64,000 nucleotides of DNA from contig NZ_OZ156465.1 in assembly GCF_964212655.1 (NCBI RefSeq), forward strand, positions 1 through 64,000, written 5' to 3'. Shown piece by piece: positions 1-64,000 of the stretch (position 1 is the first letter of the stretch; the number at the start of each line of letters is the position of its first letter). The stretch is from Candidatus Thiodiazotropha sp. LNASS1. Lineage in GTDB: Bacteria; Pseudomonadota; Gammaproteobacteria; Chromatiales; Chromatiaceae. The position numbers were made by a program, and so were the translations under genes. The notes under the pieces are model-generated. The model was not told where the DNA came from, searched no databases, and saw nothing but the letters and a program-made list of their open reading frames with translations.

Positions 1-950
1 TGGTTGTCGATCTGTATGACGGCAAAGCCACCACCAGTCGGCGTTCACAACCGGTGAAGACGGCAAAGGCGCTGGGAAAACGGGATGTGGTGATAGCCGT
101 GGATCCGGGGCACGGTGGCGAGGATCCGGGTGCACGCGGCCTCAAGGGGACTTATGAAAAGGACGTGGTGCTGGCGATTGCGCGTAAACTGGCCACTTCG
201 ATCAATAAGCAGGAGGGGATGCGGGCGGTACTGATTCGGGACGGTGACTATTATCTCGGCCTGCGTAAGCGTATCGCCAAGGCGAGAGAGCATCAGGCTG
301 ACCTGTTCGTGTCGATTCATGCCGATGCCTTTCACGATCCGAAGGTGCGTGGCTCATCCGTCTATACCCTGTCAAGAAGCGGGGCCTCCAATGAAGCTGC
401 CCGTTGGCTGGCTGAAAGGGAGAACAGCGCGGATCTCGTCGGTGGCGTCTCTCTCGAGGATAAGGACGACATGCTTGCCTCGGTGCTGTTGGATCTCTCC
501 CAGATCGGTACCCTGCAGGCAAGTTCAGGGGCCGCCAATAGGGTGTTGAAGCAGCTCAAAACGCTTGGAAAAACCCATAAGCGGAAGGTACAACAAGCGG
601 GTTTTGTGGTATTGAAGTCACCGGATATCCCTTCCATGCTGGTGGAGACCGCCTTCATCTCCAACCCGGATGAAGAGCGCCGCCTGAGGAGCGTAAAACA
701 TCAGCAAAAGGTGGCTACCGCCTTGATGAAAGGCATTCGCACCTATTTCAAGTTCCAGCCGCCACCAGGTACTTTGCTTGCCTCCAACCTGGCTAAGAAG
801 GCACCGCGAAAGCATGTGATCTCCCGCGGTGAAACACTGATCGCCATCGCCAATCGATATCAGGTGAGTGTCAGCCGTCTGCGCAACGCCAACGAATTGA
901 AGAGCGATACCATCCGTATCGGCCAGGTACTGCAGATCCCTGGCGGCTGA
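1..950 (+). CDS. amiB: N-acetylmuramoyl-L-alanine amidase with LysM, 5' end missing
   Basis: Periplasmic zinc amidase that cleaves the stem peptide from peptidoglycan at the septum during daughter-cell separation. The reading frame is already open at base 3, and the first residues (VVDLYDG) look like the end of an AMIN domain, so the true start lies to the left. The amidase_3 domain follows, with DPGHGGEDPGA (first zinc histidine and its glutamate), SIHADA, and the late glutamate in LVETAFISNP. The C-terminus is a LysM peptidoglycan-binding module (about 45 residues, beginning HVISRGETL and ending at IPGG). The LysM tail matches AmiB-type rather than AmiC-type amidases, and the neighbours mutL and miaA are the usual amiB partners. 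Family identity is secure; the symbol rests mainly on synteny. Confidence 0.93.
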   Translation, partial: VVDLYDGKATTSRRSQPVKTAKALGKRDVVIAVDPGHGGEDPGARGLKGTYEKDVVLAIARKLATSINKQEGMRAVLIRDGDYYLGLRKRIAKAREHQADLFVSIHADAFHDPKVRGSSVYTLSRSGASNEAARWLAERENSADLVGGVSLEDKDDMLASVLLDLSQIGTLQASSGAANRVLKQLKTLGKTHKRKVQQAGFVVLKSPDIPSMLVETAFISNPDEERRLRSVKHQQKVATALMKGIRTYFKFQPPPGTLLASNLAKKAPRKHVISRGETLIAIANRYQVSVSRLRNANELKSDTIRIGQVLQIPGG

Positions 951-1058
951 TCAATAAACCATCCTGCCTCTCCACCCACTTAGCCATGGCCCGCTTCCGG
1001 GATGGATGGCACAATACCCCATTCCCACAGCCTCTACCGACGACTGCGCCTGCTGACT

Positions 1059-2837
1059 ATGCCGATTCGAATCCTGCCCCCTCAACTGATCAATCAGATT
1101 GCCGCCGGCGAAGTGGTGGAACGTCCGGCATCGGTGGTCAAGGAGTTGGTGGAGAACAGTCTTGACGCCGGGGCGAGAAAGATCGATATCGAGGTCGACC
1201 AGGGGGGTATCAAACGTATCCACATTCGTGACGATGGTGTCGGTATTGAACAGCGGGAGTTGACCATGGCATTGTCTCGACATGCCACCAGCAAGGTCAT
1301 CCAATTCAAGGATTTGGAGTCATTGCAAAGCATGGGGTTCAGGGGCGAGGCGCTGCCCAGCATCAGTTCGGTCTCCCGACTCAGGCTGATCTCCCGCCAT
1401 CAGGAAGCGGAGGAGGCTTGGGAGGTGACGGGAGATGGTTCAGATAATGTTACCGAACCCAAGCCGGCGGCACACCCACCAGGCACCAGTGTCGAGGTAT
1501 GCGATCTCTTCTACAATACCCCGGCAAGGCGTAAGTTTCTGCGCACTGAAAAGACCGAGTTCAACCACATCAGCGCACTGTTCCAACGTTTTGCCCTGAT
1601 GCATTTCGATGTGGGATTCTCTCTCCACCACAATCGCCGTCAGATCTTTGCCTTGCCGCCCTGCGGTGATCGCCAGGACAGAGAGGGGCGCATCCGGGAC
1701 TTGCTTGGAGCTGGTTTTATGGATCAGGCGCTTGCCATTGAAGAGCAGGCGGGGGATATGATCCTGAGCGGGTGGGTGGCTAGACCAGGTTTCTCCCGCT
1801 CACAGGCGGATATGCAGTACTTTTATGTCAATCGGCGAATGGTCCGGGATAAACTGGTAACACATGCTATTCGACAGAGCTATCAGGATGTACTCTATCA
1901 CGGCCGTCATCCGGCCTATTTGCTGTTCCTCGGTTTGGACCCCCGCAAGGTGGATGTCAATGTCCATCCGACAAAACATGAAGTACGCTTTCGCGATTCC
2001 CGCTCGGTGCACGATTTCATCTATCAGGGCCTGCACCGACTGTTGGCTCAGACCCGACCCCAGCATGGCCAGGAGCCGGTTGTTGAAACGATACCGTCAG
2101 TCAATGAGCCAACAGCATCCGGCTACAGCCGACAGCAGGGTATGGATTTGCGTGTGGCGCAGCGTCCTGCCGCCTATCGGGCGGCATTCACGGCTCAACA
2201 ACCGGCGCATGCACAGGAATATTCAGAGGCGGAGCCTTCCCAGACGGAGCAGATACCGCCTTTGGGGTTTGCTCTGGGACAATTGCATGGTGTCTATATC
2301 CTGGCGCAAAACGAAGCCGGCCTGGTGCTGGTTGATATGCATGCGGCTCATGAGCGTATCACCTATGAACGCTTTAAGCTAACTTACCATGGTGACGGCA
2401 TTACCAGTCAACCGTTGTTGGTGCCCGTGACGGTTGCGGTCAGTGCATCAGAGGCGGATTTGGTTGAGGAATATCAACCATTTTTAGATCGACTCGGCAT
2501 CGAAGTCAGCCGTTTGGGTAAGAATTCCCTGGCGATCAGGACTATCCCTGCCCTGCTACGGGGTGCTGATGCGGAGAAACTGTTGCGTGATCTGCTCGCT
2601 GACCTCGCGGAGTACGGTCACACCGATCGTATGCAGGTCGAGATCGAAAAGGTATTGGCCACTATGGCCTGCCATGGCTCGGTAAGGGCGAATCGACGCC
2701 TTGAACTGGATGAGATGAACGCCTTACTGCGCGATATGGAAAGGACGGAACGGGCGGACCAGTGCAATCACGGCAGACCAACCTGGGTACAGATGTCCCT
2801 AAGTGAATTGGACCGGCTCTTCCTGCGGGGTCGCTGA
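1059..2837 (+). CDS. mutL: DNA mismatch repair protein MutL
   Basis: ATPase that links MutS mismatch recognition to strand incision. The GHKL ATPase motifs are at the N-terminus: the E..N box around [14 protein letters not shown], then DDGVGI and GFRGEAL. The dimerisation domain is C-terminal and ends with CNHGRPTW close to the stop. I chose the ATG at 1059 because MPIRILPP is the family start; an in-frame ATG at 1002 would add 19 residues that do not look like MutL. The protein is 592 residues, near the usual length. [13 protein letters not shown] segment matches the metal-binding DQHAxxExxxxE endonuclease motif with Q replaced by M, so the protein may be a nicking MutL as in Pseudomonas rather than an E. 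coli-type MutL. The next gene, miaA, begins one base after the stop. Confidence 0.97.
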
Positions 2838-2838
2838 A

Positions 2839-3807
2839 GTGGAGTTGAAGCAGCATCCTCAGTCACTACCACCCGCCATCTTTCTCATGGGGCCCACCGC
2901 ATCAGGTAAGACCGCGCTGGCTGTGGAATTGGTTGAACGCCTGCCACTGGAGATCATCAGTGTGGATTCAGCGCTAATCTACCGGGGTATGGATATTGGC
3001 ACAGCCAAGCCCGACCAGGCCACGTTGCGGATCGCGCCGCATCGGCTGATAGATATCAGGGATCCATCGGAGAGCTACTCGGCCGCCGCCTTTCGCGAGG
3101 ACGCACTGACCGAGATGGCCGAAATAACCCGGGCTGGCAAAGTCCCCCTGTTGGTTGGCGGCACCATGCTCTATTTCAAGGCGCTGGAAGAGGGGCTTTC
3201 CGACTTGCCTGAAGCAGATCCAGGGATCAGGTCGCGCCTGGAGCAAGAGTTGGGCCGGCTCGGATTGGAAGCGTTGCATCAGCGCCTTTCATGTCTGGAT
3301 CCCGCAGCAGGTGGACGTATTCATGCCAACGACCCTCAGCGGATCCTTCGTGCGCTTGAGGTGATTGAAATCAGCGGAAAAACCCTGACTGAACTTCAGC
3401 AGGGCAGTGTTGGTCATACATTTCCGTACAGTGTGTTGAAGCTGGTGCGTGCACCTCTGGAGCGAAGCCTGTTACATGCTCGAATAGAGCGGCGTTTCCA
3501 CGAAATGCTGGCACAGGGTTTCGAGCGGGAGGTCAGGGCCCTGATGCGTCGGGGCGATCTCTCACCCGCAATGCCATCAATGAGGGCCGTCGGGTATCGT
3601 CAGATGCTCAGCTACCTGTTGGGCGAGTTATCGCGTGAAGAGATGATAGAAAGGGGCATAATTGCCACTCGTCAGCTTGCGAAACGTCAGTTTACCTGGT
3701 TGCGCAGCTGTAGAGGGTGTCACTGGCTGGATGATGAGGGGGATGTGATAAAACAGGCTCTGGGACTGATTTCAAGCCGGTTTAAGTCGTTTTTTATCCC
3801 TATCTAG
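2839..3807 (+). CDS. miaA: tRNA dimethylallyltransferase MiaA
   Basis: Transfers a dimethylallyl group from DMAPP to N6 of adenosine 37 in tRNAs that read UNN codons, the first step of ms2i6A synthesis. The P-loop [14 protein letters not shown] sits close to the N-terminus, followed by [19 protein letters not shown], which binds tRNA and substrate, and later [12 protein letters not shown] and the AVGYRQ segment. I prefer the GTG at 2839, directly after the mutL stop, which gives 322 residues (E. coli 316). An upstream GTG at 2803 would lie inside mutL. MutL-MiaA-Hfq adjacency is conserved in gammaproteobacteria. The gene is followed by 176 noncoding bases before hfq. Confidence 0.96.
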
Positions 3808-3930
3808 CCTCTTCCCGTTGGTTCGGTTACTATTTTTTACTTAATTGCTATTTATGTTTTGTATGCGTGGACAAAAAAACATTGTGCTAAACTTCCGCCT
3901 GTGGCGTCGTTTTTACAGTTGCCAGCTTAC

Positions 3931-3975
3931 ATTATGCATTTGATATCACTGCCTATAATAGAAACACAATAAGGA
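3931..3975 (+). promoter_or_regulatory. probable hfq promoter and ribosome binding site
   Basis: A consensus -10 hexamer TATAAT lies at 3954-3959, and a strong ribosome binding site AAGGAGA follows around 3970-3976, just before the hfq ATG. No good -35 hexamer is visible at the right distance, so only the -10 is supported. E. coli hfq also has promoters between miaA and hfq. Confidence 0.45.
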
Positions 3976-3983
3976 GAAACTCC

Positions 3984-4256
3984 ATGTCTAAAGGGCAAAG
4001 TCTACAAGACCCTTTTTTGAATGCACTGAGGAAGGAACGCGTACCAGTGTCGATTTTTCTTGTCAACGGTATCAAACTGCAGGGACAGATTGAATCCTTT
4101 GACCAATTTGTGGTGCTTTTAAAAAACAGTGTCAGTCAAATGGTCTACAAACACGCTATTTCGACGGTCGTTCCCGCACGGAATGTGCGTATTCAGCATG
4201 CAAACGGCCAGGGCGAAGAGCCAGCACCACCACCCTCCGGTACTGGTAACTTCTAG
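3984..4256 (+). CDS. hfq: RNA chaperone Hfq
   Basis: Hexameric Sm-like RNA chaperone that pairs small regulatory RNAs with target mRNAs. The 90-residue sequence begins [20 protein letters not shown]. It has the Sm1 segment ([25 protein letters not shown]) and the Sm2 segment with YKHAIST, whose YKH is the proximal uridine-binding motif. A short Pro/Gly tail follows ([13 protein letters not shown]), compared with a longer tail in E. coli. The ribosome binding site AAGGAGA precedes the ATG at ideal distance. The gene stands between miaA and hflX, as in other gammaproteobacteria. Confidence 0.98.
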
Positions 4257-4295
4257 TTTTTCCAATCGATTCGCTATCGGGCCTGTCCCACTGAA

Positions 4296-4314
4296 GCCTG
4301 TTAACAGGCCCTGG
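4296..4314 (+). repeat. intergenic AACAGGCCCTG motif, copy 1, inside a palindrome
   Basis: TTAACAGGCCCTGG occurs here between hfq and hflX. Its left half is part of the perfect 14-bp palindrome GCCTGTTAACAGGC at 4296-4309. The same 11-mer recurs in other intergenic spaces near 12174, 19187 and 48595, with one-mismatch copies near 29931 and 39434. Confidence 0.6.
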
Positions 4315-4367
4315 TTTAGCCCGGTAGCATGACCTGATATTTTCCAGTCTGATCTATCCGATCCAAT

Positions 4368-5651
4368 ATGTTTGAACGTCCCAAAGCGGGTGAACGCGCT
4401 GTACTTGTCCATCTTGACCTGGGTATAACCAGGGACCGGGATGAGATCAACGAGTTTCGTGACTTGGCAATCTCTGCAGGTGCGGAGATCGTCACGCTTA
4501 TCTATGGGAGTCGGCAGCAACCCGATCCCAAACTATTTATCGGACGTGGTAAGGCGGAAGAGATAAAGCATATTGTTGCCGAGGAGTGTGCCGATCTGGT
4601 GATTTTTGATCATACGCTCTCACCCAGCCAGGAGAGGAACCTGGAACGGGAATTCAAGTGTCGAGTCGTCGATCGTACCGGTTTGATTCTGGACATATTC
4701 AGTCAGCGGGCCCGATCATTTGAGGGTAAGCTCCAGGTGGAGCTGGCCCAGTTGCAACACCTCTCTACCCGTCTGGTGAGGGGATGGACCCATCTGGAAC
4801 GGCAGAAAGGCGGTATTGGCCTGCGCGGACCGGGTGAGACGCAATTGGAGAGTGACCGTCGATTGTTGAACCAGCGAATCAATCAGATAAAACGGCGCCT
4901 CGAACGGGTGGATTCTCAGCGTGAACAGGGACGACGGGGGCGTGAAAGAGCTGATATCCCTACAGTTTCCCTGGTTGGCTATACCAATGCGGGTAAATCC
5001 ACGCTTTTCAATAAACTGGTGGGCTCCAACGTATATGCCGCTGACCAGCTGTTCGCCACCCTTGATCCGACATTGAGGAGGCTGGAACTGAAGGGTGAGG
5101 GACCGATTGTACTGGCCGACACGGTTGGATTTATCAGCCATTTGCCACACGATCTGGTGGCCGCCTTCAAATCGACCTTGCAGGAGACCACGGATGCCTC
5201 TCTGTTACTGCATGTGGTTGATGCCTCCAGCCAGCAGAGGGCGACCTGTATAACGGAAGTCAACGATGTGCTGCGACAGATCGGTGCAGACAAGGTCCAC
5301 CAGATAGAGATATTTAACAAAACGGATCTACTTGACAATGTTGAACCGAGAGTAGATCGGGACGGGAATGGTCAGATTACACGTATCTGGCTCTCCGCCA
5401 TTACGGGAGAGGGAGCTGACTTGCTGCATCAGGCACTTGCTGAGTTCTTTAGAAAAAACCATGTACAGCAGCGGTTGCGCTTGAATCCGGGGGATGGTCG
5501 CTTGCACGCCCTGCTGTTTGAACGTGGTTCTGTGCTTAATGAGTCGAGTACAGACGAGGGGGGCTGGGAGATGGATATCGATATGCCGGAGCGGGAGTTC
5601 CTTAAATTATTGAAGGAAGAACCTGTACTGGAAAATTGCATTATCGGTTAG
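4368..5651 (+). CDS. hflX: ribosome-associated GTPase HflX
   Basis: Obg-HflX superfamily GTPase that binds and splits stalled 70S ribosomes, notably after heat or antibiotic stress. The N-terminal HflX domain contains the glycine-rich stretch GGIGLRGPGETQLE. The G domain follows with G1 GYTNAGKST, switch region FATLDPT, G3 DTVGF and G4 NKTDLL. The length (427 residues) matches E. coli HflX (426). The ATG at 4368 gives the expected start MFERPKAGERAVLVHLDL; no strong ribosome binding site is visible, so it may be translated weakly. It lies between hfq and hflK, the standard order. Confidence 0.97.
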   Translation: MFERPKAGERAVLVHLDLGITRDRDEINEFRDLAISAGAEIVTLIYGSRQQPDPKLFIGRGKAEEIKHIVAEECADLVIFDHTLSPSQERNLEREFKCRVVDRTGLILDIFSQRARSFEGKLQVELAQLQHLSTRLVRGWTHLERQKGGIGLRGPGETQLESDRRLLNQRINQIKRRLERVDSQREQGRRGRERADIPTVSLVGYTNAGKSTLFNKLVGSNVYAADQLFATLDPTLRRLELKGEGPIVLADTVGFISHLPHDLVAAFKSTLQETTDASLLLHVVDASSQQRATCITEVNDVLRQIGADKVHQIEIFNKTDLLDNVEPRVDRDGNGQITRIWLSAITGEGADLLHQALAEFFRKNHVQQRLRLNPGDGRLHALLFERGSVLNESSTDEGGWEMDIDMPEREFLKLLKEEPVLENCIIG

Positions 5652-5821
5652 TGTGGAGTGTCACAGAACCGATCACGATGTACACTCGGTACCTGGGTGC
5701 TGATAGAATGGTGCCAGGTTGGAGTGTTATGGATTGAATTTGGCCTTAATCGAACCCATATACAAGTTTCGGTTGCTTGAGCCAAAGCGAATTAAACCAG
5801 TAACTATAGTTGGAGTGTTCA

Positions 5822-6973
5822 ATGGCCTGGAATGAACCGGGTGGAAATGGTAAAGATCCTTGGAGCGGTAAAGGTGGCGATCAGGGTCCACCGGACCTCG
5901 ATGAAGTGGTAAAAAAGCTTCAGGATAAATTCGGTGGAATATTCGGTGGCGGCAAGCCTTCCCGTGGCGGCTCATCGGTTGGTGGTGGATCAGGACCTGG
6001 TTCCAAATCGATTGGTGTAATCGTTGCAATCGGGTTGATTGTCTGGCTGGCCAGCGGCATCTACATCGTCGAACCCGCCGAGCGTGGTGTGGTGTTGCGT
6101 TTCGGCGCCTATTCCGAGACTACGCAACCCGGACCGCACTGGCATATCCCTTTTCCAGTCGAACGCCGGATCCTGGTCAACGTTGACCAGATCTCTTCAT
6201 TTCGTCACAAGGCGCAGATGCTGACCCGTGATGAAAACATCGTCGATGTGGAGTTCACCATTCAGTCCCGTATTCAGGACGCGGCCGACTTCCTTTTTCA
6301 GGATCGGGATCCGAACAAGACCTTGCGCGATGCAACCGAGACCGCTGTACGCGAAATCATCGGTAAGAGCGATCTCGACTTTATCCTCACCCAGGGACGT
6401 GGCGCCATCGCGGATCGAATTATGCAGGGTGCCCAGGGTTTGATAGACGTATACAAGACCGGCCTCATTATCACCAGTGTGAACATGCAACCTGCCAAAC
6501 CGCCCGAGCAGGTCAAGAGCGCTTTCGATGACGCCATCAAGGCGCGTGAGGATAAGGAGAAGCTGGAGAACCAGGCCGAAGCCTACGCCAATGAGGTTGT
6601 ACCCAAGGCCCGTGGTGAGGCGGCACGCCGTACGGCGGATGCGAATGCCTACAGAGACCGGGTGATTGCCGAAGCGGAAGGTGATGTGAGCCGTTTTCTG
6701 GCGATTCTCAAAGAGTACCGTCGGGAACCCGAAGTCACCCGGGAACGCCTCTATCTGGACGCCATTGAGTCGATGCTGGGGCAGTCGAGCAAAGTGATGC
6801 TCGACACTCAGGACGGGAACAGCCTGATGTATCTGCCACTCGATAAACTGATTCAAGGTGATGAGAAGGGAAGAGCGGTGAGGGAGCAACAGTTTTCAAC
6901 CAAAGAGACCTCACGCAGTCAGAGCGGTAGCGGTCAGATCCGCAATGTCGATCGTACAAGGGGGGTTCGCTGA
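5822..6973 (+). CDS. hflK: membrane protease modulator HflK
   Basis: SPFH/band 7 protein that, with HflC, forms a large inner-membrane cage around the FtsH protease and modulates its access to membrane substrates. The N-terminus is glycine-rich (MAWNEPGGNGKDPW and a later GGGSGPG run). A single membrane segment follows (about residues 65-83), then the band 7 domain and a long Ala/Glu-rich helical region (EAYANEVVPKARGEAARR). I chose the ATG at 5822; an upstream GTG at 5810 adds only four residues. The 384-residue length fits the family. The stop overlaps the hflC start by one base (TGATG), so the two are coupled in translation. Confidence 0.96.
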   Translation: MAWNEPGGNGKDPWSGKGGDQGPPDLDEVVKKLQDKFGGIFGGGKPSRGGSSVGGGSGPGSKSIGVIVAIGLIVWLASGIYIVEPAERGVVLRFGAYSETTQPGPHWHIPFPVERRILVNVDQISSFRHKAQMLTRDENIVDVEFTIQSRIQDAADFLFQDRDPNKTLRDATETAVREIIGKSDLDFILTQGRGAIADRIMQGAQGLIDVYKTGLIITSVNMQPAKPPEQVKSAFDDAIKAREDKEKLENQAEAYANEVVPKARGEAARRTADANAYRDRVIAEAEGDVSRFLAILKEYRREPEVTRERLYLDAIESMLGQSSKVMLDTQDGNSLMYLPLDKLIQGDEKGRAVREQQFSTKETSRSQSGSGQIRNVDRTRGVR

Positions 6974-7839
6974 TGAGAGTGCCTAAATTGCTAATCCCTG
7001 TGGTCGCGATTGGGGCAATCGTGATCTACACTTCCGCCTTCGTTGTCAATCAGTGGGAGGTGGCGTTGAAGCTGCGTCTGGGTGAAATTGTCGCCACCGA
7101 CTACAAACCGGGTCTCCACTGGTTGGTGCCGATACTCAATAATGTCCAGACCTTCGATGCCCGAATCCAGACCATGGATGCCCGTCCCGAACGCTTCCTG
7201 ACCGCGGAGAAGAAGGATGTTATCGTCGACTATTTCGCCAAATGGCGTATCGCCAGCGTGGCACAGTATTACCGCTCTACCGGCGGCAGTCTCGACAAGA
7301 CAGCCCGCCTGTTGCAGGAGCGTATCAATACCAGTCTGCGTGATGAGTTCGGTAAGCGCACGGTGCAGGAGGTTATCTCCGGCGAACGTACGGAGATCAT
7401 GGACAAGCTGACTAAGGATTCCGATGCCAAGGCGGCAGAGCTAGGTGTCGAGATCCTCGACGTGAGGGTCAAACAGATCGATCTACCCCCCGAAGTGAGT
7501 GAGTCGGTCTATCAACGCATGCGCGCAGAACGTGAACGTGTAGCCAGGGACCTTCGAGCCAAGGGTGCCGAAGCGGCTGAGAAGATCCGCGCCAACGCCG
7601 ATCGTGAGCGCGTGGTCATCGTGGCCTCCGCCTACCGGGAGGCCGAAAAATTACGTGGTGAGGGAGACGGCAAGGCTGCGGAGACGTATGCCAATGCCTA
7701 TAAACAGGACAGCGAGTTTTACTCCTTTTATCGGAGCCTGAATGCCTATAAAAACAGCTTCCAGAATCGCTCCGATGTGATGGTTTTACAACCCGACTCC
7801 GATTTCTTCCGCTACTTGAAAAACCGCGAAGGTCAATAA
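6973..7839 (+). CDS. hflC: membrane protease modulator HflC
   Basis: Partner of HflK in the periplasmic FtsH-modulating complex. It has an N-terminal signal anchor (LLIPVVAIGAIVIYTSAFVV), then the SPFH domain (NQWEVALKLRLGEIV) and the Ala/Glu-rich helix (REAEKLRGEGDGKAAETYANAY), which in HflK/HflC builds the cage walls. The length is 288 residues, a little below E. coli HflC (334). It starts on the last base of hflK. A strong hairpin follows 15 bases after the stop, suggesting this is the end of the hflX-hflK-hflC transcription unit. Confidence 0.96.
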   Translation: MRVPKLLIPVVAIGAIVIYTSAFVVNQWEVALKLRLGEIVATDYKPGLHWLVPILNNVQTFDARIQTMDARPERFLTAEKKDVIVDYFAKWRIASVAQYYRSTGGSLDKTARLLQERINTSLRDEFGKRTVQEVISGERTEIMDKLTKDSDAKAAELGVEILDVRVKQIDLPPEVSESVYQRMRAERERVARDLRAKGAEAAEKIRANADRERVVIVASAYREAEKLRGEGDGKAAETYANAYKQDSEFYSFYRSLNAYKNSFQNRSDVMVLQPDSDFFRYLKNREGQ

Positions 7840-7854
7840 TAGGCTCAGATGACA

Positions 7855-7890
7855 AATCAGCTGCCGCCGCTCAGCGGGCGGCAGCTGATT
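7855..7890 (+). terminator. strong hairpin after hflC
   Basis: Perfect 14-bp inverted repeat: AATCAGCTGCCGCC at 7855-7868 and GGCGGCAGCTGATT at 7877-7890, with an 8-base loop. There is no T-tract after it, so it may stabilise the mRNA 3' end or act as a factor-assisted terminator rather than a classical intrinsic terminator. Confidence 0.6.
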
Positions 7891-8008
7891 GATATCCCTC
7901 CGATACAGTTTGATCATTCAGCTGTTTTTAGCGGTCATTTTCTCTAAATATCGGTTTTATTGACTCTGTCTGCATGGACAACAGCGTCCTGCTCTGAGAG
8001 AATGGCCG

Positions 8009-8059
8009 GCGGTCCTGGCGGACCGCATGCTCTCGACCGGGATGATCCCCGGTTTTTTT
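8009..8059 (+). terminator. tandem hairpins ending in an intrinsic terminator, in the yjeT leader
   Basis: Two hairpins precede yjeT. The first has arms GCGGTCC (8009-8015) and GGACCGC (8020-8026). The second has arms ACCGGG (8036-8041) and CCCGGT (8048-8053), followed by a run of seven T, a textbook intrinsic terminator. It lies only 15 bases before the chosen yjeT start, so it may attenuate transcription into yjeT-hisZ-purA or end a short leader RNA. Confidence 0.7.
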
Positions 8060-8074
8060 ATGGGGAATTCATCA

Positions 8075-8260
8075 ATGTGGCATGATTTGCTTGTGGCGCT
8101 GGCGCTATTGTTGGTGATCGAAGGCATCTGGCCCTTCCTCAGCCCCAATAGTATGCGGGAAGTCCTGTTGATGATTGTGCAGCAAGACAGCCGCTCACTG
8201 AGAATCAGCGGCCTTATCAGTATGGTTTCCGGGGTAATCCTGCTATATCTTGTGAATTGA
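8075..8260 (+). CDS. yjeT: small DUF2065 membrane protein (YjeT family)
   Basis: A 61-residue inner-membrane protein of unknown function. It has two hydrophobic segments: WHDLLVALALLLVIEGIWPF at the N-terminus and ISGLISMVSGVILLYLV at the C-terminus. The joining segment (SPNSMREVLLMIVQQDSRSLR) is the conserved part of DUF2065. I chose the ATG at 8075, since GGGGA lies about ten bases before it; an upstream ATG-like start at 8027 would read through the terminator hairpin. The position between hflC and hisZ/purA is that of E. coli yjeT. Its stop lies 11 bases before the hisZ ATG used here. Confidence 0.88.
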   Translation: MWHDLLVALALLLVIEGIWPFLSPNSMREVLLMIVQQDSRSLRISGLISMVSGVILLYLVN

Positions 8261-8271
8261 TTGTGGCTAAG

Positions 8272-9453
8272 ATGGAAAACGAACGTTGGATACTGCCAGA
8301 CGGTATCGATGAAGTGCTTCCTCCTGAAGCGGGTATTATCGAGCGCAAACGCCGTGAGTTGCTCGATCTATATAGCAGTTGGGGCTATGACTTTGTTATT
8401 CCGCCGTTTGTGGAGTTTCTCGACTCATTGCTGACCGGCACGGGCAGTGATCTGGATCTGAATACCTTCAAACTGACCGATCAGCTATCCGGCAGGCTGA
8501 TGGGTATTCGCGCGGATATCACACCCCAGGCCGCGCGCATTGACGCTCATCACATACGCTCTCAAAGCCCAACTCGCCTGTGCTACCTGGGTACGGTGTT
8601 GCATACACGCTCCGATGGATTCGCCGGTACCCGCAGTCCGTTACAGATCGGTGCAGAACTGTATGGCCACAGCGGAGTTGAAAGTGACATCGAGGTGTTG
8701 CGTCTGATGATGGAGACCCTCAAGACCACCGGTGTTGAGGACGTCTATCTCGATCTTGGCCATGTTGGTGTCTACAAAGGTCTGGCCGAACAGGCCGGTC
8801 TCAACGAATATCAGGAACGCGAGCTGTTCGACGCTTTGCAGCGTAAGGCAATGTCCGAGGTCGACAGGCTCCTCGAAGCCTTTTCCATCGCCCCAGAGCA
8901 TGCCGCCATGCTTGCCTGCTTGGGGGAGCTGAGTGGTGACAGGGCGCTGCAGGAGGCGAGAGATCTGTTGCAGAATGCTTCCGAGGTCGTGAAAGAGGCG
9001 CTGGATTACCTGCAGATGATGGCTGATCAGATCGCTGTCTGGCTGCCTGAGGTGCCGGTCCACTTCGATCTTGCTGAGTTGCGTGGATACCACTTCCATA
9101 CAGGCGTGGTGTTTGCAGCTTTTGTACCCGGCAGCGGAAAAGAGATTGCCCGCGGCGGGCGCTACGATGCCATTGGCAGCGTGTTCGGCAGGTCGAGACC
9201 TGCGACCGGTTTTAGCAGTGACCTCAAGACACTGATTCGGGTGGCTCATTTACCGCAACGTACGGCGAGTCGCCCCACCATTTTTGCGCCTGCTTCGGAT
9301 GATCCCGGACTACAAAAAGAGATCGCACGTTTGCGCTCCGAAGGACATAGGGTTGTCAGTGCGTTGCCTGGTCAACACGGCGATGCCGAAGAGATGGGAT
9401 GTGAGCAACAGCTGGTATTGACGGATGGTCGGTGGCAGCTGACGGCTGTTTGA
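8272..9453 (+). CDS. hisZ: ATP phosphoribosyltransferase regulatory subunit HisZ
   Basis: Histidyl-tRNA-synthetase paralogue that activates the short HisG ATP phosphoribosyltransferase, the first enzyme of histidine synthesis. The sequence aligns with class II synthetase motifs: LPDGIDEVLPPEA near the start, MGIRADITPQAARI (motif 2 region), and the C-terminal GGRYDAIGSVFG with RPATGFS. There is no C-terminal anticodon-binding domain of the normal size, and at 393 residues it fits HisZ rather than HisS (about 424). The start could be the ATG at 8272 or the TTG at 8257 that overlaps the yjeT stop. HisZ directly before PurA is a common gammaproteobacterial order. Confidence 0.93.
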   Translation: MENERWILPDGIDEVLPPEAGIIERKRRELLDLYSSWGYDFVIPPFVEFLDSLLTGTGSDLDLNTFKLTDQLSGRLMGIRADITPQAARIDAHHIRSQSPTRLCYLGTVLHTRSDGFAGTRSPLQIGAELYGHSGVESDIEVLRLMMETLKTTGVEDVYLDLGHVGVYKGLAEQAGLNEYQERELFDALQRKAMSEVDRLLEAFSIAPEHAAMLACLGELSGDRALQEARDLLQNASEVVKEALDYLQMMADQIAVWLPEVPVHFDLAELRGYHFHTGVVFAAFVPGSGKEIARGGRYDAIGSVFGRSRPATGFSSDLKTLIRVAHLPQRTASRPTIFAPASDDPGLQKEIARLRSEGHRVVSALPGQHGDAEEMGCEQQLVLTDGRWQLTAV

Positions 9454-9521
9454 TTCTGTAATGATTTCTGCAAGAATCGCTGACTTAACTTTAATCTAGA
9501 TCCGACTCCGATCGGAAATAA

Positions 9522-10832
<1,311 letters not shown>

Positions 10833-11018
10833 GTCTGCTCACCCGATATTCCGGTACGCTTACTCGACGCAAAAGAACCGATTGGATCAGTGTGAACAGG
10901 CGCCATGTTTAACGCCGGATAGCGATTAACAAATTGCTATCGGCGTCGCGCCTGCGCATCCTCACTCGCTCTGCCAACTGATCGAATCCACCAGTAGCGA
11001 AAATGTGATCTGCATCAA

Positions 11019-11459
11019 CTATTCGACAATTATCAGTCGTGTCTTTGAAAGCCGGTCGTGCCAGGCTAGCTTTTGCGGATCGACCAGAATCCAGATAAAT
11101 CCAAGCCCGAAAACCAGAACCGAAAAGAGGGCGGCGAGATGGCGTTTGAGGGCATCCGACCAACCGACATCCCCCCCGTCCATACGTATCAGTTTAAGTC
11201 GCCAGGCACGCATGCCAAGGGTTTGACCGCCTCGGGCCCAGAAGCCGGTAAAGAATATCAAGGGTATGATTTCAAAGATAAAAAACTGGAAAACAAGAAG
11301 CATCGTACCGCTGGGATTGCCGAACGGAAGCGTGACGATAGCTGTCGCTACAAACAATAGGGCGATTAACAGCAAGCTGTCGTAAAGGATGGCGGCCAGA
11401 CGGCGGATGAGGCCTGGAATGAGGGCTGCTTCGGCTTCCGGGGCGCTATAAGTTGGCAT
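11019..11459 (-). CDS. RDD family membrane protein
   Basis: A 146-residue inner-membrane protein of the RDD family. It begins with the family signature around LIRRLAAILYDSLLLIALLF, where an Arg and an Asp flank the first membrane segment. A second hydrophobic segment is MLLVFQFFIFEIIPLIFFTG, and a third is LAALFSVLVFGLGFIWILV. The stretch TLGMRAWRLKLIRMDGG between them is also typical. The biochemical role of RDD proteins is mostly unknown; some relatives have been linked to ion tolerance. It is convergent with purA and divergent from the PilZ gene, so it is probably transcribed alone. Confidence 0.88.
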   Translation of the reverse strand: MPTYSAPEAEAALIPGLIRRLAAILYDSLLLIALLFVATAIVTLPFGNPSGTMLLVFQFFIFEIIPLIFFTGFWARGGQTLGMRAWRLKLIRMDGGDVGWSDALKRHLAALFSVLVFGLGFIWILVDPQKLAWHDRLSKTRLIIVE

Positions 11460-11615
11460 CTGTCTACATACAATTGGGTAGTTAATAAGAGATCACGGAG
11501 ACCTCAACCTAGGATAAACCCTAACATTCTGAGGCAATACTCCCGATTTGAAAAATCCGCACCAGGGTCCATACTTTTAAGTCCTGCTAATACAGCAATT
11601 ATTTGGAGCGAAAGC

Positions 11616-12011
11616 ATGGAACACAGACGTGACCATCGCAAGTTGCTATCCTTCGAAATCGTAATCAATGATCGTACTCACGGACAAGTACATGGAAAGG
11701 TAAGAAATATCAGCCTGAGTGGTATGCTAGTCGATATCGGTGACAGCTCACACCATCTTAATCCGATCGTTGATGTCTCATTTCCCGTCGAATCCTGCGG
11801 CGGTAAAAGCCAGTGCCAGGCTAAAGCATTTATCGTGCATCAGCAGCCCGGCTGTCTGGGATTGATGTTCAGTGAGCTGGATGCCGGTGTCAGGCAGATG
11901 TTGCGGAAGATGCTATATGGATATGCCACAGTAGCGGAGAGGGCATATATGCACACCGGCTACAGTGATACATCCCAAGCACTGCCTAACCGGGCCAGTG
12001 CCAACTATTGA
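11616..12011 (+). CDS. PilZ-domain protein, probable cyclic di-GMP receptor
   Basis: A 131-residue single-domain PilZ protein. The two c-di-GMP contact motifs are visible: RxxxR as RRDHR at residues 4-8, and the D/NxSxxG loop as NISLSG around residue 31. A beta-barrel-like segment ends near residue 100. A ribosome binding site (GGAGCG) precedes the ATG. An intrinsic terminator follows at 12068, so the gene is likely monocistronic. Possible roles are motility or surface polysaccharide control. The window also holds two GGDEF proteins and a flagellar operon, but nothing ties this receptor to a particular target. Confidence 0.85.
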   Translation: MEHRRDHRKLLSFEIVINDRTHGQVHGKVRNISLSGMLVDIGDSSHHLNPIVDVSFPVESCGGKSQCQAKAFIVHQQPGCLGLMFSELDAGVRQMLRKMLYGYATVAERAYMHTGYSDTSQALPNRASANY

Positions 12012-12067
12012 ACTGACCGAACCTCCTGAAAACTATAATACCTCCAGTTAGCTGGAATCCGGATTTG

Positions 12068-12094
12068 AAAAGACGCATTCTGCGTCTTTTTTTT
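12068..12094 (+). terminator. intrinsic terminator after the PilZ gene
   Basis: Perfect 9-bp stem AAAGACGCA (12069-12077) / TGCGTCTTT (12081-12089), loop TTC, followed by a T run. Reads as a classical rho-independent terminator on the plus strand. Confidence 0.9.
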
Positions 12095-12173
12095 GTTTTA
12101 GATTTTATATAATTCAATGTCGCTATCTCGATTTATCGCAGCGATATCCAACAGGGCCGGTTGGATAAGTTTC

Positions 12174-12184
12174 AACAGGCCCTG
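12174..12184 (+). repeat. intergenic AACAGGCCCTG motif, copy 2
   Basis: Exact 11-base match to the motif first seen at 4303. It lies about 160 bases after the PilZ gene. A related string in opposite sense (CAACAGGGCC) lies 25 bases upstream, so the two could form a weak inverted structure. Confidence 0.55.
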
Positions 12185-12357
12185 AGTTGAGCGTGCTCGT
12201 GATCTAACCGATTGTCAGATGAATTACCCAATAGACTGGAATAGTGACAACAACCAGGGTAAAAAGGGTGCGGTAGCCGTTTTTCCAAGTCTGCGTGTGA
12301 CAGATTGCTTTATATATCAAACTATTTTTTTTACCGGCTACCCCGACTATCCGCAAA

Positions 12358-14907
12358 ATGAGCACTAATTATTCACAAAAATGGCGGAACAGGCTGGTAA
12401 ACCTTTCCCTGCCAACACTTTCACTTTTGGCCGGAATCTTTAGTGGATTGGTCGCCTGGTTGCTGTTAGATCCTATCCAGGGTAAACACCTTGAACAGCT
12501 CTTTCAAAATGAACTGGTAAGCCGGTTGGATATGCGTGCCGTGGAGACACGCCGCCGTTTCGAAGAGTTTATTAAAGAGTGGCAACTGCAGGGCCATGCG
12601 CTTTCCAATCACTGGCAGCTTATTACCTATCTCAACTCCTTTTCATGGCAGGAATCGGCGCAGCGGACCAAATACTACAATGAGTCGCCAAGTTGGTTGG
12701 AAATAGGTCACCCCAATGTCAGTTTGATAGAGCCTGGCCAAGTGGTCCTGATGGATATGCGTGGCAAGGCTCGTGAGATCTATCAAAGAAAATTGCTGCC
12801 ATTCAACATAGACAGAATCTTAGAGTTATATCCAAAGCGTAATGATGCAGTCATCACATTGATCGAGGGTGCCCCCTACCTATTGGTCTGGTCGAACATT
12901 GCCTACCAGCAGGAAACAGATCCGGCGGTCATTCTTCTGATCGTCGATGTCGATGAATATTTTCTTGCCGAGTCACAAAAGATGGCACATGGTACGGATA
13001 CGCTTATCGCATTGATCGATTCCAATGATCAGAGACTTCTGGCAAGCAGTGATCAGGATAAGATACCCCAAGGTTCCTACATACGGGATTGGCGCGACAG
13101 CTATCTGTTGACTTCCCAGGCCATCACACAGTATCAATCATTGGATCATGACCTGCTGTTTACCACTATGGTTTCGCGGGATGTAGTACAGCAGAACATC
13201 AAAAATATCTCCAAACTTGCTCAATTGGATCGTCTGCTTGCTGCGTTGGTCTATGTGGTTGTGTTCTCCTTCATCATCTTTTTGATATCCGCCAAGATCA
13301 ATCAGGTTTTAAAGCGCATATCCCGTTACGGGCAACAAGCATTGGGTGTGCAGCAGCCGGTTATAGAAAAGGGTAACGTACTCCTGCAGCTGGAGGATTG
13401 GGTAAAGAAGTTTTTTCGTCAGTTGATCACCGCACGCGATACCCTGCACGACAGACAGGAGAAGCGAATTCGGGAAACCGAAGTTCTAAAGAGTGCGCTA
13501 TTCGATAATTCCATGGTGTCGATTGTGACATTAGACGAGCAGGGCATTGTTGTGGAAGTCAACGGAACAGCGCTGCAGACTTTTGGTTTCTCAAGGAAAC
13601 TGCTGATGGGCAGGAGGTTGGAGGAGATAGCGATCAAGCCGGATGATCGTAGCCGTTTCCGTGACATGTTGGGGCGATGTATCAAACGCAGTGTCGGACC
13701 CAGTTTCTGTCGTGATCAGCCGATGCTGGCGGAAACCGCCAACGGTGAAGAGAAGGCAATCGAGTGTTCCGTCATTCCGATTCATCTCCAAAATCAGACA
13801 CTATTCAATGTCTATCTCCGTGATGTCAGCGGGCGCAGACAGGCCGAACGAGAGATTGCGAGTCTGGCCAAGCTTGCCAGTGAAAATCCCAATCCTGTGT
13901 TGCGTATCAATGATAAGGGGGTCATTGTCTATGCCAACGATGCCAGTGAGCCACTGCTGGCCTATTGGGATTGCGAGCGCGGCCAGACGCTGCCGCTCTA
14001 TTGGCGCAACCTGGTTGCCAGTGTCCTCAAGGAGGGCGTCAACAAGGTCTATGAGATCAATCTTGAGGACCAGATCTATTCATTGCAACTGGCGCCCATC
14101 AGAGAGTTGGATTATGTCAATATCTACGGGCGCGACTTCACCCAAATGCGTCTGGCTGAGATGCAGAGCAGACAGCACCAGTCAGAACTTGTCCATGTCT
14201 GTCGCCTCAGTACAATGGGCGAGATGTCCACCGGTTTGGCTCATGAGCTGAACCAGCCGCTGTCGGCAATCATCAATTTTGCCAGTGGTTGTGTCAGACG
14301 TCTGCAAACCGGTAGCGGTGGTGAAGCCGAGTTGTTGGACGCCATGGCTCAGATCACTGTGCAAGCGGAGCGGGCGGGTGAGATTATCAAGCGATTGCGC
14401 TCACTGGTGGGAAAACGTCCCCAGGAGCGCGAGGCGGCTAATCTCAATCACATGGTGCTGGAAGTTGCCTCATTCATAGAGTTCGAGGCTGACCGGCAGA
14501 AGGTTGAGGTCTGCGTGGAATTGAGCGATGAGGTTCTTCCGGTTATGGTTGACCTGGTGCAGATTGAGCAGGTGTTGCTCAACCTGGTGAGAAACGCAAT
14601 CGATGCCATGAAACAGGTCGATGTCTCCCAGCGCAGACTTCTGCTGAAGACAGAGAGAGTGAATAACAAGATGGTGCAGGTTCTTGTCAGGGATAGCGGT
14701 CCGGGTATGTCGCCGGAGACGCTGGAGCATCTCTTCGATGCGTTTTTTTCCACCAAGAAAGGTGGTATGGGAATGGGCTTGCGAATCAGTCAGAAAATCA
14801 TGCAAGATCACCATGGCATGATTGAAGTCGTATCCGAAGTCGATGAAGGAACGACCTTTCACGTTATCCTGCCAACGGATCCCAAACTCGAACTACCAGG
14901 TTTTTAA
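12358..14907 (+). CDS. membrane PAS sensor histidine kinase
   Basis: An 849-residue sensor kinase of a two-component system. A first membrane segment (about residues 15-37) and a second (about 293-315, LLAALVYVVVFSFIIFLISA) bracket a large periplasmic sensor region. A PAS domain follows (NSMVSIVTLDEQGIVVEVNG, about 381-490), then a second PAS-like region (NPNPVLRINDKGVIVYAND). The phospho-acceptor His is at about residue 629, in HELNQPLSAIINF, the FixL/DctB-type H box. The ATPase domain has the N box NLVRNAIDAM, G1 DSGPGM and G2 GGMGMGLRIS. The response regulator starts two bases after the stop, so they are a cognate pair. The signal sensed cannot be read from sequence. Confidence 0.92.
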   Translation: MSTNYSQKWRNRLVNLSLPTLSLLAGIFSGLVAWLLLDPIQGKHLEQLFQNELVSRLDMRAVETRRRFEEFIKEWQLQGHALSNHWQLITYLNSFSWQESAQRTKYYNESPSWLEIGHPNVSLIEPGQVVLMDMRGKAREIYQRKLLPFNIDRILELYPKRNDAVITLIEGAPYLLVWSNIAYQQETDPAVILLIVDVDEYFLAESQKMAHGTDTLIALIDSNDQRLLASSDQDKIPQGSYIRDWRDSYLLTSQAITQYQSLDHDLLFTTMVSRDVVQQNIKNISKLAQLDRLLAALVYVVVFSFIIFLISAKINQVLKRISRYGQQALGVQQPVIEKGNVLLQLEDWVKKFFRQLITARDTLHDRQEKRIRETEVLKSALFDNSMVSIVTLDEQGIVVEVNGTALQTFGFSRKLLMGRRLEEIAIKPDDRSRFRDMLGRCIKRSVGPSFCRDQPMLAETANGEEKAIECSVIPIHLQNQTLFNVYLRDVSGRRQAEREIASLAKLASENPNPVLRINDKGVIVYANDASEPLLAYWDCERGQTLPLYWRNLVASVLKEGVNKVYEINLEDQIYSLQLAPIRELDYVNIYGRDFTQMRLAEMQSRQHQSELVHVCRLSTMGEMSTGLAHELNQPLSAIINFASGCVRRLQTGSGGEAELLDAMAQITVQAERAGEIIKRLRSLVGKRPQEREAANLNHMVLEVASFIEFEADRQKVEVCVELSDEVLPVMVDLVQIEQVLLNLVRNAIDAMKQVDVSQRRLLLKTERVNNKMVQVLVRDSGPGMSPETLEHLFDAFFSTKKGGMGMGLRISQKIMQDHHGMIEVVSEVDEGTTFHVILPTDPKLELPGF

Positions 14908-14909
14908 CC

Positions 14910-15545
14910 ATGACCAAACCACCGACAGTATTTGTTGTAGATGATGATCAAGCCATGCGGAATTCATTGAAATGGCTTATAGAATCGGTTTCCATGCAGG
15001 TGGAGACATTCGAGTCGGCAGATGCCTTTATCAAGAGTTATTATCCCGGACGATCCGGCTGTCTGTTACTGGATGTGCGCATGCCGGGGATGAGCGGTCT
15101 GGAGTTACAGGAGTATCTGCGGGCCAACCAGATTGCCATACCGGTGATCATTATTACCGGTCACGGTGATGTGCCGATGGCCGTCAGGGCGATGAAATCG
15201 GGCGCGGTCGATTTCATCGAGAAACCCTTCAATGATGAAATGCTGCTCGAGAGCATCCGCCATGCCCTGGCATTGGATGTGAAGCAGCGGGATATGCAGA
15301 AACAGCGTGCGGAGATCGCCACCCGTCTGGCACGCCTGACACCGAGGGAACACGAAGTGATGGTCATGGTGACCAACGGCAAGGCAAACAAGGAGATTGC
15401 AAGCAGCCTGGGGGTCAGTGCCAAGACGGTCGAAGCACATCGGGCCAGGGTCATGGAGAAGATGCAGGCCAACTCCCTCGCCGAACTGGTCAGGATGGCG
15501 ATCAGTGCCAATCTCACACTCTCCGAGTCAAAGAGCGAAGAGTAG
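14910..15545 (+). CDS. FixJ/NarL-type response regulator
   Basis: A 211-residue transcription regulator paired with the kinase just upstream. The receiver domain has the acidic pocket (VVDDDQAMRNSL), the phospho-acceptor Asp at about residue 55 (LLLDVRMPGMSG), the conserved Thr in IITGHGDVPMAV, and the Lys in FIEKPF. A LuxR-type helix-turn-helix follows: LTPREHEVMVMVTNGKANKEI, then GVSAKTVEAHRARVMEKM. The TGHGDVPMAVRAMKxGAVDFIEKP signature is that of the FixJ branch, which often controls oxygen or C4-acid responses. The likely target promoters are not visible here. The MFS gene follows within a few bases and may be co-transcribed. Confidence 0.93.
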   Translation: MTKPPTVFVVDDDQAMRNSLKWLIESVSMQVETFESADAFIKSYYPGRSGCLLLDVRMPGMSGLELQEYLRANQIAIPVIIITGHGDVPMAVRAMKSGAVDFIEKPFNDEMLLESIRHALALDVKQRDMQKQRAEIATRLARLTPREHEVMVMVTNGKANKEIASSLGVSAKTVEAHRARVMEKMQANSLAELVRMAISANLTLSESKSEE

Positions 15546-15551
15546 TCTCAG

Positions 15552-16835
15552 TTGTCCAAGTCCTTGTTAAGGGAGCCTCGGGTGCTCGCGTGGAGTTTCT
15601 ACGACTGGGCAAACTCCGCCTTCGCCACTACCGTGATGGCCGGTTTCTTTCCGATCTTCTTCAAACAGTACTGGAGCGCGGATGTTGCGGCCACCGAGAG
15701 CACCTTTCGCTTAGGCTTGGCCAATTCGGTGGCAAGCATCATCGTCGTATGTCTTGCCCCGCTATTGGGGGCGCTGGCTGACCAGGCCGGGGCGAAAAAG
15801 CGCTTTCTGCTCTTTTTTGCCGGTATGGGTATCGTCATGACCGGTGGGCTCTATCTGGTGGCGATGGGAAACTGGGCCATGGCACTGGTGCTGTACGGCC
15901 TGGGAGTCCTCGGTTTCTCCGGTGGCAATATCTTCTACGATTCTCTGATGGTGTCGGTGACGCAAAAGCAAAACTACGACAAGGTCTCCGCATACGGATT
16001 TGCCTTCGGCTATCTGGGCGGCGGAGTCTTGTTCACCTTCAATGTCCTGATGACCTTGTTCCCTGCATTTTTCGGTCTTGCCGATGCCGCACAGGCGGTG
16101 AGACTCTCATTCGTACTGGTTGCGTTGTGGTGGGCTCTGTTCTCCATTCCCCTGTTTCTGCTGGTGGAGGAACCATCGGTCGGGGCCCATGAAAAGGGCT
16201 GGATACTGGCAGGATTTCGCCAGTTGATCGGCACCTTCAGTAAACTGAAACAGCTGCGCATGGCATTCCTGTTTCTGGTCGCCTACTGGTGCTATATCGA
16301 CGGTGTCGATACCATTGTCAGAATGGCGGTGGACTTCGGGCTCTCTATCGGATTCGATGCCAACAACCTGATGGTGGCCCTGCTGATTACCCAATTCGTC
16401 GGTTTCCCCGCCGCCATCGTATTCGGCGAGATCGGTAACAGGCGTGGTCCCAAGCAGGGCATCATGCTGGCTATCTTCTGTTACCTGATGATTCTGCTGT
16501 GGGCCTATCACATGGAGGCTGTGTGGGAGTTCTATCTGCTGGCCATCGCCATCGGCCTGGTACAGGGCGGCATTCAGGCACTCTCCCGTTCCCTCTATGC
16601 ACGCCTGATTCCCCACGATCAGTCAGCGGAGTTCTTCGGTTTTTATAACATGCTGGGTAAGTTCGCCACGGTACTGGGACCGCTGTTGATGGGCTGGATC
16701 GGCGTGCTTACCGGCGATACCCGCCTCTCGATTCTCTCGATCAGCATCCTGTTTATCATTGGTGGTGTATTATTGAACTTCGTGGATGTAGAGGCCGGGG
16801 AACGGGCGGTGCAGGAAATGGGTGATCAACAATGA
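15552..16835 (+). CDS. MFS transporter, UMF1 (Atg22-like) family
   Basis: A 427-residue membrane protein with about twelve hydrophobic segments. The start WSFYDWANSAFATTVMAGFFP is the signature of the UMF1/Atg22 branch of the major facilitator superfamily; yeast Atg22 exports amino acids from the vacuole. The bacterial substrate is unknown. The second half carries the conserved GLVQGGIQALSRSLYARLIP segment. The TTG at 15552 is the most upstream start; a GTG at 15582 is possible. It lies six bases after the response regulator stop, so expression may be coupled to the two-component system. It precedes cmoA, which overlaps its end if the GTG start of cmoA is used. Confidence 0.85.
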   Translation: MSKSLLREPRVLAWSFYDWANSAFATTVMAGFFPIFFKQYWSADVAATESTFRLGLANSVASIIVVCLAPLLGALADQAGAKKRFLLFFAGMGIVMTGGLYLVAMGNWAMALVLYGLGVLGFSGGNIFYDSLMVSVTQKQNYDKVSAYGFAFGYLGGGVLFTFNVLMTLFPAFFGLADAAQAVRLSFVLVALWWALFSIPLFLLVEEPSVGAHEKGWILAGFRQLIGTFSKLKQLRMAFLFLVAYWCYIDGVDTIVRMAVDFGLSIGFDANNLMVALLITQFVGFPAAIVFGEIGNRRGPKQGIMLAIFCYLMILLWAYHMEAVWEFYLLAIAIGLVQGGIQALSRSLYARLIPHDQSAEFFGFYNMLGKFATVLGPLLMGWIGVLTGDTRLSILSISILFIIGGVLLNFVDVEAGERAVQEMGDQQ

Positions 16836-16884
16836 TGAGCAGCCTGCAAACCGCGCGACAACTCACCTGATACCCTTTCGATCT

Positions 16885-17622
16885 ATGGCAGACGATTCGA
16901 ACAAAGACAGGCTCTATGCGGATGCCCACGAACTGGTTCCCGATTTTGTCTTCGACGACCGGGTGGCCCGTGTCTTCCCCGATATGATCAACCGGTCGGT
17001 TCCCGGCTATGGAACCATTATCAACATGATCGGTACCCTGGCTGCACAATATGTCAAGGACGGCTCATATTGCTACGATCTCGGCTGTTCGCTGGGCGCC
17101 GCCAGTATGGCGATTCACTCCGCCATCGACGCAGAGGATGTGGTCCTCGTCGGTGTCGACAACTCCCCAGCGATGTTGGCCAGGGCCAAGGCGAATCTGG
17201 CCCAATGCCGGCCGGATCCGGCGATTGAACTGATATGCGCCGATATCCGCGATGTGACGATTCAACAGGCGTCGATGGTGGTTTTGAACTTCACACTGCA
17301 GTTCCTGCCCGCCGGGGAGCGGACCACGATTCTGAAAAAGATCCATGACGGGATGTTGCCGGATGGCCTGTTGGTCCTCTCTGAAAAGATCCTGGTAGCC
17401 AACGATACAGCCCAGCAGCTTTTCACGCAGATGCATCATGGCTTCAAAAAGGCCCAGGGCTACTCCGATCTGGAGATCAGCCAGAAGCGATCCGCACTGG
17501 AGGATGTGCTGATCCCCGAGAGCCTGGCCTGCCACATCGAGCGCTTGAAGGGTGTGGGTTTTTCCACGGTCGAGGTCTGGTTTCAGTGTTTTAATTTTGT
17601 CTCTCTGCTGGCAATCAAATGA
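16885..17622 (+). CDS. cmoA: carboxy-S-adenosyl-L-methionine synthase CmoA
   Basis: Converts SAM and prephenate into carboxy-SAM, the donor that CmoB uses to make 5-carboxymethoxyuridine at the wobble position of tRNA. Visible family segments are DRLYADAHELVPDFVFDDRV near the start, motif I DLGCSLGAASMAIH, and NFTLQFLPAGER. From the ATG at 16885 the protein is 245 residues (E. coli 247), so I prefer it. A GTG at 16822, overlapping the MFS gene, would add 21 residues. The stop overlaps the cmoB start (ATGA), so the two are translated together, as in E. coli. Confidence 0.95.
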   Translation: MADDSNKDRLYADAHELVPDFVFDDRVARVFPDMINRSVPGYGTIINMIGTLAAQYVKDGSYCYDLGCSLGAASMAIHSAIDAEDVVLVGVDNSPAMLARAKANLAQCRPDPAIELICADIRDVTIQQASMVVLNFTLQFLPAGERTTILKKIHDGMLPDGLLVLSEKILVANDTAQQLFTQMHHGFKKAQGYSDLEISQKRSALEDVLIPESLACHIERLKGVGFSTVEVWFQCFNFVSLLAIK

Positions 17623-18593
17623 CGGATCGATGGGCATGGCGACAACCCTTCATGGAGGGGCCGTTGGGGAAATGGTTTGAGCAACTGCCCCAGCAGATAG
17701 AGCGGGTATGGCAGGAAAAGACCCATGGGGATATGGAGGAATGGCGCCGGATCGTCTCCCGGCTGCCAACGCCAAAACTGTCATCCATCGACTTGAACAG
17801 TGCACGAATCAGGACAGGCGAGACAGGCGACTGTGACGAGACGATGCGCCGGCAACTGATCCAGCTTCTCTCAGGATTGCATCCCTGGCGTAAGGGGCCC
17901 TACGAAATATGCGGCCTGCATATCGATACCGAATGGCGCTCCGATTTCAAATGGGACAGGCTGCAATCCCATATTCAGCCGCTAAACAACAGGGTGGTGC
18001 TGGATGTGGGTTGCGGCAACGGCTATCATGCCTGGCGCATGCTGGGGGAGGGCGCAAGACTGGTCATCGGTATCGACCCCACCCAACTCTTCATCATGCA
18101 GTTCGAAGCCATCAAGCATTTCCTCGGCGAACACCATCCGGTTCATCTCTTTCCCCTCGGCATCGAGCACCTGCCGCCGGATATCAAGGGGTTCGACACC
18201 GTTTTCTCGATGGGTGTCTTCTATCATCGCCAGTCACCCTTCGCCCACCTGGCCGAACTGAAAGGGGCACTGCGCAACGGCGGTGAACTGGTACTGGAGA
18301 CTTTGGTGATCGAAGGGGGTGCGAACCAGGTGCTGGTACCGCAGGGACGCTATGCCAAGATGCGCAATGTCTGGTTTATACCCAGCACGGAAACCCTGCA
18401 CAAATGGCTGGAACGGGCCGGATTCAATCAGGTGAAACTGATCGATGTATCGGTAACCACCACCGAGGAACAGCGTGCTACGGAGTGGATGCGTTTTGAA
18501 TCACTGGCGGACTATCTCGATCCGGCAGACAGGCGTTTGACCATCGAGGGCTATCCAGCGCCTCGCAGGGCAATATTTATTGCCAGGGGATAG
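17619..18593 (+). CDS. cmoB: tRNA U34 carboxymethyltransferase CmoB
   Basis: Uses carboxy-SAM from CmoA to carboxymethylate 5-hydroxyuridine 34 in tRNA, giving cmo5U and broad wobble reading. The methyltransferase motif I is VLDVGCGNGYHAWRMLGEG; nearby are GLHIDTEWRSDFKW and GVFYHRQSPFAHL, which are conserved in CmoB. The C-terminus includes MRNVWFIPSTETLHKWLERA. The length (324 residues) matches E. coli (323). It overlaps cmoA by four bases. Confidence 0.96.
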   Translation: MTDRWAWRQPFMEGPLGKWFEQLPQQIERVWQEKTHGDMEEWRRIVSRLPTPKLSSIDLNSARIRTGETGDCDETMRRQLIQLLSGLHPWRKGPYEICGLHIDTEWRSDFKWDRLQSHIQPLNNRVVLDVGCGNGYHAWRMLGEGARLVIGIDPTQLFIMQFEAIKHFLGEHHPVHLFPLGIEHLPPDIKGFDTVFSMGVFYHRQSPFAHLAELKGALRNGGELVLETLVIEGGANQVLVPQGRYAKMRNVWFIPSTETLHKWLERAGFNQVKLIDVSVTTTEEQRATEWMRFESLADYLDPADRRLTIEGYPAPRRAIFIARG

Positions 18594-18692
18594 CGGCTCG
18601 CATAGCTGTATTACCCATGCTTGAAAACCAATCCACATATTCATGCAATTACACGAAGCCAATTAGTAAGACTTAACACAGAGAGTTGCCGG

Positions 18693-19136
18693 ATGTTGAA
18701 TTTCTTCAATGAATTGAATTTTTCCACGAACAGATCATTCGAAGTATGTGATATCACCAAGCAAGTCGAAGGCGTGGTAAGAGAGTCGGGTGTATTGGAG
18801 GGAACGGTATCAATCACTTCGCTGCATACCACCTGCGCAATTTCCGTCAACGAAAACGAAGAGCGTCTATTCGAGGATATACGCAACTTCTTCTTGACCA
18901 TTGCCTCGCCCGAGGGATCGTACAAGCATAACGACTTGCATCTGCGCATCAATATTCCGCCTGACGAACCTGAGAATGCACACGCCCACCTGATTGCCAT
19001 GATGCTTGGAAACAGTGAAACGGTGCCGCTGCATGATGGCGCGCTGGTGCTTGGGCGTTACCAGTCCATCCTGTTGCTGGAGATGGACGGGCCGCGCGAG
19101 CGTACATGCGCAGTACAGGTGGTTGGCGTCAGTTGA
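18693..19136 (+). CDS. yjbQ: YjbQ family protein (UPF0047)
   Basis: A 147-residue member of the UPF0047/YjbQ family, for which a weak thiamine-phosphate synthase activity has been reported; the true cellular role is not settled. The conserved stretches are SLHTTCAISVNENE, the segment around YKHNDLHLRINIPPDEPENA, and GRYQSILLLEMDGPR; the histidines form the conserved putative active site. I chose the ATG at 18693, preceded by a GAGAG ribosome binding site. A TTG at 18621 would add 24 residues without family similarity. It stands alone: about 100 bases follow cmoB, and an intergenic repeat follows. Confidence 0.88.
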   Translation: MLNFFNELNFSTNRSFEVCDITKQVEGVVRESGVLEGTVSITSLHTTCAISVNENEERLFEDIRNFFLTIASPEGSYKHNDLHLRINIPPDEPENAHAHLIAMMLGNSETVPLHDGALVLGRYQSILLLEMDGPRERTCAVQVVGVS

Positions 19137-19186
19137 TCGCGAACGTTTTTTTAACGCCGTAGACAGCCAAAGCCAGATAAAGTGAT

Positions 19187-19200
19187 AACAGGCCCTGGAG
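19187..19200 (+). repeat. intergenic AACAGGCCCTG motif, copy 3
   Basis: Exact 11-mer extended to AACAGGCCCTGGAG, 50 bases after the yjbQ stop. The copy at 29931 shares the same GGAGT extension with one change in the core. Confidence 0.55.
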
Positions 19201-19423
19201 TATTCAGCTTCTGTTTGGCCTTTTAGCACCACCGTAATACATCATTGCAGGTTTAAGCTTCTCTGGGAAAAAGTATTTATCCTCAAAGTTTATAAAACCG
19301 AATATAGGTTCCCGAAAGCCCCACTATCCAGTCCAAGAGAAAATCCTTCTCTCACGGGATATTTCAATCCACCAATATTTTGCCTTTCAAAACCTCGCCG
19401 GTTTCGCTCACTGCCAGTGAGAG

Positions 19424-19596
19424 AAAGGGATCTGAGCCGAATGGTACTTACTCAAGACGAATTTCAGGATATTCGTCATTCTGGCGCAGGCCGGAATCCA
19501 GGAATACCGTCACCATCAAGCAATCTGGATCCCGGCCTGCGCCGGGATGACGGTGGTTCTTGGCTTAGATAAGCGCCATTCGGATCTGAGCCCTTT
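19424..19596. repeat. MITE-like element, left copy, upstream of katG
   Basis: A ~173-bp element with imperfect terminal inverted repeats: AAAGGG...CCGAATGG at the left and its inverse CCATTCGG...CCCTTT at the right. Inside are two inverted copies of a palindromic core (TTCTGGCGCAGGCCGGAA and CCCGGCCTGCGCCGGG) joined by ACCGTCACCATCAAGCA. The reverse complement of almost the whole element occurs at 22606-22775, beyond katG. No coding capacity. The rest of the 688-base space before katG (19137-19824) shows only an intergenic AACAGGCCCTG motif and katG upstream sequence. Confidence 0.85.
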
Positions 19597-19743
19597 TTAT
19601 TGCCCATCGTTCTATCCAGACCATGATCAAGTGATCCTACCAGGGATCCCACGGTTTTGGCTGTGTATCCGCTTAACAGATTTGCAGCAGCTGTAGAGAG
19701 ATCAGCGATAGAAAATAACAAACAAAACAATAGTAACAATTGA

Positions 19744-21987
<2,244 letters not shown>

Positions 21988-22060
21988 ACCGCGTGATCAT
22001 GGCTACAGGGATGTGGCCATTTCAGCAAGAGAATCAAGACCCGGCATGGGAGGAAACATA

Positions 22061-22225
22061 ATGAATGAAACAAATAAAGTGGTTAACAGTGTTGATTCTG
22101 CCCGATCTGGTAAGCAAGCGTATTGGATGGCTGTATTGGATCTGGGTGTCAGCACTGTGGAGATTCGGCCGAGTAGTAAGAAGCCCAGTGCCCGGCGAAG
22201 CTACGGTTTTATCTGTATGCCTTAG
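22061..22225 (+). CDS. small hypothetical protein after katG
   Basis: A 54-residue ORF (MNETNKVVNSVDSARSGKQA...) with a strong ribosome binding site, GGGAGGAAA, eight bases before the ATG. I do not recognise it. It has no signal peptide or membrane segment. It lies 73 bases after katG and 12 bases before the next small ORF, and the three may share a transcript. Evidence is the ribosome binding site and spacing only; codon use is not informative at this length. Confidence 0.45.
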   Translation: MNETNKVVNSVDSARSGKQAYWMAVLDLGVSTVEIRPSSKKPSARRSYGFICMP

Positions 22226-22237
22226 AGGAAGTGAACA

Positions 22238-22387
22238 ATGAATAATCCAACAACTACCGCTATTCATGAAAATCCGACAAAAGCCTGGATGAAAAAGCTA
22301 GCTTGGGGCCTTCCCCTGTTTTTTCTGATCAAAGGATTATTATGGCTGGCAGTTCCTATTCTAATCGCGATGTATGGATTAAATTGA
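22238..22387 (+). CDS. small single-pass membrane protein
   Basis: A 49-residue ORF beginning MNNPTTTAIHENPTKAWMKK. It is preceded by GAGGAAG, seven bases before the ATG. The C-terminal two-thirds is a single hydrophobic segment (LAWGLPLFFLIKGLLWLAVP followed by ILIAMYG), with Lys residues on its N-terminal side, which would place the N-terminus in the cytoplasm. I do not recognise a family. It follows the 54-residue ORF by 12 bases, downstream of katG, and so may be co-transcribed. Confidence 0.5.
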   Translation: MNNPTTTAIHENPTKAWMKKLAWGLPLFFLIKGLLWLAVPILIAMYGLN

Positions 22388-23134
22388 TTAGGAATCCTCA
22401 GGATAAATCTGCGGAAACAGAGTCAACCAAGGAATTTTTTAGAACAAGTACTCTAAGATGCTAGCGTCACTCTTTTTCCTGGTGGGGGGCATAAATCGAG
22501 CAAATGGTTACAGGTGGGTAATAATGAAAAGGAAATTTACGATACTATCGCCTTACAAGACAACTCAAGCCAATGATGCCGCGATGGCATCGTGCGAATC
22601 AGGAGAAAGGAGTCTGATCCGAATGGCATTTATTTAAGCAAAGAACCACCGTCATCCCGGCGCAGGCCGGGATCCAGAATGCTTGATGGTGACGGTATTC
22701 CTGGATTCCGGCCTGCGCCGGAATGACGAAAATCCTGAAATTCGTCTTGAGTAAGTGCCATTCGAGTCTGATCCTATAGTGCGTACTCGTGCTATTGATC
22801 CTTCTATGGCGCAAATATCAGGAATTATGTTCTGCAGTATGCCTTACCTATTCAACAAGTCTCTGGTATTCTTTTGAATATATAGGGATTTGTGTCATCT
22901 GGCAGGATGCCCCTTCCAGTTGATCTCACTTCCATTAGTTTCTAAATGATAATTATTTACGATGCGGCATAATACAATATCTGGAGCCGGCGGCATAACA
23001 CGATAAAAAGAGCCGGCAATATAATCACCTGTTGAACTAAACCGCTTCGCGGGGCCTTTCACAACCCACCCCTGAGTCATCATCAACCAGACTCCTAAAG
23101 GACCACTGTTGGTCTACCACACAGGAGTCAACCG
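22388..23134. other. intergenic region between the katG group and the IS91 element
   Basis: Holds the right MITE-like copy (22606-22775), a 37-codon ORF at 22524-22637 that runs into it and looks like a remnant, and AT-rich DNA that should include the left end of the IS91-type element. Two copies of GCGGCATAA(T/C)AC occur at about 22962 and 22989, and two GAGCCGGC strings follow the same spacing; these may be IS-end repeats. No convincing gene. Confidence 0.4.
22606..22775. repeat. MITE-like element, right copy, inverted
   Basis: Reverse complement of the element at 19424-19596, with only scattered mismatches: the shared inner parts include CCACCGTCATCCCGGCGCAG and TCCTGGATTCCGGCCTGCG, and the ends carry TCTGATCCGAATGG and CCATTCGAGTCTGATC. 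The two copies face each other across katG and two small ORFs, about 3 kb apart. Confidence 0.85.
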
Positions 23135-23992
23135 ATGACACAACTTCGCGAACAGATGATAGACGCCATGACCGTGCGTGGATTTTCGCCGCGTACCCAC
23201 CAGAGCTATCTGATGGCGGTGAAGGATCTGGCCCGTTATTATCAGCGTCCCCCGGATCAACTCGGTGAGGATGAGTTGCAAGCTTACTTTCTGTATCTGG
23301 TCAAGGAACGGCACTTAAGCGATGCCAGTTGCCGGCTCTATCGCCATGCCATCCGTTTCTTCTATCTCGAAGTGCTCCAGCAAGCGTCGTTCGATGTGAA
23401 GATCCAGGTGCCCAAACGCAGGCAACGTATCCCGGAGTTACTCCAGCGATCGGAGATCGTACGCATGCTCAATGCCTGTTCCAACCGTAAGCACCATATG
23501 CTATTGCTGACCTGTTATGGCTGCGGCCTGCGGGTCAGTGAACTGGTCAAACTCGAGCTTCGGCATATCGATGGAGAACGCGGGTTGCTGCGCATCGATC
23601 AGGGCAAGGGTGGTAAGGACCGTTATGTGGGCTTGTCGCCGACGTTGCTCAAGCACCTGCGTGACTATTGGCACGTTGAGAAGCCTGTGCGCTGGCTGTT
23701 TCCCAATGAACAGCATCCCGATGAAGCGTTGTCGATCAGCACGCCGCAGAAGGTATTCCGACGGGCTAAGCGCCAGGCGGGCATCACCAAGGTGGGTGGC
23801 ATCCACAGCTTGAGACACGCCTATGCTACCCATCAACTGCAGGCCGGCATGGCAGTGCAGCAGTTGCAGTATCAACTGGGCCACCGCAGCATCCAATCGA
23901 CCTTGCGCTATGTACATTGGGTGTTCAATGATCGTCAGAGCGATCGCCGTGGCGCCGATTTGATTGCAGCGCTGGGGCTGCGCGATGGCTGA
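23135..23992 (+). CDS. tyrosine recombinase associated with IS91-type element
   Basis: A 285-residue site-specific recombinase. The N-terminal SAM-like core-binding domain spans about residues 1-90. The catalytic domain has the first Arg in GCGLRVSELVKL, the Lys in GKGGKDRYVGL, the H-x-x-R box HSLRHAYATH, the second His in LGHRSIQ and the Tyr nucleophile in TLRYVHW. It lacks the extra helical insert that marks integron integrases (IntI) before the H-x-x-R box, so I do not call it IntI despite the adjacent attC sites. Recombinases of this kind are often encoded with IS91 transposases. AGGAGT precedes the ATG. The stop overlaps the transposase start by eight bases. Confidence 0.85.
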   Translation: MTQLREQMIDAMTVRGFSPRTHQSYLMAVKDLARYYQRPPDQLGEDELQAYFLYLVKERHLSDASCRLYRHAIRFFYLEVLQQASFDVKIQVPKRRQRIPELLQRSEIVRMLNACSNRKHHMLLLTCYGCGLRVSELVKLELRHIDGERGLLRIDQGKGGKDRYVGLSPTLLKHLRDYWHVEKPVRWLFPNEQHPDEALSISTPQKVFRRAKRQAGITKVGGIHSLRHAYATHQLQAGMAVQQLQYQLGHRSIQSTLRYVHWVFNDRQSDRRGADLIAALGLRDG

Positions 23993-25115
23993 GGCCATCG
24001 ACCTGCAAACCCTGCTCAAGCGCCACCTGCCCACCTACCGCCAACACCACCGTCTCGATCTGCGCCGCTGTCAGGTATTGTCACATCTGATGCAGTGCCG
24101 GACTGAAGCCATGGGTGGGGTACGCTTAGCCTGTGACCCTTGTCAGGCGCATCAAAACCACTACTATGCCTGTCGCGACCGTCACTGCCCGCACTGTCAG
24201 TGGCAAGCCTCGCGGCAGTGGGCGGACAAGCAGTTGCGTGCCCAATTGCCGGTAACCTATCATCACTTGGTGTTTACCCTGCCCGAGACCCTCAACGGTT
24301 GGATCGAACTGTATCCTCAGCTGATCACGACCTTGCTGTTTCAAACAACCTGGGAGACGCTACAGGCCTTCGCTGAAGACCCCAAGCGCTTGGGCGGGGG
24401 GTTGGGGATGACCGCGGTGTTGCACACCTGGGGCTCGACGTTGACACGCCATGTGCACCTGCACTGCCTGGTGCCGGGCGGCGCGCTGAGCCCGCAAGGC
24501 GAGTGGAAACCGAGCAAGAGCGATTATCTGTTTCCTGTGCGTGCGCTCTCAAGGCGCTTTCGCGGTCTGATGGTCAGCCGATTGCGGGCCTGTGCCCAAG
24601 GCGGGGAGCTCACACGCATCAGTCGTCCGGGCGAGATCGATCTCATCCTGGAGCGGTTGATGGGACAAGACTGGGTGGTCTACAGCAAGCCCTGTCTGCG
24701 CACCGAGCATGTCATCGACTATCTGGCCCGATACACCCACCGCACTGCCGTCAGCAACCGCCGACTCCTGGGCTTGGAGCAGGATCAGGTTGGCTTGCGC
24801 TACAAAGACTACCGGGACCGGCGCTGGAAGGTCATGCAGTTGTCTGTCGATGTGTTGATCCAGCGTTTTCTGCTGCATGTACTACCCAAGGGCCTGATGC
24901 GTATCCGCCATTACGGCTTCCTGGCCAATGCCTGCCGGGCCAGGCAGTTGCCCCGCATCCTTAAGGCGATCGCCGAGGCAGGCCTACAAGCGGTGGTTGA
25001 ATCAGAAACAGAGAAGCAGGTGGCCCGTTGGTGTTTTGCCTGTCCCTGCTGTCAACGACCGATGCGTGTGGTCGCGCAACTAGCGCCGCAATGGCAACGC
25101 ATGGAAGGCGGATGA
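23985..25115 (+). CDS. IS91 family transposase
   Basis: A 376-residue HUH/Y2-type rolling-circle transposase. The N-terminal zinc-finger has cysteines in CDPCQAHQNHYYACRDRHC followed by PHCQ. The HUH motif is HVHLHCLVPGG, and the tyrosine region with YLARYTHRTAVSN follows. A C-terminal cysteine pair (FACPCC) may bind zinc. The ATG at 23985 lies inside the 3' end of the recombinase gene, which implies coupled translation. The gene appears intact, with no frameshift. It is adjacent to the integron-type cassettes; IS91 relatives (ISCR elements) are known to mobilise neighbouring DNA. Confidence 0.9.
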   Translation: MAEAIDLQTLLKRHLPTYRQHHRLDLRRCQVLSHLMQCRTEAMGGVRLACDPCQAHQNHYYACRDRHCPHCQWQASRQWADKQLRAQLPVTYHHLVFTLPETLNGWIELYPQLITTLLFQTTWETLQAFAEDPKRLGGGLGMTAVLHTWGSTLTRHVHLHCLVPGGALSPQGEWKPSKSDYLFPVRALSRRFRGLMVSRLRACAQGGELTRISRPGEIDLILERLMGQDWVVYSKPCLRTEHVIDYLARYTHRTAVSNRRLLGLEQDQVGLRYKDYRDRRWKVMQLSVDVLIQRFLLHVLPKGLMRIRHYGFLANACRARQLPRILKAIAEAGLQAVVESETEKQVARWCFACPCCQRPMRVVAQLAPQWQRMEGG

Positions 25116-25382
25116 CGATGCCCTAGCCTGAGCGTCGGCGTCATCCAGACACTTGATCAGCTCAAGCGCTGAGGTCAAAGTGCGGCCAATCCTCTGAAAA
25201 TAGGTTATTATCGGAGCAAAAGGGAGCCGCAAGCCGTGCTCGAACCACAGGGAGGTCGGTCAAAACCGCTCCCAACAGCCCTAGCGCAACGGAACGCTGT
25301 CACGCCAATCTCCCTCAGGTGCAAGGCGCCAAAAACAAATTCTTATTAATAGAGAGTGGGCAGCCACCCCAAGGTCGGCTTA

Positions 25383-25445
25383 GTCCAACAGGCGTTTATC
25401 CCGCATGCGGAAAACGCACGAGGGATAAACACTACACGGTTAGAA
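25383..25445 (+). other. attC-like recombination site 0 (left edge of cassette array)
   Basis: R'' box GTCCAAC at 25383-25389 fits RYYYAAC. L'' GTTTATCCC (25394-25402) and L' GGGATAAAC (25422-25430) are perfectly paired, with no extrahelical base. R' is GTTAGAA at 25439-25445. The spacers are unequal (4 and 8 bases), so this is less typical than attC 1. Cleavage would be after the first G of R'. It borders the IS91-type element, so the cassette it once closed is gone or is represented by the element. Confidence 0.6.
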
Positions 25446-25465
25446 ATTAAAAGGAGTTCCAAGTA

Positions 25466-26122
25466 ATGGCAGAAAACCTACCTTATAGCACCTCCGTAGG
25501 AGTCTTGGAAAAAGTTTTAGAAAAAATCAAGACTGCTTCCGAGCCTGATAGGGTTACTCAAAATTTCTTACACACGAAACTTGGCTTAAAGGGCGGTGCC
25601 GCTAACGCAGCAATTCCGTTCATGAAGAAAATGGAGTTTGTCGGAAGCGATGGGATTCCAACAGATTTGTATCGTGAATTTAGAAATCCAAAACAATCTA
25701 GGATCGCAATTGGTACTGCCTTTCGAAAATTATACGCTCGCCTTTATGAAATGAATGAGTATATCCATGATGCTTCTGACGATGAAGTGTTGGGCTATAT
25801 TGTTCAGTGCACAGGCGGAGAAAATGATTCAAGAGTTACACAGCAAACTCTTTCTACTTTTAACATGCTTCGGAAACTAGCGGATTTTGATGTTCAAGAA
25901 GAATATGACGCTCCTGAGTACATAGAGGTTACACCTGAAAGCGAGACGGTAACTCCTGCAGTTACACTTCCTCCAACGCAAGGTGGAGAACATCCTTCAA
26001 CTTACAATGGTAAGTCTTTGAACCTTTCATACACAATAAATCTTAATCTTCCTGCTACAAAGGATATAGAGGTATTTAACGCAATATTTAAGAGCCTGAA
26101 AGAACATATCCTGGATAATTAA
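25466..26122 (+). CDS. DUF5343 domain protein, cassette 1 gene A
   Basis: A 218-residue protein whose first half resembles the DUF5343 family: MAENLPYSTSVGVLEKVLEK, then FLHTKLGLKGG and the stretch around AAIPFMKKMEFVGSDGIPTD. The N-terminal part looks like a winged-helix-type domain; the C-terminal half is a Thr/Pro-rich linker and a short conserved tail (LNLSYTINLNLPATKDIEV). The ribosome binding site AAGGAG precedes the ATG. The stop shares one base with the next start (TAATG), so it is co-translated with the HEPN gene. The function is unknown; as partner of a HEPN ribonuclease-like protein, an antitoxin or regulator role is an inference. Base composition is AT-rich compared with neighbouring chromosomal genes. 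Confidence 0.7.
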   Translation: MAENLPYSTSVGVLEKVLEKIKTASEPDRVTQNFLHTKLGLKGGAANAAIPFMKKMEFVGSDGIPTDLYREFRNPKQSRIAIGTAFRKLYARLYEMNEYIHDASDDEVLGYIVQCTGGENDSRVTQQTLSTFNMLRKLADFDVQEEYDAPEYIEVTPESETVTPAVTLPPTQGGEHPSTYNGKSLNLSYTINLNLPATKDIEVFNAIFKSLKEHILDN

Positions 26123-26718
26123 TGATGGAATACGAAGATAAGGTTAAAGCCTTTGGTATGACCAATATGCTAATCGAAACCGAACTCGATAGCATCGAAA
26201 ACCGATACGAGATAGAACTTCGAAATGATCAACCTCTAAGTGAGCAGTCCAAAGAAATAGAGGAAATATACTTTCCGCAGTTTGAACAGGGACTACGAAA
26301 AGAAGCAGCGTACATGTCTAGGAACTACGAGCTATTTTATTGCCTAGAGAAAACAATACGTCAGCAAATTTCAGAGTTGCTAGAATCAACAGAAGGTGAT
26401 GCCTGGTGGAATGATACGGTCATACCTCAGCATATAGTTGGTGATGTGAAAAAGAGGATGCAGAGAGAACGCGAAGCAGGAATAACACCGCGTTCTCCTG
26501 ACCCATTGGATTACACGAACTTCGGCGAACTAGGAGAAATTATCAAGAAGAATTGGCCTGTATTCGCTAGTATTTTTAACAATATCAAGGCAGTAGATAA
26601 AGTTATGTTTAACTTAAACACCTTGAGAAATCCTATTGCTCACTGCAGCTTACTCGCAGAGGACGAAAAGTTAAGGCTAGAATTAAGCCTAAGAGATTGG
26701 TTTAGGCTCACAGAATGA
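26122..26718 (+). CDS. Swt1-type HEPN domain protein, cassette 1 gene B
   Basis: A 198-residue protein whose C-terminal region resembles the Swt1-like HEPN domain (YELFYCLEKTIRQQISELLE, then LDYTNFGELGEIIKKNW, then LRNPIAHCSLLAEDE). The catalytic R-x4-H motif of HEPN ribonucleases is intact as Arg169-NPIA-His174, with the Asn after the Arg that is usual for active members. HEPN proteins are toxins or effectors in toxin-antitoxin, abortive infection and CRISPR systems, acting by RNA cleavage. The gene starts on the last base of the DUF5343 gene, and its stop lies two bases before the R'' box of attC 1. Biochemical activity is inferred; the fold assignment comes from motif match only. Confidence 0.75.
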   Translation: MMEYEDKVKAFGMTNMLIETELDSIENRYEIELRNDQPLSEQSKEIEEIYFPQFEQGLRKEAAYMSRNYELFYCLEKTIRQQISELLESTEGDAWWNDTVIPQHIVGDVKKRMQREREAGITPRSPDPLDYTNFGELGEIIKKNWPVFASIFNNIKAVDKVMFNLNTLRNPIAHCSLLAEDEKLRLELSLRDWFRLTE

Positions 26719-26719
26719 T

Positions 26720-26795
26720 TTCTAACAAGAAAGTCATGCCGTTCACTGCGTTCACTCGGACGCGCTATCGCGCGCCGCATACTTAAGCGTTAGAA
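26720..26795 (+). other. attC site 1, well formed
   Basis: R'' TTCTAAC (26720-26726) is the exact complement of R' GTTAGAA (26789-26795). L'' is AAGTCATGC (26731-26739) and L' is GCATACTT (26777-26784): they pair except for one extra base, C at 26735, the extrahelical base expected in L''. Both spacers are four bases (AAGA and AAGC). This 76-bp site meets the known architecture of integron attC sites. R'' also matches the start of its own cassette (TTAGAA at 25440), as integron cassette circularisation predicts. Confidence 0.9.
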
Positions 26796-26809
26796 GCACA
26801 GGATAAATA

Positions 26810-27040
26810 TTGAGATTTAAACATCAACATAAGAAAACTGAGCTGTTGGGATCGCTTAAAGGCTTTGATAAATTTCTAAGCCAGTGTGTTGTATGTCAGG
26901 AAATTGGTTATGATCCAGATAAGCTGAAGTTAAAACAAAACAGGCATTTTCAAAAGCGAGCTAGAGAAAATTTTAATCCAGTAAAGATTAACGATATAGG
27001 CGTCTGTGAGCAATGCCAGAAACATCTATCAAAAGACTGA
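26810..27040 (+). CDS. four-cysteine small protein, cassette 2 gene A
   Basis: A 76-residue hypothetical protein beginning at a TTG (MRFKHQHKKTELLGSLKGFD), with AGGATAA before it. It has two CxxC pairs: CVVC near residue 30 and CEQC near residue 68, which could bind one zinc ion. The middle is Lys/Arg-rich (KLKLKQNRHFQKRARENF). I do not recognise the family; proteins of this kind are frequent as cassette-encoded unknowns. It lies 15 bases after attC 1, in the usual position and orientation for a cassette gene. The TTG start is uncertain. Confidence 0.6.
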   Translation: MRFKHQHKKTELLGSLKGFDKFLSQCVVCQEIGYDPDKLKLKQNRHFQKRARENFNPVKINDIGVCEQCQKHLSKD

Positions 27041-27079
27041 GCGAAGATATGAGTAGACCGACTAGCATTGCTTCTAAAA

Positions 27080-27532
27080 ATGTATAACGAGACAAGAGGT
27101 CTCGTTAATAAAGCTATTATGTTCGAAAAAATAATGGAGCCACCAAGATATTTACTTAACAGATTCGGTTATGTTATTTCCCGAATCGTATATTTAATAG
27201 CATGCGGCCAAGCGCGCATTGGCATTTCGAAAGAGTTTTGTTACACGCTAAGTGCCAGCAAAGCATTCGGAGAGGGTGGTCGTGCTTATGAAAGAGGCGA
27301 TTATGAAGTTTGTTACGAGATACTTTCTCCTTATCTTGCAGCTGAGCAAGATGGAGTGCATGGAGGTATAAAATACCATCTCGGTTTATTGTTTTTTTAT
27401 GGTAGAGGTGTAACCCTCAACAGAGGGCAAGCAAACAAGCTATTTGAAGAGGCCGCTTTACTTGGCTGGGAACAAGCGCAACAGTATTTGTCACAGTTTA
27501 AAGGTCGCAGCAGTGAGGAACATTACAATTAG
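27080..27532 (+). CDS. Sel1-repeat protein, cassette 2 gene B
   Basis: A 150-residue protein with a Sel1-like repeat near the C-terminus: KYHLGLLFFYGRGVTLNRGQ, then NKLFEEAALLGWEQAQQYLS. The preceding segment (FGEGGRAYERGDYEVCYEIL) looks like a degenerate repeat. Sel1 repeats are alpha-helical pairs that mediate protein-protein contacts. A hydrophobic stretch around residues 35-47 (YVISRIVYLIACG) may be a membrane segment or buried helix. The ATG at 27080 is the first ATG in frame; a TTG at 27068 is possible. It shares cassette 2 with the four-cysteine protein, and its stop lies at the start of attC 2. Confidence 0.6.
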   Translation: MYNETRGLVNKAIMFEKIMEPPRYLLNRFGYVISRIVYLIACGQARIGISKEFCYTLSASKAFGEGGRAYERGDYEVCYEILSPYLAAEQDGVHGGIKYHLGLLFFYGRGVTLNRGQANKLFEEAALLGWEQAQQYLSQFKGRSSEEHYN

Positions 27533-27607
27533 CTCTAGTCGTTCGTCACTTCGTTCCTCACTGGGACGCCCGGCATTGCCGGCCGCCCCTAAGCATCAGC
27601 GTTATGA
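27533..27607 (+). other. attC-like site 2, degenerate R''
   Basis: R' is GTTATGA at 27601-27607. The central hairpin CCCGGCATTGCCGGCC and the strings CGTTCGTCACTTCG and GGGACGCC are typical of attC sites in environmental gammaproteobacterial integrons. The expected R'' (TTCTAAC, complement of the cassette 2 start) is seen only as CTCTAGT at 27533-27539, so this site is the weakest of the three downstream ones. L boxes pair poorly. It is identified mainly by position, the R' box and the central region. Confidence 0.6.
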
Positions 27608-27625
27608 GTAAAAAGGAATTAGATA

Positions 27626-28414
27626 GTGTGGAATCCGTTTCGTAGCACACAGTTACTTACAGAAGAGGATTCATATTTCCAATTTGAATGCTTCAAATGG
27701 TTATTAACTCATTTCGGGGGTGATGACTTCTATAAAGGAATAGAGCTTGTGCTTCCAACTGAAGAGTACTTTCCTGCGGTGGTGGACTCGAGTGAGTCTG
27801 CTGCGCAGACAACATTCAATCAAGTGAAAATGTTTGCTGGGTTGGAAAAGTGGCCGGTAAAACTTGAGGAGCAAGAAGAAGACCCTAATATTCATATTGG
27901 GGATACACTGATCGTACAAAATGTAGATCCTAATCCGTTAGGAACATTCTCTTCTAATGTTAACGATGAAATAAAGATTACGTACAATCCAAAGATTGTA
28001 TCTGACCCTCAACAAATGGTAGCTACATTTGCTCATGAGTTATCACACTATCTAACTGGCACAGCACATGAGCCTCCTCCTGGTGGATGGGAGAATTGGG
28101 AGTTTGCCACTGATATTGGAGCAACATTTCTAGGATTTGGCATTTTCATGGCAAATTCTGCTTTTAGCTTTCGCCAGTACTCAAGCGGTGGCATATCTGG
28201 TTGGCAAACTTCTGGCTCCGGATATTTATCGGAAGCAGAACATAGTTATTCTTTAGCTGTGTTTTTACGGCTTAAGGAAATACCACCAGAAAAAGCTATA
28301 CCGTATTGTGATAGGAGTATTAACGCTTATGTGAAACAAGCTTTAAAAGAGATAGATAGTGGCAATATTATCCAAGAGTTACGAGGTATAAAGTATGTGC
28401 CACAAAACTCATAA
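27626..28414 (+). CDS. putative zinc metallopeptidase-like protein, cassette 3 gene
   Basis: A 262-residue protein carrying the zinc-metallopeptidase motif HELSH (His137, Glu138, His141) in TFAHELSHYL. A possible third ligand lies about 20 residues on, in ENWEFATDIGATFLGF (Glu159 or Asp163). Upstream are GDTLIVQNVDPNPLGTF and INDEIK-like beta segments that would form a small domain. No signal peptide is visible, so it is likely cytoplasmic. The GTG at 27626 follows AAGGAATT. The stop TAA lies inside the R'' box of attC 3, as in many cassettes. Function is unknown; a protease acting on a host or phage protein is possible but not shown. Confidence 0.65.
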   Translation: MWNPFRSTQLLTEEDSYFQFECFKWLLTHFGGDDFYKGIELVLPTEEYFPAVVDSSESAAQTTFNQVKMFAGLEKWPVKLEEQEEDPNIHIGDTLIVQNVDPNPLGTFSSNVNDEIKITYNPKIVSDPQQMVATFAHELSHYLTGTAHEPPPGGWENWEFATDIGATFLGFGIFMANSAFSFRQYSSGGISGWQTSGSGYLSEAEHSYSLAVFLRLKEIPPEKAIPYCDRSINAYVKQALKEIDSGNIIQELRGIKYVPQNS

Positions 28415-28485
28415 CAAAACGCAGCAGCACGTCGCTATCGCGGCTGGACGCAGCAGAGCTGCGCCGCTGTGCTAAAGCGTTACAA
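28409..28485 (+). other. attC site 3 (right edge of cassette array)
   Basis: R'' TCATAAC (28409-28415) exactly complements GTTATGA at the start of its own cassette (27601-27607). L'' (AGCAGCAGC) and L' (GCTGTGCT) pair except for one extra base. R' is GTTACAA at 28479-28485, followed by chromosomal sequence before the diguanylate cyclase. The 77-bp site has an inner hairpin (CAGCAGAGCTGCG). It is the last recognisable site, so the array ends here. Confidence 0.75.
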
Positions 28486-28516
28486 CAAGCATTGATTCCC
28501 ATTCAGAATAACAGTA

Positions 28517-29665
28517 TCAATGAACTATCCCAGAAGTCGGCTCGACTGTATCCAGTTCGCCACCATCAACATGTAAAATCCCACCGCCCCCATGTTTCAG
28601 TTTGCTGCGGTACATCGCCTGATCGACACTTCTGATCACACTATCCAGGTCGTGGCCATGATCGGGGTATCTGCCCATGCCGATGGAGATGCTGAAGTCG
28701 ATGCCGTTCTCTTTGGCGTAGTCGTCGATTGCCTGTCTCACGCGCTGGGCAACTGTCTCACCGCACTGTTTGGTGGCATGGGGCAGCAGTAGCAGGAACT
28801 CGTCTCCGCCGTAGCGTGCCACCAGGTCTTCGTCGCGTACTGTACTGGAGATGCTGTCTGCAACGCCTGCCAGCACGCGATCGCCAACATGGTGGCCATG
28901 TGTGTCGTTGACTTTCTTGAAGCCGTCCAGGTCTGCGAACAGGACAACCACGCTGTTCCCATTCTCCTGGCTCTGGAACAGGGATGACGAGCGTTCCACC
29001 AGGGCGCGCCGGTTGAGCAGCCCGGTGAGGGCGTCGATGTTACGCTCGTGGGCAAGTTTGGCGCGGCCGAGTTCTATCTTTGCAGTCAGGGTGTAGGAGT
29101 AAATGACGATGATCGCAAAGAAGACGAGAAAAAAGATTGCACTGACCGAAAACAGGTCCACATAGTCAAACAACCGCAGGCTGACGATCAATATGACTGC
29201 GCCAAGGCTGCCTATGACCGCTTCACCGAACAACCGCAGGCCGTAGCGCATGCCGTTGCCGAGAATAACCATCAGGTAGACCAGAAAACCGGGAGAACTG
29301 ATGGTGGTATCCGCCAGTACCGCGAAGGAGGCCATGATGATGTCCACCCACATGGTCAGGCGTTGACGCCAGGGCGCGTGCGGTACCCGGGAAGCGTGCC
29401 GCATGAAGAACAGAATCTCGATGCCAAAGGCCAGGAAGAGCAGGTTGACCACCTGAAGGCTGGTCCAGTCGCGTACCTGTTCCTCGCCGCCGAAATTGAA
29501 GTAGAGGAGCGCCAGGCCGCAAAACAGCAGGCGTGTCCAGTACTGGGTGCGCTGGTCTTCCCAGGACATCCGGTGTTCGGATCCCTGTCCACCTGTCTGG
29601 TTTTTGCGGCGTTCTATACCGGAACGCCTGTCCGCTGTACGTCGACCGGAATTGATCTGATTCAC
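28517..29665 (-). CDS. membrane diguanylate cyclase
   Basis: Makes cyclic di-GMP from two GTP. The N-terminal 60 residues are polar, then about six hydrophobic segments follow (from about residue 45 to 200: LLFCGLALLYFNF, LQVVNLLFLAFGIEILFF, and others). The GGDEF domain is C-terminal: LTGLLNRRAL, FADLDGFKKVNDTHGH and the active-site motif RYGGDEFLLLLP. The inhibitory I-site RxxD is present (RDED, five residues before GGDEF), so product feedback is likely. The start is GTG at 29665. It reads toward the cassette array and ends 31 bases from attC 3. The signal sensed by the membrane part is unknown. Confidence 0.9.
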   Translation of the reverse strand: MNQINSGRRTADRRSGIERRKNQTGGQGSEHRMSWEDQRTQYWTRLLFCGLALLYFNFGGEEQVRDWTSLQVVNLLFLAFGIEILFFMRHASRVPHAPWRQRLTMWVDIIMASFAVLADTTISSPGFLVYLMVILGNGMRYGLRLFGEAVIGSLGAVILIVSLRLFDYVDLFSVSAIFFLVFFAIIVIYSYTLTAKIELGRAKLAHERNIDALTGLLNRRALVERSSSLFQSQENGNSVVVLFADLDGFKKVNDTHGHHVGDRVLAGVADSISSTVRDEDLVARYGGDEFLLLLPHATKQCGETVAQRVRQAIDDYAKENGIDFSISIGMGRYPDHGHDLDSVIRSVDQAMYRSKLKHGGGGILHVDGGELDTVEPTSGIVH

Positions 29666-30119
29666 CCGTTACCTTCTCTGGTTGTTCCGTGGGCCTTCGC
29701 GCGACACCCTAGCTTAATCCGACTGGCAGAAAAGTCCAGGCCATTACGATAGCAAATCCTGTTGAGTAGACCCACCAAATACCTTAGTCCATAACCACCA
29801 GGCAATAATGGTTTCAACAAGTTAGGGACAGGCACCTGATCATTCGCCGCTGATATGGATGACCAGGCTTCTTTTCTCGTGCCATGAGTGGCGTTTGATC
29901 AGAGACAACAAAACCACTTGGATGATTGCCAACAGGTCCTGGAGTGTGTGGATTCAGGGTCTACTCGGGGCTGCAGGGCGGCGAAGCAGCGGGTCGACGA
30001 TGGTAAAAACTCCGCTAGACTGTTGTTGATGAGTGAGTGTCAAGATTTCTGAAACCGATTCGGCATTGCGTTGTATGATTGTCGTAATTTATCACCAAAT
30101 TCGATCAAGGATTATTGCC
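29666..30119. other. intergenic region upstream of the cyclase and small exported protein
   Basis: Divergent promoters for the cyclase (-) and the exported protein (+) are expected here. The only specific feature I see is the near-copy of the intergenic motif at 29931. No ORF or RNA gene is supported. Confidence 0.35.
29931..29944 (+). repeat. intergenic motif, near copy AACAGGTCCTGGAG
   Basis: Differs from AACAGGCCCTGGAG (copy at 19187) by one base. It lies about 190 bases before the small exported protein. Confidence 0.45.
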
Positions 30120-30491
30120 ATGCAAATGAAACCTGGACTCTATTTCTTGTCTGCCATGCTCAGTGTCGTCATCGCTGCCCCTATCAACGCATATGCTGAG
30201 TGCGCAAAAGACATCATAGGCAAGTGGCAGCAGTCACATGTCGAGTTTGCCGGTAATAGCATTAAAGACGATAGTCAATCCTGGGAGTTTATGAAAAACG
30301 GCACGGTCCGTTTTCTTAAATCCCGTCCGGCAATCGATAAGACAGGGGACTATAGCTGCGAGGGGGATATTATTCACATGAAGGGAGCACTACCCGGACG
30401 ATTGAAGATCCTTGCATATGATGGCGGGACAATGGCACTGGAATCGTTGGATCATGGGGGTGGGATCGCCCATGTTGTAAAGATCAAATAG
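30120..30491 (+). CDS. small exported hypothetical protein
   Basis: A 123-residue protein with a signal peptide (MQMKPGLYFLSAMLSVVIAA, predicted cleavage near AYA-E). The mature part begins with CAKDIIGKWQQSHVEF, where the GxW motif near the start resembles the lipocalin-like fold of small periplasmic proteins. It holds only two cysteines (CAK and YSCEG), which could form a disulfide. I chose the ATG at 30120 because it begins the signal peptide; an upstream start at 30033 would add 29 residues. No close family is recognised. It is probably transcribed alone. Confidence 0.6.
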   Translation: MQMKPGLYFLSAMLSVVIAAPINAYAECAKDIIGKWQQSHVEFAGNSIKDDSQSWEFMKNGTVRFLKSRPAIDKTGDYSCEGDIIHMKGALPGRLKILAYDGGTMALESLDHGGGIAHVVKIK

Positions 30492-30843
30492 CCGGCATGT
30501 CACACTACAAATCCGCAAAACGGTCCTATGATAGCATTATGTTTCTCTCTTCCATGGAGTGATTCCAGCAAGTTAAGAGAAGAAAGCGATTGATAAAAAA
30601 ATTGTCTCGTTAGAGTAATTTGTAGGTTGCTCTAATTAATAAGTGTCACTAATCTATTGAAAGACGAAAACAATATTGAAATCATCAGTAATATCTTTAT
30701 TTAAGGGTCAGTTCTGACTACCTGACGCTGCCTAACTAACACACAAGCTAAGATCCTACGATCACGTCATTCCGGCGTATGCCGGAATCCAGATGCTCCA
30801 CACGATTGTCGACCGTCTCTATTTCAGCAAAGAATATTGCTCG
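30492..30843. other. intergenic region with one inverted-repeat half
   Basis: Holds a 28-bp repeat at 30765-30792, listed separately, and the string GGTCAGTTCTGAC at about 30707. Nothing else supported. Confidence 0.35.
30765..30792. repeat. palindromic 28-bp repeat, left of the GIY-YIG gene
   Basis: CGTCATTCCGGCGTATGCCG continuing to GAATCCAG. Its inverse lies at 31156-31183, on the other side of the GIY-YIG gene. The same core occurs in the MITE-like copies around katG. The core itself is palindromic (TTCCGGCGTATGCCGGAA). Confidence 0.8.
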
Positions 30844-31134
30844 TCAAATCAGCTCCGGATACAAATCCAGCCAGTCTGGATTCATCGCTTCAATCGTCTT
30901 TAACTTCCACGCCCGCTTCCAATTCTTGATGGCTTTTTCCCGCTCAATAGCAGATGCCATCGTCTCATGCATCTCATACCAGACTAATGTATGCACACTG
31001 TATTGACTGGTAAAACCTTCAACTCGATTATTCTTATGTTCCCAAACCCGCTTTAGCAAGTTAGAAGTCACACCCGTGTATAGGGTTCCATTTCGTTTGC
31101 TGGCTAATAGATACACGCACGGTTGTCGCTTCAT
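30844..31134 (-). CDS. GIY-YIG nuclease-family protein
   Basis: A 96-residue single-domain protein of the GIY-YIG superfamily (UPF0213/YhbQ-like). The GIY-like motif is LLASKRNGTLYTGVTSNLLK and the conserved Arg and Glu follow: RVWEHKN and AIEREKAIKNWKRAWKLK. This small family is common in many bacteria, has the GIY-YIG fold, and has no settled cellular role; nuclease activity on DNA is possible. The gene is bracketed by 28-bp inverted repeats about 50 and 20 bases outside its ends, as seen for relatives in other genomes, so the unit may have been copied or moved together. It is separate from the neighbouring OsmC gene. Confidence 0.85.
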   Translation of the reverse strand: MKRQPCVYLLASKRNGTLYTGVTSNLLKRVWEHKNNRVEGFTSQYSVHTLVWYEMHETMASAIEREKAIKNWKRAWKLKTIEAMNPDWLDLYPELI

Positions 31135-31155
31135 ACCACCTCCCTGGCATTCTCT

Positions 31156-31183
31156 CTGGATTCCGGCCTACGCCGGAATGACG
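31156..31183. repeat. palindromic 28-bp repeat, right of the GIY-YIG gene
   Basis: CTGGATTCCGGCCTACGCCG continuing to GAATGACG, the inverse of the repeat at 30765-30792. Together they frame the GIY-YIG gene. Confidence 0.8.
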
Positions 31184-31246
31184 GGATCAGTGAAGTCTAT
31201 CTACAATTTCTTCGGTGGATCCTAAATATTGGGCATCATTATCGGC

Positions 31247-31639
31247 TCACACAAGGTCAAATGAGAACCCGGGCGTATCCATCATGTGACGTTTCACGGC
31301 GCAGAGTTCCATTGCCCGGACGATGCCGCTATGGTACTTCTCAGGGAAACCGTCGGGAAGAGTGAGACGGAATATGACCTTGACGATCATCTTTTTCTTC
31401 TCATCGTTGACACAATCCATGCGCAGATCCATGCCTTCGGTTGAGAGTTTGCGTGATTCGCAGAAATTCCAGGCATAGATACCCGCGCAGGTGGCCAGCG
31501 AGGCGAGAAACAGATCGAAGGGGGCGGGGGCGCTGGCTTCACCGCCGTACTTAAGGGGCTGGTCTGTCTCTATGGTGTAATCGCCGACCTTGGCCTGAAT
31601 ACGTTTGCCACCTGTGAAACTGACCTGAATGGATTCCAT
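31247..31639 (-). CDS. OsmC family protein
   Basis: A 130-residue OsmC-like protein. Members reduce organic hydroperoxides using two cysteines, although some relatives (YhfA type) have other roles. The first conserved Cys is in FLASLATCAGIYAWNFC and the second in MELCAVKRHM, at the family positions. The N-terminal segment (VSFTGGKRIQAKVGDYTI) and the APAPFDLFLASLATC loop are typical. It reads with the flavoprotein gene upstream (−) at 31653, whose stop is 13 bases from this start, so the two form one transcription unit. The link to thiol chemistry in that flavoprotein is an inference. Confidence 0.85.
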   Translation of the reverse strand: MESIQVSFTGGKRIQAKVGDYTIETDQPLKYGGEASAPAPFDLFLASLATCAGIYAWNFCESRKLSTEGMDLRMDCVNDEKKKMIVKVIFRLTLPDGFPEKYHSGIVRAMELCAVKRHMMDTPGFSFDLV

Positions 31640-31652
31640 CTTGATGTACCGC

Positions 31653-33059
31653 TTATAGGGGATAGAGCTCTTTGACCGGGCCTTGGTTTTTCACCTCGAC
31701 CTGGGCATACAGGTTGTTGAGCGCCGCCTGTAACGCCTCTTCGATGACGGGATGGTAGAAAGGCATGCGCAGCAGGTCGCCGACAGTGAGTTGCTGGGAG
31801 ATGGCCCAGTTGAGCAGATGGGCCAGGTTTTCGCCACGGGTGGTGATCATTTCGGCACCCAGGATCCTGCCGCTGGCTTTATCGCCGTAGACGCGGATGA
31901 TGCCGCGGCTCTGGCCCATGATCTGGGCGCGTCCGACCGGGGCGAGCTTGACCTCGCCGATGGCAGCTTTCCCCAGATCCAGGGTTTGGTAGGTTTCGCC
32001 AACCAGACAGATGTTCGGGTCGCAAAAGTTGATCGCCAGGGGGACCTTGCGCTTGAATGCGGTGACTTCATCCTGGGCGGCGTTGTGACCGGCGATTTTA
32101 CCCTCGTCACCGGCCTCGTGCAGGATAGGGCGTTCGCCATTCACATCGCCTGCGATGAAGATATGGGAATCGCCGCACTGCATGGTGTTCGGGTTATAGA
32201 CAGGGATACCGCGATCGTCGACTTCGATGCCGGCGTTCTTCAATGCCAGGCCTTCCACGTTGGGCGTCCGCCCGAGACTTGCAAGGACCTTGTCGACGAC
32301 CACTGAATGTTCACCCGCGGTGACGCGCAACTGCGCACCCTCTTCGCTGATCTCGACCGGTTCACCCAGGTAGATGGGGAACTCCCGTTGCATGGTCTCT
32401 AAGGCCATCTGCGAGACTTCCGGATCCGTGGCGCCGCCGATGGTCTGCGCCATATCGAAACCGTACACATCGATCTCCAGGCGGCTTAGGGATTGCCCCA
32501 GTTCCAGGCCGATCACGCCCAGGCCCACCACGGCCACCGATTTCGGCAGATCTTCCAGTTCGAAGAAGGTGTCGGTGGTCAGCACCTTGTCGCCGAAGGC
32601 CTCCCAGGCGGCCGGCACAACCGGGCGGGATCCCGTTGCGATAACGATCCTGTCCGCAACAACCCGGTCGCCGTTGTCGAGCTCGAGGGTGTGGGGATCG
32701 ACGAATTTCGCATACGCCTCGATGAACTTGTCGCCCATATTGTCGGTACTGTTGGAGAGGACCCGGTCGACGAAGTTGTCGCGCAGATCCTGTACATGCT
32801 CCATGGCTTCGGGGAGATCGATGGTCAGTTCCGTATGGCCGTCCACACCGTAGCGATTGAGGTGGGTTCTGCGATGGTAGTCCTCGGCTACCTGGATCAA
32901 GGCCTTGGAGGGCATGCAGCCGACCCGCGCACAGGTGGTGCCGGGTTCGCCACCATTGATTAGGAGAAAGCTTTTACCGCTCGGTCCGACTCTGCTGGTT
33001 GCATTCAATCCCGCTGTTCCTGAGCCGAGGATAGCGACGTCAACTTTTTTCTCTGCCAC
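31653..33059 (-). CDS. dihydrolipoamide dehydrogenase-like flavoprotein
   Basis: A 468-residue pyridine nucleotide-disulfide oxidoreductase. The N-terminal FAD motif is VAILGSGTAGLNATS and the redox disulfide is CARVGC, in TTCARVGCMPSKALIQVAED. The NAD-binding Rossmann fold is VGLGVIGLELGQSL. FADs second motif is HIFIAGDVNGERP. The C-terminal active-site His-Glu pair is present (YHPVIEEALQ). I chose the GTG at 33059, preceded by AGGAGG; the longer upstream open frame has no family match. It could be a lipoamide dehydrogenase, perhaps of the lipoate-dependent sulfur oxidation or of a 2-oxoacid complex, but no lipoyl-protein or Hdr genes are present nearby, so the partner is open. Confidence 0.85.
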   Translation of the reverse strand: MAEKKVDVAILGSGTAGLNATSRVGPSGKSFLLINGGEPGTTCARVGCMPSKALIQVAEDYHRRTHLNRYGVDGHTELTIDLPEAMEHVQDLRDNFVDRVLSNSTDNMGDKFIEAYAKFVDPHTLELDNGDRVVADRIVIATGSRPVVPAAWEAFGDKVLTTDTFFELEDLPKSVAVVGLGVIGLELGQSLSRLEIDVYGFDMAQTIGGATDPEVSQMALETMQREFPIYLGEPVEISEEGAQLRVTAGEHSVVVDKVLASLGRTPNVEGLALKNAGIEVDDRGIPVYNPNTMQCGDSHIFIAGDVNGERPILHEAGDEGKIAGHNAAQDEVTAFKRKVPLAINFCDPNICLVGETYQTLDLGKAAIGEVKLAPVGRAQIMGQSRGIIRVYGDKASGRILGAEMITTRGENLAHLLNWAISQQLTVGDLLRMPFYHPVIEEALQAALNNLYAQVEVKNQGPVKELYPL

Positions 33060-33328
33060 GGAGGCCTCCTGCAATGGTTGTGCAGATCGGGATTCTAACG
33101 GCTCGTGTCGCAAAATACAGCCATCAGAATCAGGGTTAATGATTGACTTGGTCAATCCGCACCACCGATAGCGGGAGCGAGACGCCGCAATGGAAACGGA
33201 TAGCCCGGGAATCTGCAGAAAAAACCACACCACCCGGATCCGAGACTGTTTCAACCACCTCGATTGCGGTATGGTCGTGATCTGAAATAACAAATCCGAA
33301 AACGACAGATAGCGTGAGGAGATTTTGC

Positions 33329-33784
33329 ATGAAGTGGTGCCGATTATTATTGCTCTTGCCGTCACTGGCGCTGGCCCAACCGCCTGGCGGGCAAATAGAC
33401 CAGCAGCAGTTCTTTGAACAGTCGAAGGAGAAGATGCTGCCGATGATGGCGAAGAGCATCCCCGCCATGAAGAAGACCAAGAGTTGCCTGGAAACGGCAA
33501 ACGATCAGGCAGCGTTCGAGAAGTGTGCAGAGATCATGACCGCCATGGAGAAGGAGATAAAAGAACGGTTGGGGCCGGTGCCCGGCGTGCCGAAGGGACA
33601 GCAACAACCGACGAAAACCCCGAAGGACATCAAGTTTACGCCGGAAGCCAAAAAGAACATGATTAAATTCCTGGAACGATCGATCATGATCGGTACCTCC
33701 ATGCAGAAGTGCTTCACTGAAAGCAGCACGGTGGATCAGATGCAGGGCTGTATGCAGGCGGCACGACCCAAGCCCAAGCAATAG
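33329..33784 (+). CDS. small secreted protein, four cysteines
   Basis: A 151-residue protein with a signal peptide (MKWCRLLLLLPSLALA, cleavage after ALA). The mature part is helical, rich in Met and Lys, with Cys residues in KSCLE, EKCAEI, QKCFTES and QGCMQA. The even spacing suggests two disulfides. A ribosome binding site GAGGAG precedes the ATG at 33329; upstream in-frame codons at 33314 add five residues. I do not recognise the family. It is divergent from the flavoprotein gene, so it has its own promoter. Confidence 0.65.
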   Translation: MKWCRLLLLLPSLALAQPPGGQIDQQQFFEQSKEKMLPMMAKSIPAMKKTKSCLETANDQAAFEKCAEIMTAMEKEIKERLGPVPGVPKGQQQPTKTPKDIKFTPEAKKNMIKFLERSIMIGTSMQKCFTESSTVDQMQGCMQAARPKPKQ

Positions 33785-33888
33785 GTGTCAGGCTTATCGC
33801 ACACCTGATTCAGGGATTGATTTCAGGATACTGCGCTCCAGTATTGCTATTGCTGACGATAAGCCGTCGGTGTCTGCATCTCGGTTTG

Positions 33889-34170
33889 TCACTCCTGCGG
33901 CAGCGGTCTGAAGCGGTAACCCTGGATGATTACCGGCTTTTCCTCTGCAGGAGCGATTGCCGGTAGCGGCTGTGCCGCTTCAAGCTGTGACTGGTTGGTG
34001 ACTGGTGGCGCAAGCAGCAGTGGCGGGGGAGGACGGTAATAGTGTTGTCGATATGCAGGATGAGATTTTGTCTTTCCGTGGCCGCCGAACGAAATGCAAA
34101 AAAAGGCCTGTGCAGGGTGAAGCCAGCAGAGCACCGTAAACATGAGGGTCGTTTTGAGAAGAGTGGGCAT
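33889..34170 (-). CDS. small secreted proline-rich hypothetical protein
   Basis: A 93-residue ORF with a clear signal peptide (LLKTTLMFTVLCWLHPAQA, cleavage near AQA-F). The mature part is rich in Pro, His and Tyr (QHYYRPPPPLLLAPPV) with one Cys at the mature N-terminus (FFCISFGGHG). It has no known domain. The ORF is kept because the signal peptide is convincing; codon evidence is weak. It lies between the secreted four-cysteine protein (+) and glcE (−), in the position where glcF would be expected. Confidence 0.45.
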   Translation of the reverse strand: MPTLLKTTLMFTVLCWLHPAQAFFCISFGGHGKTKSHPAYRQHYYRPPPPLLLAPPVTNQSQLEAAQPLPAIAPAEEKPVIIQGYRFRPLPQE

Positions 34171-34243
34171 GAATCCTCATTGGGCTGGATAGAGGGCGGA
34201 AATATTTGCGTAATCCGACAGGCATGAGAAGGTACACGGCTCT

Positions 34244-35311
34244 TCAGTAGTCTTCATAGTGTCTGCCTGGATTGAATATCCCTTCCGGGTCAAAAACCTG
34301 TTTCAGCTGTTTCTGCATGACGGTGATCCGCGGATGGAGCGGATGAAACATTTCCCCTCTGCGATCTCCATTGCGAAAAAGTATGGCATGCCCAGACTCT
34401 TTTTCCACCAGCGAACGTATCTCCCGCGCAGGCCGGTCTGTGGCCAGCCAGCGTAAACCACCGGACCATTCGTACAGTATCCGGCCCTCGATATCGAGCT
34501 TTGCCGCAGGTGGCAGTGAGAGACGCCAGAGCGGGCTTTGCTGATTGAAGTAGTCGTGTTGCTGATCCCGCAGGCCCTGCCAAAATCCGCTTTGGGGCTT
34601 GTCACAGGGATCGAGTCCGTAACGGGTCTGAATCTCCTCCAGACGCTGCTCGGAGCAGGCAATTCGTACCTTGTGATTGTTGTCAAGGCTGTAGGTGGCG
34701 GTGATGGGTACACCCTCGATCAGCATCTTGTGCAGCAGTGCCCAGGCCGCGGGCTGCTCCGCCGAGAAAGCGAGGGTGTATTCTTGCATGGGTTTGGGCA
34801 ATACCTTGATCGATACCTCCAGCAGGATACCCAGGGTTCCCATCGCCCCTGCCATCAGGCGCGAGAGATCGTAGCCAGCCACATTTTTCATCACCTGGCC
34901 GCCGAACTTCAGTATCTGGCCCTTTCCGTCGAGTAGCTTGATACCCAGCAGCTGATCCCTGGGTGATCCGCCCCAGGGACGACGCGGACCACCGAGCCCT
35001 GCAGCGATGGCGCCGCCGATGGTGCCTTTGCCATCGAAATGGGGTGGTTCGAAGGAGAGCATCTGTCCCTTTTCCAGTAACGCATCCTCAATCTCCTGCA
35101 AGGGTGTTCCGGCACGCGCCGTGATGACCAGTTCCGTGGGTTCGTAGCTGATGATACCGCGATGTTCCGCAAGCGACAGGGGCTCTCCGGCCAGCTCACG
35201 ACCATAAAACGATTTGCTGCCGTGCCCCATCACTTGCAGGGGACGGACATCATGGGCGGCATCCTTGACAGCCGTTTGAAGCGATTGACTGCAGTCGCGG
35301 TCGTTGCTCAT
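34244..35311 (-). CDS. glcE: glycolate oxidase FAD-binding subunit GlcE
   Basis: A 355-residue flavin-binding subunit of the glycolate oxidase complex, which oxidises glycolate to glyoxylate and passes electrons to the respiratory chain. The FAD-binding segments are SYEPTELVITARAGTPL, PPHFDGKGTIGGAIAAGLGG and GGQVMKNVAGYDLSRL, all typical of GlcE. The start is ATG at 35311, sharing one base with the glcD stop. It ends at GRHYEDY. The iron-sulfur subunit gene glcF, normally downstream, is not here: downstream is an unrelated small ORF. Confidence 0.93.
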   Translation of the reverse strand: MSNDRDCSQSLQTAVKDAAHDVRPLQVMGHGSKSFYGRELAGEPLSLAEHRGIISYEPTELVITARAGTPLQEIEDALLEKGQMLSFEPPHFDGKGTIGGAIAAGLGGPRRPWGGSPRDQLLGIKLLDGKGQILKFGGQVMKNVAGYDLSRLMAGAMGTLGILLEVSIKVLPKPMQEYTLAFSAEQPAAWALLHKMLIEGVPITATYSLDNNHKVRIACSEQRLEEIQTRYGLDPCDKPQSGFWQGLRDQQHDYFNQQSPLWRLSLPPAAKLDIEGRILYEWSGGLRWLATDRPAREIRSLVEKESGHAILFRNGDRRGEMFHPLHPRITVMQKQLKQVFDPEGIFNPGRHYEDY

Positions 35312-36768
35312 CAAAAGCGCTCCAGTTCGGGGAAACGCAGTTTTCCTGCGTGTACATGCATGGCGCCGAATTCGGCACATCGGTTCAAGGTTGGAATCGC
35401 TTTCCCCGGATTGAGCAGGGTAAGGGGGTCGAACACCCTTTTCACCGCATGGAAGGTCTCCAGCTCTTCATCCCGGAACTGGGCGCACATCTGATTGATC
35501 TTCTCCAGACCGACGCCATGCTCACCGGTGATGGTGCCGCCCACAGCGACACACAGCTCGAGTATCTCGCCGCCGAAGGCCTCTGCCTGTTCCAACTCAC
35601 CCGGATTGTTGGCATCGTAGAGGATCAACGGGTGCAGATTGCCATCGCCTGCGTGGAACACATTGGCGCAGCGCAACCCGTAACGCTGCGACATCTCATC
35701 GATCATCTTCAACACCTTTCCCAATTGATGGCGGGGGATGGTGCCGTCCATGCAGTAGTAGTCGGGGGAGAGACGTCCCACGGCGGGGAAGGCATTCTTT
35801 CTTCCCGCCCAGAACCTGATCCGTTCCTGCTCGTCCATCGCCGTCCTTACTTCAGTGGCCCCTGACTGTTTCAGGATCTCTCTGACCCGCATGATCTCTT
35901 CCGAGACTTCGGCATCCACACCATCCACTTCGCACAGCAGGATCGCCGCCGCCTCAGTGGGATAACCGGCATGGACAAAATCCTCCGAGGCGCGAATCGA
36001 CAGATTGTCCATCATCTCAAGTCCGGCGGGGAGAATCCCCTTGGCGATGACCTGCGCCACCGCATTGCCCGCGGTCTCGATGTCATCGAAAGCGGCGAGT
36101 ACGACCTGTTGCCGCTCAGGTATCGGCAGCAGCTTCACCAGGACCTCCACCACCACACCCAGCATCCCTTCCGAGCCGGTGATCAGGGTCAGCAGGTCGA
36201 GACCGGGTGCATCGAGGCTGCCGGCGCCCAGGGTGATCCTTTCGCCATCGATGGTGATGAGGGTGACCTGTAATACATTGTGCAGGGTCAGGCCATATTT
36301 CAGGCAGTGCACACCACCGGCATTTTCCGCCACATTGCCGCCGATGGAACAGGCGATCTGCGAGGAGGGGTCGGGGGCGTAGTAGAGGCCGTAGGGTTTG
36401 GCCGTTTCGCTGACCGCAAGATTGCGTACTCCGGGCTGCACCCGCGCCTGCATATTATCGCTGTCGATCTCCAGGATCCGGTTGAGTCTGGCGAGGCTTA
36501 GCAATACGCCCTCTTCGTGAGGCAGGGCGCCGCCCGAGAGTCCGGTGCCCGCTCCCCGAGCCACCACGGGAATCTGTTGCCGGTGGCAGAATCTAAGAAT
36601 CTCCTCGACCTGCTCGGCGGTATAGGGCAGCAACACGATCAAGGGCACCTTACGATAGGCGGAGAGGCCATCGCACTCATAGGGGATCAGCTCCTCCTCG
36701 CGATAGATGATGCACTCTGCGGGCAGCATCTTTTGAAATTCCCCGGCCAGGGTCAGACGATCATGCAT
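35311..36768 (-). CDS. glcD: glycolate oxidase FAD-linked subunit GlcD
   Basis: A 485-residue FAD-linked oxidoreductase of the FAD_binding_4 plus FAD-oxidase_C family. The FAD-contacting segment is VVARGAGTGLSGGALPHEEG and the second is GGNVAENAGGVHCLKYGLT. The substrate-site region includes VFHAGDGNLHPLILYD and GEHGVGLEKI. It is catalytic with GlcE and GlcF for glycolate to glyoxylate; the enzyme also takes D-lactate. It starts the operon, and glcE overlaps its end. In an autotroph this pair salvages phosphoglycolate-derived glycolate. Confidence 0.95.
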   Translation of the reverse strand: MHDRLTLAGEFQKMLPAECIIYREEELIPYECDGLSAYRKVPLIVLLPYTAEQVEEILRFCHRQQIPVVARGAGTGLSGGALPHEEGVLLSLARLNRILEIDSDNMQARVQPGVRNLAVSETAKPYGLYYAPDPSSQIACSIGGNVAENAGGVHCLKYGLTLHNVLQVTLITIDGERITLGAGSLDAPGLDLLTLITGSEGMLGVVVEVLVKLLPIPERQQVVLAAFDDIETAGNAVAQVIAKGILPAGLEMMDNLSIRASEDFVHAGYPTEAAAILLCEVDGVDAEVSEEIMRVREILKQSGATEVRTAMDEQERIRFWAGRKNAFPAVGRLSPDYYCMDGTIPRHQLGKVLKMIDEMSQRYGLRCANVFHAGDGNLHPLILYDANNPGELEQAEAFGGEILELCVAVGGTITGEHGVGLEKINQMCAQFRDEELETFHAVKRVFDPLTLLNPGKAIPTLNRCAEFGAMHVHAGKLRFPELERF

Positions 36769-37089
36769 TGGGTTACCTCGGATGGATGCAGCTTATAGGT
36801 TACACCAGATGAGAAAAACATGGATCTTGTAAGTGTAAATGTCAGTGCGCGCCTGAAGGCTGTGCATGGCAATTGGGGATAAAGCGTGCAAACAGGACTT
36901 CAAATATATCCCGGTCAGCGCCAGATTCGTCTACGGCATATACCATAGTGTGTGCGTCATATCCCCTGATTTAGTCTTAAGAATCCCAGTTCGATCTCCT
37001 TCTTCATTTTATAAATCAATCTGTTAGCTCAATGGACCGATATTTGCTGTCCTCAACTGGATTTGATAACTAAAAAATGAGGTAAATCG
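36769..37089. other. intergenic region between glcD and the TonB receptor
   Basis: Divergent promoter region. A ribosome binding site GAGGT precedes the receptor start. I saw no palindromic metal-regulator site by eye. Confidence 0.3.
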
Positions 37090-39180
37090 ATGCGACTCAG
37101 AGCTCTATCCTTAGCAATCGGCTCCCTGTTGGCAACATCCTGCCTGCATGCTGAAGAGCAGGTGGAAAAACTCGGCGAAATTTATGTTGAAGGTAAAGCC
37201 GAAACGACGCCTGCTGTGACCAGGACACCGGTGGACGACAGTTCACAGGGGCTGCCAGCGGATGGTGGTGATTTTCTGCGTGATATCAATGGTGTTTCAG
37301 GTATTCGTATGGGGGGGCACGGCATCGATCCGGTGATTCGCGGTCAGAGCCAAAATCGACTCAACATCATCCTCGACGGCGCCTACATCCATGGCGGTTG
37401 TCCCAACCGCATGGATCCACCGACAGCCTATTCCGCCTTGGAGAGCTATGACAGTGTGACTGTGATCAAAGGTTCTCAGACGGTGATCTACGGCGGTGGC
37501 GGCAGTGGCGGTACGGTACTGTTCGAACGCCAGCCGCCCCGCTTCAAAGATGGCAAGTCTTATGTGGGCGAGGTGGATGCCGGTTACAAGGGCAATTCAA
37601 AGACCAAGGAGTTCTCTGCCGACATCGCCGCGGGTTCTGAAACCGGCTATATACGGGGTGTGCTCGGTTATAAGGATGCCGACAATTATGAGGATGGTGA
37701 CGGCAACGAGGTGCGCTCCGCCTACGAAAACCGAAGCGGAAATCTGATATTGGGTTATATGCCCGATCAGGACAAACGCCTGGAACTCAATTTCGAGGCG
37801 ACCCGGGAAGACGATACCCTGTTTGCTGGCGCGGGTATGGATTCACCCAAGAGCGATGCCGACAACATCCGTTTCAAATACCAGCAGAGCGATGGCTTGG
37901 GACCCTTTGCCGGGATCAAGGCCGAGATCTATTCAAGCCAGGTGGACCACTTGATGGACAACTTCTCGCTGCGTGAATTGAGCGCACCCATGCTCATGGA
38001 GGTGCCGGCTACGTCGGACACCGCGGGTGGGCGCCTCTATGGCGATATCATGTTGGGCGGCAGTAACCTCACCATCGGTATCGACTACCAAAACAACGAG
38101 CGCGATGCGGACCGCTTCTCCGGCATGCCGATGATGGCGGAGCCGACCACTTTGCAATCGATAATGTGGCCAGGCGCAGAACTTGAACAGACAGGGTTGT
38201 TTGCAGAACTGGCCATGCCGGTGGGGGAAGAGAATCTGCTGAAGCTCGGTTTACGCTATGACCGGGTCGATGCCTCGATCTCACGGGGGGATGAAAAGCC
38301 CGATCTGGGCCCGAGTCCGACACCCAATGACCTCTATGCTGCCTACTATGCCGAGACATCGGACGAGCAGGCGGAAGACAATGTGGGTGGATTTATCCAC
38401 TATGAACACATGCTGGGTGACGGTTCGCTTTTCGCCGGTTTCAGCCGCAGTGTCAGAACTGCGGATGCGACAGAACGCTATCTTGCCAGTTTCTCACGCA
38501 ACATGATGACCGGTATGGATTTCAGCTGGGTCGGTAATCCCGAGCTGGAAGCGGAAAAACATCATCAGCTTGAAGTAGGCTACAAGTGGCAGAACGCAGG
38601 ACTCGATACCGATATCACGCTCTATTACAACGATGTCTCTGACTATATCCTGAGGGACAAGGCCAGAGGTCAGGACGGCATCCTGGTTGCGAATGGCACC
38701 GCAAATATCTATCGCAATGTGGATGCTGAGTTCTACGGTGTCGAATGGCAAGCAGGGTATCGTCTCTCCAATAGTCTGAAAACCAGTGCGAGCCTGGCCT
38801 ATGTCAGAGCGGATAACAGCACTGACGACAGACCCATTGCTCAAATAGCACCCCTCGAGGCGACCGTCAGTCTGGACTACGCCAGTGGCGATTGGGAGCT
38901 GGGGGGTAGTGTGCGGGCAAATGCGAAACAGACACGCGCCGATCTCGAGAACGGCAGTGGACAGGACGTACAGGAGACCCCGGGCTGGGGTGTGATCGAC
39001 CTGCATGGCAGATATGCGTTGTCGAACAACAGCTCAATCCGCTTTGGTGTCGACAACCTGTTGGACAAGCGTTTCGCCTATCACGTCAACAGGGCCAATG
39101 TGGATCCCTTCAATCCGGAAGCCATCCAGGTCAACGAGCCTGGCCGCGAAGTTTGGCTGAGAGGTTCGGTGAAGTTCTGA
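37090..39180 (+). CDS. TonB-dependent copper receptor (OprC/NosA-like)
   Basis: A 696-residue outer-membrane receptor. It has a signal peptide (MRLRALSLAIGSLLATSCLHA), a plug domain and a beta-barrel ending in the aromatic residue F (WLRGSVKF). The plug has the segment HGGCPNRMDPPTAYSALESY, close to the copper receptors OprC and NosA, and Met-rich loops that could bind Cu(I): SGMPMMAEPTTLQSIMW, and NMMTGMDF. NosA/OprC is linked to supply of copper to nitrous oxide reductase or other cuproenzymes. No ExbB/TonB gene is near. The neighbouring UbiA-type gene and a Met/Cys-containing small membrane protein could belong to the same transcription unit or not. Confidence 0.85.
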   Translation: MRLRALSLAIGSLLATSCLHAEEQVEKLGEIYVEGKAETTPAVTRTPVDDSSQGLPADGGDFLRDINGVSGIRMGGHGIDPVIRGQSQNRLNIILDGAYIHGGCPNRMDPPTAYSALESYDSVTVIKGSQTVIYGGGGSGGTVLFERQPPRFKDGKSYVGEVDAGYKGNSKTKEFSADIAAGSETGYIRGVLGYKDADNYEDGDGNEVRSAYENRSGNLILGYMPDQDKRLELNFEATREDDTLFAGAGMDSPKSDADNIRFKYQQSDGLGPFAGIKAEIYSSQVDHLMDNFSLRELSAPMLMEVPATSDTAGGRLYGDIMLGGSNLTIGIDYQNNERDADRFSGMPMMAEPTTLQSIMWPGAELEQTGLFAELAMPVGEENLLKLGLRYDRVDASISRGDEKPDLGPSPTPNDLYAAYYAETSDEQAEDNVGGFIHYEHMLGDGSLFAGFSRSVRTADATERYLASFSRNMMTGMDFSWVGNPELEAEKHHQLEVGYKWQNAGLDTDITLYYNDVSDYILRDKARGQDGILVANGTANIYRNVDAEFYGVEWQAGYRLSNSLKTSASLAYVRADNSTDDRPIAQIAPLEATVSLDYASGDWELGGSVRANAKQTRADLENGSGQDVQETPGWGVIDLHGRYALSNNSSIRFGVDNLLDKRFAYHVNRANVDPFNPEAIQVNEPGREVWLRGSVKF

Positions 39181-39433
39181 TCGTGTGGTGTGCGACCGGG
39201 GAGTGCTGACCACATGTCGGTTCCAGACATATTGCCCCGCAGGCCTGCAATCAGGCCCCAACGGCAGGGACCTGCTGTTGGGGCCTGGATCTCGCCAGGT
39301 CAACCTTGTTGCCGGGTTAGTGGTTGATCGGATTTCATTCGTGCCGCGATTATCGGCTATCCTGGGATATTTGCGGTTTTATTGCTTCACTGTTTTACAG
39401 TAGTCTGTGTGGCTCGACAGCTTATATCTTAAG

Positions 39434-39447
39434 AACAGGCCCTAGGA
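39434..39447 (+). repeat. intergenic motif, near copy AACAGGCCCTAGGA
   Basis: One mismatch to the 11-mer (final G is A). It lies six bases before the UbiA ATG, so it may also serve as part of the leader. Confidence 0.4.
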
Positions 39448-39453
39448 CAACCG

Positions 39454-40356
39454 ATGATACCGTTTCCCGTAATTGGCGTTGCCAGACCCAATTTTCTGAT
39501 TCTGACACCCATCTGTGTCTCACTTGGTTTGGCTAGCGTCCTGTTGAGTGAACACGGTGTGACATGGGGCTTGTTTGCTGTCGTGCTGCTGGGTGCCTTA
39601 ATGGCACATATCAGTGTCAATGCGCTCAATGAATATACGGATTTTCAGTCGGGACTCGACTTCAAGACGGATCGCACACCATTCAGTGGCGGCAGTGGGA
39701 CCTTGGTGATTCAGCCCCGCCTGGCGCCCTATGCGCTGGGTATCGGCTTGGTATCTCTTTTTGTAACCCTGATCTGTGGCATATACCTTCTGCAGCATGT
39801 AGGTTGGGGGCTGGTCCCGATAGGTGTTCTCGGCATGCTGATCATCGTTACCTATACCAGTTGGATCAATCGCAACAGAGTGCTGGTACTGGTTGCGCCA
39901 GGTTTGGGATTCGGGCCTTTGATGGTGATCGGTACTTACTATGCTTTGACGGCTGAATACAGTTCCACCGCATTGTTGCTGTCTATGATTCCATTCTTTC
40001 TGGTCAACAATCTACTGCTTCTCAACCAGCTACCCGATGTGGATGCTGACCGCAGTGTGGGTCGCGACAACTTTGCCATCGCCTGGAGTACGGAAAAGAG
40101 TGCATGGTTGTTCCTGATATTCTGTATCCTGGCCTACCTGATGATTATTATGGGAGTGGTGCTGGGCCGCCTGCCTTTTACGGCGCTCATTGGTTTGGTC
40201 ACAGCCGGATTCGCCTATCAAGTCTTTAAAGGCATAAGAGCGTATAGGGGTGAGATCAAACAATTGATACCTTATTTGGGTAAAAACGTCGTACTCACCC
40301 TGGTCACTCCGCTTTTGATTTTTCTCGGCATACTGGCCGATATAATAATTATTTGA
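39454..40356 (+). CDS. UbiA-family prenyltransferase
   Basis: A 300-residue integral membrane prenyltransferase with about nine hydrophobic segments. The first aspartate-rich motif is NALNEYTDFQSGLDFKTD, and the second is NQLPDVDADRSVGRDNF, binding Mg2+ and the prenyl diphosphate. Candidates are MenA-like (DHNA prenylation) or another aromatic acceptor; the sequence alone does not separate them, although the NxxxDxxxD first motif fits both. It is not clearly UbiA itself. It lies downstream of the copper receptor and upstream of the small membrane protein gene, whose start is 78 bases after its stop. Confidence 0.8.
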   Translation: MIPFPVIGVARPNFLILTPICVSLGLASVLLSEHGVTWGLFAVVLLGALMAHISVNALNEYTDFQSGLDFKTDRTPFSGGSGTLVIQPRLAPYALGIGLVSLFVTLICGIYLLQHVGWGLVPIGVLGMLIIVTYTSWINRNRVLVLVAPGLGFGPLMVIGTYYALTAEYSSTALLLSMIPFFLVNNLLLLNQLPDVDADRSVGRDNFAIAWSTEKSAWLFLIFCILAYLMIIMGVVLGRLPFTALIGLVTAGFAYQVFKGIRAYRGEIKQLIPYLGKNVVLTLVTPLLIFLGILADIIII

Positions 40357-40433
40357 ATTACGTATCTTGGAGTATGTAATCAATATCTCTGGTCAAAAAA
40401 TCTTATATAAACCTGCCTGGTGGGAAACGACAA

Positions 40434-40937
40434 TTGCAGCTCTCCGACAATCACAATTCGCTTTTATGGGCTCTCCTGGGGTTGCTATTTGCAGCTATCT
40501 GTCTAGTCGCGCTCTACAAGACATGGCCGATACTATTTCCCGATACGGTACTGAAGACGGCTGTCGATCCGGCTTGCGATCTGCGCGCCGGAGCCTGTAT
40601 GACCCAACTGAATGAGGGTGGCAGCATCACCTTCTCCATTGAACCGAGAGAAATCCCGGTTGTGAAACCCCTGCAGCTGCAGGTCAACCTTGCAGGCATC
40701 CGTGCAAAGAGTATCGAAGTGGATTTCAGTGGTGTGGATATGAATATGGGCTTCAATCGATCCAAGTTGAGCCGTGTTGCCGATGGCGTTTTCAGCGGAC
40801 AGGCAATGTTACCTGTGTGTGTCTGGGACGCCATGGAGTGGGAAGCCCAAGTCTTGATCGACACTCAAAAGGGATTGATTTCGGTACCGTATCGCTTCAT
40901 TACAGTCCGCCCGGGGGTTCCCCTGCCGGATTCCTAG
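40434..40937 (+). CDS. membrane-anchored hypothetical protein, Cys/Met-rich
   Basis: A 167-residue protein with an N-terminal membrane anchor (LLWALLGLLFAAICLVALY) and a periplasmic domain. The domain has the cysteine pair CDLRAGAC, a third Cys in VCVWDAMEW, and a Met-containing turn (SGVDMNMGFNRSKL) of the kind found in copper-handling periplasmic proteins. I do not recognise the family. The TTG at 40434, preceded by GGGA, is the only reasonable start. It is downstream of a copper-type TonB receptor and the UbiA gene, which makes a metal role plausible but unproven. Confidence 0.55.
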   Translation: MQLSDNHNSLLWALLGLLFAAICLVALYKTWPILFPDTVLKTAVDPACDLRAGACMTQLNEGGSITFSIEPREIPVVKPLQLQVNLAGIRAKSIEVDFSGVDMNMGFNRSKLSRVADGVFSGQAMLPVCVWDAMEWEAQVLIDTQKGLISVPYRFITVRPGVPLPDS

Positions 40938-41337
40938 TGCCAGTTGACCGGGCGGCTCATTCCTTATCGTTAATCCCCGGGGCAACCATTGCCTGATTAG
41001 GGGTGTAATATAAAATATCATTGATAAACAGTTATTTACATGAATGTATAAACAACTTTATCTGTCATTTATTCTCCTCCTGTGGTAAATACTTGCCCTG
41101 TTTGTGGAAATCTTTATCCACACTCGGGCAGAAATAGATAAAAAAGTAAAAACCTGAAACCGTGGATTCAGAGGGAAATCCACGTACAAGGTGTTGATTA
41201 GTAAAGCATAAAAAAATCATAGCCAAACACTTTGGCTGAGTGAGATTTTCTAGTGCTCAACTGATCAGACGCTTGTGCGCGCTCCCGACTGGATTATGGA
41301 TTCAGGATAAGTACAACAATCACGGAGGTATTCCCAT
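40938..41337 (+). promoter_or_regulatory. AT-rich leader of the mcl operon with hairpins and a DnaA-like box
   Basis: An AT-rich 400-base region. It contains a perfect DnaA box TTATCCACA at 41114-41122 and near matches within 45 bases (TTGTGGAAA, CTGTGGTAA). It also has two hairpins: CGTGGATT (41161-41168) / AATCCACG (41177-41184), and AGCCAAA (41221-41227) / TTTGGCT (41231-41237). A ribosome binding site CGGAGG precedes the mcl start at 41338. Together they suggest a regulated leader; an origin is unlikely. Confidence 0.4.
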
Positions 41338-42321
41338 ATGGCCTATAAGAATCGCTTGCATCGGAGCGAACTGGCTGTGCCAGGCAGTAACATGCGGATG
41401 ATTGAAAAGGCGCCGCATGCCGGAGCTGATCTGGTGTTTCTCGATTTGGAAGATGCTGTCGCCATTTCCGACAAGGAGCAGGCACGGCGGAATGTCATTC
41501 ATGCACTCAACAGCCTCGATTGGTCGAAGTGCTCCGTATCCGTAAGGATCAATGGCTTGGACTCACACTTTTGCTATCGCGATATCGTCGATGTGGTGGA
41601 GCAGGCGGGGGACAAGCTGGATACCCTCTTGGTACCGAAAGTCGGTCAACCGTCGGATCTGCAGTTTGTCGCCCTGTTGCTGGAGCAGATTGAGGCGGCG
41701 AAGGGATTCAAGCCGATTAATCTGCATGCCTTGATCGAAACCGCCATGGGTATGGCGAATGTGGAAGCGATTGCGCAAAGCTGTCCCGATCGCCTTGAGG
41801 CACTGGTGTTCGGTGTCGCTGATTATGCCGCTTCAACGCAGGCCAGAACCATCAGTATGGGCGGGGTGAATCCCGACTATCATGTGCTCAGTGATCCCAA
41901 TGACCAGGGACAGCGTAAGACCTATCTGGGCAACCAGTGGCATTTCGCCATGTCGCGCTTGATCGTTGCCTGTCGCGCCTATGGACTCAGACCCATCGAC
42001 GGACCGTTCGGTGACATCAGCGATCCTGATGGCTATCTCGCTGTGGCAAAATCATTCGCCGCCCTTGGGGGGGAGGGAAAGTGGGCCATACACCCCTCAC
42101 AGGTTCCGCTTGCCAATCAGATTTTTTCCCCTGATGAGGAGGAGATCGAACGGGCAAGAAGAGTTTTGGACGCAATGGAAAAAGCGGCAGCCGAAGGATT
42201 GGGTGCGGTCAGTCTCGATGGCCGCATGATCGATGCCGCATCCATTCGCCAGGCCGAGGTGATCATTGAAAAGATGAACCAGATAGAGGGCAAGGCCGTC
42301 AGCAAGGAGGCCGTTGCATGA
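41338..42321 (+). CDS. mcl: L-malyl-CoA lyase (CitE-like)
   Basis: A 327-residue member of the HpcH/HpaI-CitE lyase superfamily. The motif VFLDLEDAVA and the segment SVRINGLDSHFCYRDI carry the metal and substrate contacts; GVADYAAS, LIETAMGMANVE and the C-terminal KWAIHPSQV are also typical. It would interconvert L-malyl-CoA and acetyl-CoA plus glyoxylate. The assignment rests on the overlap with two malate-thiokinase subunit genes, as in methylotrophs and some autotrophs. A citrate lyase subunit is unlikely, since citF and citD are absent. It overlaps mtkA by four bases (ATGA). Confidence 0.88.
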   Translation: MAYKNRLHRSELAVPGSNMRMIEKAPHAGADLVFLDLEDAVAISDKEQARRNVIHALNSLDWSKCSVSVRINGLDSHFCYRDIVDVVEQAGDKLDTLLVPKVGQPSDLQFVALLLEQIEAAKGFKPINLHALIETAMGMANVEAIAQSCPDRLEALVFGVADYAASTQARTISMGGVNPDYHVLSDPNDQGQRKTYLGNQWHFAMSRLIVACRAYGLRPIDGPFGDISDPDGYLAVAKSFAALGGEGKWAIHPSQVPLANQIFSPDEEEIERARRVLDAMEKAAAEGLGAVSLDGRMIDAASIRQAEVIIEKMNQIEGKAVSKEAVA

Positions 42322-43493
42322 ACATACATGAGTATCAGACAAAGGAGCTGTTTCGCAGCTACAAGATACCCGTACCGGAGGGACGCATGGCCCATTCGGC
42401 CAACCAGGCCCTCTCAATGGCGGAACAGCTGGGTGGTGACGGTTGGGTCGTCAAGGCGCAGATCCATGCCGGCGGTCGGGGTAAGGCCGGTGGTGTTCAA
42501 CTGGCGACGAGCCTCGAAGAGGTGCAGGAGCATGCTGAGAACCTGATAGGCAGGCGCCTGGTGACCAGGCAGACCGGAGAAGTCGGGCGTTTGGTCAACC
42601 GGGTATTGGTTGAACAGGTTCATCAGATCGATACGGAATACTACCTCGGCCTGGTGATCGATCGCGGTAGCCAGCGGATTACCCTGATTGCTTCCGCCGC
42701 CGGTGGAATGGAGATTGAAGAGGTGGCCAGGGCAACACCGGAAAAAGTGATCCGGGAAGTGGTCGATCCGGCGGTGGGCCTGCAGGATTTTCAGTGTCGC
42801 AAAGTGGCCGCCGGCATCGGTCTCAGTGGTAAAAATATTGTTAAAGCGGCACGTATCATGAAGAGTCTTTATCGCTGCTTTCGTGATAAGGATGCCCTGA
42901 TGGTCGAAATCAATCCACTGGTGATGACCACAGATGGTGAGTTTCTGGCCCTGGACGCAAAAATGTCCTTTGATGGTAATGCCCTGTTCAGGCATTCGGA
43001 AATTACCGATCTTCGTGATTTTGATGAGGAGGATCCAAAAGAGGTTGAGGCCTCGGGCCATGATCTCAACTATATTGCCCTGGATGGCAGTGTCGGCTGT
43101 ATCGTCAATGGCGCCGGACTGGCCATGGCGACGATGGATGCCATCAGTCTGTATGGCGGGAAACCGGCTAATTTTCTCGATGTCGGCGGTGGCGCTTCAC
43201 CGGAGAAGATCGCCAATGCCTTCCGTATCGTGCTGGAGGACCCAAACGTCAAGGTTGTCATGCTGAATATCTATGCCGGAATCAACCGCTGCGACTGGAT
43301 TGCGGAAGGTATCGTCAAGGCGATGGCGGAGCTCTCGGTCGAGGTGCCGGTCGTGGTGAGATTGGCAGGCACCAACCTGGAAGCGGGCAGAGAGATACTG
43401 GCAAACTCGGGACTCGACTACATACATGCCGACCGGTTGAGTGATGCCGCGGAAAAGTCGGTACAGGCAGTCAATCAGGGGGTGGCGGCATGA
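42318..43493 (+). CDS. mtkA: malate-CoA ligase beta subunit (SucC-like)
   Basis: A 391-residue ATP-grasp subunit. It resembles SucC in MNIHEYQTKELFRSYKIPVP, VVKAQIHAGGRGKAGGVQL and EINPLVMTTDGEFLALDAK. In place of the SucC signature NIFGGIVRCD it has NIYAGINRCDWIAEG, as in malate thiokinase. With the mtkB partner and the malyl-CoA lyase gene overlapping it, malate-CoA ligase is the better call than succinyl-CoA synthetase. The operon is mcl-mtkA-mtkB, overlapping at each joint (ATGA). Confidence 0.85.
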   Translation: MNIHEYQTKELFRSYKIPVPEGRMAHSANQALSMAEQLGGDGWVVKAQIHAGGRGKAGGVQLATSLEEVQEHAENLIGRRLVTRQTGEVGRLVNRVLVEQVHQIDTEYYLGLVIDRGSQRITLIASAAGGMEIEEVARATPEKVIREVVDPAVGLQDFQCRKVAAGIGLSGKNIVKAARIMKSLYRCFRDKDALMVEINPLVMTTDGEFLALDAKMSFDGNALFRHSEITDLRDFDEEDPKEVEASGHDLNYIALDGSVGCIVNGAGLAMATMDAISLYGGKPANFLDVGGGASPEKIANAFRIVLEDPNVKVVMLNIYAGINRCDWIAEGIVKAMAELSVEVPVVVRLAGTNLEAGREILANSGLDYIHADRLSDAAEKSVQAVNQGVAA

Positions 43494-44359
43494 GTATCCT
43501 CGTCAATAAGGATTCACGAGTCATTTTTCAGGGCTTTACCGGGCAACATGCCACGTTTCATGCCGAGGAAGCAATCCGGATGGGAACTCAGGTTGTGGGT
43601 GGCGTCACACCGGGCAAAGGCGGTCAAATCCATATCGACAGGCCGGTATTCGATACCGTGAGGGATGCGGTAGTCCAGGCCGGCGCCGATGTCAGTGTGG
43701 TCTTTGTACCGCCGCCTTTCAGTGCCGATGCCGTGATGGAAGCCATCGAAGCGGGGATCAAGGTAATCGTTGTGATCACCGACGGTGTACCGGTGCAGGA
43801 TATGGTCAGGGTGAAGCGCTACCTGATCGGTCACGATGCCATCATCGTCGGTCCCAACACGGCAGGGGTGATCACTCCGGAAGAGTGTAAGGTCGGGATC
43901 ATGCCGGCCCATATCTACCCGAAGGGACGTGTTGGGATCGTTTCTCGTTCGGGCACCCTGAACTATGAAGCGGTGGAGCAGATGAGTGAACTGGGACTGG
44001 GGGTCTCAACCAGTGTCAGTATCGGTGGCGATCCTGTGAATGGTTGTGATTTTCTGACCCTGCTGGAGAAGTTTGCCGATGACGACGAGACCGAGGCGGT
44101 ACTGATGATCGGCGAGATCGGTGGCGCCCAAGAGGTCGAGGCGGCTGCCTGGGCCAGGGATCACCTGAACAAGCCCCTGATCGGTTTCATTGCCGGTGCG
44201 ACGGCACCGCCGGGGCGCAGAATGGGACATGCCGGAGCGATTATCTCCGGAGAGGGGGATACTGCCCAGGCTAAAATGCAGCGTCTGGCAGAATTGGGTG
44301 TCCATGTCGTGCAGAATGCCGCGGAAATCGGCAAGACGGTTCACCACAGCTTTAAATGA
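43490..44359 (+). CDS. mtkB: malate-CoA ligase alpha subunit (SucD-like)
   Basis: A 289-residue alpha subunit with a CoA-binding Rossmann domain (VIFQGFTGQHATFHAEEAIR), the nucleotide/CoA loop GGVTPGKGG, and the phospho-histidine segment APPGRRMGHAGAIISGEGDT. It completes malate thiokinase with MtkA: malate + CoA + ATP to malyl-CoA. With Mcl it links malate to acetyl-CoA and glyoxylate. Its stop overlaps the start of the next, unrelated small secreted protein gene (ATGA). Confidence 0.88.
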   Translation: MSILVNKDSRVIFQGFTGQHATFHAEEAIRMGTQVVGGVTPGKGGQIHIDRPVFDTVRDAVVQAGADVSVVFVPPPFSADAVMEAIEAGIKVIVVITDGVPVQDMVRVKRYLIGHDAIIVGPNTAGVITPEECKVGIMPAHIYPKGRVGIVSRSGTLNYEAVEQMSELGLGVSTSVSIGGDPVNGCDFLTLLEKFADDDETEAVLMIGEIGGAQEVEAAAWARDHLNKPLIGFIAGATAPPGRRMGHAGAIISGEGDTAQAKMQRLAELGVHVVQNAAEIGKTVHHSFK

Positions 44360-44928
44360 GGCGAATCAAGGGCCAAGCTTTCATCCTATGGCTCTGTTTG
44401 CCCCTTTTCAGTGGAAGCGTGGTGGCGCAGAATCGGATGACCGATCCTGTTACGGGTGTTGTCACATGGGAGACAACCACACATGGGGTGACACTATCGT
44501 TGACCCAGATGCTGCCGGATCAGGCCCGTGCCTTCTATCTCAATCGCGGACTGTCGGCCGAAGCCACCGAGGCCTATGCCAAGGCCTGTGTCTATAGTGT
44601 GGTGTTACGAAATGACACCGCTCCCGGAGTGGTTCATTTCAGATTGGCCGATTGGTCCGTAGTGAGTGAGGGTGAATCCAAGCCTCTGCCGAGCGTGGAG
44701 GGATGGCTCAGTCGTTTCGAGGAATATGAACACCCGAAATCTGCGACAATTGCATTCAGATGGGCTCAATTTCCGCCGCAACAAGCCTATCAGCCCGGAG
44801 GTGACTGGAATCAGGGAATGCTCGCTACCGGACTCCCGGTCGGTAGTGAATTCGATCTGGTGGCCCGCTGGGAAGTGGCCGGACAACCCTATCAAGGTGT
44901 GTTGAACAATGTGCGTTGTGCCCGCTGA
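44356..44928 (+). CDS. secreted hypothetical protein in the mcl-mtkAB operon
   Basis: A 190-residue protein with a signal peptide (ILWLCLPLFSGSVVAQ, cleavage after VAQ). It has two cysteines (KACVY and the C-terminal NVRCAR) and otherwise no recognised domain. It overlaps mtkB by four bases and overlaps the following thioredoxin gene by 20 bases, so the three are read in one operon. The neighbouring TlpA-like thioredoxin suggests that it could be its substrate or partner. I do not recognise a family. Confidence 0.6.
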   Translation: MRRIKGQAFILWLCLPLFSGSVVAQNRMTDPVTGVVTWETTTHGVTLSLTQMLPDQARAFYLNRGLSAEATEAYAKACVYSVVLRNDTAPGVVHFRLADWSVVSEGESKPLPSVEGWLSRFEEYEHPKSATIAFRWAQFPPQQAYQPGGDWNQGMLATGLPVGSEFDLVARWEVAGQPYQGVLNNVRCAR

Positions 44929-45463
44929 GTACATAAGATGGATGGGAATATGGTTGTGTCTGGGACTTGCCCCGGCGCAGGCGGAACTCCCTCCGTTGAC
45001 CCATGACCTGATACCGGTCTCGGAATCACGATCGGCGCCCGATCTGCGATTACCCGATATGGATGATGAGATAGTCGATATACGATCGCTGAAGGGCAAG
45101 GTTGTCGTCGTCAACTTCTGGGCAACCTGGTGCCCCCCCTGCAGGCGTGAGATGCCATCTCTGGAACAGCTCTATCAGGCGACAAAAGAGCGGGGTGTCG
45201 TGGTGTTGGCTGTCAATATCGGTGAGGACGTCGATGCCATCTTTCCCTTTCTCGGCAGAGTGGAGCCCTCGCCCAGCTTCCCGATCCTGCTCGACAGTGA
45301 CTCCTCAAGCCCGTCAGCTTGGAAGGTGAGGGGGTTGCCTACTACGTTCGTGGTTGCCCCTGACGGTAAACTGGCCTTTCAGGCAGTGGGTGGTCGCGAA
45401 TTCAGTCATCCCGATCTGATCAACCAGCTGATGAGCCTGTTTGAGGAAGGGAACATTAAATGA
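44909..45463 (+). CDS. TlpA/ResA-type periplasmic thioredoxin
   Basis: A 184-residue periplasmic thioredoxin-fold protein with an N-terminal anchor or signal sequence (MGIWLCLGLAPAQA). The active site is WCPPC in NFWATWCPPCRREMP, and the cis-Pro loop is GLPTTFVV. This is the TlpA/ResA/CcmG class, used for cytochrome c or cofactor maturation and other periplasmic thiol reduction. The ATG at 44909 lies within the upstream ORF; a later ATG at 44942 begins directly at the signal sequence and is possible. Confidence 0.85.
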   Translation: MCVVPAEYIRWMGIWLCLGLAPAQAELPPLTHDLIPVSESRSAPDLRLPDMDDEIVDIRSLKGKVVVVNFWATWCPPCRREMPSLEQLYQATKERGVVVLAVNIGEDVDAIFPFLGRVEPSPSFPILLDSDSSSPSAWKVRGLPTTFVVAPDGKLAFQAVGGREFSHPDLINQLMSLFEEGNIK

Positions 45464-45642
45464 CACAGCACTCGATCGAGCAGGGTATTCTTTTCAGATT
45501 GGGTATCCCGGCAGCCATTGTAAACTCAAAATGGTATCGGAAAGCCCTTAAGTTGCCTCTCTCTCATGTCTGTTACCGCTTGTAATTGTTCCTCAATAGG
45601 AGGAATATTCCCCCATCAGACCACAGGAATAGGTTCCGTGCG

Positions 45643-46353
45643 ATGAAAAGGCTTTTGATCCTCAACAGCAAGGGAGGCTGTGGAAAGACAACGATAGCGA
45701 CAAATCTGGCGGGTTTTTATGCCGCTTCAGGGACGTCGACAGCACTCTTCGATTACGATCCTCAGGGATCCAGCAAGCGTTGGTTGGAGCTGCGTCCAGA
45801 CCAATTTCCAGACATCAGTGGTGTGTTTGCCGCCAAGACCACTCAAGGAAGTGTCACACGTTCCTTTGCCCTACGGGTCCCCCCGGATACGCAACGCATC
45901 ATTGTGGATACCCCCGCATCGATGAAACGTCTGGAAATGATGGAGATGCTGCGCTCGGCAACAGCGGTTGTGGTGCCTGTACTCCCATCCGGAATCGATT
46001 GTCATGTCACTTTGGATTTTCTCAAGCAGCTTGGTGACCTGGTCCGTCAGATGGGGCTCAATCTTCCGATAGGTATCGTTGCCAACCGGGTGCGCCTCAA
46101 TACACGTGCGTTCAAGAAGCTTAAAGCGTCGTTGGAGGATCTGGATGTGCCTCTGGTGGCCTTTCTGAGAGAGTCGCAAAACTATGTTTATGCGGCCGAG
46201 TCGGGATGTGCGGTAGTCGACTTGAAACAACCTGCATTTAAAAAAGACAATCAACAATGGTCGATACTGATCAACTGGCTGGAGACAGGTGAGCTTCTGT
46301 CATCCATCCCTCCCAGCAACAACGAATCGCAACACGCACTCAATCTGTGCTAG
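45643..46353 (+). CDS. ParA family ATPase
   Basis: A 236-residue deviant-Walker ATPase. The Walker A motif is KGGCGKTTIATNLAGFYAAS, followed by the Asp-containing DYDPQGS and the second Walker-like DTPAS. It is a ParA/MinD-family protein that would position DNA or a protein cargo; no parB or parS-like partner lies adjacent. The ATG at 45643 begins MKRLLILNSKGG, preceded by a region without clear ribosome binding site; an upstream ORF extension exists but lacks similarity. A PP-loop ParA so close to EttA has no obvious partner, so cargo is unknown. Confidence 0.8.
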   Translation: MKRLLILNSKGGCGKTTIATNLAGFYAASGTSTALFDYDPQGSSKRWLELRPDQFPDISGVFAAKTTQGSVTRSFALRVPPDTQRIIVDTPASMKRLEMMEMLRSATAVVVPVLPSGIDCHVTLDFLKQLGDLVRQMGLNLPIGIVANRVRLNTRAFKKLKASLEDLDVPLVAFLRESQNYVYAAESGCAVVDLKQPAFKKDNQQWSILINWLETGELLSSIPPSNNESQHALNLC

Positions 46354-46360
46354 TCGTATC

Positions 46361-48028
<1,668 letters not shown>

Positions 48029-48547
48029 GGATAGTTGACAATTGTTGGATTGGGATGGCGCTTAGGGGCCATTTGATCCCGGTATAATAACATGTGATTC
48101 CTGAAATCTGATAGTAAATGTCGGTTTTATATGAGCATGGGAAATAAATAACTGGGGAGCTTGATATAACCCAAATGTCAATTACACTTATTATTGTCTC
48201 CAGCGAATTTTGGCCAATGCCAGCTGGTTATGAGTGTTCAACCAATGCCATAATCTGTATGCAGATGGGCTGGAGATGATGTCGGTCATAATGCTGTCCG
48301 CACTAAGCGGTTCTCAGCATGGTGTGCATGACCCCCATCTTGGGTATCTTGTAAACTTCTACAGAGGAGACTGGGTATTCAACTTGATGGAATCGCATGA
48401 TTCAGGGTTGACAGGCTTGGCTAAAACATACGTATGAGAAGAGTGCGTTTTGATAGATAAATCGCAATTGAATCTAAAGCAAGCGTATTGGAGTCCGGCC
48501 GTTTCAATCTAAGATCGAGGTTCCGTATTCATCAATAGAGCCAACAG

Positions 48548-48570
48548 AACCCCGCTTAGGCGGGGTTTCT
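48548..48570. terminator. bidirectional hairpin terminator
   Basis: Stem AACCCCGC (48548-48555) / GCGGGGTT (48560-48567), loop TTAG, followed by TTTCTCATTT on the plus strand. On the minus strand, it lies 39 bases beyond the stop of the GGDEF-EAL gene and would terminate it. Confidence 0.8.
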
Positions 48571-48594
48571 CATTTCGTACGCCTCTTTTGTGTT

Positions 48595-48605
48595 AACAGG
48601 CCCTG
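48595..48605 (+). repeat. intergenic AACAGGCCCTG motif, copy 4
   Basis: Exact 11-mer in the longer TTAACAGGCCCTGG form seen also at 4301. It lies a few bases beyond the end of the GGDEF-EAL gene, between that gene and its terminator. Confidence 0.55.
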
Positions 48606-48608
48606 GCA

Positions 48609-50873
48609 TCACTGATAAGACGGATCGTGATCAGAGGACACTATCGTGTCCGCGCTGTCTTGGCCATTGGTGTTGCCTTTTGACTTTATAAATTTGAGCA
48701 ACTCGTCCTCAGGCACAGGGTGAGAGTAGAAGAATCCTTGCGCCAAACCGCAACCAGCCCTGCTGAGATGATCGATTTGGGTCTGGTTTTCCACACCCTC
48801 GGCGATCAGGTTCAGGTTGAGTCCCTTGGCCATGGCGATAATCGCATCGATGATAGAGTTATCTTCGGAGGTTTTGATGCCTTGAACAAACGAGCGGTCG
48901 ATCTTCAAGGTATTGATTGGCAAATTCTGTAGATAGCCCAATGATGAGTAGCCGGTACCGAAATCATCGATGGCGATGCGTATGCCTTTATGGGATAACT
49001 TGGTCAAGGCATCTATCGCTTTCTCCATATCCTGCATAATGGCATGTTCGGTGATTTCCAGTTCCAAAGTGTTTTTCGGTAATTGATGTCGTTTGATGAT
49101 CTTGAGTGCTTTATTTACAAACTGATCCATCTCAAGTTGTTGCATTGAGATGTTTACCGAAAGTTGTAATGTGATACCTTCGTGTTCCATCCAGCGTTTT
49201 ATGTCCGTGCACGCCCTTCGCAGCACCCATTCACCAAGGGGTATGATCAGGCCGGATTCTTCTGCGACACTGATAAATTCATTGGGTTGGATTGTACCTT
49301 TTTCAGGATGTTTCCAACGAACCAGTGCCTCAACACCCCTCATATAACCGTTGTTGATATCAAATTGTGGTTGATAGTAGAGACATAGTTCATTGGTTGA
49401 GATCGCTTTGCGTAAGCCATTCTCAATATCCAGGGATTGCGAGAAGTGAGCCTTCATCTTCTCGGAATAGAAGGCATAGCCGTTCTTTCCGGCATTCTTC
49501 ACTTTATACATCGCAATATCGGCATGTTTGATTAATGAGTCCTTGGTGTCACCATCACTGGGATAGATGGAGATGCCGATGCTGAAGCTGATGAAAATCT
49601 CCTCGTTTTTTATGATAAAGGGTTCCAACGTCAGTCGGAGAATCTTTTCCGCCAGGTTTCTTGCATCCTGTATATCATTGATTTCGGGTACAAGCAGATT
49701 GAATTCGTCACCACCGACGCGGGCGAGGGTATCGGCTTCTCTCAACTCACTGCGGAGCCGCTGGCCAACCATTTTCAGTAACTCATCACCCACATAGTGA
49801 CCGAGTGAGTCATTGATGATCTTGAAACGGTCCATGTCCAGATACATGATTGCCAATTTTTTACCCGAGCGCTTGGATTGCGCCATGGCCATGTTTAACC
49901 GATCGCGGAACAAGCTGCGATTAGGTAGATTGGTCAACAAATCGTGGTAGAGCTGATATTTGATGAGTTCTTCGGCCTGTTTCCGTTCGGAGATATCCCG
50001 TGCAACACCATAGGTGCCTATGAATGACTTGGTTTTATCATCATTCGTTGTGTATATGCCGATCGAACTCAACTCGACCGGTACGGTGCCGGAATCGAAA
50101 AAACGGCTGCCATTATTGTTCTTACTGCTCAACTTCAGTTCTGCGCTACGGGTGGCGCGTTCCCCGGCACGGCGCTCATTGAATGTGAAATGGGCTCGTT
50201 CTATATCTTCAGTGTGAATAAGTTTGCTGAAATGCTCACCGATGATTTCTTTCTGGTCGTAGCCCAGAAGTGACTTTACGCGCTCATTTATGAAGGCGAA
50301 TCTGCCCTCATGATCCAGCAGATAGATCATATCGGGTGAGTTGTTGACGATAAACTTGTGAAGGGACTCGGACTCCTGAAGCCGCAGTTGTATTGACTGA
50401 TTTGATGCCTTCAACTGACGACGTTCAAGAACGTTGGCGACAGATCGCAACAGCTCGTCCGGCGCATAGGGTTTACGCAGAAAGTCCTGAGCCCCTTTGC
50501 GTAGTGCCATGGTCGCATGGTCAAATGTGGTTTCGCCGCTAACGACGATGATATCGCAATTCAGCTGATAAGAATCGATATGCTCCATCACTTTGTGTCC
50601 ATGGAGATCAGGCATATTCAGGTCGAGCAGTATCAAGTCGAAAGTTCCGCTATTAAGTAGATCGATCGCCTCACGGCCGCATTCCGCCAGTGTTGTCTCA
50701 TAACCCGTGAAGCGCAGGATTTCCTTCAGGCTGGCTCGCGCCCTTGGCTCATCATCAGCGATCAATATCCGCGCGTTATAGCTTCGCTTTGGACGATTAG
50801 TATTAATGTCTGTTGGAAGGGATTCGAAGTTGCCTTCAATACCTCGCCATGGTGCCGGATAGTATGGGTGCAT
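48609..50873 (-). CDS. response regulator with PAS, GGDEF and EAL domains
   Basis: A 754-residue bifunctional candidate for c-di-GMP turnover. Domain order: REC (ARILIADDEPRARASL, phospho-Asp in LILLDLNMPD, about residues 35-150), PAS (NSPDMIYLLDHEGRFAFINE, about 178-300), GGDEF (RVGGDEFNLLVPE, intact active site, about 318-470) and EAL (EALVRWKHPEKG, DDFGTGYSSLGYL and KIDRSFVQGI, about 490-735). Both catalytic motifs look intact, so it can be cyclase, phosphodiesterase, or switch. The upstream HDOD kinase ends 15 bases before its start, and they form an operon; phosphorylation of REC by that kinase is likely. Confidence 0.92.
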   Translation of the reverse strand: MHPYYPAPWRGIEGNFESLPTDINTNRPKRSYNARILIADDEPRARASLKEILRFTGYETTLAECGREAIDLLNSGTFDLILLDLNMPDLHGHKVMEHIDSYQLNCDIIVVSGETTFDHATMALRKGAQDFLRKPYAPDELLRSVANVLERRQLKASNQSIQLRLQESESLHKFIVNNSPDMIYLLDHEGRFAFINERVKSLLGYDQKEIIGEHFSKLIHTEDIERAHFTFNERRAGERATRSAELKLSSKNNNGSRFFDSGTVPVELSSIGIYTTNDDKTKSFIGTYGVARDISERKQAEELIKYQLYHDLLTNLPNRSLFRDRLNMAMAQSKRSGKKLAIMYLDMDRFKIINDSLGHYVGDELLKMVGQRLRSELREADTLARVGGDEFNLLVPEINDIQDARNLAEKILRLTLEPFIIKNEEIFISFSIGISIYPSDGDTKDSLIKHADIAMYKVKNAGKNGYAFYSEKMKAHFSQSLDIENGLRKAISTNELCLYYQPQFDINNGYMRGVEALVRWKHPEKGTIQPNEFISVAEESGLIIPLGEWVLRRACTDIKRWMEHEGITLQLSVNISMQQLEMDQFVNKALKIIKRHQLPKNTLELEITEHAIMQDMEKAIDALTKLSHKGIRIAIDDFGTGYSSLGYLQNLPINTLKIDRSFVQGIKTSEDNSIIDAIIAMAKGLNLNLIAEGVENQTQIDHLSRAGCGLAQGFFYSHPVPEDELLKFIKSKGNTNGQDSADTIVSSDHDPSYQ

Positions 50874-50888
50874 ATTGAGTTCCTTATA

Positions 50889-52994
50889 CTAGCCGATCCT
50901 GGGCAGGTAGATCTGAAATCGCGAGCCCACCCCGCTATTCGATGTACAGTTAATGGAACCGGAAAGCTCATCAATGAGATTTTTAACGATAGTAAGCCCC
51001 AATCCGGAGTGGGAATTGTCTTTGGTGGTTGTAACCGGGGTGAATAACTGGTCCATAATCTCTTTGTCTATTCCTGGGCCATCGTCAGTAATCTGAATTT
51101 CAATGTGTTCTTTGCCATTTATATAGGCATTGGCGCGGGTTTCAATACCCAGTTTTCCCCCTTCTGGCATAGCTTCGACTGCATTTTTTATCAAATTGGT
51201 CAGTATCTGCTTGATATGACCCCGCTGCGTGTCAAGATGGGGCAGGTTCGAGTCAAGATCAAGTTCGGTGGAGATATTGTGCATGGGAAACAGCGAGGAT
51301 TGAAATAATTTGTACAGATCCTGTATGAGTTGGTTGATGTCGACGCTTTTTGTCTGTTGCTCGAGTTCATCGGGAATATCACGAATACGCAGTATGATCT
51401 TGCCGACCCTTGCAATTTCTTCCTTGATAATATTCAGTTCTTCGGTTGCTTCATGATCCTCGCCAAGTTTCATGCCGAGAATGTGCAGGTAGTTGTTGAT
51501 GATTCCGAGTGGGTTGTTCGCCTCATGTACGACTTTCCGCGCCTCGAGATGAAAAGTGGCCCGCTCGTCTTCAATCATCTGCTGTTGATGGGAGAGCATG
51601 TTCTGCTGCCGCTGGAGCATTTCTGCCGCCTCCCCGGCAAAGAGTGTGAGTAGCTGCTGTTGCCCGTCCAGTTCTTCCCACTGGTTTTGGTTGATGCCGA
51701 TGGCGATCAATCCAATCCGGGATTGGTGGGTGCTCAACGGCAGGTAGAGCAGGGCTTCGTTGTTCAGAAAGCGCGCCAATTGGCGATCCACGACACTTAC
51801 CAGCGGCAGATTCTCATCACCCTGTGAATAGCGGGAGCTTTTTTGATTGAAGGCAGTGGCGGCCAGACTGCGATCGGATTCAACGGAAATCGTAATTTCT
51901 TCCAACAGTGCATTGTTATGGGCTGTAGGGCTGATCGGGCTTAGCGTCTTCCCATCCTGATTCAGTATCAGGTAGCAGACCTGTTGAATGCCGAAGAGCA
52001 GATCGAGGTCGCGCTGAATCTGTTGCATCGTGGCGATCACGTCCGGTGTTTCCGGTATAGCTTCCAAACCACCGCCGAATAGGGCCGCCTGTTTGATGCG
52101 TTCTGCCAATGCCTGCTGATGATCTTGTGCCTGTTTTTCGGTTTTCTGTCTAGGCAGGGTAATGCCAAGACTTCGTGCCGCATTGGCTGCCTTATCCCTG
52201 GCATCCTGGATTAACTCTTCCACGATTGTCTGATTCAGCCCGAACAGGGTATCGGCACGCGCCAGGACCTCGTTTTCCAGTTTGTCGCTGCTGTCGGAGA
52301 GGTGGCTTGCAAGATTGACCAGTTTTACCAAGTGCGAGCAGTCGAGAATATTATCTGCAGGTTCGTGCTGGTAGAGCACTGCGTCAGCCAGGAAGGATTG
52401 CAGGTCCCAGCTTTCTATCATGTGTGATCCGATCTGCGGCGATGAAAAGTCGAATTTCTCAATCTCCGCCTTGACCAGTGACTCCCCTGTCAAATCCTGT
52501 TCAAGTATGGCCCCGTACTCATCGGGAGAGGCCTGCAGTAAAGCCAGCTGTCCCAGTCGATGCAGGAGTCCCGCAAGATAGGCCTCATCGGGTGACCGGT
52601 ATGTGGTCAGGTCCGCCAAGGCCTTTGCTGTTTGTGCGCATATCAGTGACTGAAACCAGATTTCGTCAAGGGCTTGTCCAGCCTGTTTACTGAGCTGGTT
52701 GAAAAATTGCTGGACTGCGCTGTTGATGGCGATTGTTCTGACGCTGCGAATACCAAGAACCACCAACAGTCGCTGTATATCGCTGATCTCCTGCCATTGA
52801 CGATAGAAAGGTGAGTTGGCTGCCGTGATGACCTTGGAAGAGACTCCAGCGTCTTTCTCTATCGTTTCGGCCAGATGCTTGAAACTCACGTCGGAGTTGT
52901 TGCAGCTATCGATGAGCTCGATAAGGATTGCTGGCGGGCTGGGAAGATTGCTGAATCTTCCGATGAGTCGCTTATGCTCCGATTGAGTAGGCAC
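50889..52994 (-). CDS. HDOD-domain sensor histidine kinase
   Basis: A 701-residue soluble kinase. The N-terminal HDOD domain spans about 10-215 (LPSPPAILIELIDSC, EKDAGVSSKVITAANSPFYR, LAGLLHRLGQLALL); the middle has a GAF-like region (about 330-460). A histidine kinase follows, with the H box VHEANNPLGIINNYLHIL, N box NLIKNAVEAM, G1 DDGPGID and G2 SHSGLGLTIVKNL. No membrane segments are present, so the signal is cytoplasmic. It is the first gene of the operon with the REC-PAS-GGDEF-EAL protein. Together they form a candidate c-di-GMP signalling pair next to the flagellar operon; such HDOD-kinase pairs occur in marine gammaproteobacteria. Confidence 0.9.
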   Translation of the reverse strand: MPTQSEHKRLIGRFSNLPSPPAILIELIDSCNNSDVSFKHLAETIEKDAGVSSKVITAANSPFYRQWQEISDIQRLLVVLGIRSVRTIAINSAVQQFFNQLSKQAGQALDEIWFQSLICAQTAKALADLTTYRSPDEAYLAGLLHRLGQLALLQASPDEYGAILEQDLTGESLVKAEIEKFDFSSPQIGSHMIESWDLQSFLADAVLYQHEPADNILDCSHLVKLVNLASHLSDSSDKLENEVLARADTLFGLNQTIVEELIQDARDKAANAARSLGITLPRQKTEKQAQDHQQALAERIKQAALFGGGLEAIPETPDVIATMQQIQRDLDLLFGIQQVCYLILNQDGKTLSPISPTAHNNALLEEITISVESDRSLAATAFNQKSSRYSQGDENLPLVSVVDRQLARFLNNEALLYLPLSTHQSRIGLIAIGINQNQWEELDGQQQLLTLFAGEAAEMLQRQQNMLSHQQQMIEDERATFHLEARKVVHEANNPLGIINNYLHILGMKLGEDHEATEELNIIKEEIARVGKIILRIRDIPDELEQQTKSVDINQLIQDLYKLFQSSLFPMHNISTELDLDSNLPHLDTQRGHIKQILTNLIKNAVEAMPEGGKLGIETRANAYINGKEHIEIQITDDGPGIDKEIMDQLFTPVTTTKDNSHSGLGLTIVKNLIDELSGSINCTSNSGVGSRFQIYLPRIG

Positions 52995-53303
52995 GGAAAT
53001 CCTAAAAATATTATTTATTAACAGCTGGTTATCGGGGTAATTAATAGCACTTAATTAGTTACTGTTAAAGCTATTTTACTAAAAAGTCCTTAATTCATGT
53101 ATGGATTTCTGTCTCGGATGACGCCCATATGCCGAAACCGGGCATGTCGAATTTTTGCCTTGAGCAGGATTTCTGGCGAGTCAATATTTTGTCTCTATTT
53201 AAAGATCTATTTATAACTATATGAATAAAAAGGAATTAATTTATTTATATCGAGTGGCATTTATATTGCATTCAAATAGGATGTAAATCTTGAGGGTGGC
53301 ATT
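52995..53303 (+). other. intergenic region before fliL
   Basis: Divergent between the HDOD kinase and fliL. It holds the sigma-54 promoter listed next and an AT-rich upstream stretch; I see no FleQ-type enhancer site by eye. Confidence 0.4.
53255..53270 (+). promoter_or_regulatory. sigma-54 promoter for the fliL operon
   Basis: TGGCAT-TTATA-TTGCA matches the sigma-54 consensus TGGCAC-N5-TTGCA with one change. The GG and GC doublets are the required ten bases apart. The start of transcription is expected near 53281, about 23 bases before fliL, which is preceded by GAGGGTG. Class II flagellar operons are typically sigma-54/FleQ-dependent in Pseudomonas and Vibrio, and the fleN gene at the end of this cluster agrees. 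Confidence 0.75.
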
Positions 53304-53825
53304 ATGGCAGACGAACAAGCAGCAGAAGAACTCGATTTAGGCGAAGAGAAATCAGGTAAGTCCAAGCTCATTATCATCATTGCAATCGTTGCCGTTTTAC
53401 TGATTGGTGGCGGTGTTGCCGCCTATTTTCTTCTGATGGGGGACGATGAATCGGTCGATGAGGAGGATCCGGCGTCGTCTGAGCAAGCGGCCGAAACTGA
53501 AGAGCCGCTGAGTCCTGCCCAGTACATTGAGATGAAGCCACCCTTTGTCGTCAATCTGCCGGGTCGTCCAAGTCTGCTGCAGATCGGAGTCAGTGTCAGG
53601 GTCCGATCCGACGAGATGGTCGAATTTATCAAACACAATGATCCAATGATTCGCCACAACCTTCTAAACCTGCTCTCGGGTGCGGATGCCAAAGCCCTCA
53701 AGGCGCGTGAGACAAAGGAGAGCCTGCAGAGGGAGATGCTCAGGGAACTCAATCGGGTTGTCACTGAGTTAAAGGGGCCCGGGGAAGTTGAAGCCCTCTA
53801 TTTCACCAGTTTTGTAATGCAATAA
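53304..53825 (+). CDS. fliL: flagellar basal body-associated protein FliL
   Basis: A 173-residue inner-membrane protein that associates with stator units and stabilises the motor under load. It has a single membrane segment (LIIIIAIVAVLLIGGGVAAY, residues about 23-43), an acidic stretch (GDDESVDEEDPASSEQAAE) and the FliL periplasmic domain (MKPPFVVNLPGRPSLLQIGV). The length fits the family. fliM begins 5 bases after its stop, so they are co-transcribed. It is the first gene of the operon, behind the sigma-54 promoter. Confidence 0.95.
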   Translation: MADEQAAEELDLGEEKSGKSKLIIIIAIVAVLLIGGGVAAYFLLMGDDESVDEEDPASSEQAAETEEPLSPAQYIEMKPPFVVNLPGRPSLLQIGVSVRVRSDEMVEFIKHNDPMIRHNLLNLLSGADAKALKARETKESLQREMLRELNRVVTELKGPGEVEALYFTSFVMQ

Positions 53826-53830
53826 TCATC

Positions 53831-54871
53831 ATGAGCGCCAACGACTTACTTTCACAAGAAGAGATCGACGCCCTGTTGCACGGGGTTGATAACGGTGATG
53901 TCGCGACAGAAACGGATGTGGCCGATGCCGGTGGTGTCAACTCCTATGACTTCACCAGCCAGGACCGTATCGTTCGCGGACGTCTGCCTACGTTGGAGAT
54001 GATCAATGAACGATTTGCGCGTCTGTTCCGAACCAGCCTTTTCAATATGCTTCGACGCACGGCTGATCTTTCCGTATCCGGGATCCAGATGCAGAAGTTT
54101 TCCGAGTTTGTGCATAGCCTGTTTGTCCCGACCAGTCTGAATATGATCCGGGTACCGCCATTGCGGGGAAAAGGGCTGTTCGTGATCGATCCCAAATTGG
54201 TATTCAGTGTCGTGGATAACTATTTTGGCGGATCCGGGCGATTCCATACCAAGATCGAAGGACGCGACTTCACACCGACGGAAAACCGGGTCATTCAACT
54301 CCTTTTGAACAGGGCTTTCGAGGATCTGGAAGTCGCCTGGAAACCTGTGTTCCGGGTTAAATTCGAGTACAGCGGATCAGAGGTCAACCCTCAATTCGCC
54401 AACATCGTGAGTCCGTCAGAAGTGGTGGTTGTCACATCATTTCACGTCGATCTGGAGAGTGGCGGTGGTGATTTTCATGTCTGCATGCCGTACTCGATGC
54501 TCGAACCGATACGTGAATTGCTCGATGCGGGCGTTCAGAGTGATCGAGGTGAAAGGGACGAACGGTGGGAACGTTCCCTCAAGGAGGAGATCCTGGCTGC
54601 GAAGATTGAACTCTCCAGCATTCTCACCGAGGTGCAGATAAGTGTCAAAGAACTGGCTGAGTTGAAAGAGGGGGACATCATCCCCATCGAGATGCCGGAA
54701 GAGGTTGAGGTTGAAGCCGCCGATGTTCCTGTCTTCAAAGCCAAATTGGGCGTTGCCGATGGCAACTACGCCTTGAAGATCAACAACTGGATTCAACAGA
54801 ATCGGCGCAAAGGTCTGCACGATTATCTGGAAATGGAAAGAAAAGCGGTGCAGAACGCGAATGGCGAATAA
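53831..54871 (+). CDS. fliM: flagellar motor switch protein FliM
   Basis: A 346-residue switch protein of the C-ring; it binds phospho-CheY to reverse rotation. The N-terminal CheY-binding peptide LLSQEEIDALLHG is present, followed by the middle domain (RGRLPTLEMINERFARLFR, then the segment with VIDPKLVFSVVDNYFGG) and the C-terminal SpoA domain (LAELKEGDIIPIEMPEEV). The chemotaxis link is implied by the intact N-terminal motif. It lies between fliL and fliN. Confidence 0.97.
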   Translation: MSANDLLSQEEIDALLHGVDNGDVATETDVADAGGVNSYDFTSQDRIVRGRLPTLEMINERFARLFRTSLFNMLRRTADLSVSGIQMQKFSEFVHSLFVPTSLNMIRVPPLRGKGLFVIDPKLVFSVVDNYFGGSGRFHTKIEGRDFTPTENRVIQLLLNRAFEDLEVAWKPVFRVKFEYSGSEVNPQFANIVSPSEVVVVTSFHVDLESGGGDFHVCMPYSMLEPIRELLDAGVQSDRGERDERWERSLKEEILAAKIELSSILTEVQISVKELAELKEGDIIPIEMPEEVEVEAADVPVFKAKLGVADGNYALKINNWIQQNRRKGLHDYLEMERKAVQNANGE

Positions 54872-54938
54872 GTGGATAGCCGATACGGTGAATCAGTTGT
54901 GAATGACAGCAGAATGGTACCCCAAGAGGGCGTAAAAA

Positions 54939-55343
54939 ATGAGTGAAGAGAAAACGAGTGATCCGAACGAAGCATTGGCGGATGAATGGGCCGCTGCACT
55001 GGACGAACAGGTCGATAGCGAAAGTGATGATAAGGCTGCCGCAGCCTCTTTCGATGAACTGCAGGATGAGTCCGGTAACGATGCCGTGAATATGGATGCG
55101 ATCCTGGATGTGCCGGTTACCATCTCAATGGAGATTGGCCGCACCAAGATCAATATCCGCAACTTGCTGCAATTGAATCAGGGTTCTGTCGTCGAATTGG
55201 ATCGATTGGCGGGTGAGCCAATGGACGTGTTGGTCAACGGTACGCTGATCGCCCAGGGCGAGGTTGTTGTAGTGAACGAGAAGTTCGGTCTCAGGTTGAC
55301 CGATATCATCAGTCCCTCAGAGCGGGTGAAGAGGATCAGTTGA
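54939..55343 (+). CDS. fliN: flagellar motor switch protein FliN
   Basis: A 134-residue C-ring protein with an acidic N-terminal extension (about 50 residues, rich in Asp/Glu and Ala) and the C-terminal SpoA domain (NIRNLLQLNQGSVVELDRL, then GEVVVVNEKFGLRLTDIISP). The extension is longer than in minimal FliN and resembles that of other gammaproteobacteria. Its stop shares one base with the fliO ATG (TGATG), so the two are coupled. Confidence 0.96.
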   Translation: MSEEKTSDPNEALADEWAAALDEQVDSESDDKAAAASFDELQDESGNDAVNMDAILDVPVTISMEIGRTKINIRNLLQLNQGSVVELDRLAGEPMDVLVNGTLIAQGEVVVVNEKFGLRLTDIISPSERVKRIS

Positions 55344-55747
55344 TGTGCCGTTGGCCGTTCATCACCCTTCTGTTCAGCCATTCACTATACGCGGCCGATA
55401 CTGCGCAGAAACAACTTGGTGTCAATGTCTCCCCCTTGGGTGCCGACAGCCTGCTGAGTACCGTCGGCGGTCTGTTATTGGTGCTCGGAATCATCATTGG
55501 CGGGGCCTGGCTGTTCAAGCGCTATGCGCAAATGCCAATGGGCGGAAAGGGAATGGTGCGAGTCGTTGGAGGGGCTTCGGTAGGAACCCGTGAACGGGTG
55601 ATCGTTGTGGAGGTCGATAATCAGCGGTTGCTGCTTGGCGTGGCGCCGGGTCAAGTGCGTACTCTACATATCCTGCAAGGATCAGGGCAGGGTTTTCAAA
55701 ACTATTTGGATAATGAAAAGGGCAGCGGTCAGGAGCGGAAGCAATGA
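55343..55747 (+). CDS. fliO: flagellar biosynthesis protein FliO
   Basis: A 134-residue protein that helps assemble the FliP pore. It has an N-terminal signal sequence ([16 protein letters not shown]), then a membrane segment ([20 protein letters not shown]), and a cytoplasmic SH3-like tail ([20 protein letters not shown] and [16 protein letters not shown]) typical of FliO. The gene overlaps fliN at TGATG and fliP at ATGA. Sequence is poorly conserved across bacteria, but context and architecture are convincing. Confidence 0.9.
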
Positions 55748-56478
55748 GGGCCTGGCTGTTAATCATCGGCCTTTTAAGCAGTACCTTGCTGCAAGCAGCG
55801 CCGGGTGTCGATGCGTTTACGGTGGCATCGGATGGCGAGGGCGGTCAAACCTATACCCTGACTATCCAGATCCTGCTCTTCATGACCGCACTGACGCTGT
55901 TGCCGGGCGCCTTGATGATGATGACCTCTTTTGCCCGGATCATCATTGTCCTGGCCATACTCAGGCAGGCACTGGGTACCCAGAACACACCCTCGAATCA
56001 GATACTCATCGGATTGGCCCTGTTTCTTACCCTGTTTATCATGATGCCGGTCTTCACCGAGGTGAATGAGGTGGCGTTACAACCCTATCTGGCGGAAGAG
56101 ATGAATGCCACCCAGGCACTGCAGGCCGCCTCCGAGCCGGTGAAATCATTCATGATCGCGCAGACGCGTGAGGATGACCTGGCACTGTTTGCGCGCATCG
56201 GTGATTTCAGTGAGCTCGCGGAGCCCGACGATGTGCCATTCAGTCTGCTGCTTCCCTCGTTTGCCACCAGTGAATTGAAAACCGGCTTCCAGATCGGTTT
56301 TCTGCTGTTTATACCGTTCCTGATCATCGACATTGTGGTAGCCAGTATATTGATGTCGATGGGCATGATGATGCTGTCACCCATGATTATATCCCTGCCG
56401 TTCAAGATTATGCTGTTTGTGCTGATCGATGGGTGGGCATTGGTATTTGGCACCTTGGCGGCGAGTTTCCAACTCTAA
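55744..56478 (+). CDS. fliP: flagellar export pore protein FliP
   Basis: A 244-residue core component of the flagellar type III export gate, forming the pore with FliQ and FliR. A signal peptide ([19 protein letters not shown]) precedes membrane segments including [20 protein letters not shown], and the signature [21 protein letters not shown] is present. The C-terminal [20 protein letters not shown] is conserved. The start overlaps the fliO stop by four bases (ATGA). Confidence 0.97.
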
Positions 56479-56491
56479 GTGGAGAGGGTAT

Positions 56492-56761
56492 ATGAGTCCG
56501 GATACCGTAATGTCGATTGGACAAAATGCACTTGAGGTGATTGGCATACTGGCCGGATTGGTTTTACTGCCTGCGCTGGCGGTAGGTTTGATTATCGCCA
56601 TGTTTCAGGCCGCAACCCAGATCAACGAGATGACATTGACCTTCATTCCCAAGCTGGTGGTTGTGGGCGTGGTGCTGATGTTCGCGGGCAACTGGATGTT
56701 GCACCTACTGATGAATTTTTCCATGAATCTGATTGAGAGCATACCTGAACTGCTTTTTTAA
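56492..56761 (+). CDS. fliQ: flagellar export protein FliQ
   Basis: An 89-residue small export-gate subunit with two membrane segments (VIGILAGLVLLPALAVGLII and LVVVGVVLMFAGNWMLHLLM), with the conserved FQAATQINEMTLTFIPK between them. The ATG at 56492 begins MSPDTVMSIGQNA; the upstream frame inside fliP is not part of it. GGAGAGGG is the ribosome binding site. Spacing of 13 bases after fliP. Confidence 0.96.
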   Translation: MSPDTVMSIGQNALEVIGILAGLVLLPALAVGLIIAMFQAATQINEMTLTFIPKLVVVGVVLMFAGNWMLHLLMNFSMNLIESIPELLF

Positions 56762-56809
56762 GCCTTGAATAGCAAAAAAACGTATTTATGAGGCACTTTT
56801 GGAAACATC

Positions 56810-57589
56810 ATGATCTTCAACGAAGCGCAGTTCAATACCTGGTTGGCGGCCTATTTTTGGCCGATGGTGCGCATCAGCGCCATGCTGGTGGCGATACCGC
56901 TGTTCAGTTCGCGACAGATACCGGCACGGTTTCGACTCTTTATGATGATCCTGATTACCTTGCTGATTGCACCGACACTGCCACCCCAACCCCAGGCGGA
57001 TGTGCTGAGTCATACGGGTTTTATCATTTTGTTGCAGCAGATTCTGATTGGCGTGATGATGGGATTTATCCTGCAGATGGTATTCGGTGCGCTGGTATTC
57101 GGGGGCCAAGTGATCGCCTATAGCATGGGCCTGGGCTTCGCCTCCATGGTCGATCCGGCAAATGGGGTGCAGGTCCCGGTGGTGGCCCAATTCTATCTGA
57201 TACTCGCAACTCTGCTGTTCCTGATATTCAACGGACATCTTCTTTCGATAGAGTTGATCGCCGACAGTTTTGACACCATGCCGGTTGCGATGGATGGCCT
57301 CTCCCGAAACGGGCTGCTTGAAGTCGTTGCCTGGGGCAGCCGGCTGTTTACCGGCGGTCTGCTGATTGCATTACCGATTGTCGGGGCCATGCTGATGGTT
57401 AATATGGGCATGGGTGTGGTGATGCGTGCGGCACCGCAGTTGAACATCTTTTCGATCGGCTTTCCGATTACCATGCTGCTCGGGTTTGCCCTGATATGGG
57501 TCACCCTGCCGAATGTCTTCAGTGTCTTCAATGAACTCCTCGATGAGGCCTTTCAGCATCTGATGCTGACCCTTCGGGTGACGGGGTGA
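56810..57589 (+). CDS. fliR: flagellar export protein FliR
   Basis: A 259-residue gate subunit with six hydrophobic segments. FliR features seen are FNEAQFNTWLAAYFWPMVRI at the start, SMGLGFASMVDPANGVQVPV, and the C-terminal MRAAPQLNIFSIGFPITMLL. The start at 56810 lies 48 bases after fliQ with little ribosome binding site; weaker translation is possible. flhB starts 4 bases after its stop. Confidence 0.96.
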   Translation: MIFNEAQFNTWLAAYFWPMVRISAMLVAIPLFSSRQIPARFRLFMMILITLLIAPTLPPQPQADVLSHTGFIILLQQILIGVMMGFILQMVFGALVFGGQVIAYSMGLGFASMVDPANGVQVPVVAQFYLILATLLFLIFNGHLLSIELIADSFDTMPVAMDGLSRNGLLEVVAWGSRLFTGGLLIALPIVGAMLMVNMGMGVVMRAAPQLNIFSIGFPITMLLGFALIWVTLPNVFSVFNELLDEAFQHLMLTLRVTG

Positions 57590-57592
57590 ATC

Positions 57593-58729
57593 ATGGCTGA
57601 GAACGAAAACGGCCAGGAAAAAACAGAACAACCCTCGGCGAAAAGACTGCTGGATGCCAAGCGGAAGGGACAGGTTCCCCGTTCCCGTGAACTCAACAGC
57701 ATGGCGGTAACCATGATTGGCGTGACCACGCTTGTTGTCATGAGCAATGCCATTGGCGACGGTTTGTCGCAGATGATGAGTGAGAGCTTTGTTCTGACCC
57801 GGGAGCAGATCTTCGATATCAACATCATGTTGATTCAATTGGGTGATCGTTTCCTGCAAATGATGGTAACGCTGCTACCTTTTTTTCTCTTGGTCGTGGT
57901 GGCAGCCATCTTCAGTTCTGTCGCCCTGGGCGGGTTTTCCGTCAGCAGCGAGGCATTGGCGCCAAAACTGAGTAAATTGAGCCCGTTAAAAGGTATGAAA
58001 CGCATCTTTTCCGCGCGCGGGCTGGTAGAGATGCTGAAAGCTTTGGCCAAGTTCATCTTTATCGGTGGTGTCACCATACTGTTGCTCTGGAAGTCGCTGG
58101 ATAAATTTCTCGCTTTACATGGTATGGAAATCTCGCAGGCAATGGAAAAACTGAATAGCCTGATCGGCTGGTCGGTGATCCTCATGACATCAACATTGAT
58201 TCTTATCGCAGCGATCGATGTGCCGTTCCAACTGTGGGATCACAAGCGCCAACTGAAAATGACGCGCCAGGAACTGCGCGACGAATTGAAGGAGACCGAA
58301 GGCAAGCCGGAGGTGAAGAGCAGAATCCGGCAGCTGCAACGCGAGATGGCGCAAAAGCGCATGATGCAGGAGGTGCCACAGGCCGATGTCATCGTCACCA
58401 ACCCGACTCACTATGCGGTCGCATTAAAATACGATCCGCAAACCATGCATGCACCGAAACTGTTGGCAAAGGGCGCTGACCTGGTGGCAATGACTATCCG
58501 TGAAGTAGGTGCTGAGGCCAAGGTACCCGTAGTGGAGTCACCGATGCTCGCGCGTGCCATCTATTTCCATACTGAATTGAATGCCTTTATTCCCGCCGGA
58601 CTCTATCTCGCTGTCGCTCGACTGCTGGCCTACGTCTTCCAGCTCAGGGCCTACCGAACCGAGGGCGGGGAATATCCAGAGCTGCCGGATGAGCTATCGA
58701 TTCCGGAAGAGTATCAACACAATGACTAA
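57593..58729 (+). CDS. flhB: flagellar export switch protein FlhB
   Basis: A 378-residue export switch protein. The N-terminus (QEKTEQPSAKRLLDAKRKGQ) and four membrane segments are typical. The autocleavage motif NPTH is present (VIVTNPTHYAVALKYDPQ), which is needed to switch export from rod/hook to filament subunits. The C-terminal domain ends EYQHND. An unusual 180-base spacer with repeats separates it from flhA. Confidence 0.97.
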   Translation: MAENENGQEKTEQPSAKRLLDAKRKGQVPRSRELNSMAVTMIGVTTLVVMSNAIGDGLSQMMSESFVLTREQIFDINIMLIQLGDRFLQMMVTLLPFFLLVVVAAIFSSVALGGFSVSSEALAPKLSKLSPLKGMKRIFSARGLVEMLKALAKFIFIGGVTILLLWKSLDKFLALHGMEISQAMEKLNSLIGWSVILMTSTLILIAAIDVPFQLWDHKRQLKMTRQELRDELKETEGKPEVKSRIRQLQREMAQKRMMQEVPQADVIVTNPTHYAVALKYDPQTMHAPKLLAKGADLVAMTIREVGAEAKVPVVESPMLARAIYFHTELNAFIPAGLYLAVARLLAYVFQLRAYRTEGGEYPELPDELSIPEEYQHND

Positions 58730-58733
58730 AGAG

Positions 58734-58899
58734 TTTTTAGTTATGAGTTTTGAGTTTTTAGTTATGAGACGTTAGTGATGAGTTTTGAGTCTATATGTTC
58801 ACTTCACTATTGTTTCTTTTTAGGGCAGCTCACTAATGTGTGCACATTGTGCACACCCATAACTCAAAACTCAAAACTCAAAACACAAAACTTACCAAG
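58734..58899. repeat. heptamer-repeat inverted structure and palindrome between flhB and flhA
   Basis: On the left are GAGTTTTTAGTTATGAG and GTTTTGAGTTTTTAG-like strings; on the right are their inverse, tandem ACTCAAA units (CATAACTCAAAACTCAAAAC). Between them is a near-perfect palindrome, GTGTGCACA-T-TGTGCACAC at 58834-58852. The whole could fold into a large hairpin, or act as a protein binding site. No ORF is present. Confidence 0.7.
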
Positions 58900-58908
58900 G
58901 GTGTAACA

Positions 58909-60999
58909 ATGGACGCCACAGCAATCCTCGACAATGTCAGACAAACAGGCGCACGCGGGCTGGGTGCGCCAATCATGCTGTTGATGTTGTTGACGATGAT
59001 CGTGATTCCATTGCCACCGATTGCATTGGATATATTCTTTACCTTCAACATCACCCTCTCTCTGGTGGTGATGCTGGTGGTGGTCTACACTCGCCGACCC
59101 CTCGAATTCTCGGTTTTCCCCAGCATGCTGCTGATTGCCACGCTGCTGCGTCTTGCCCTCAACGTGGCATCCACCCGGGTAGTTCTGTTGGAAGGCCATA
59201 CCGGTGGTGATGCCGCCGGTAAAGTGATTGAAGCCTTTGGCGCCTTTGTCATTGGTGGTAACTATGCTGTCGGCCTGGTGGTCTTTCTGATCCTGGTGAT
59301 CATCAATTTTGTGGTTGTGACCAAGGGTGCGGGCCGAGTCTCTGAGGTCAGTGCACGTTTCACCCTGGACGCGATGCCCGGAAAACAGATGGCAATCGAC
59401 GCCGACCTCAATTCCGGCCTTATCGATCAGGATGAGGCCAGGACACGGCGTGAGGATATCGCCCGTGAAGCGGACTTTTATGGTGCTATGGATGGTGCCA
59501 GTAAGTTTGTTCGTGGTGATGCTATCGCCGGGATACTGATCCTCTTCATTAATATAATAGGCGGTCTCTCCATCGGTATGGCCCAGCACGGGCTTGATTT
59601 CTCCACGGCGTTGCAGAACTATGTGCTGCTGACCATCGGTGACGGTTTGGTGGCTCAGATCCCCTCACTGTTACTTTCCACATCGGCTGCGATCATTGTC
59701 ACCCGGGTGGCCAGCAGCCAGGATGTCGGCGGACAGATCGTCAGTCAGCTATTCAGCAGTCCCAAGGCGTTATCGGTAGCGGCATCAGTGCTGTTTCTGA
59801 TGGGTATCATTCCGGGAATGCCCAACTTTGCGTTTCTTACACTGTCTGCGGCTGCCGCGGCAGGCGCATGGATGATCTGGCAACGTCAGATGAAACCGGT
59901 GGAAGAACCGGTCATAGAAGAACCGGTGGAGCAACCGGAGCAGCGTGAACTGAGCTGGGAGGATGTGCAACCGGTCGATCTGATAGGACTCGAAGTGGGT
60001 TATCGCCTGATCCCGTTGGTCGATCGCAATCAGGGCGGGCAGCTGATGAATCGCATTAAGGGTGTCAGGCGCAAGCTCTCGCAGGAGATTGGCTTCCTTA
60101 TCCCTTCGGTGCACATTCGCGACAATCTGGATCTCAATCCCAACAGCTATCGAATCTCGATCAATGGTGTCTCTGTGGCATTGGCGGATATCTTTCCTGA
60201 TCGTGAGTTGGCGATCAATCCAGGACAGGTATTCGGAGAGTTACAGGGTACCGTCACCAAGGACCCAACCTTCGGTCTGGATGCGGTCTGGATCGATCCG
60301 GATCAGAAGGATCATGCACAGACCCTGGGTTATACCGTGGTGGATGCCAGTACCGTGGTTGCCACCCATCTGAGTGAAATCCTACAGTCCCATGCCAACG
60401 AAATGATGGGCCATGAAGAGACACAGCAGCTCCTGGATATGCTCGGCAGGACCGCACCGAAACTGGTGGAAGACCTGGTTCCGAAGGCGCTTTCATTGAG
60501 CGTGGTGACGAAGATTTTGCAGAACCTGCTGACGGAGCATGTACCCATCCGTGATTTCCGTACCATCGCAGAAACACTGGCGGAGCAGTCACAAAGAACT
60601 CAGGATCCAACGGCGTTGACGGCTTCTGTCCGGGTTGCGCTGTCGCGGGGAATCGTGCAGCAATTGATTGGTAGTTCCGAGGAGATACCGGTGGCTGTGC
60701 TGGATCCGAGCCTGGAGCAACTGCTGCAAAGAACCCTGCAGGCATCTGAAGAGGGGCAGGCGGGATTTGAACCGGGGCTGGCGGAGAGATTGCAGAATGC
60801 GCTTTCCGAAACCTCTGCCGCAATGGAGGCCACTGGGCAGGAGGGTGTGCTTTTGGTCGCTGCGCCGATCAGACCCTGGATGGCTCGCTTCGCCAAGCAC
60901 GCGGCTCCGGGGATGCATATTCTTTCCTACAACGAAATACCCGACAATCGACAGATCAAGGTGGTTACGACAATCGGTAATACGGCAAACGGTGATTGA
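58909..60999 (+). CDS. flhA: flagellar export gate protein FlhA
   Basis: A 696-residue export gate protein. The FHIPEP-family signature RVSEVSARFTLDAMPGKQMA, followed by IDADLNSGLIDQ, is intact. The N-terminal half has eight membrane segments. The C-terminal cytoplasmic domain, about 350 residues, docks export substrates and chaperones. I chose the ATG at 58909, MDATAIL; the longer frame starting at 58840 runs through the ACTCAAA repeats and is unlikely. The stop is followed by a 970-base gap before flhF. Confidence 0.96.
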   Translation: MDATAILDNVRQTGARGLGAPIMLLMLLTMIVIPLPPIALDIFFTFNITLSLVVMLVVVYTRRPLEFSVFPSMLLIATLLRLALNVASTRVVLLEGHTGGDAAGKVIEAFGAFVIGGNYAVGLVVFLILVIINFVVVTKGAGRVSEVSARFTLDAMPGKQMAIDADLNSGLIDQDEARTRREDIAREADFYGAMDGASKFVRGDAIAGILILFINIIGGLSIGMAQHGLDFSTALQNYVLLTIGDGLVAQIPSLLLSTSAAIIVTRVASSQDVGGQIVSQLFSSPKALSVAASVLFLMGIIPGMPNFAFLTLSAAAAAGAWMIWQRQMKPVEEPVIEEPVEQPEQRELSWEDVQPVDLIGLEVGYRLIPLVDRNQGGQLMNRIKGVRRKLSQEIGFLIPSVHIRDNLDLNPNSYRISINGVSVALADIFPDRELAINPGQVFGELQGTVTKDPTFGLDAVWIDPDQKDHAQTLGYTVVDASTVVATHLSEILQSHANEMMGHEETQQLLDMLGRTAPKLVEDLVPKALSLSVVTKILQNLLTEHVPIRDFRTIAETLAEQSQRTQDPTALTASVRVALSRGIVQQLIGSSEEIPVAVLDPSLEQLLQRTLQASEEGQAGFEPGLAERLQNALSETSAAMEATGQEGVLLVAAPIRPWMARFAKHAAPGMHILSYNEIPDNRQIKVVTTIGNTANGD

Positions 61000-61125
61000 T
61001 GGTGCGCTAAGCTGGTGTCAGAGTTGGCTGCCAACTGCCGAATATGAGATAGTGACGGCAGGAGCATGATCTGAGGTGGCGTTTGGAGGGGTGGCCGGCG
61101 CTCGACCTCGGTAAGGACTTATCAA

Positions 61126-61461
61126 ATGATCAAGTTAATCATAAAGGGGTGGTCAGACGAGTGTGCTTGGCTGAGTAGTGATAACTGGTCACATCTCGAT
61201 TACTGTCAAAGACTCCACCATTGCACCTGTTTGCGGGGTATGGCGCTAAACCGTGCGGCTGAATCGCTGGTAAACAGAGAGTCATGTACGCTGGAACTGG
61301 TGAGTAGAGAACGGGCGGAGGCGCTGATCTTCATCCTTGCTTCGTGTGGTGCGCAATTTGACCTAAAATTTCTGCGACCACAGAAAGTCATATCGCTGGA
61401 GCTGTATCGCAGGAGCGCTGAAATCAAAACAGTCACCCAGGCAATTGCTGACGCCAGGTGA
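61126..61461 (+). CDS. hypothetical protein between flhA and flhF
   Basis: A 111-residue ORF (MIKLIIKGWSDECAWLSSDN...) with AAGGA eight bases before the ATG. It has four cysteines in its first half (DEC, YCQ, HCTC), a possible membrane-free fold, and no recognised domain. flhA and flhF are often neighbours without an intervening gene, so this ORF is unusual. The evidence is the open frame and ribosome binding site only; it could be spurious. Confidence 0.35.
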   Translation: MIKLIIKGWSDECAWLSSDNWSHLDYCQRLHHCTCLRGMALNRAAESLVNRESCTLELVSRERAEALIFILASCGAQFDLKFLRPQKVISLELYRRSAEIKTVTQAIADAR

Positions 61462-61970
61462 AACACCTCTGATTGTCCAATACTGACTGCATGTTCCTGT
61501 CCAATGTCGTTGAGCGTTGCGGGATGTGGCGTCTGCCCGGACACACCCCGACAGTTCCGGCAGGCCTCGCTCATATCGGATTACTTAGCCGTGACTTCGA
61601 TGCTGTATACAGATCCTGCCGATTTTCTGTATCGGAACAAGGAACCTTAATCACAACCCAGGCAGTGCCGAATCCTTGGCGGATAGAGGTAGGGAGTCAA
61701 GAGACCGGCGTCTGCTTGAGGTCCGCCGGTACAGCGTCCATATCTAGCTGTCCTTCCAACCTGTTGTATTAAAGGTAAAAAATCTTGCCATTCCCGATGT
61801 GTTAGGGATTGGAACAGTAATTGCAGTAATTGTGTTGAACCCCTGATGGGAGCGATTGGCTTCAACGCCGTACTGGCTGAGACCGGTAGCGTAATAATAA
61901 AGCCGGAGAGTGGATAAGCAGGTTGACAGGCGCAAGCTCGACCCAGAGTGACCGCCGGGGATAGCGGACT
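61462..61970. other. rest of the flhA-flhF spacer
   Basis: No convincing gene, promoter or terminator. A 99-codon ORF at 61473-61772 begins with TTG and lacks any support. The spacer is unusually long for this operon. Confidence 0.3.
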
Positions 61971-63254
61971 ATGAAGATACGACGTTTTTTTGCCTCTGAC
62001 ATGCGGCAGGCTCTGCGCCAGGTGCGAGAGGTGCTGGGTGCGGACGCTGTCATTCTCTCCAACAAGAACGTGCAGGGCGGGATTGAACTGGTGGCTGCGG
62101 CGGATTATGACGAATCCGCATTCAATGCTACCCAGCCAACCGCCATCGAACCCGCATCCCAATCACTGTCTGAAGACAGCACGACCCTGTCTGCTGCGGC
62201 CAGGACAGCCTATGCAACCAGCAGCGATGTCGAACAATCTGTAAAACCCAAGCAGGATTATCAAGACACCAAATCAAGTCAGAGACAGGAGCAGCCCCGG
62301 GTCGAATGGAGTCAGGATCCGGTATTGAGAGAGATGCGTCGGGAGATGCAGGCATTGCGACGGATGATGGAGAACGAACTCTCTGAGTTGACTTGGCGCG
62401 ACCTTGGGCATCGTCGACCCCAGACACAGGATTTAATCCGCCGACTGATGGCATTGGGACTGGATACGGGTCACTGTAAGGAACTGGCATATCGTGTGGA
62501 AGATGCCGAAACACCCGAACAGGCATGGCGTCAGGCCTTGACCCAGCTCGGTGCAGAAATACCGGTTATAAAAAAGGACCTGCTCGATGAAGGCGGCACC
62601 CTTGCGCTGGTGGGACCAACCGGCGTCGGAAAGACCACCACCATTGCCAAGTTGGCTGCCAGATTCTGCCTGCGTCACGGCAATCGCCATCTTGCCCTGA
62701 TTTCGGCCGACAGTTACCGGATCGGTGCTCAGGAGCAGCTACAAAACTATGGCCGAATCCTCGATGTGCCGGTTCGCAGCGTCACCTCACCGGAAGAGCT
62801 CAACAATGCCCTGCATGCCTTCGCGGAAAAACGTTTGGTTTTGATAGATACCGCCGGTATGGGACAGAGAGACCTCAAGCTGACAGAACGCCTGGCGCTG
62901 CTGCACAAGGGTAATCATCCCGTTAAATCTTTGTTGACCCTCTCCGCAACCACCCAACGCTCGGCCCTGAGTCACGCAATCCAAGCGTTCAATATCGTAA
63001 AACCTATTGGTGTCATCCTGACCAAGATGGATGAGGCCGCCTCGCTCGGGGGTGTGTTGTCCGCCGCTCTCGATGCAAAACTGCCGCTGGCCTTCGTGAC
63101 TGACGGTCAGCGGGTGCCGGAGGATATTCAAAACGCCCATGCAGACAGGTTGATGAAACAGGCAGTGGAGCTGTCCGAGCTGATGGGCAGCAGTCCGGAT
63201 GAGGAGTATCTGGCGATGGCTTTCGGGGGAATGAATGACTATGCACATGTCTGA
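61971..63254 (+). CDS. flhF: flagellar GTPase FlhF
   Basis: A 427-residue SRP-type GTPase that places the flagellum at the pole. The N-terminal B domain (MKIRRFFASDMRQALRQVRE) is followed by a variable linker (about 75-150), and the NG domain with G1 GPTGVGKTTTIAKLAARF, G2 segment ADSYRIGAQEQLQNYGRIL, G3 DTAGMGQRD and G4 TKMDEAASLG. The start follows no strong ribosome binding site. It is directly followed by fleN, which overlaps its end. Together they set flagellar position and number. Confidence 0.96.
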   Translation: MKIRRFFASDMRQALRQVREVLGADAVILSNKNVQGGIELVAAADYDESAFNATQPTAIEPASQSLSEDSTTLSAAARTAYATSSDVEQSVKPKQDYQDTKSSQRQEQPRVEWSQDPVLREMRREMQALRRMMENELSELTWRDLGHRRPQTQDLIRRLMALGLDTGHCKELAYRVEDAETPEQAWRQALTQLGAEIPVIKKDLLDEGGTLALVGPTGVGKTTTIAKLAARFCLRHGNRHLALISADSYRIGAQEQLQNYGRILDVPVRSVTSPEELNNALHAFAEKRLVLIDTAGMGQRDLKLTERLALLHKGNHPVKSLLTLSATTQRSALSHAIQAFNIVKPIGVILTKMDEAASLGGVLSAALDAKLPLAFVTDGQRVPEDIQNAHADRLMKQAVELSELMGSSPDEEYLAMAFGGMNDYAHV

Positions 63255-64000
63255 ACAGATCGAAGATCAGGCGACAGGGTTACGCAGGATGATCAACCCG
63301 GAACCAGTGAGAGTGATTGCGGTCACCGGTGGTAAAGGGGGGGTTGGAAAAACCAGTATATCAGCCAATCTGGGCGTTGCCTTCGCCGAACTCGGCCGTC
63401 GGGTAATGCTGCTCGATGCCGATCTGGGACTGGCAAACCTGGATGTGATCCTCGGTTTGCATGCGGAGCGAAATCTCTCCCATGTCATGCAGGGTGAATG
63501 CTCTCTGGAAGATGTCATGGTGACCGGGCCCAAAGGCATGAGGGTCGTGCCAGGCGCTTCCGGAATCCAGCATATGGCTGAAATGACACCCGCCGAGAAT
63601 GCCGGATTGATCCATGCCTTCAGCGAAGTGGCCAATGATGTGGACGTTTTGTTGATCGACACGGCTGCCGGTATTTCCGATCTGGTGATCAGTTTCAGTC
63701 GTGCGGCACAGGAACAGATTGTTGTGGTATGTGATGAGCCTGCATCCATCACGGACGCTTATGCGATTATCAAGTTACTGAACCGGGAACACGGAATCAG
63801 TCGTTTCCGTATCCTGGCGAATATGGTGAAGAGCGTGCAGGAGGGGCGGGACCTTTACAATAAAATGTGCCGGGTAACCGATCAATACCTGGACGTTATG
63901 CTGAACTATATGGGCAGCATCCCATATGACGAACAACTGCGGAAGGCTGTAAGAAGTCAAAAACCCGTAGTCGAGGCCTATCCGCGCTCACGAGTATCAC
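63247..64000 (+). CDS. fleN: flagellar number regulator FleN (FlhG), 3' end missing
   Basis: MinD/ParA-type ATPase that limits flagellar number and antagonises FleQ. The Walker A motif is TGGKGGVGKTSISANLGVAF, preceded by MSEQIEDQATGLRRM; MLLDADLGLANLDVIL and DTAAGISDLVISFS follow. The frame runs from the ATG at 63247 (or 63241) to the end of the window with no stop, so it is a partial gene of at least 251 codons. It overlaps flhF by eight bases. Confidence 0.95.
   Translation, partial: MSEQIEDQATGLRRMINPEPVRVIAVTGGKGGVGKTSISANLGVAFAELGRRVMLLDADLGLANLDVILGLHAERNLSHVMQGECSLEDVMVTGPKGMRVVPGASGIQHMAEMTPAENAGLIHAFSEVANDVDVLLIDTAAGISDLVISFSRAAQEQIVVVCDEPASITDAYAIIKLLNREHGISRFRILANMVKSVQEGRDLYNKMCRVTDQYLDVMLNYMGSIPYDEQLRKAVRSQKPVVEAYPRSRVS

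Follow-up and report, generated by a model that had tools for sequence, protein, structure and literature searches.

Several described systems resemble parts of the locus analysed here. Clusters of attC sites without an integrase (CALIN) combine multiple attC sites in one orientation with the absence of a nearby intI. Elements of the IS91 family, including ISCR, encode a Y2 transposase with a zinc-binding domain and carry a hairpin near the right end, with a short target word beside it. A fixed four-base target (GTTC/CTTG) is known for IS91, but it may not hold family-wide. Cassettes can also be integrated at scattered chromosomal sites, in so-called attG insertions. The nearest precedent for the arrangement reported below is ISShvi3, an IS91-like element located in a Shewanella integron (PMC9229058). 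The IS1111-attC insertion sequences, e.g. ISKpn4 and ISPst6, target the attC sites of cassettes (PMC11187229), and in the ΔattI-type cassettes a fragment of attI, mostly of 14–18 nt, takes the place of the 3′ site (PMC12901181). Among the titles and abstract openings listed by searches of the open-licence literature, none equated an IS91 end with attC, PMC9229058 alone coming near, and the open-licence search for Thiodiazotropha together with integron returned only a zebra mussel microbiota paper.

The window, i.e., the whole stretch of 64 kb that was analysed, comes from a bacterium akin to lucinid-clam symbionts. The region 22964–28485 is best explained, with good confidence, as an integron locus without the integrase gene only, comprising an attI-like site, an IS91-type element in cassette layout and four cassettes with five ORFs, all in a single orientation, as the first-pass annotation had stated for the ORFs. 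The features are as follows (R1 is the covariance model described below).

about 22964–23031, + strand: attI-like site, its last base being the G of the crossover point
23032–25439, + strand: IS91-type element of 2.4 kb in cassette layout, starting TTGAACTAA and ending ..CACTACACGG
23135–23992, + strand: tyrosine recombinase encoded by the element (285 aa; PF00589, 115.2 bits)
23964–25115, + strand: IS91-family Y2 transposase (383 aa from TTG, with an ATG at 23985; NF033538, 401.2 bits, cut-off 125)
25380–25439, + strand: right end of the element, formerly site 1, with R″ TTAGTCCAAC and hairpin GTTTATCCC..GGGATAAAC, then G/TT of the next cassette
25440–26789, + strand: cassette 1 (1350 bp), with a DUF5343 protein at 25466–26122 and a HEPN_Swt1 protein at 26122–26718 (Pfam)
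26720–26795, + strand: attC of cassette 1 (site 2), R1 E = 5.4e-5, R″ 8/8
26790–27116, + strand: cassette 2a (327 bp), with a 76-aa ORF at 26810–27040 containing CxxC pairs
27070–27121, + strand: short site of cassette 2a, R″ GCTTCTAA 8/8, hairpin AACGAGAC/GTCTCGTT, core ATT and not GTT, fold z −4.6
27117–27601, + strand: cassette 2b (485 bp), with a Sel1-like ORF, probably from the ATG at 27120 to 27532
27518–27607, + strand: attC of cassette 2b (site 3), R1 match at 27520–27607 with E = 2.1e-4, degenerate R″ 7/8
27602–28479, + strand: cassette 3 (878 bp), with a 262-aa ORF at 27626–28414, weakly SprT-like
28409–28485, + strand: attC of cassette 3 (site 4), the last of the array, R1 E = 1.3e-4, R″ 8/8

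Due to the lack of any Rfam match in the window at gathering thresholds, our own covariance model, R1, was built from 15 attC sites of the other arrays of the genome, none of them from the window. An initial heuristic scan, based on complementary R boxes and folding energy, was too noisy by itself; its output was used only where it fell in arrays with intI or an intI remnant, and the other sites were read separately. Over the 64 kb and up to E = 10, R1 matched sites 2, 3 and 4 only. The covariance-model search proposed in the first-pass annotation thus recovered, with E values of 5e-5 to 2e-4, three of the four attC sites listed there. Instead of an ordinary cassette attC, site 1 (25383–25445), which gave no R1 match up to E = 10, is formed by the last ~60 bases of the IS91-type element, common to its four copies. 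The start of site 3, placed earlier at 27533, had to be moved, as its R″ is located at 27518–27526.

The complementarity between the start of a cassette and the R″ of its site was 8/8, 8/8, 7/8 and 8/8 for cassettes 1, 2a, 2b and 3, so the rule was obeyed by all four; the chance level, determined for randomly paired positions of the region, was 126 of 20,000 for at least 7/8. The 1350-bp and 878-bp cassettes, for which an exact agreement with the rule had been claimed, were confirmed with 8/8 bases each. The remaining one of the three cassettes originally counted proved to be two, split at 27070–27121. Its agreement with the rule had been described as only partial. For 2b, which starts with TTATGTTC, 7/8 positions agree with GAACATTA of site 3; 2a is exact, the first bases of the short site (GCTTCTAA) being the exact complement of its start. 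The hairpin of the short site occurs eight times in the genome, every time at integron loci, and the short sites match the stretch from intI to the first unit of the integron at 4357 kb. In this they are like the ΔattI-type cassettes, as far as the available part of that account goes (PMC12901181), but they differ in having eight copies per genome, a cassette-specific R″ in those read and a stretch longer than 14–18 nt.

Bottom-strand folding, also suggested as a check, gave z −5.0 for the site 1 block and z −0.8, −1.6 and −2.4 for sites 2, 3 and 4, respectively. Folding energy as the sole attC criterion was rejected, the z values of sites 2–4 being only −0.8 to −2.4.

The two genes of cassette 1 overlap and matched the PADLOC models PDC-M34A (2.9e-48) and PDC-M34B (4.2e-36). 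Judging from these matches, one cassette of the locus carries a candidate defence pair, putatively the phage-defence system PDC-M34, which has candidate status in PADLOC too. No Pfam family above the cut-off was found for the 76-aa ORF of cassette 2a. The ORF of cassette 2b reached 22.6 bits for the Sel1 repeat (cut-off 30.7) and that of cassette 3 matched PF10263 with E = 0.14, both under the cut-off.

The IS91-type element is a more unusual part of the array than the integrase-less cassette cluster. It had been described as adjoining the array; the element is indeed present, but it lies inside, between the attI-like site on its left and cassette 1 on its right. Its Y2 transposase was also recognised by PF04986 (199.1 bits) and PF14319, in line with the IS91 family. 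The tyrosine recombinase of the element was considered as the missing IntI and rejected, since it scored 151.8 bits with TIGR02249 (cut-off 265) and the IntI-specific insert was absent in the alignment. The genome encodes four copies of the element, 98.5–100% identical, the others being located at 3149, 4266 and 4357 kb. All four are identical at the right end, with the agreement running up to ..CACGGTTA, and the start of the next cassette after each copy obeys the rule (three exactly, one at 7/8).

The right end has a box order like that of attC (R″-spacer-L″-hairpin-L′-spacer-G/TT). The first bases of the element, G/TTGAAC, lie at the crossover base pair and, as in a cassette, its start is complementary to its own R″: 6/7 for GTTGAAC/GTCCAAC and 9/10 for TTAGTCCAAC/GTTGAACTAA. 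The R boxes of site 1 had been reported as perfectly complementary, but GTCCAAC and GTTAGAA pair in 5/7 positions, fewer than with the left end of the element itself. Because R1 did not recognise the 3′ site (up to E = 10), the element is called cassette-like and was not filed as a cassette. No sigma-70-like match indicating an outward promoter was found in its right end. The available part of the ISShvi3 account, compared by description only, contains no end anatomy, target consensus, tyrosine recombinase or spread (PMC9229058). The IS1111-attC insertion sequences differ in having an RNA-guided transposase of another family, and their end is not described as attC in the part of the source at hand (PMC11187229).

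Related elements in other genomes carry the same ends. The first set of 37 right flanks, three of which were manually shifted by one base, rested on an overly strict motif. A less stringent one resulted in 58 distinct right flanks and detected ends in relatives previously recorded as lacking them, while it excluded two distinct ends without ATAAA (L108 and, twice, L128). The reading is the same with either count. Among the 58 distinct flanks, GTT was present in 52, GTTA in 45 and the full GTTRRRY in 22, so the fixed GTTC/CTTG target does not apply to the element. The base following GTTA was G in 34 of 45 cases vs 18.5% of 1166 GTTA words (an earlier, smaller locus set). The element shares its general plan with the IS91 family but differs in the GTTAGRY flank, the attC-like box order, the companion tyrosine recombinase and the occurrence at attI/attC.

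Some copies were located at attI or attC, with left ends coinciding with R1 attC matches in L141 (twice, E = 4.1e-6 and 0.0039), L090 (3.4e-7) and L092 (0.2), and intI or its remnant was present in the retrieved left flank of 6 of 36 distinct copies. The right-end helix, compared in 14 relatives, was conserved with covariation, being formed in 94.4% of cells with seven pairs changed on both sides; the number of further pair types, taken as a covariation measure, was not above chance (496 of 500 shuffles as high). The exact downstream rule held in only 7/37 (control 56/1332) or 8/54 (control 98/3078) cases. A second IS91 lineage was found beside intI; its end gave an R1 match with E = 1.9e-4 in L137 and a weak one with E = 0.11 in L138. 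The lineage-A ends in 37 loci gave no R1 match, so far as matches were assigned to ends. In some relatives, the inverted repeat is 18 bp long, more like a transposon repeat than an R box.

In a class-wide search, the transposase was detected at E ≤ 1e-80 in 8 of 369 genomes, two of them from the genus of the window. The 11 loci of the other six genomes carried the right motif TTAGTCCAACAGACATTTAT in 8, the left end GTTGAACTAAACCGC in 7 and both in 6 cases; L150 possessed neither and L155 had a different end. A contig scan with the transposase as the query revealed two loci. The data did not support a strict intI requirement of the element: among the 26 genomes encoding a transposase of at least 50% identity, 8 lacked an intI match at E ≤ 1e-50, and the frequency of intI was only mildly higher with the transposase (18/26 vs 67/120). 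One genome, G107, carried 11 copies with this end, and among the 10 scanned an R1 match with E < 0.1 was present in the flank only at L083 (0.53 at L078), so most of these copies look dispersed. Such a scatter resembles attG insertions, but the element possesses its own transposase, which could explain it without IntI.

Plain IS91 transposition stands at close to an even chance as the explanation of these data. The Y2 transposase, perhaps aided by the tyrosine recombinase, would insert the element 5′ of GTTA-like words with IntI uninvolved; integrons would be frequent targets, because the cores of attI and attC are words of this kind, and the attC look of the end would reflect convergence, both structures being single-strand hairpins. 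Such movement agrees with the short targets (e.g. GTTC) of known IS91 elements, with the copies scattered in G107, with those in genomes without a detected intI and with the end unrecognised by R1. It accounts less well for a flank preference extending past GTTA to GTTAGRY, for a junction at the crossover base and for the recognition of the second lineage's end by R1.

We tentatively consider, at somewhat below an even chance, that in this IS91 lineage of Gammaproteobacteria the right end may combine oriIS and attC. It would serve both as the origin of rolling-circle transposition and as a recombination site, and, besides transposing by itself, the element would be integrated at attI and attC sites like a cassette; it may also generate transposase-less copies of ~400 bp. 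The identical right ends, GTTA flanks, attI/attC locations, conserved helix and R1-recognised end of the second lineage are points for such dual mobility, and the lack of an R1 match at site 1 and at the lineage-A ends, the 18-bp inverted repeat of some relatives, the dispersed G107 copies, the genomes without intI, the rarity of the exact downstream rule and the covariation measure at chance level are points against it. With its single-strand fold, attC box order and position at the same crossover base, such a transposon end allows a connection of HUH transposons to integrons to be tested. Acceptance of these ends by integrases would give IS91-type elements a second route of spread, and the dual ends would offer a concrete candidate explanation for the relation between transposon ends and attC, or for the emergence of new attC sites. 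Programs counting attC may then mistake transposon ends for cassettes, as happened with site 1.

The absence of IntI from the window, reported earlier, was upheld: TIGR02249 detected no integron integrase above the cut-off anywhere in the 64 kb, no intI-like match with E ≤ 1 was found at 18.0–23.2 kb and a 17-residue chance match (E = 0.33) was the only one at 28.4–34.0 kb. The closed genome encodes three intact intI genes (TIGR02249), all outside the window. With three R1 matches inside 1.8 kb, i.e., at least two consecutive attC sites, and no neighbouring intI, the array is a CALIN by definition, as proposed. It departs from this class in having an attI-like left boundary with the IS91-type element as its first unit. 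Because of this boundary, the locus is integron-like, short of only an integrase. The site at 22964–23031 represents a putative attI. It recurs at 4264229–4264288 (95%), with a broken intI ~500 bases away, as well as at 427088–427154 (87%); the window copy has no adjoining intI. Integrases encoded elsewhere in the genome would act on the array in trans; judging from the locus, an attI-like site may remain in use even where the integrase is absent, if served in this way.

It is unlikely that the array is a dead relic, decaying and no longer acted on after the loss of its integrase. Such decay could be read from the ATT core of the short site, the degenerate R″ of site 3 and the lack of a nearby intI, but the R″ match is still 8/8 in three of four cassettes and the cell encodes three intact intI genes. 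Furthermore, among five congeners searched, flanks were found in two. The sister species G007 has kept the orthologous attI-like site and the right flank, with another cassette start after the former and different cassettes in between, and G096 has no array at the corresponding place. Cassettes fixed in the same order across genomes, which would have spoken against a cassette array, were not seen in these two.

The original view of four ordinary attC sites and three CALIN cassettes, with a separate IS91 element adjacent by chance, is very improbable. It was right about sites 2–4 and the window devoid of intI; it conflicts with the element copies at 3149, 4266 and 4357 kb, since site 1 belongs to the element in 4/4 copies, with the split of cassette 2 and with the attI-like left boundary. 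ISCR relatives mobilise adjacent genes and the element stands before cassettes at all four loci of the genome, but delivery of the cassettes as cargo of one-ended IS91 transposition, without integrase recombination, is hardly credible, as a different sequence begins at the crossover base after each copy. For the integron locus without an integrase, the deviating base composition noted earlier was also observed, with a G+C content of 0.39–0.43 in the cassettes and mostly 0.48–0.64 in the flanking genes, some stretches of which have 0.44–0.45.

The locus is well supported as an integrase-less integron composed of one IS91-type element and four cassettes. An attC covariance model (R1) was built from 15 attC sites of the other arrays of the closed genome (4,746,093 bp, the window being its bases 1-64000), the window contributing none. 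Scanning of the window with R1, up to E = 10, gave these matches and no others:

26720-26795, attC site 2, E 5.4e-5
27520-27607, attC site 3, E 2.1e-4
28409-28485, attC site 4, E 1.3e-4

The first-pass annotation had listed four attC sites and suggested such a search; sites 2-4 were recovered, and site 1 (25383-25445), unmatched up to E = 10, turned out to be the right end of the IS91-type element. Genome-wide, R1 at E ≤ 1 detected at least 24 places, a lower bound since scoring covered 150 of the 940 candidates from a first screen. Fifteen of the 24 were R1's own training sites, and site 3 was the sole one of the window's three on this list from 150 candidates.

The start of a cassette is expected to be complementary to the R'' of its own attC. 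This was claimed for cassettes 1 and 3 and holds there: cassette 1 starts with TTAGAAAT and site 2 has ATTTCTAA; cassette 3 starts with TTATGAGT and site 4 has ACTCATAA. For the supposed cassette 2, starting with TTAGAAGC, the exact complement GCTTCTAA was located at 27070, well ahead of site 3, in the following feature:

27070-27121, short att site of about 50 bp with the hairpin AACGAGAC/GTCTCGTT

The site reads GCTTCTAA..AACGAGAC-AAGAG-GTCTCGTT..CTATTATG, and the start of the cassette after it, TTATGTTC, matches GAACATTA of site 3 at 7/8 positions. There are thus four cassettes of 1350, 327, 485 and 878 bp, not three, and cassette 2 had seemed to obey the rule only partly because the short site divides it in two.

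The hairpin of the short site occurred eight times in the genome, always at integron loci (8/8), the other copies being at 4266789, 4271416, 4271893, 4357224, 4360150, 4362078 and 4363606. The core is ATT in the window and GTT in the remaining seven. The short sites resemble the DeltaattI-type cassettes described in PMC12901181. The copies read by eye have a cassette-specific R'' that ends in A rather than C. In the 4357-kb integron, one copy separates intI from the first unit, and a similar hairpin was seen in a locus of another GTDB family (L158).

The proposed search for intI elsewhere in the genome revealed three genes above the TIGR02249 cut-off and one broken gene:

2694654, + strand, intI above cut-off
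2424023, + strand, intI above cut-off
4356118, - strand, intI above cut-off
4263392-4263731, fourth intI gene, in pieces (TIGR02249)

Roughly 195 bases separate the intI at 4356118 from a further copy of the IS91-type element. The tyrosine recombinase of the element was not filed as IntI, as it scored 151.8 bits against the TIGR02249 cut-off of 265 and lacked an insert of about 40 residues common to the three IntI.

Four copies of the element were found:

23032-25439, copy in the window
4357 kb, second copy
4266 kb, third copy
3149 kb, fourth copy, opposite strand

They agree as far as ..CACTACACGGTTA and diverge beyond, which places the right end of the element at site 1. Of the seven positions of GTCCAAC in site 1, five pair with GTTAGAA of the target and six with GTTGAAC, the left end of the element itself; TTAGTCCAAC and GTTGAACTAA of the two ends pair at 9/10. 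The pairing between the two ends is the relation of a cassette start to its R''. Site 1 as an ordinary cassette attC was rejected, being part of the element in four copies, with R boxes pairing at 5/7 and missed by R1. Its bottom strand folded with a z of -5.0 (0/200 shuffles equally good). Across 14 element ends, an 18-pair helix was formed in 94.4% of cells, and seven pairs had both partners substituted. Of five helix measures, four were above all 500 shuffles and the fifth was not.

The 60-70 bases or so that lie left of the element are repeated at 4264229 (95%), roughly 500 bases away from an intI remnant that lacks its middle part, and at 427088 (87%). We take this stretch for a putative attI. 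At the orthologous locus of the sister species (G007), one contig has the attI-like site and, behind it, a start that differs from the window's, CTG|TTGATGCACG..; on a second contig, the right flank known from the window follows an attC unlike the window's (R1 E 0.019). This comparison covers the left boundary and the right flank. In the congener G096, a different ORF occupies the place of the array and R1 gave no match at E ≤ 1. G063 and G136 gave a match of good identity for the left flank alone, and G118 gave no more than weak matches for either flank. A further attI-like site was noticed at genome 423569-427154; an attC match (E 1.6e-4) lies on its downstream side, and no intI was detected in its vicinity. 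Its G007 ortholog carries the IS91-type element. One stretch, present both in locus L105 (about 1-600) and at the end of G007 contig C15 (L145), lies beside cassette sites and, by eye alone, resembles a reverse transcriptase of the group II intron type. A dispersed palindromic repeat of GTCATCCCGGCGCAGGCCGGGATCCAG type was present in the window (22606-22774, 19428-19596, 30765-30792 and 31156-31183) and elsewhere in the genome.

The transposase of the element was 98% identical to one from Candidatus Thiodiazotropha endolucinida, and the host is probably a gammaproteobacterium of the lucinid-symbiont type. The transposase had a match at E ≤ 1e-30 in 40 of 146 genomes of the GTDB family. In G107, with 13 places listed, the left end GTTGAACTAATCC.. 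was present in 12/12 copies compared and the right end TTAGTCCAAC-AAACGTTTATCC-hairpin-GGATAAACGCTTATTC in 11/12; L074 ends exactly at TTAGTCCAAC, the terminal hairpin being absent. The right-end pattern was present in 16/146 genomes, with none for the reversed control among the matches listed. The places with this pattern include five elements of about 400 bp (L120, L127, L128, L134 and L135) that show the element's left end together with its right-end motif and gave no transposase or recombinase match in any of the 3-kb loci. They are MITE-like, the hairpin being incomplete in L128.

The distinct right flanks numbered 58, two ends having been dropped; 52 had GTT, 45 GTTA and 22 the full GTTRRRY. 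The base after GTTA was G in 34/45 flanks, compared with 18.5% of the 1166 GTTA words counted in a smaller set of these loci used earlier. The exact 8-base rule held downstream of the element in 7/37 cases (swapped-key control 56/1332) and, in a wider set scored slightly differently, in 8/54 (control 98/3078); in the element's own genome it was exact for three of four copies, with one mismatch at the fourth. An intI or its remnant was detected in the left flank of 6/36 distinct left ends (141 to 2500 bases searched), and a broken intI lies just past the flank examined for the 4266-kb copy. Left junctions fell on R1 matches in L141 (two), L090 and L092 (E 0.2). In G386, from another GTDB family (transposase 47% identical), three copies abut GTTAGCC, GTTAGGC and GTTAGGC, and one has at its left a AACGAGAC/GTCTCGTT hairpin like those in the window's genome. 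Directly after the element, L094 has ATTATGTGAACATTCACATAAC, and the right flank of L157 has GTTATGCGGAGCATAAC; these may be cassettes of 15-20 bases that are empty or nearly so. Exclusive use of integrons is argued against by the G107 copies, since L083 was the only one with attC matches at E < 0.1 among those with this right end that were scanned with R1, and by the 26 genomes having a close transposase, in eight of which no intI was found at E ≤ 1e-50.

The right end of the element is a candidate attC: layout, crossover position and surroundings support such use; against it stand the negative result with R1, the dispersal of copies and the genomes in which no intI was found. Published reports describe an IS91-like element creating a new cassette structure (PMC9229058) and an IS of another family targeting attC (PMC11187229); literature searches covering open-licence papers found no IS91 end described as an attC.

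A second IS91-type transposase, with 29% identity to that of the window, was found in the 2.69 Mb array (genome 2691360-2693190, L021). Its gene forms a cassette-like unit directly following an attC; the R' of this attC doubles as the start of the unit, G|TTGCAC, and TGTGCAAC was read by eye near the end of the ORF. Relatives in G007, G101, G024 and G039 adjoin intI, and each looks to start at attI. G101 and G024 each have an exact 7-base R'' match to the start of their own unit, and the script detected none in G007; the G039 contig ends too soon for this comparison. The second-lineage end was matched by R1 at E 1.9e-4 in L137; the match in L138 was weak (E 0.11).
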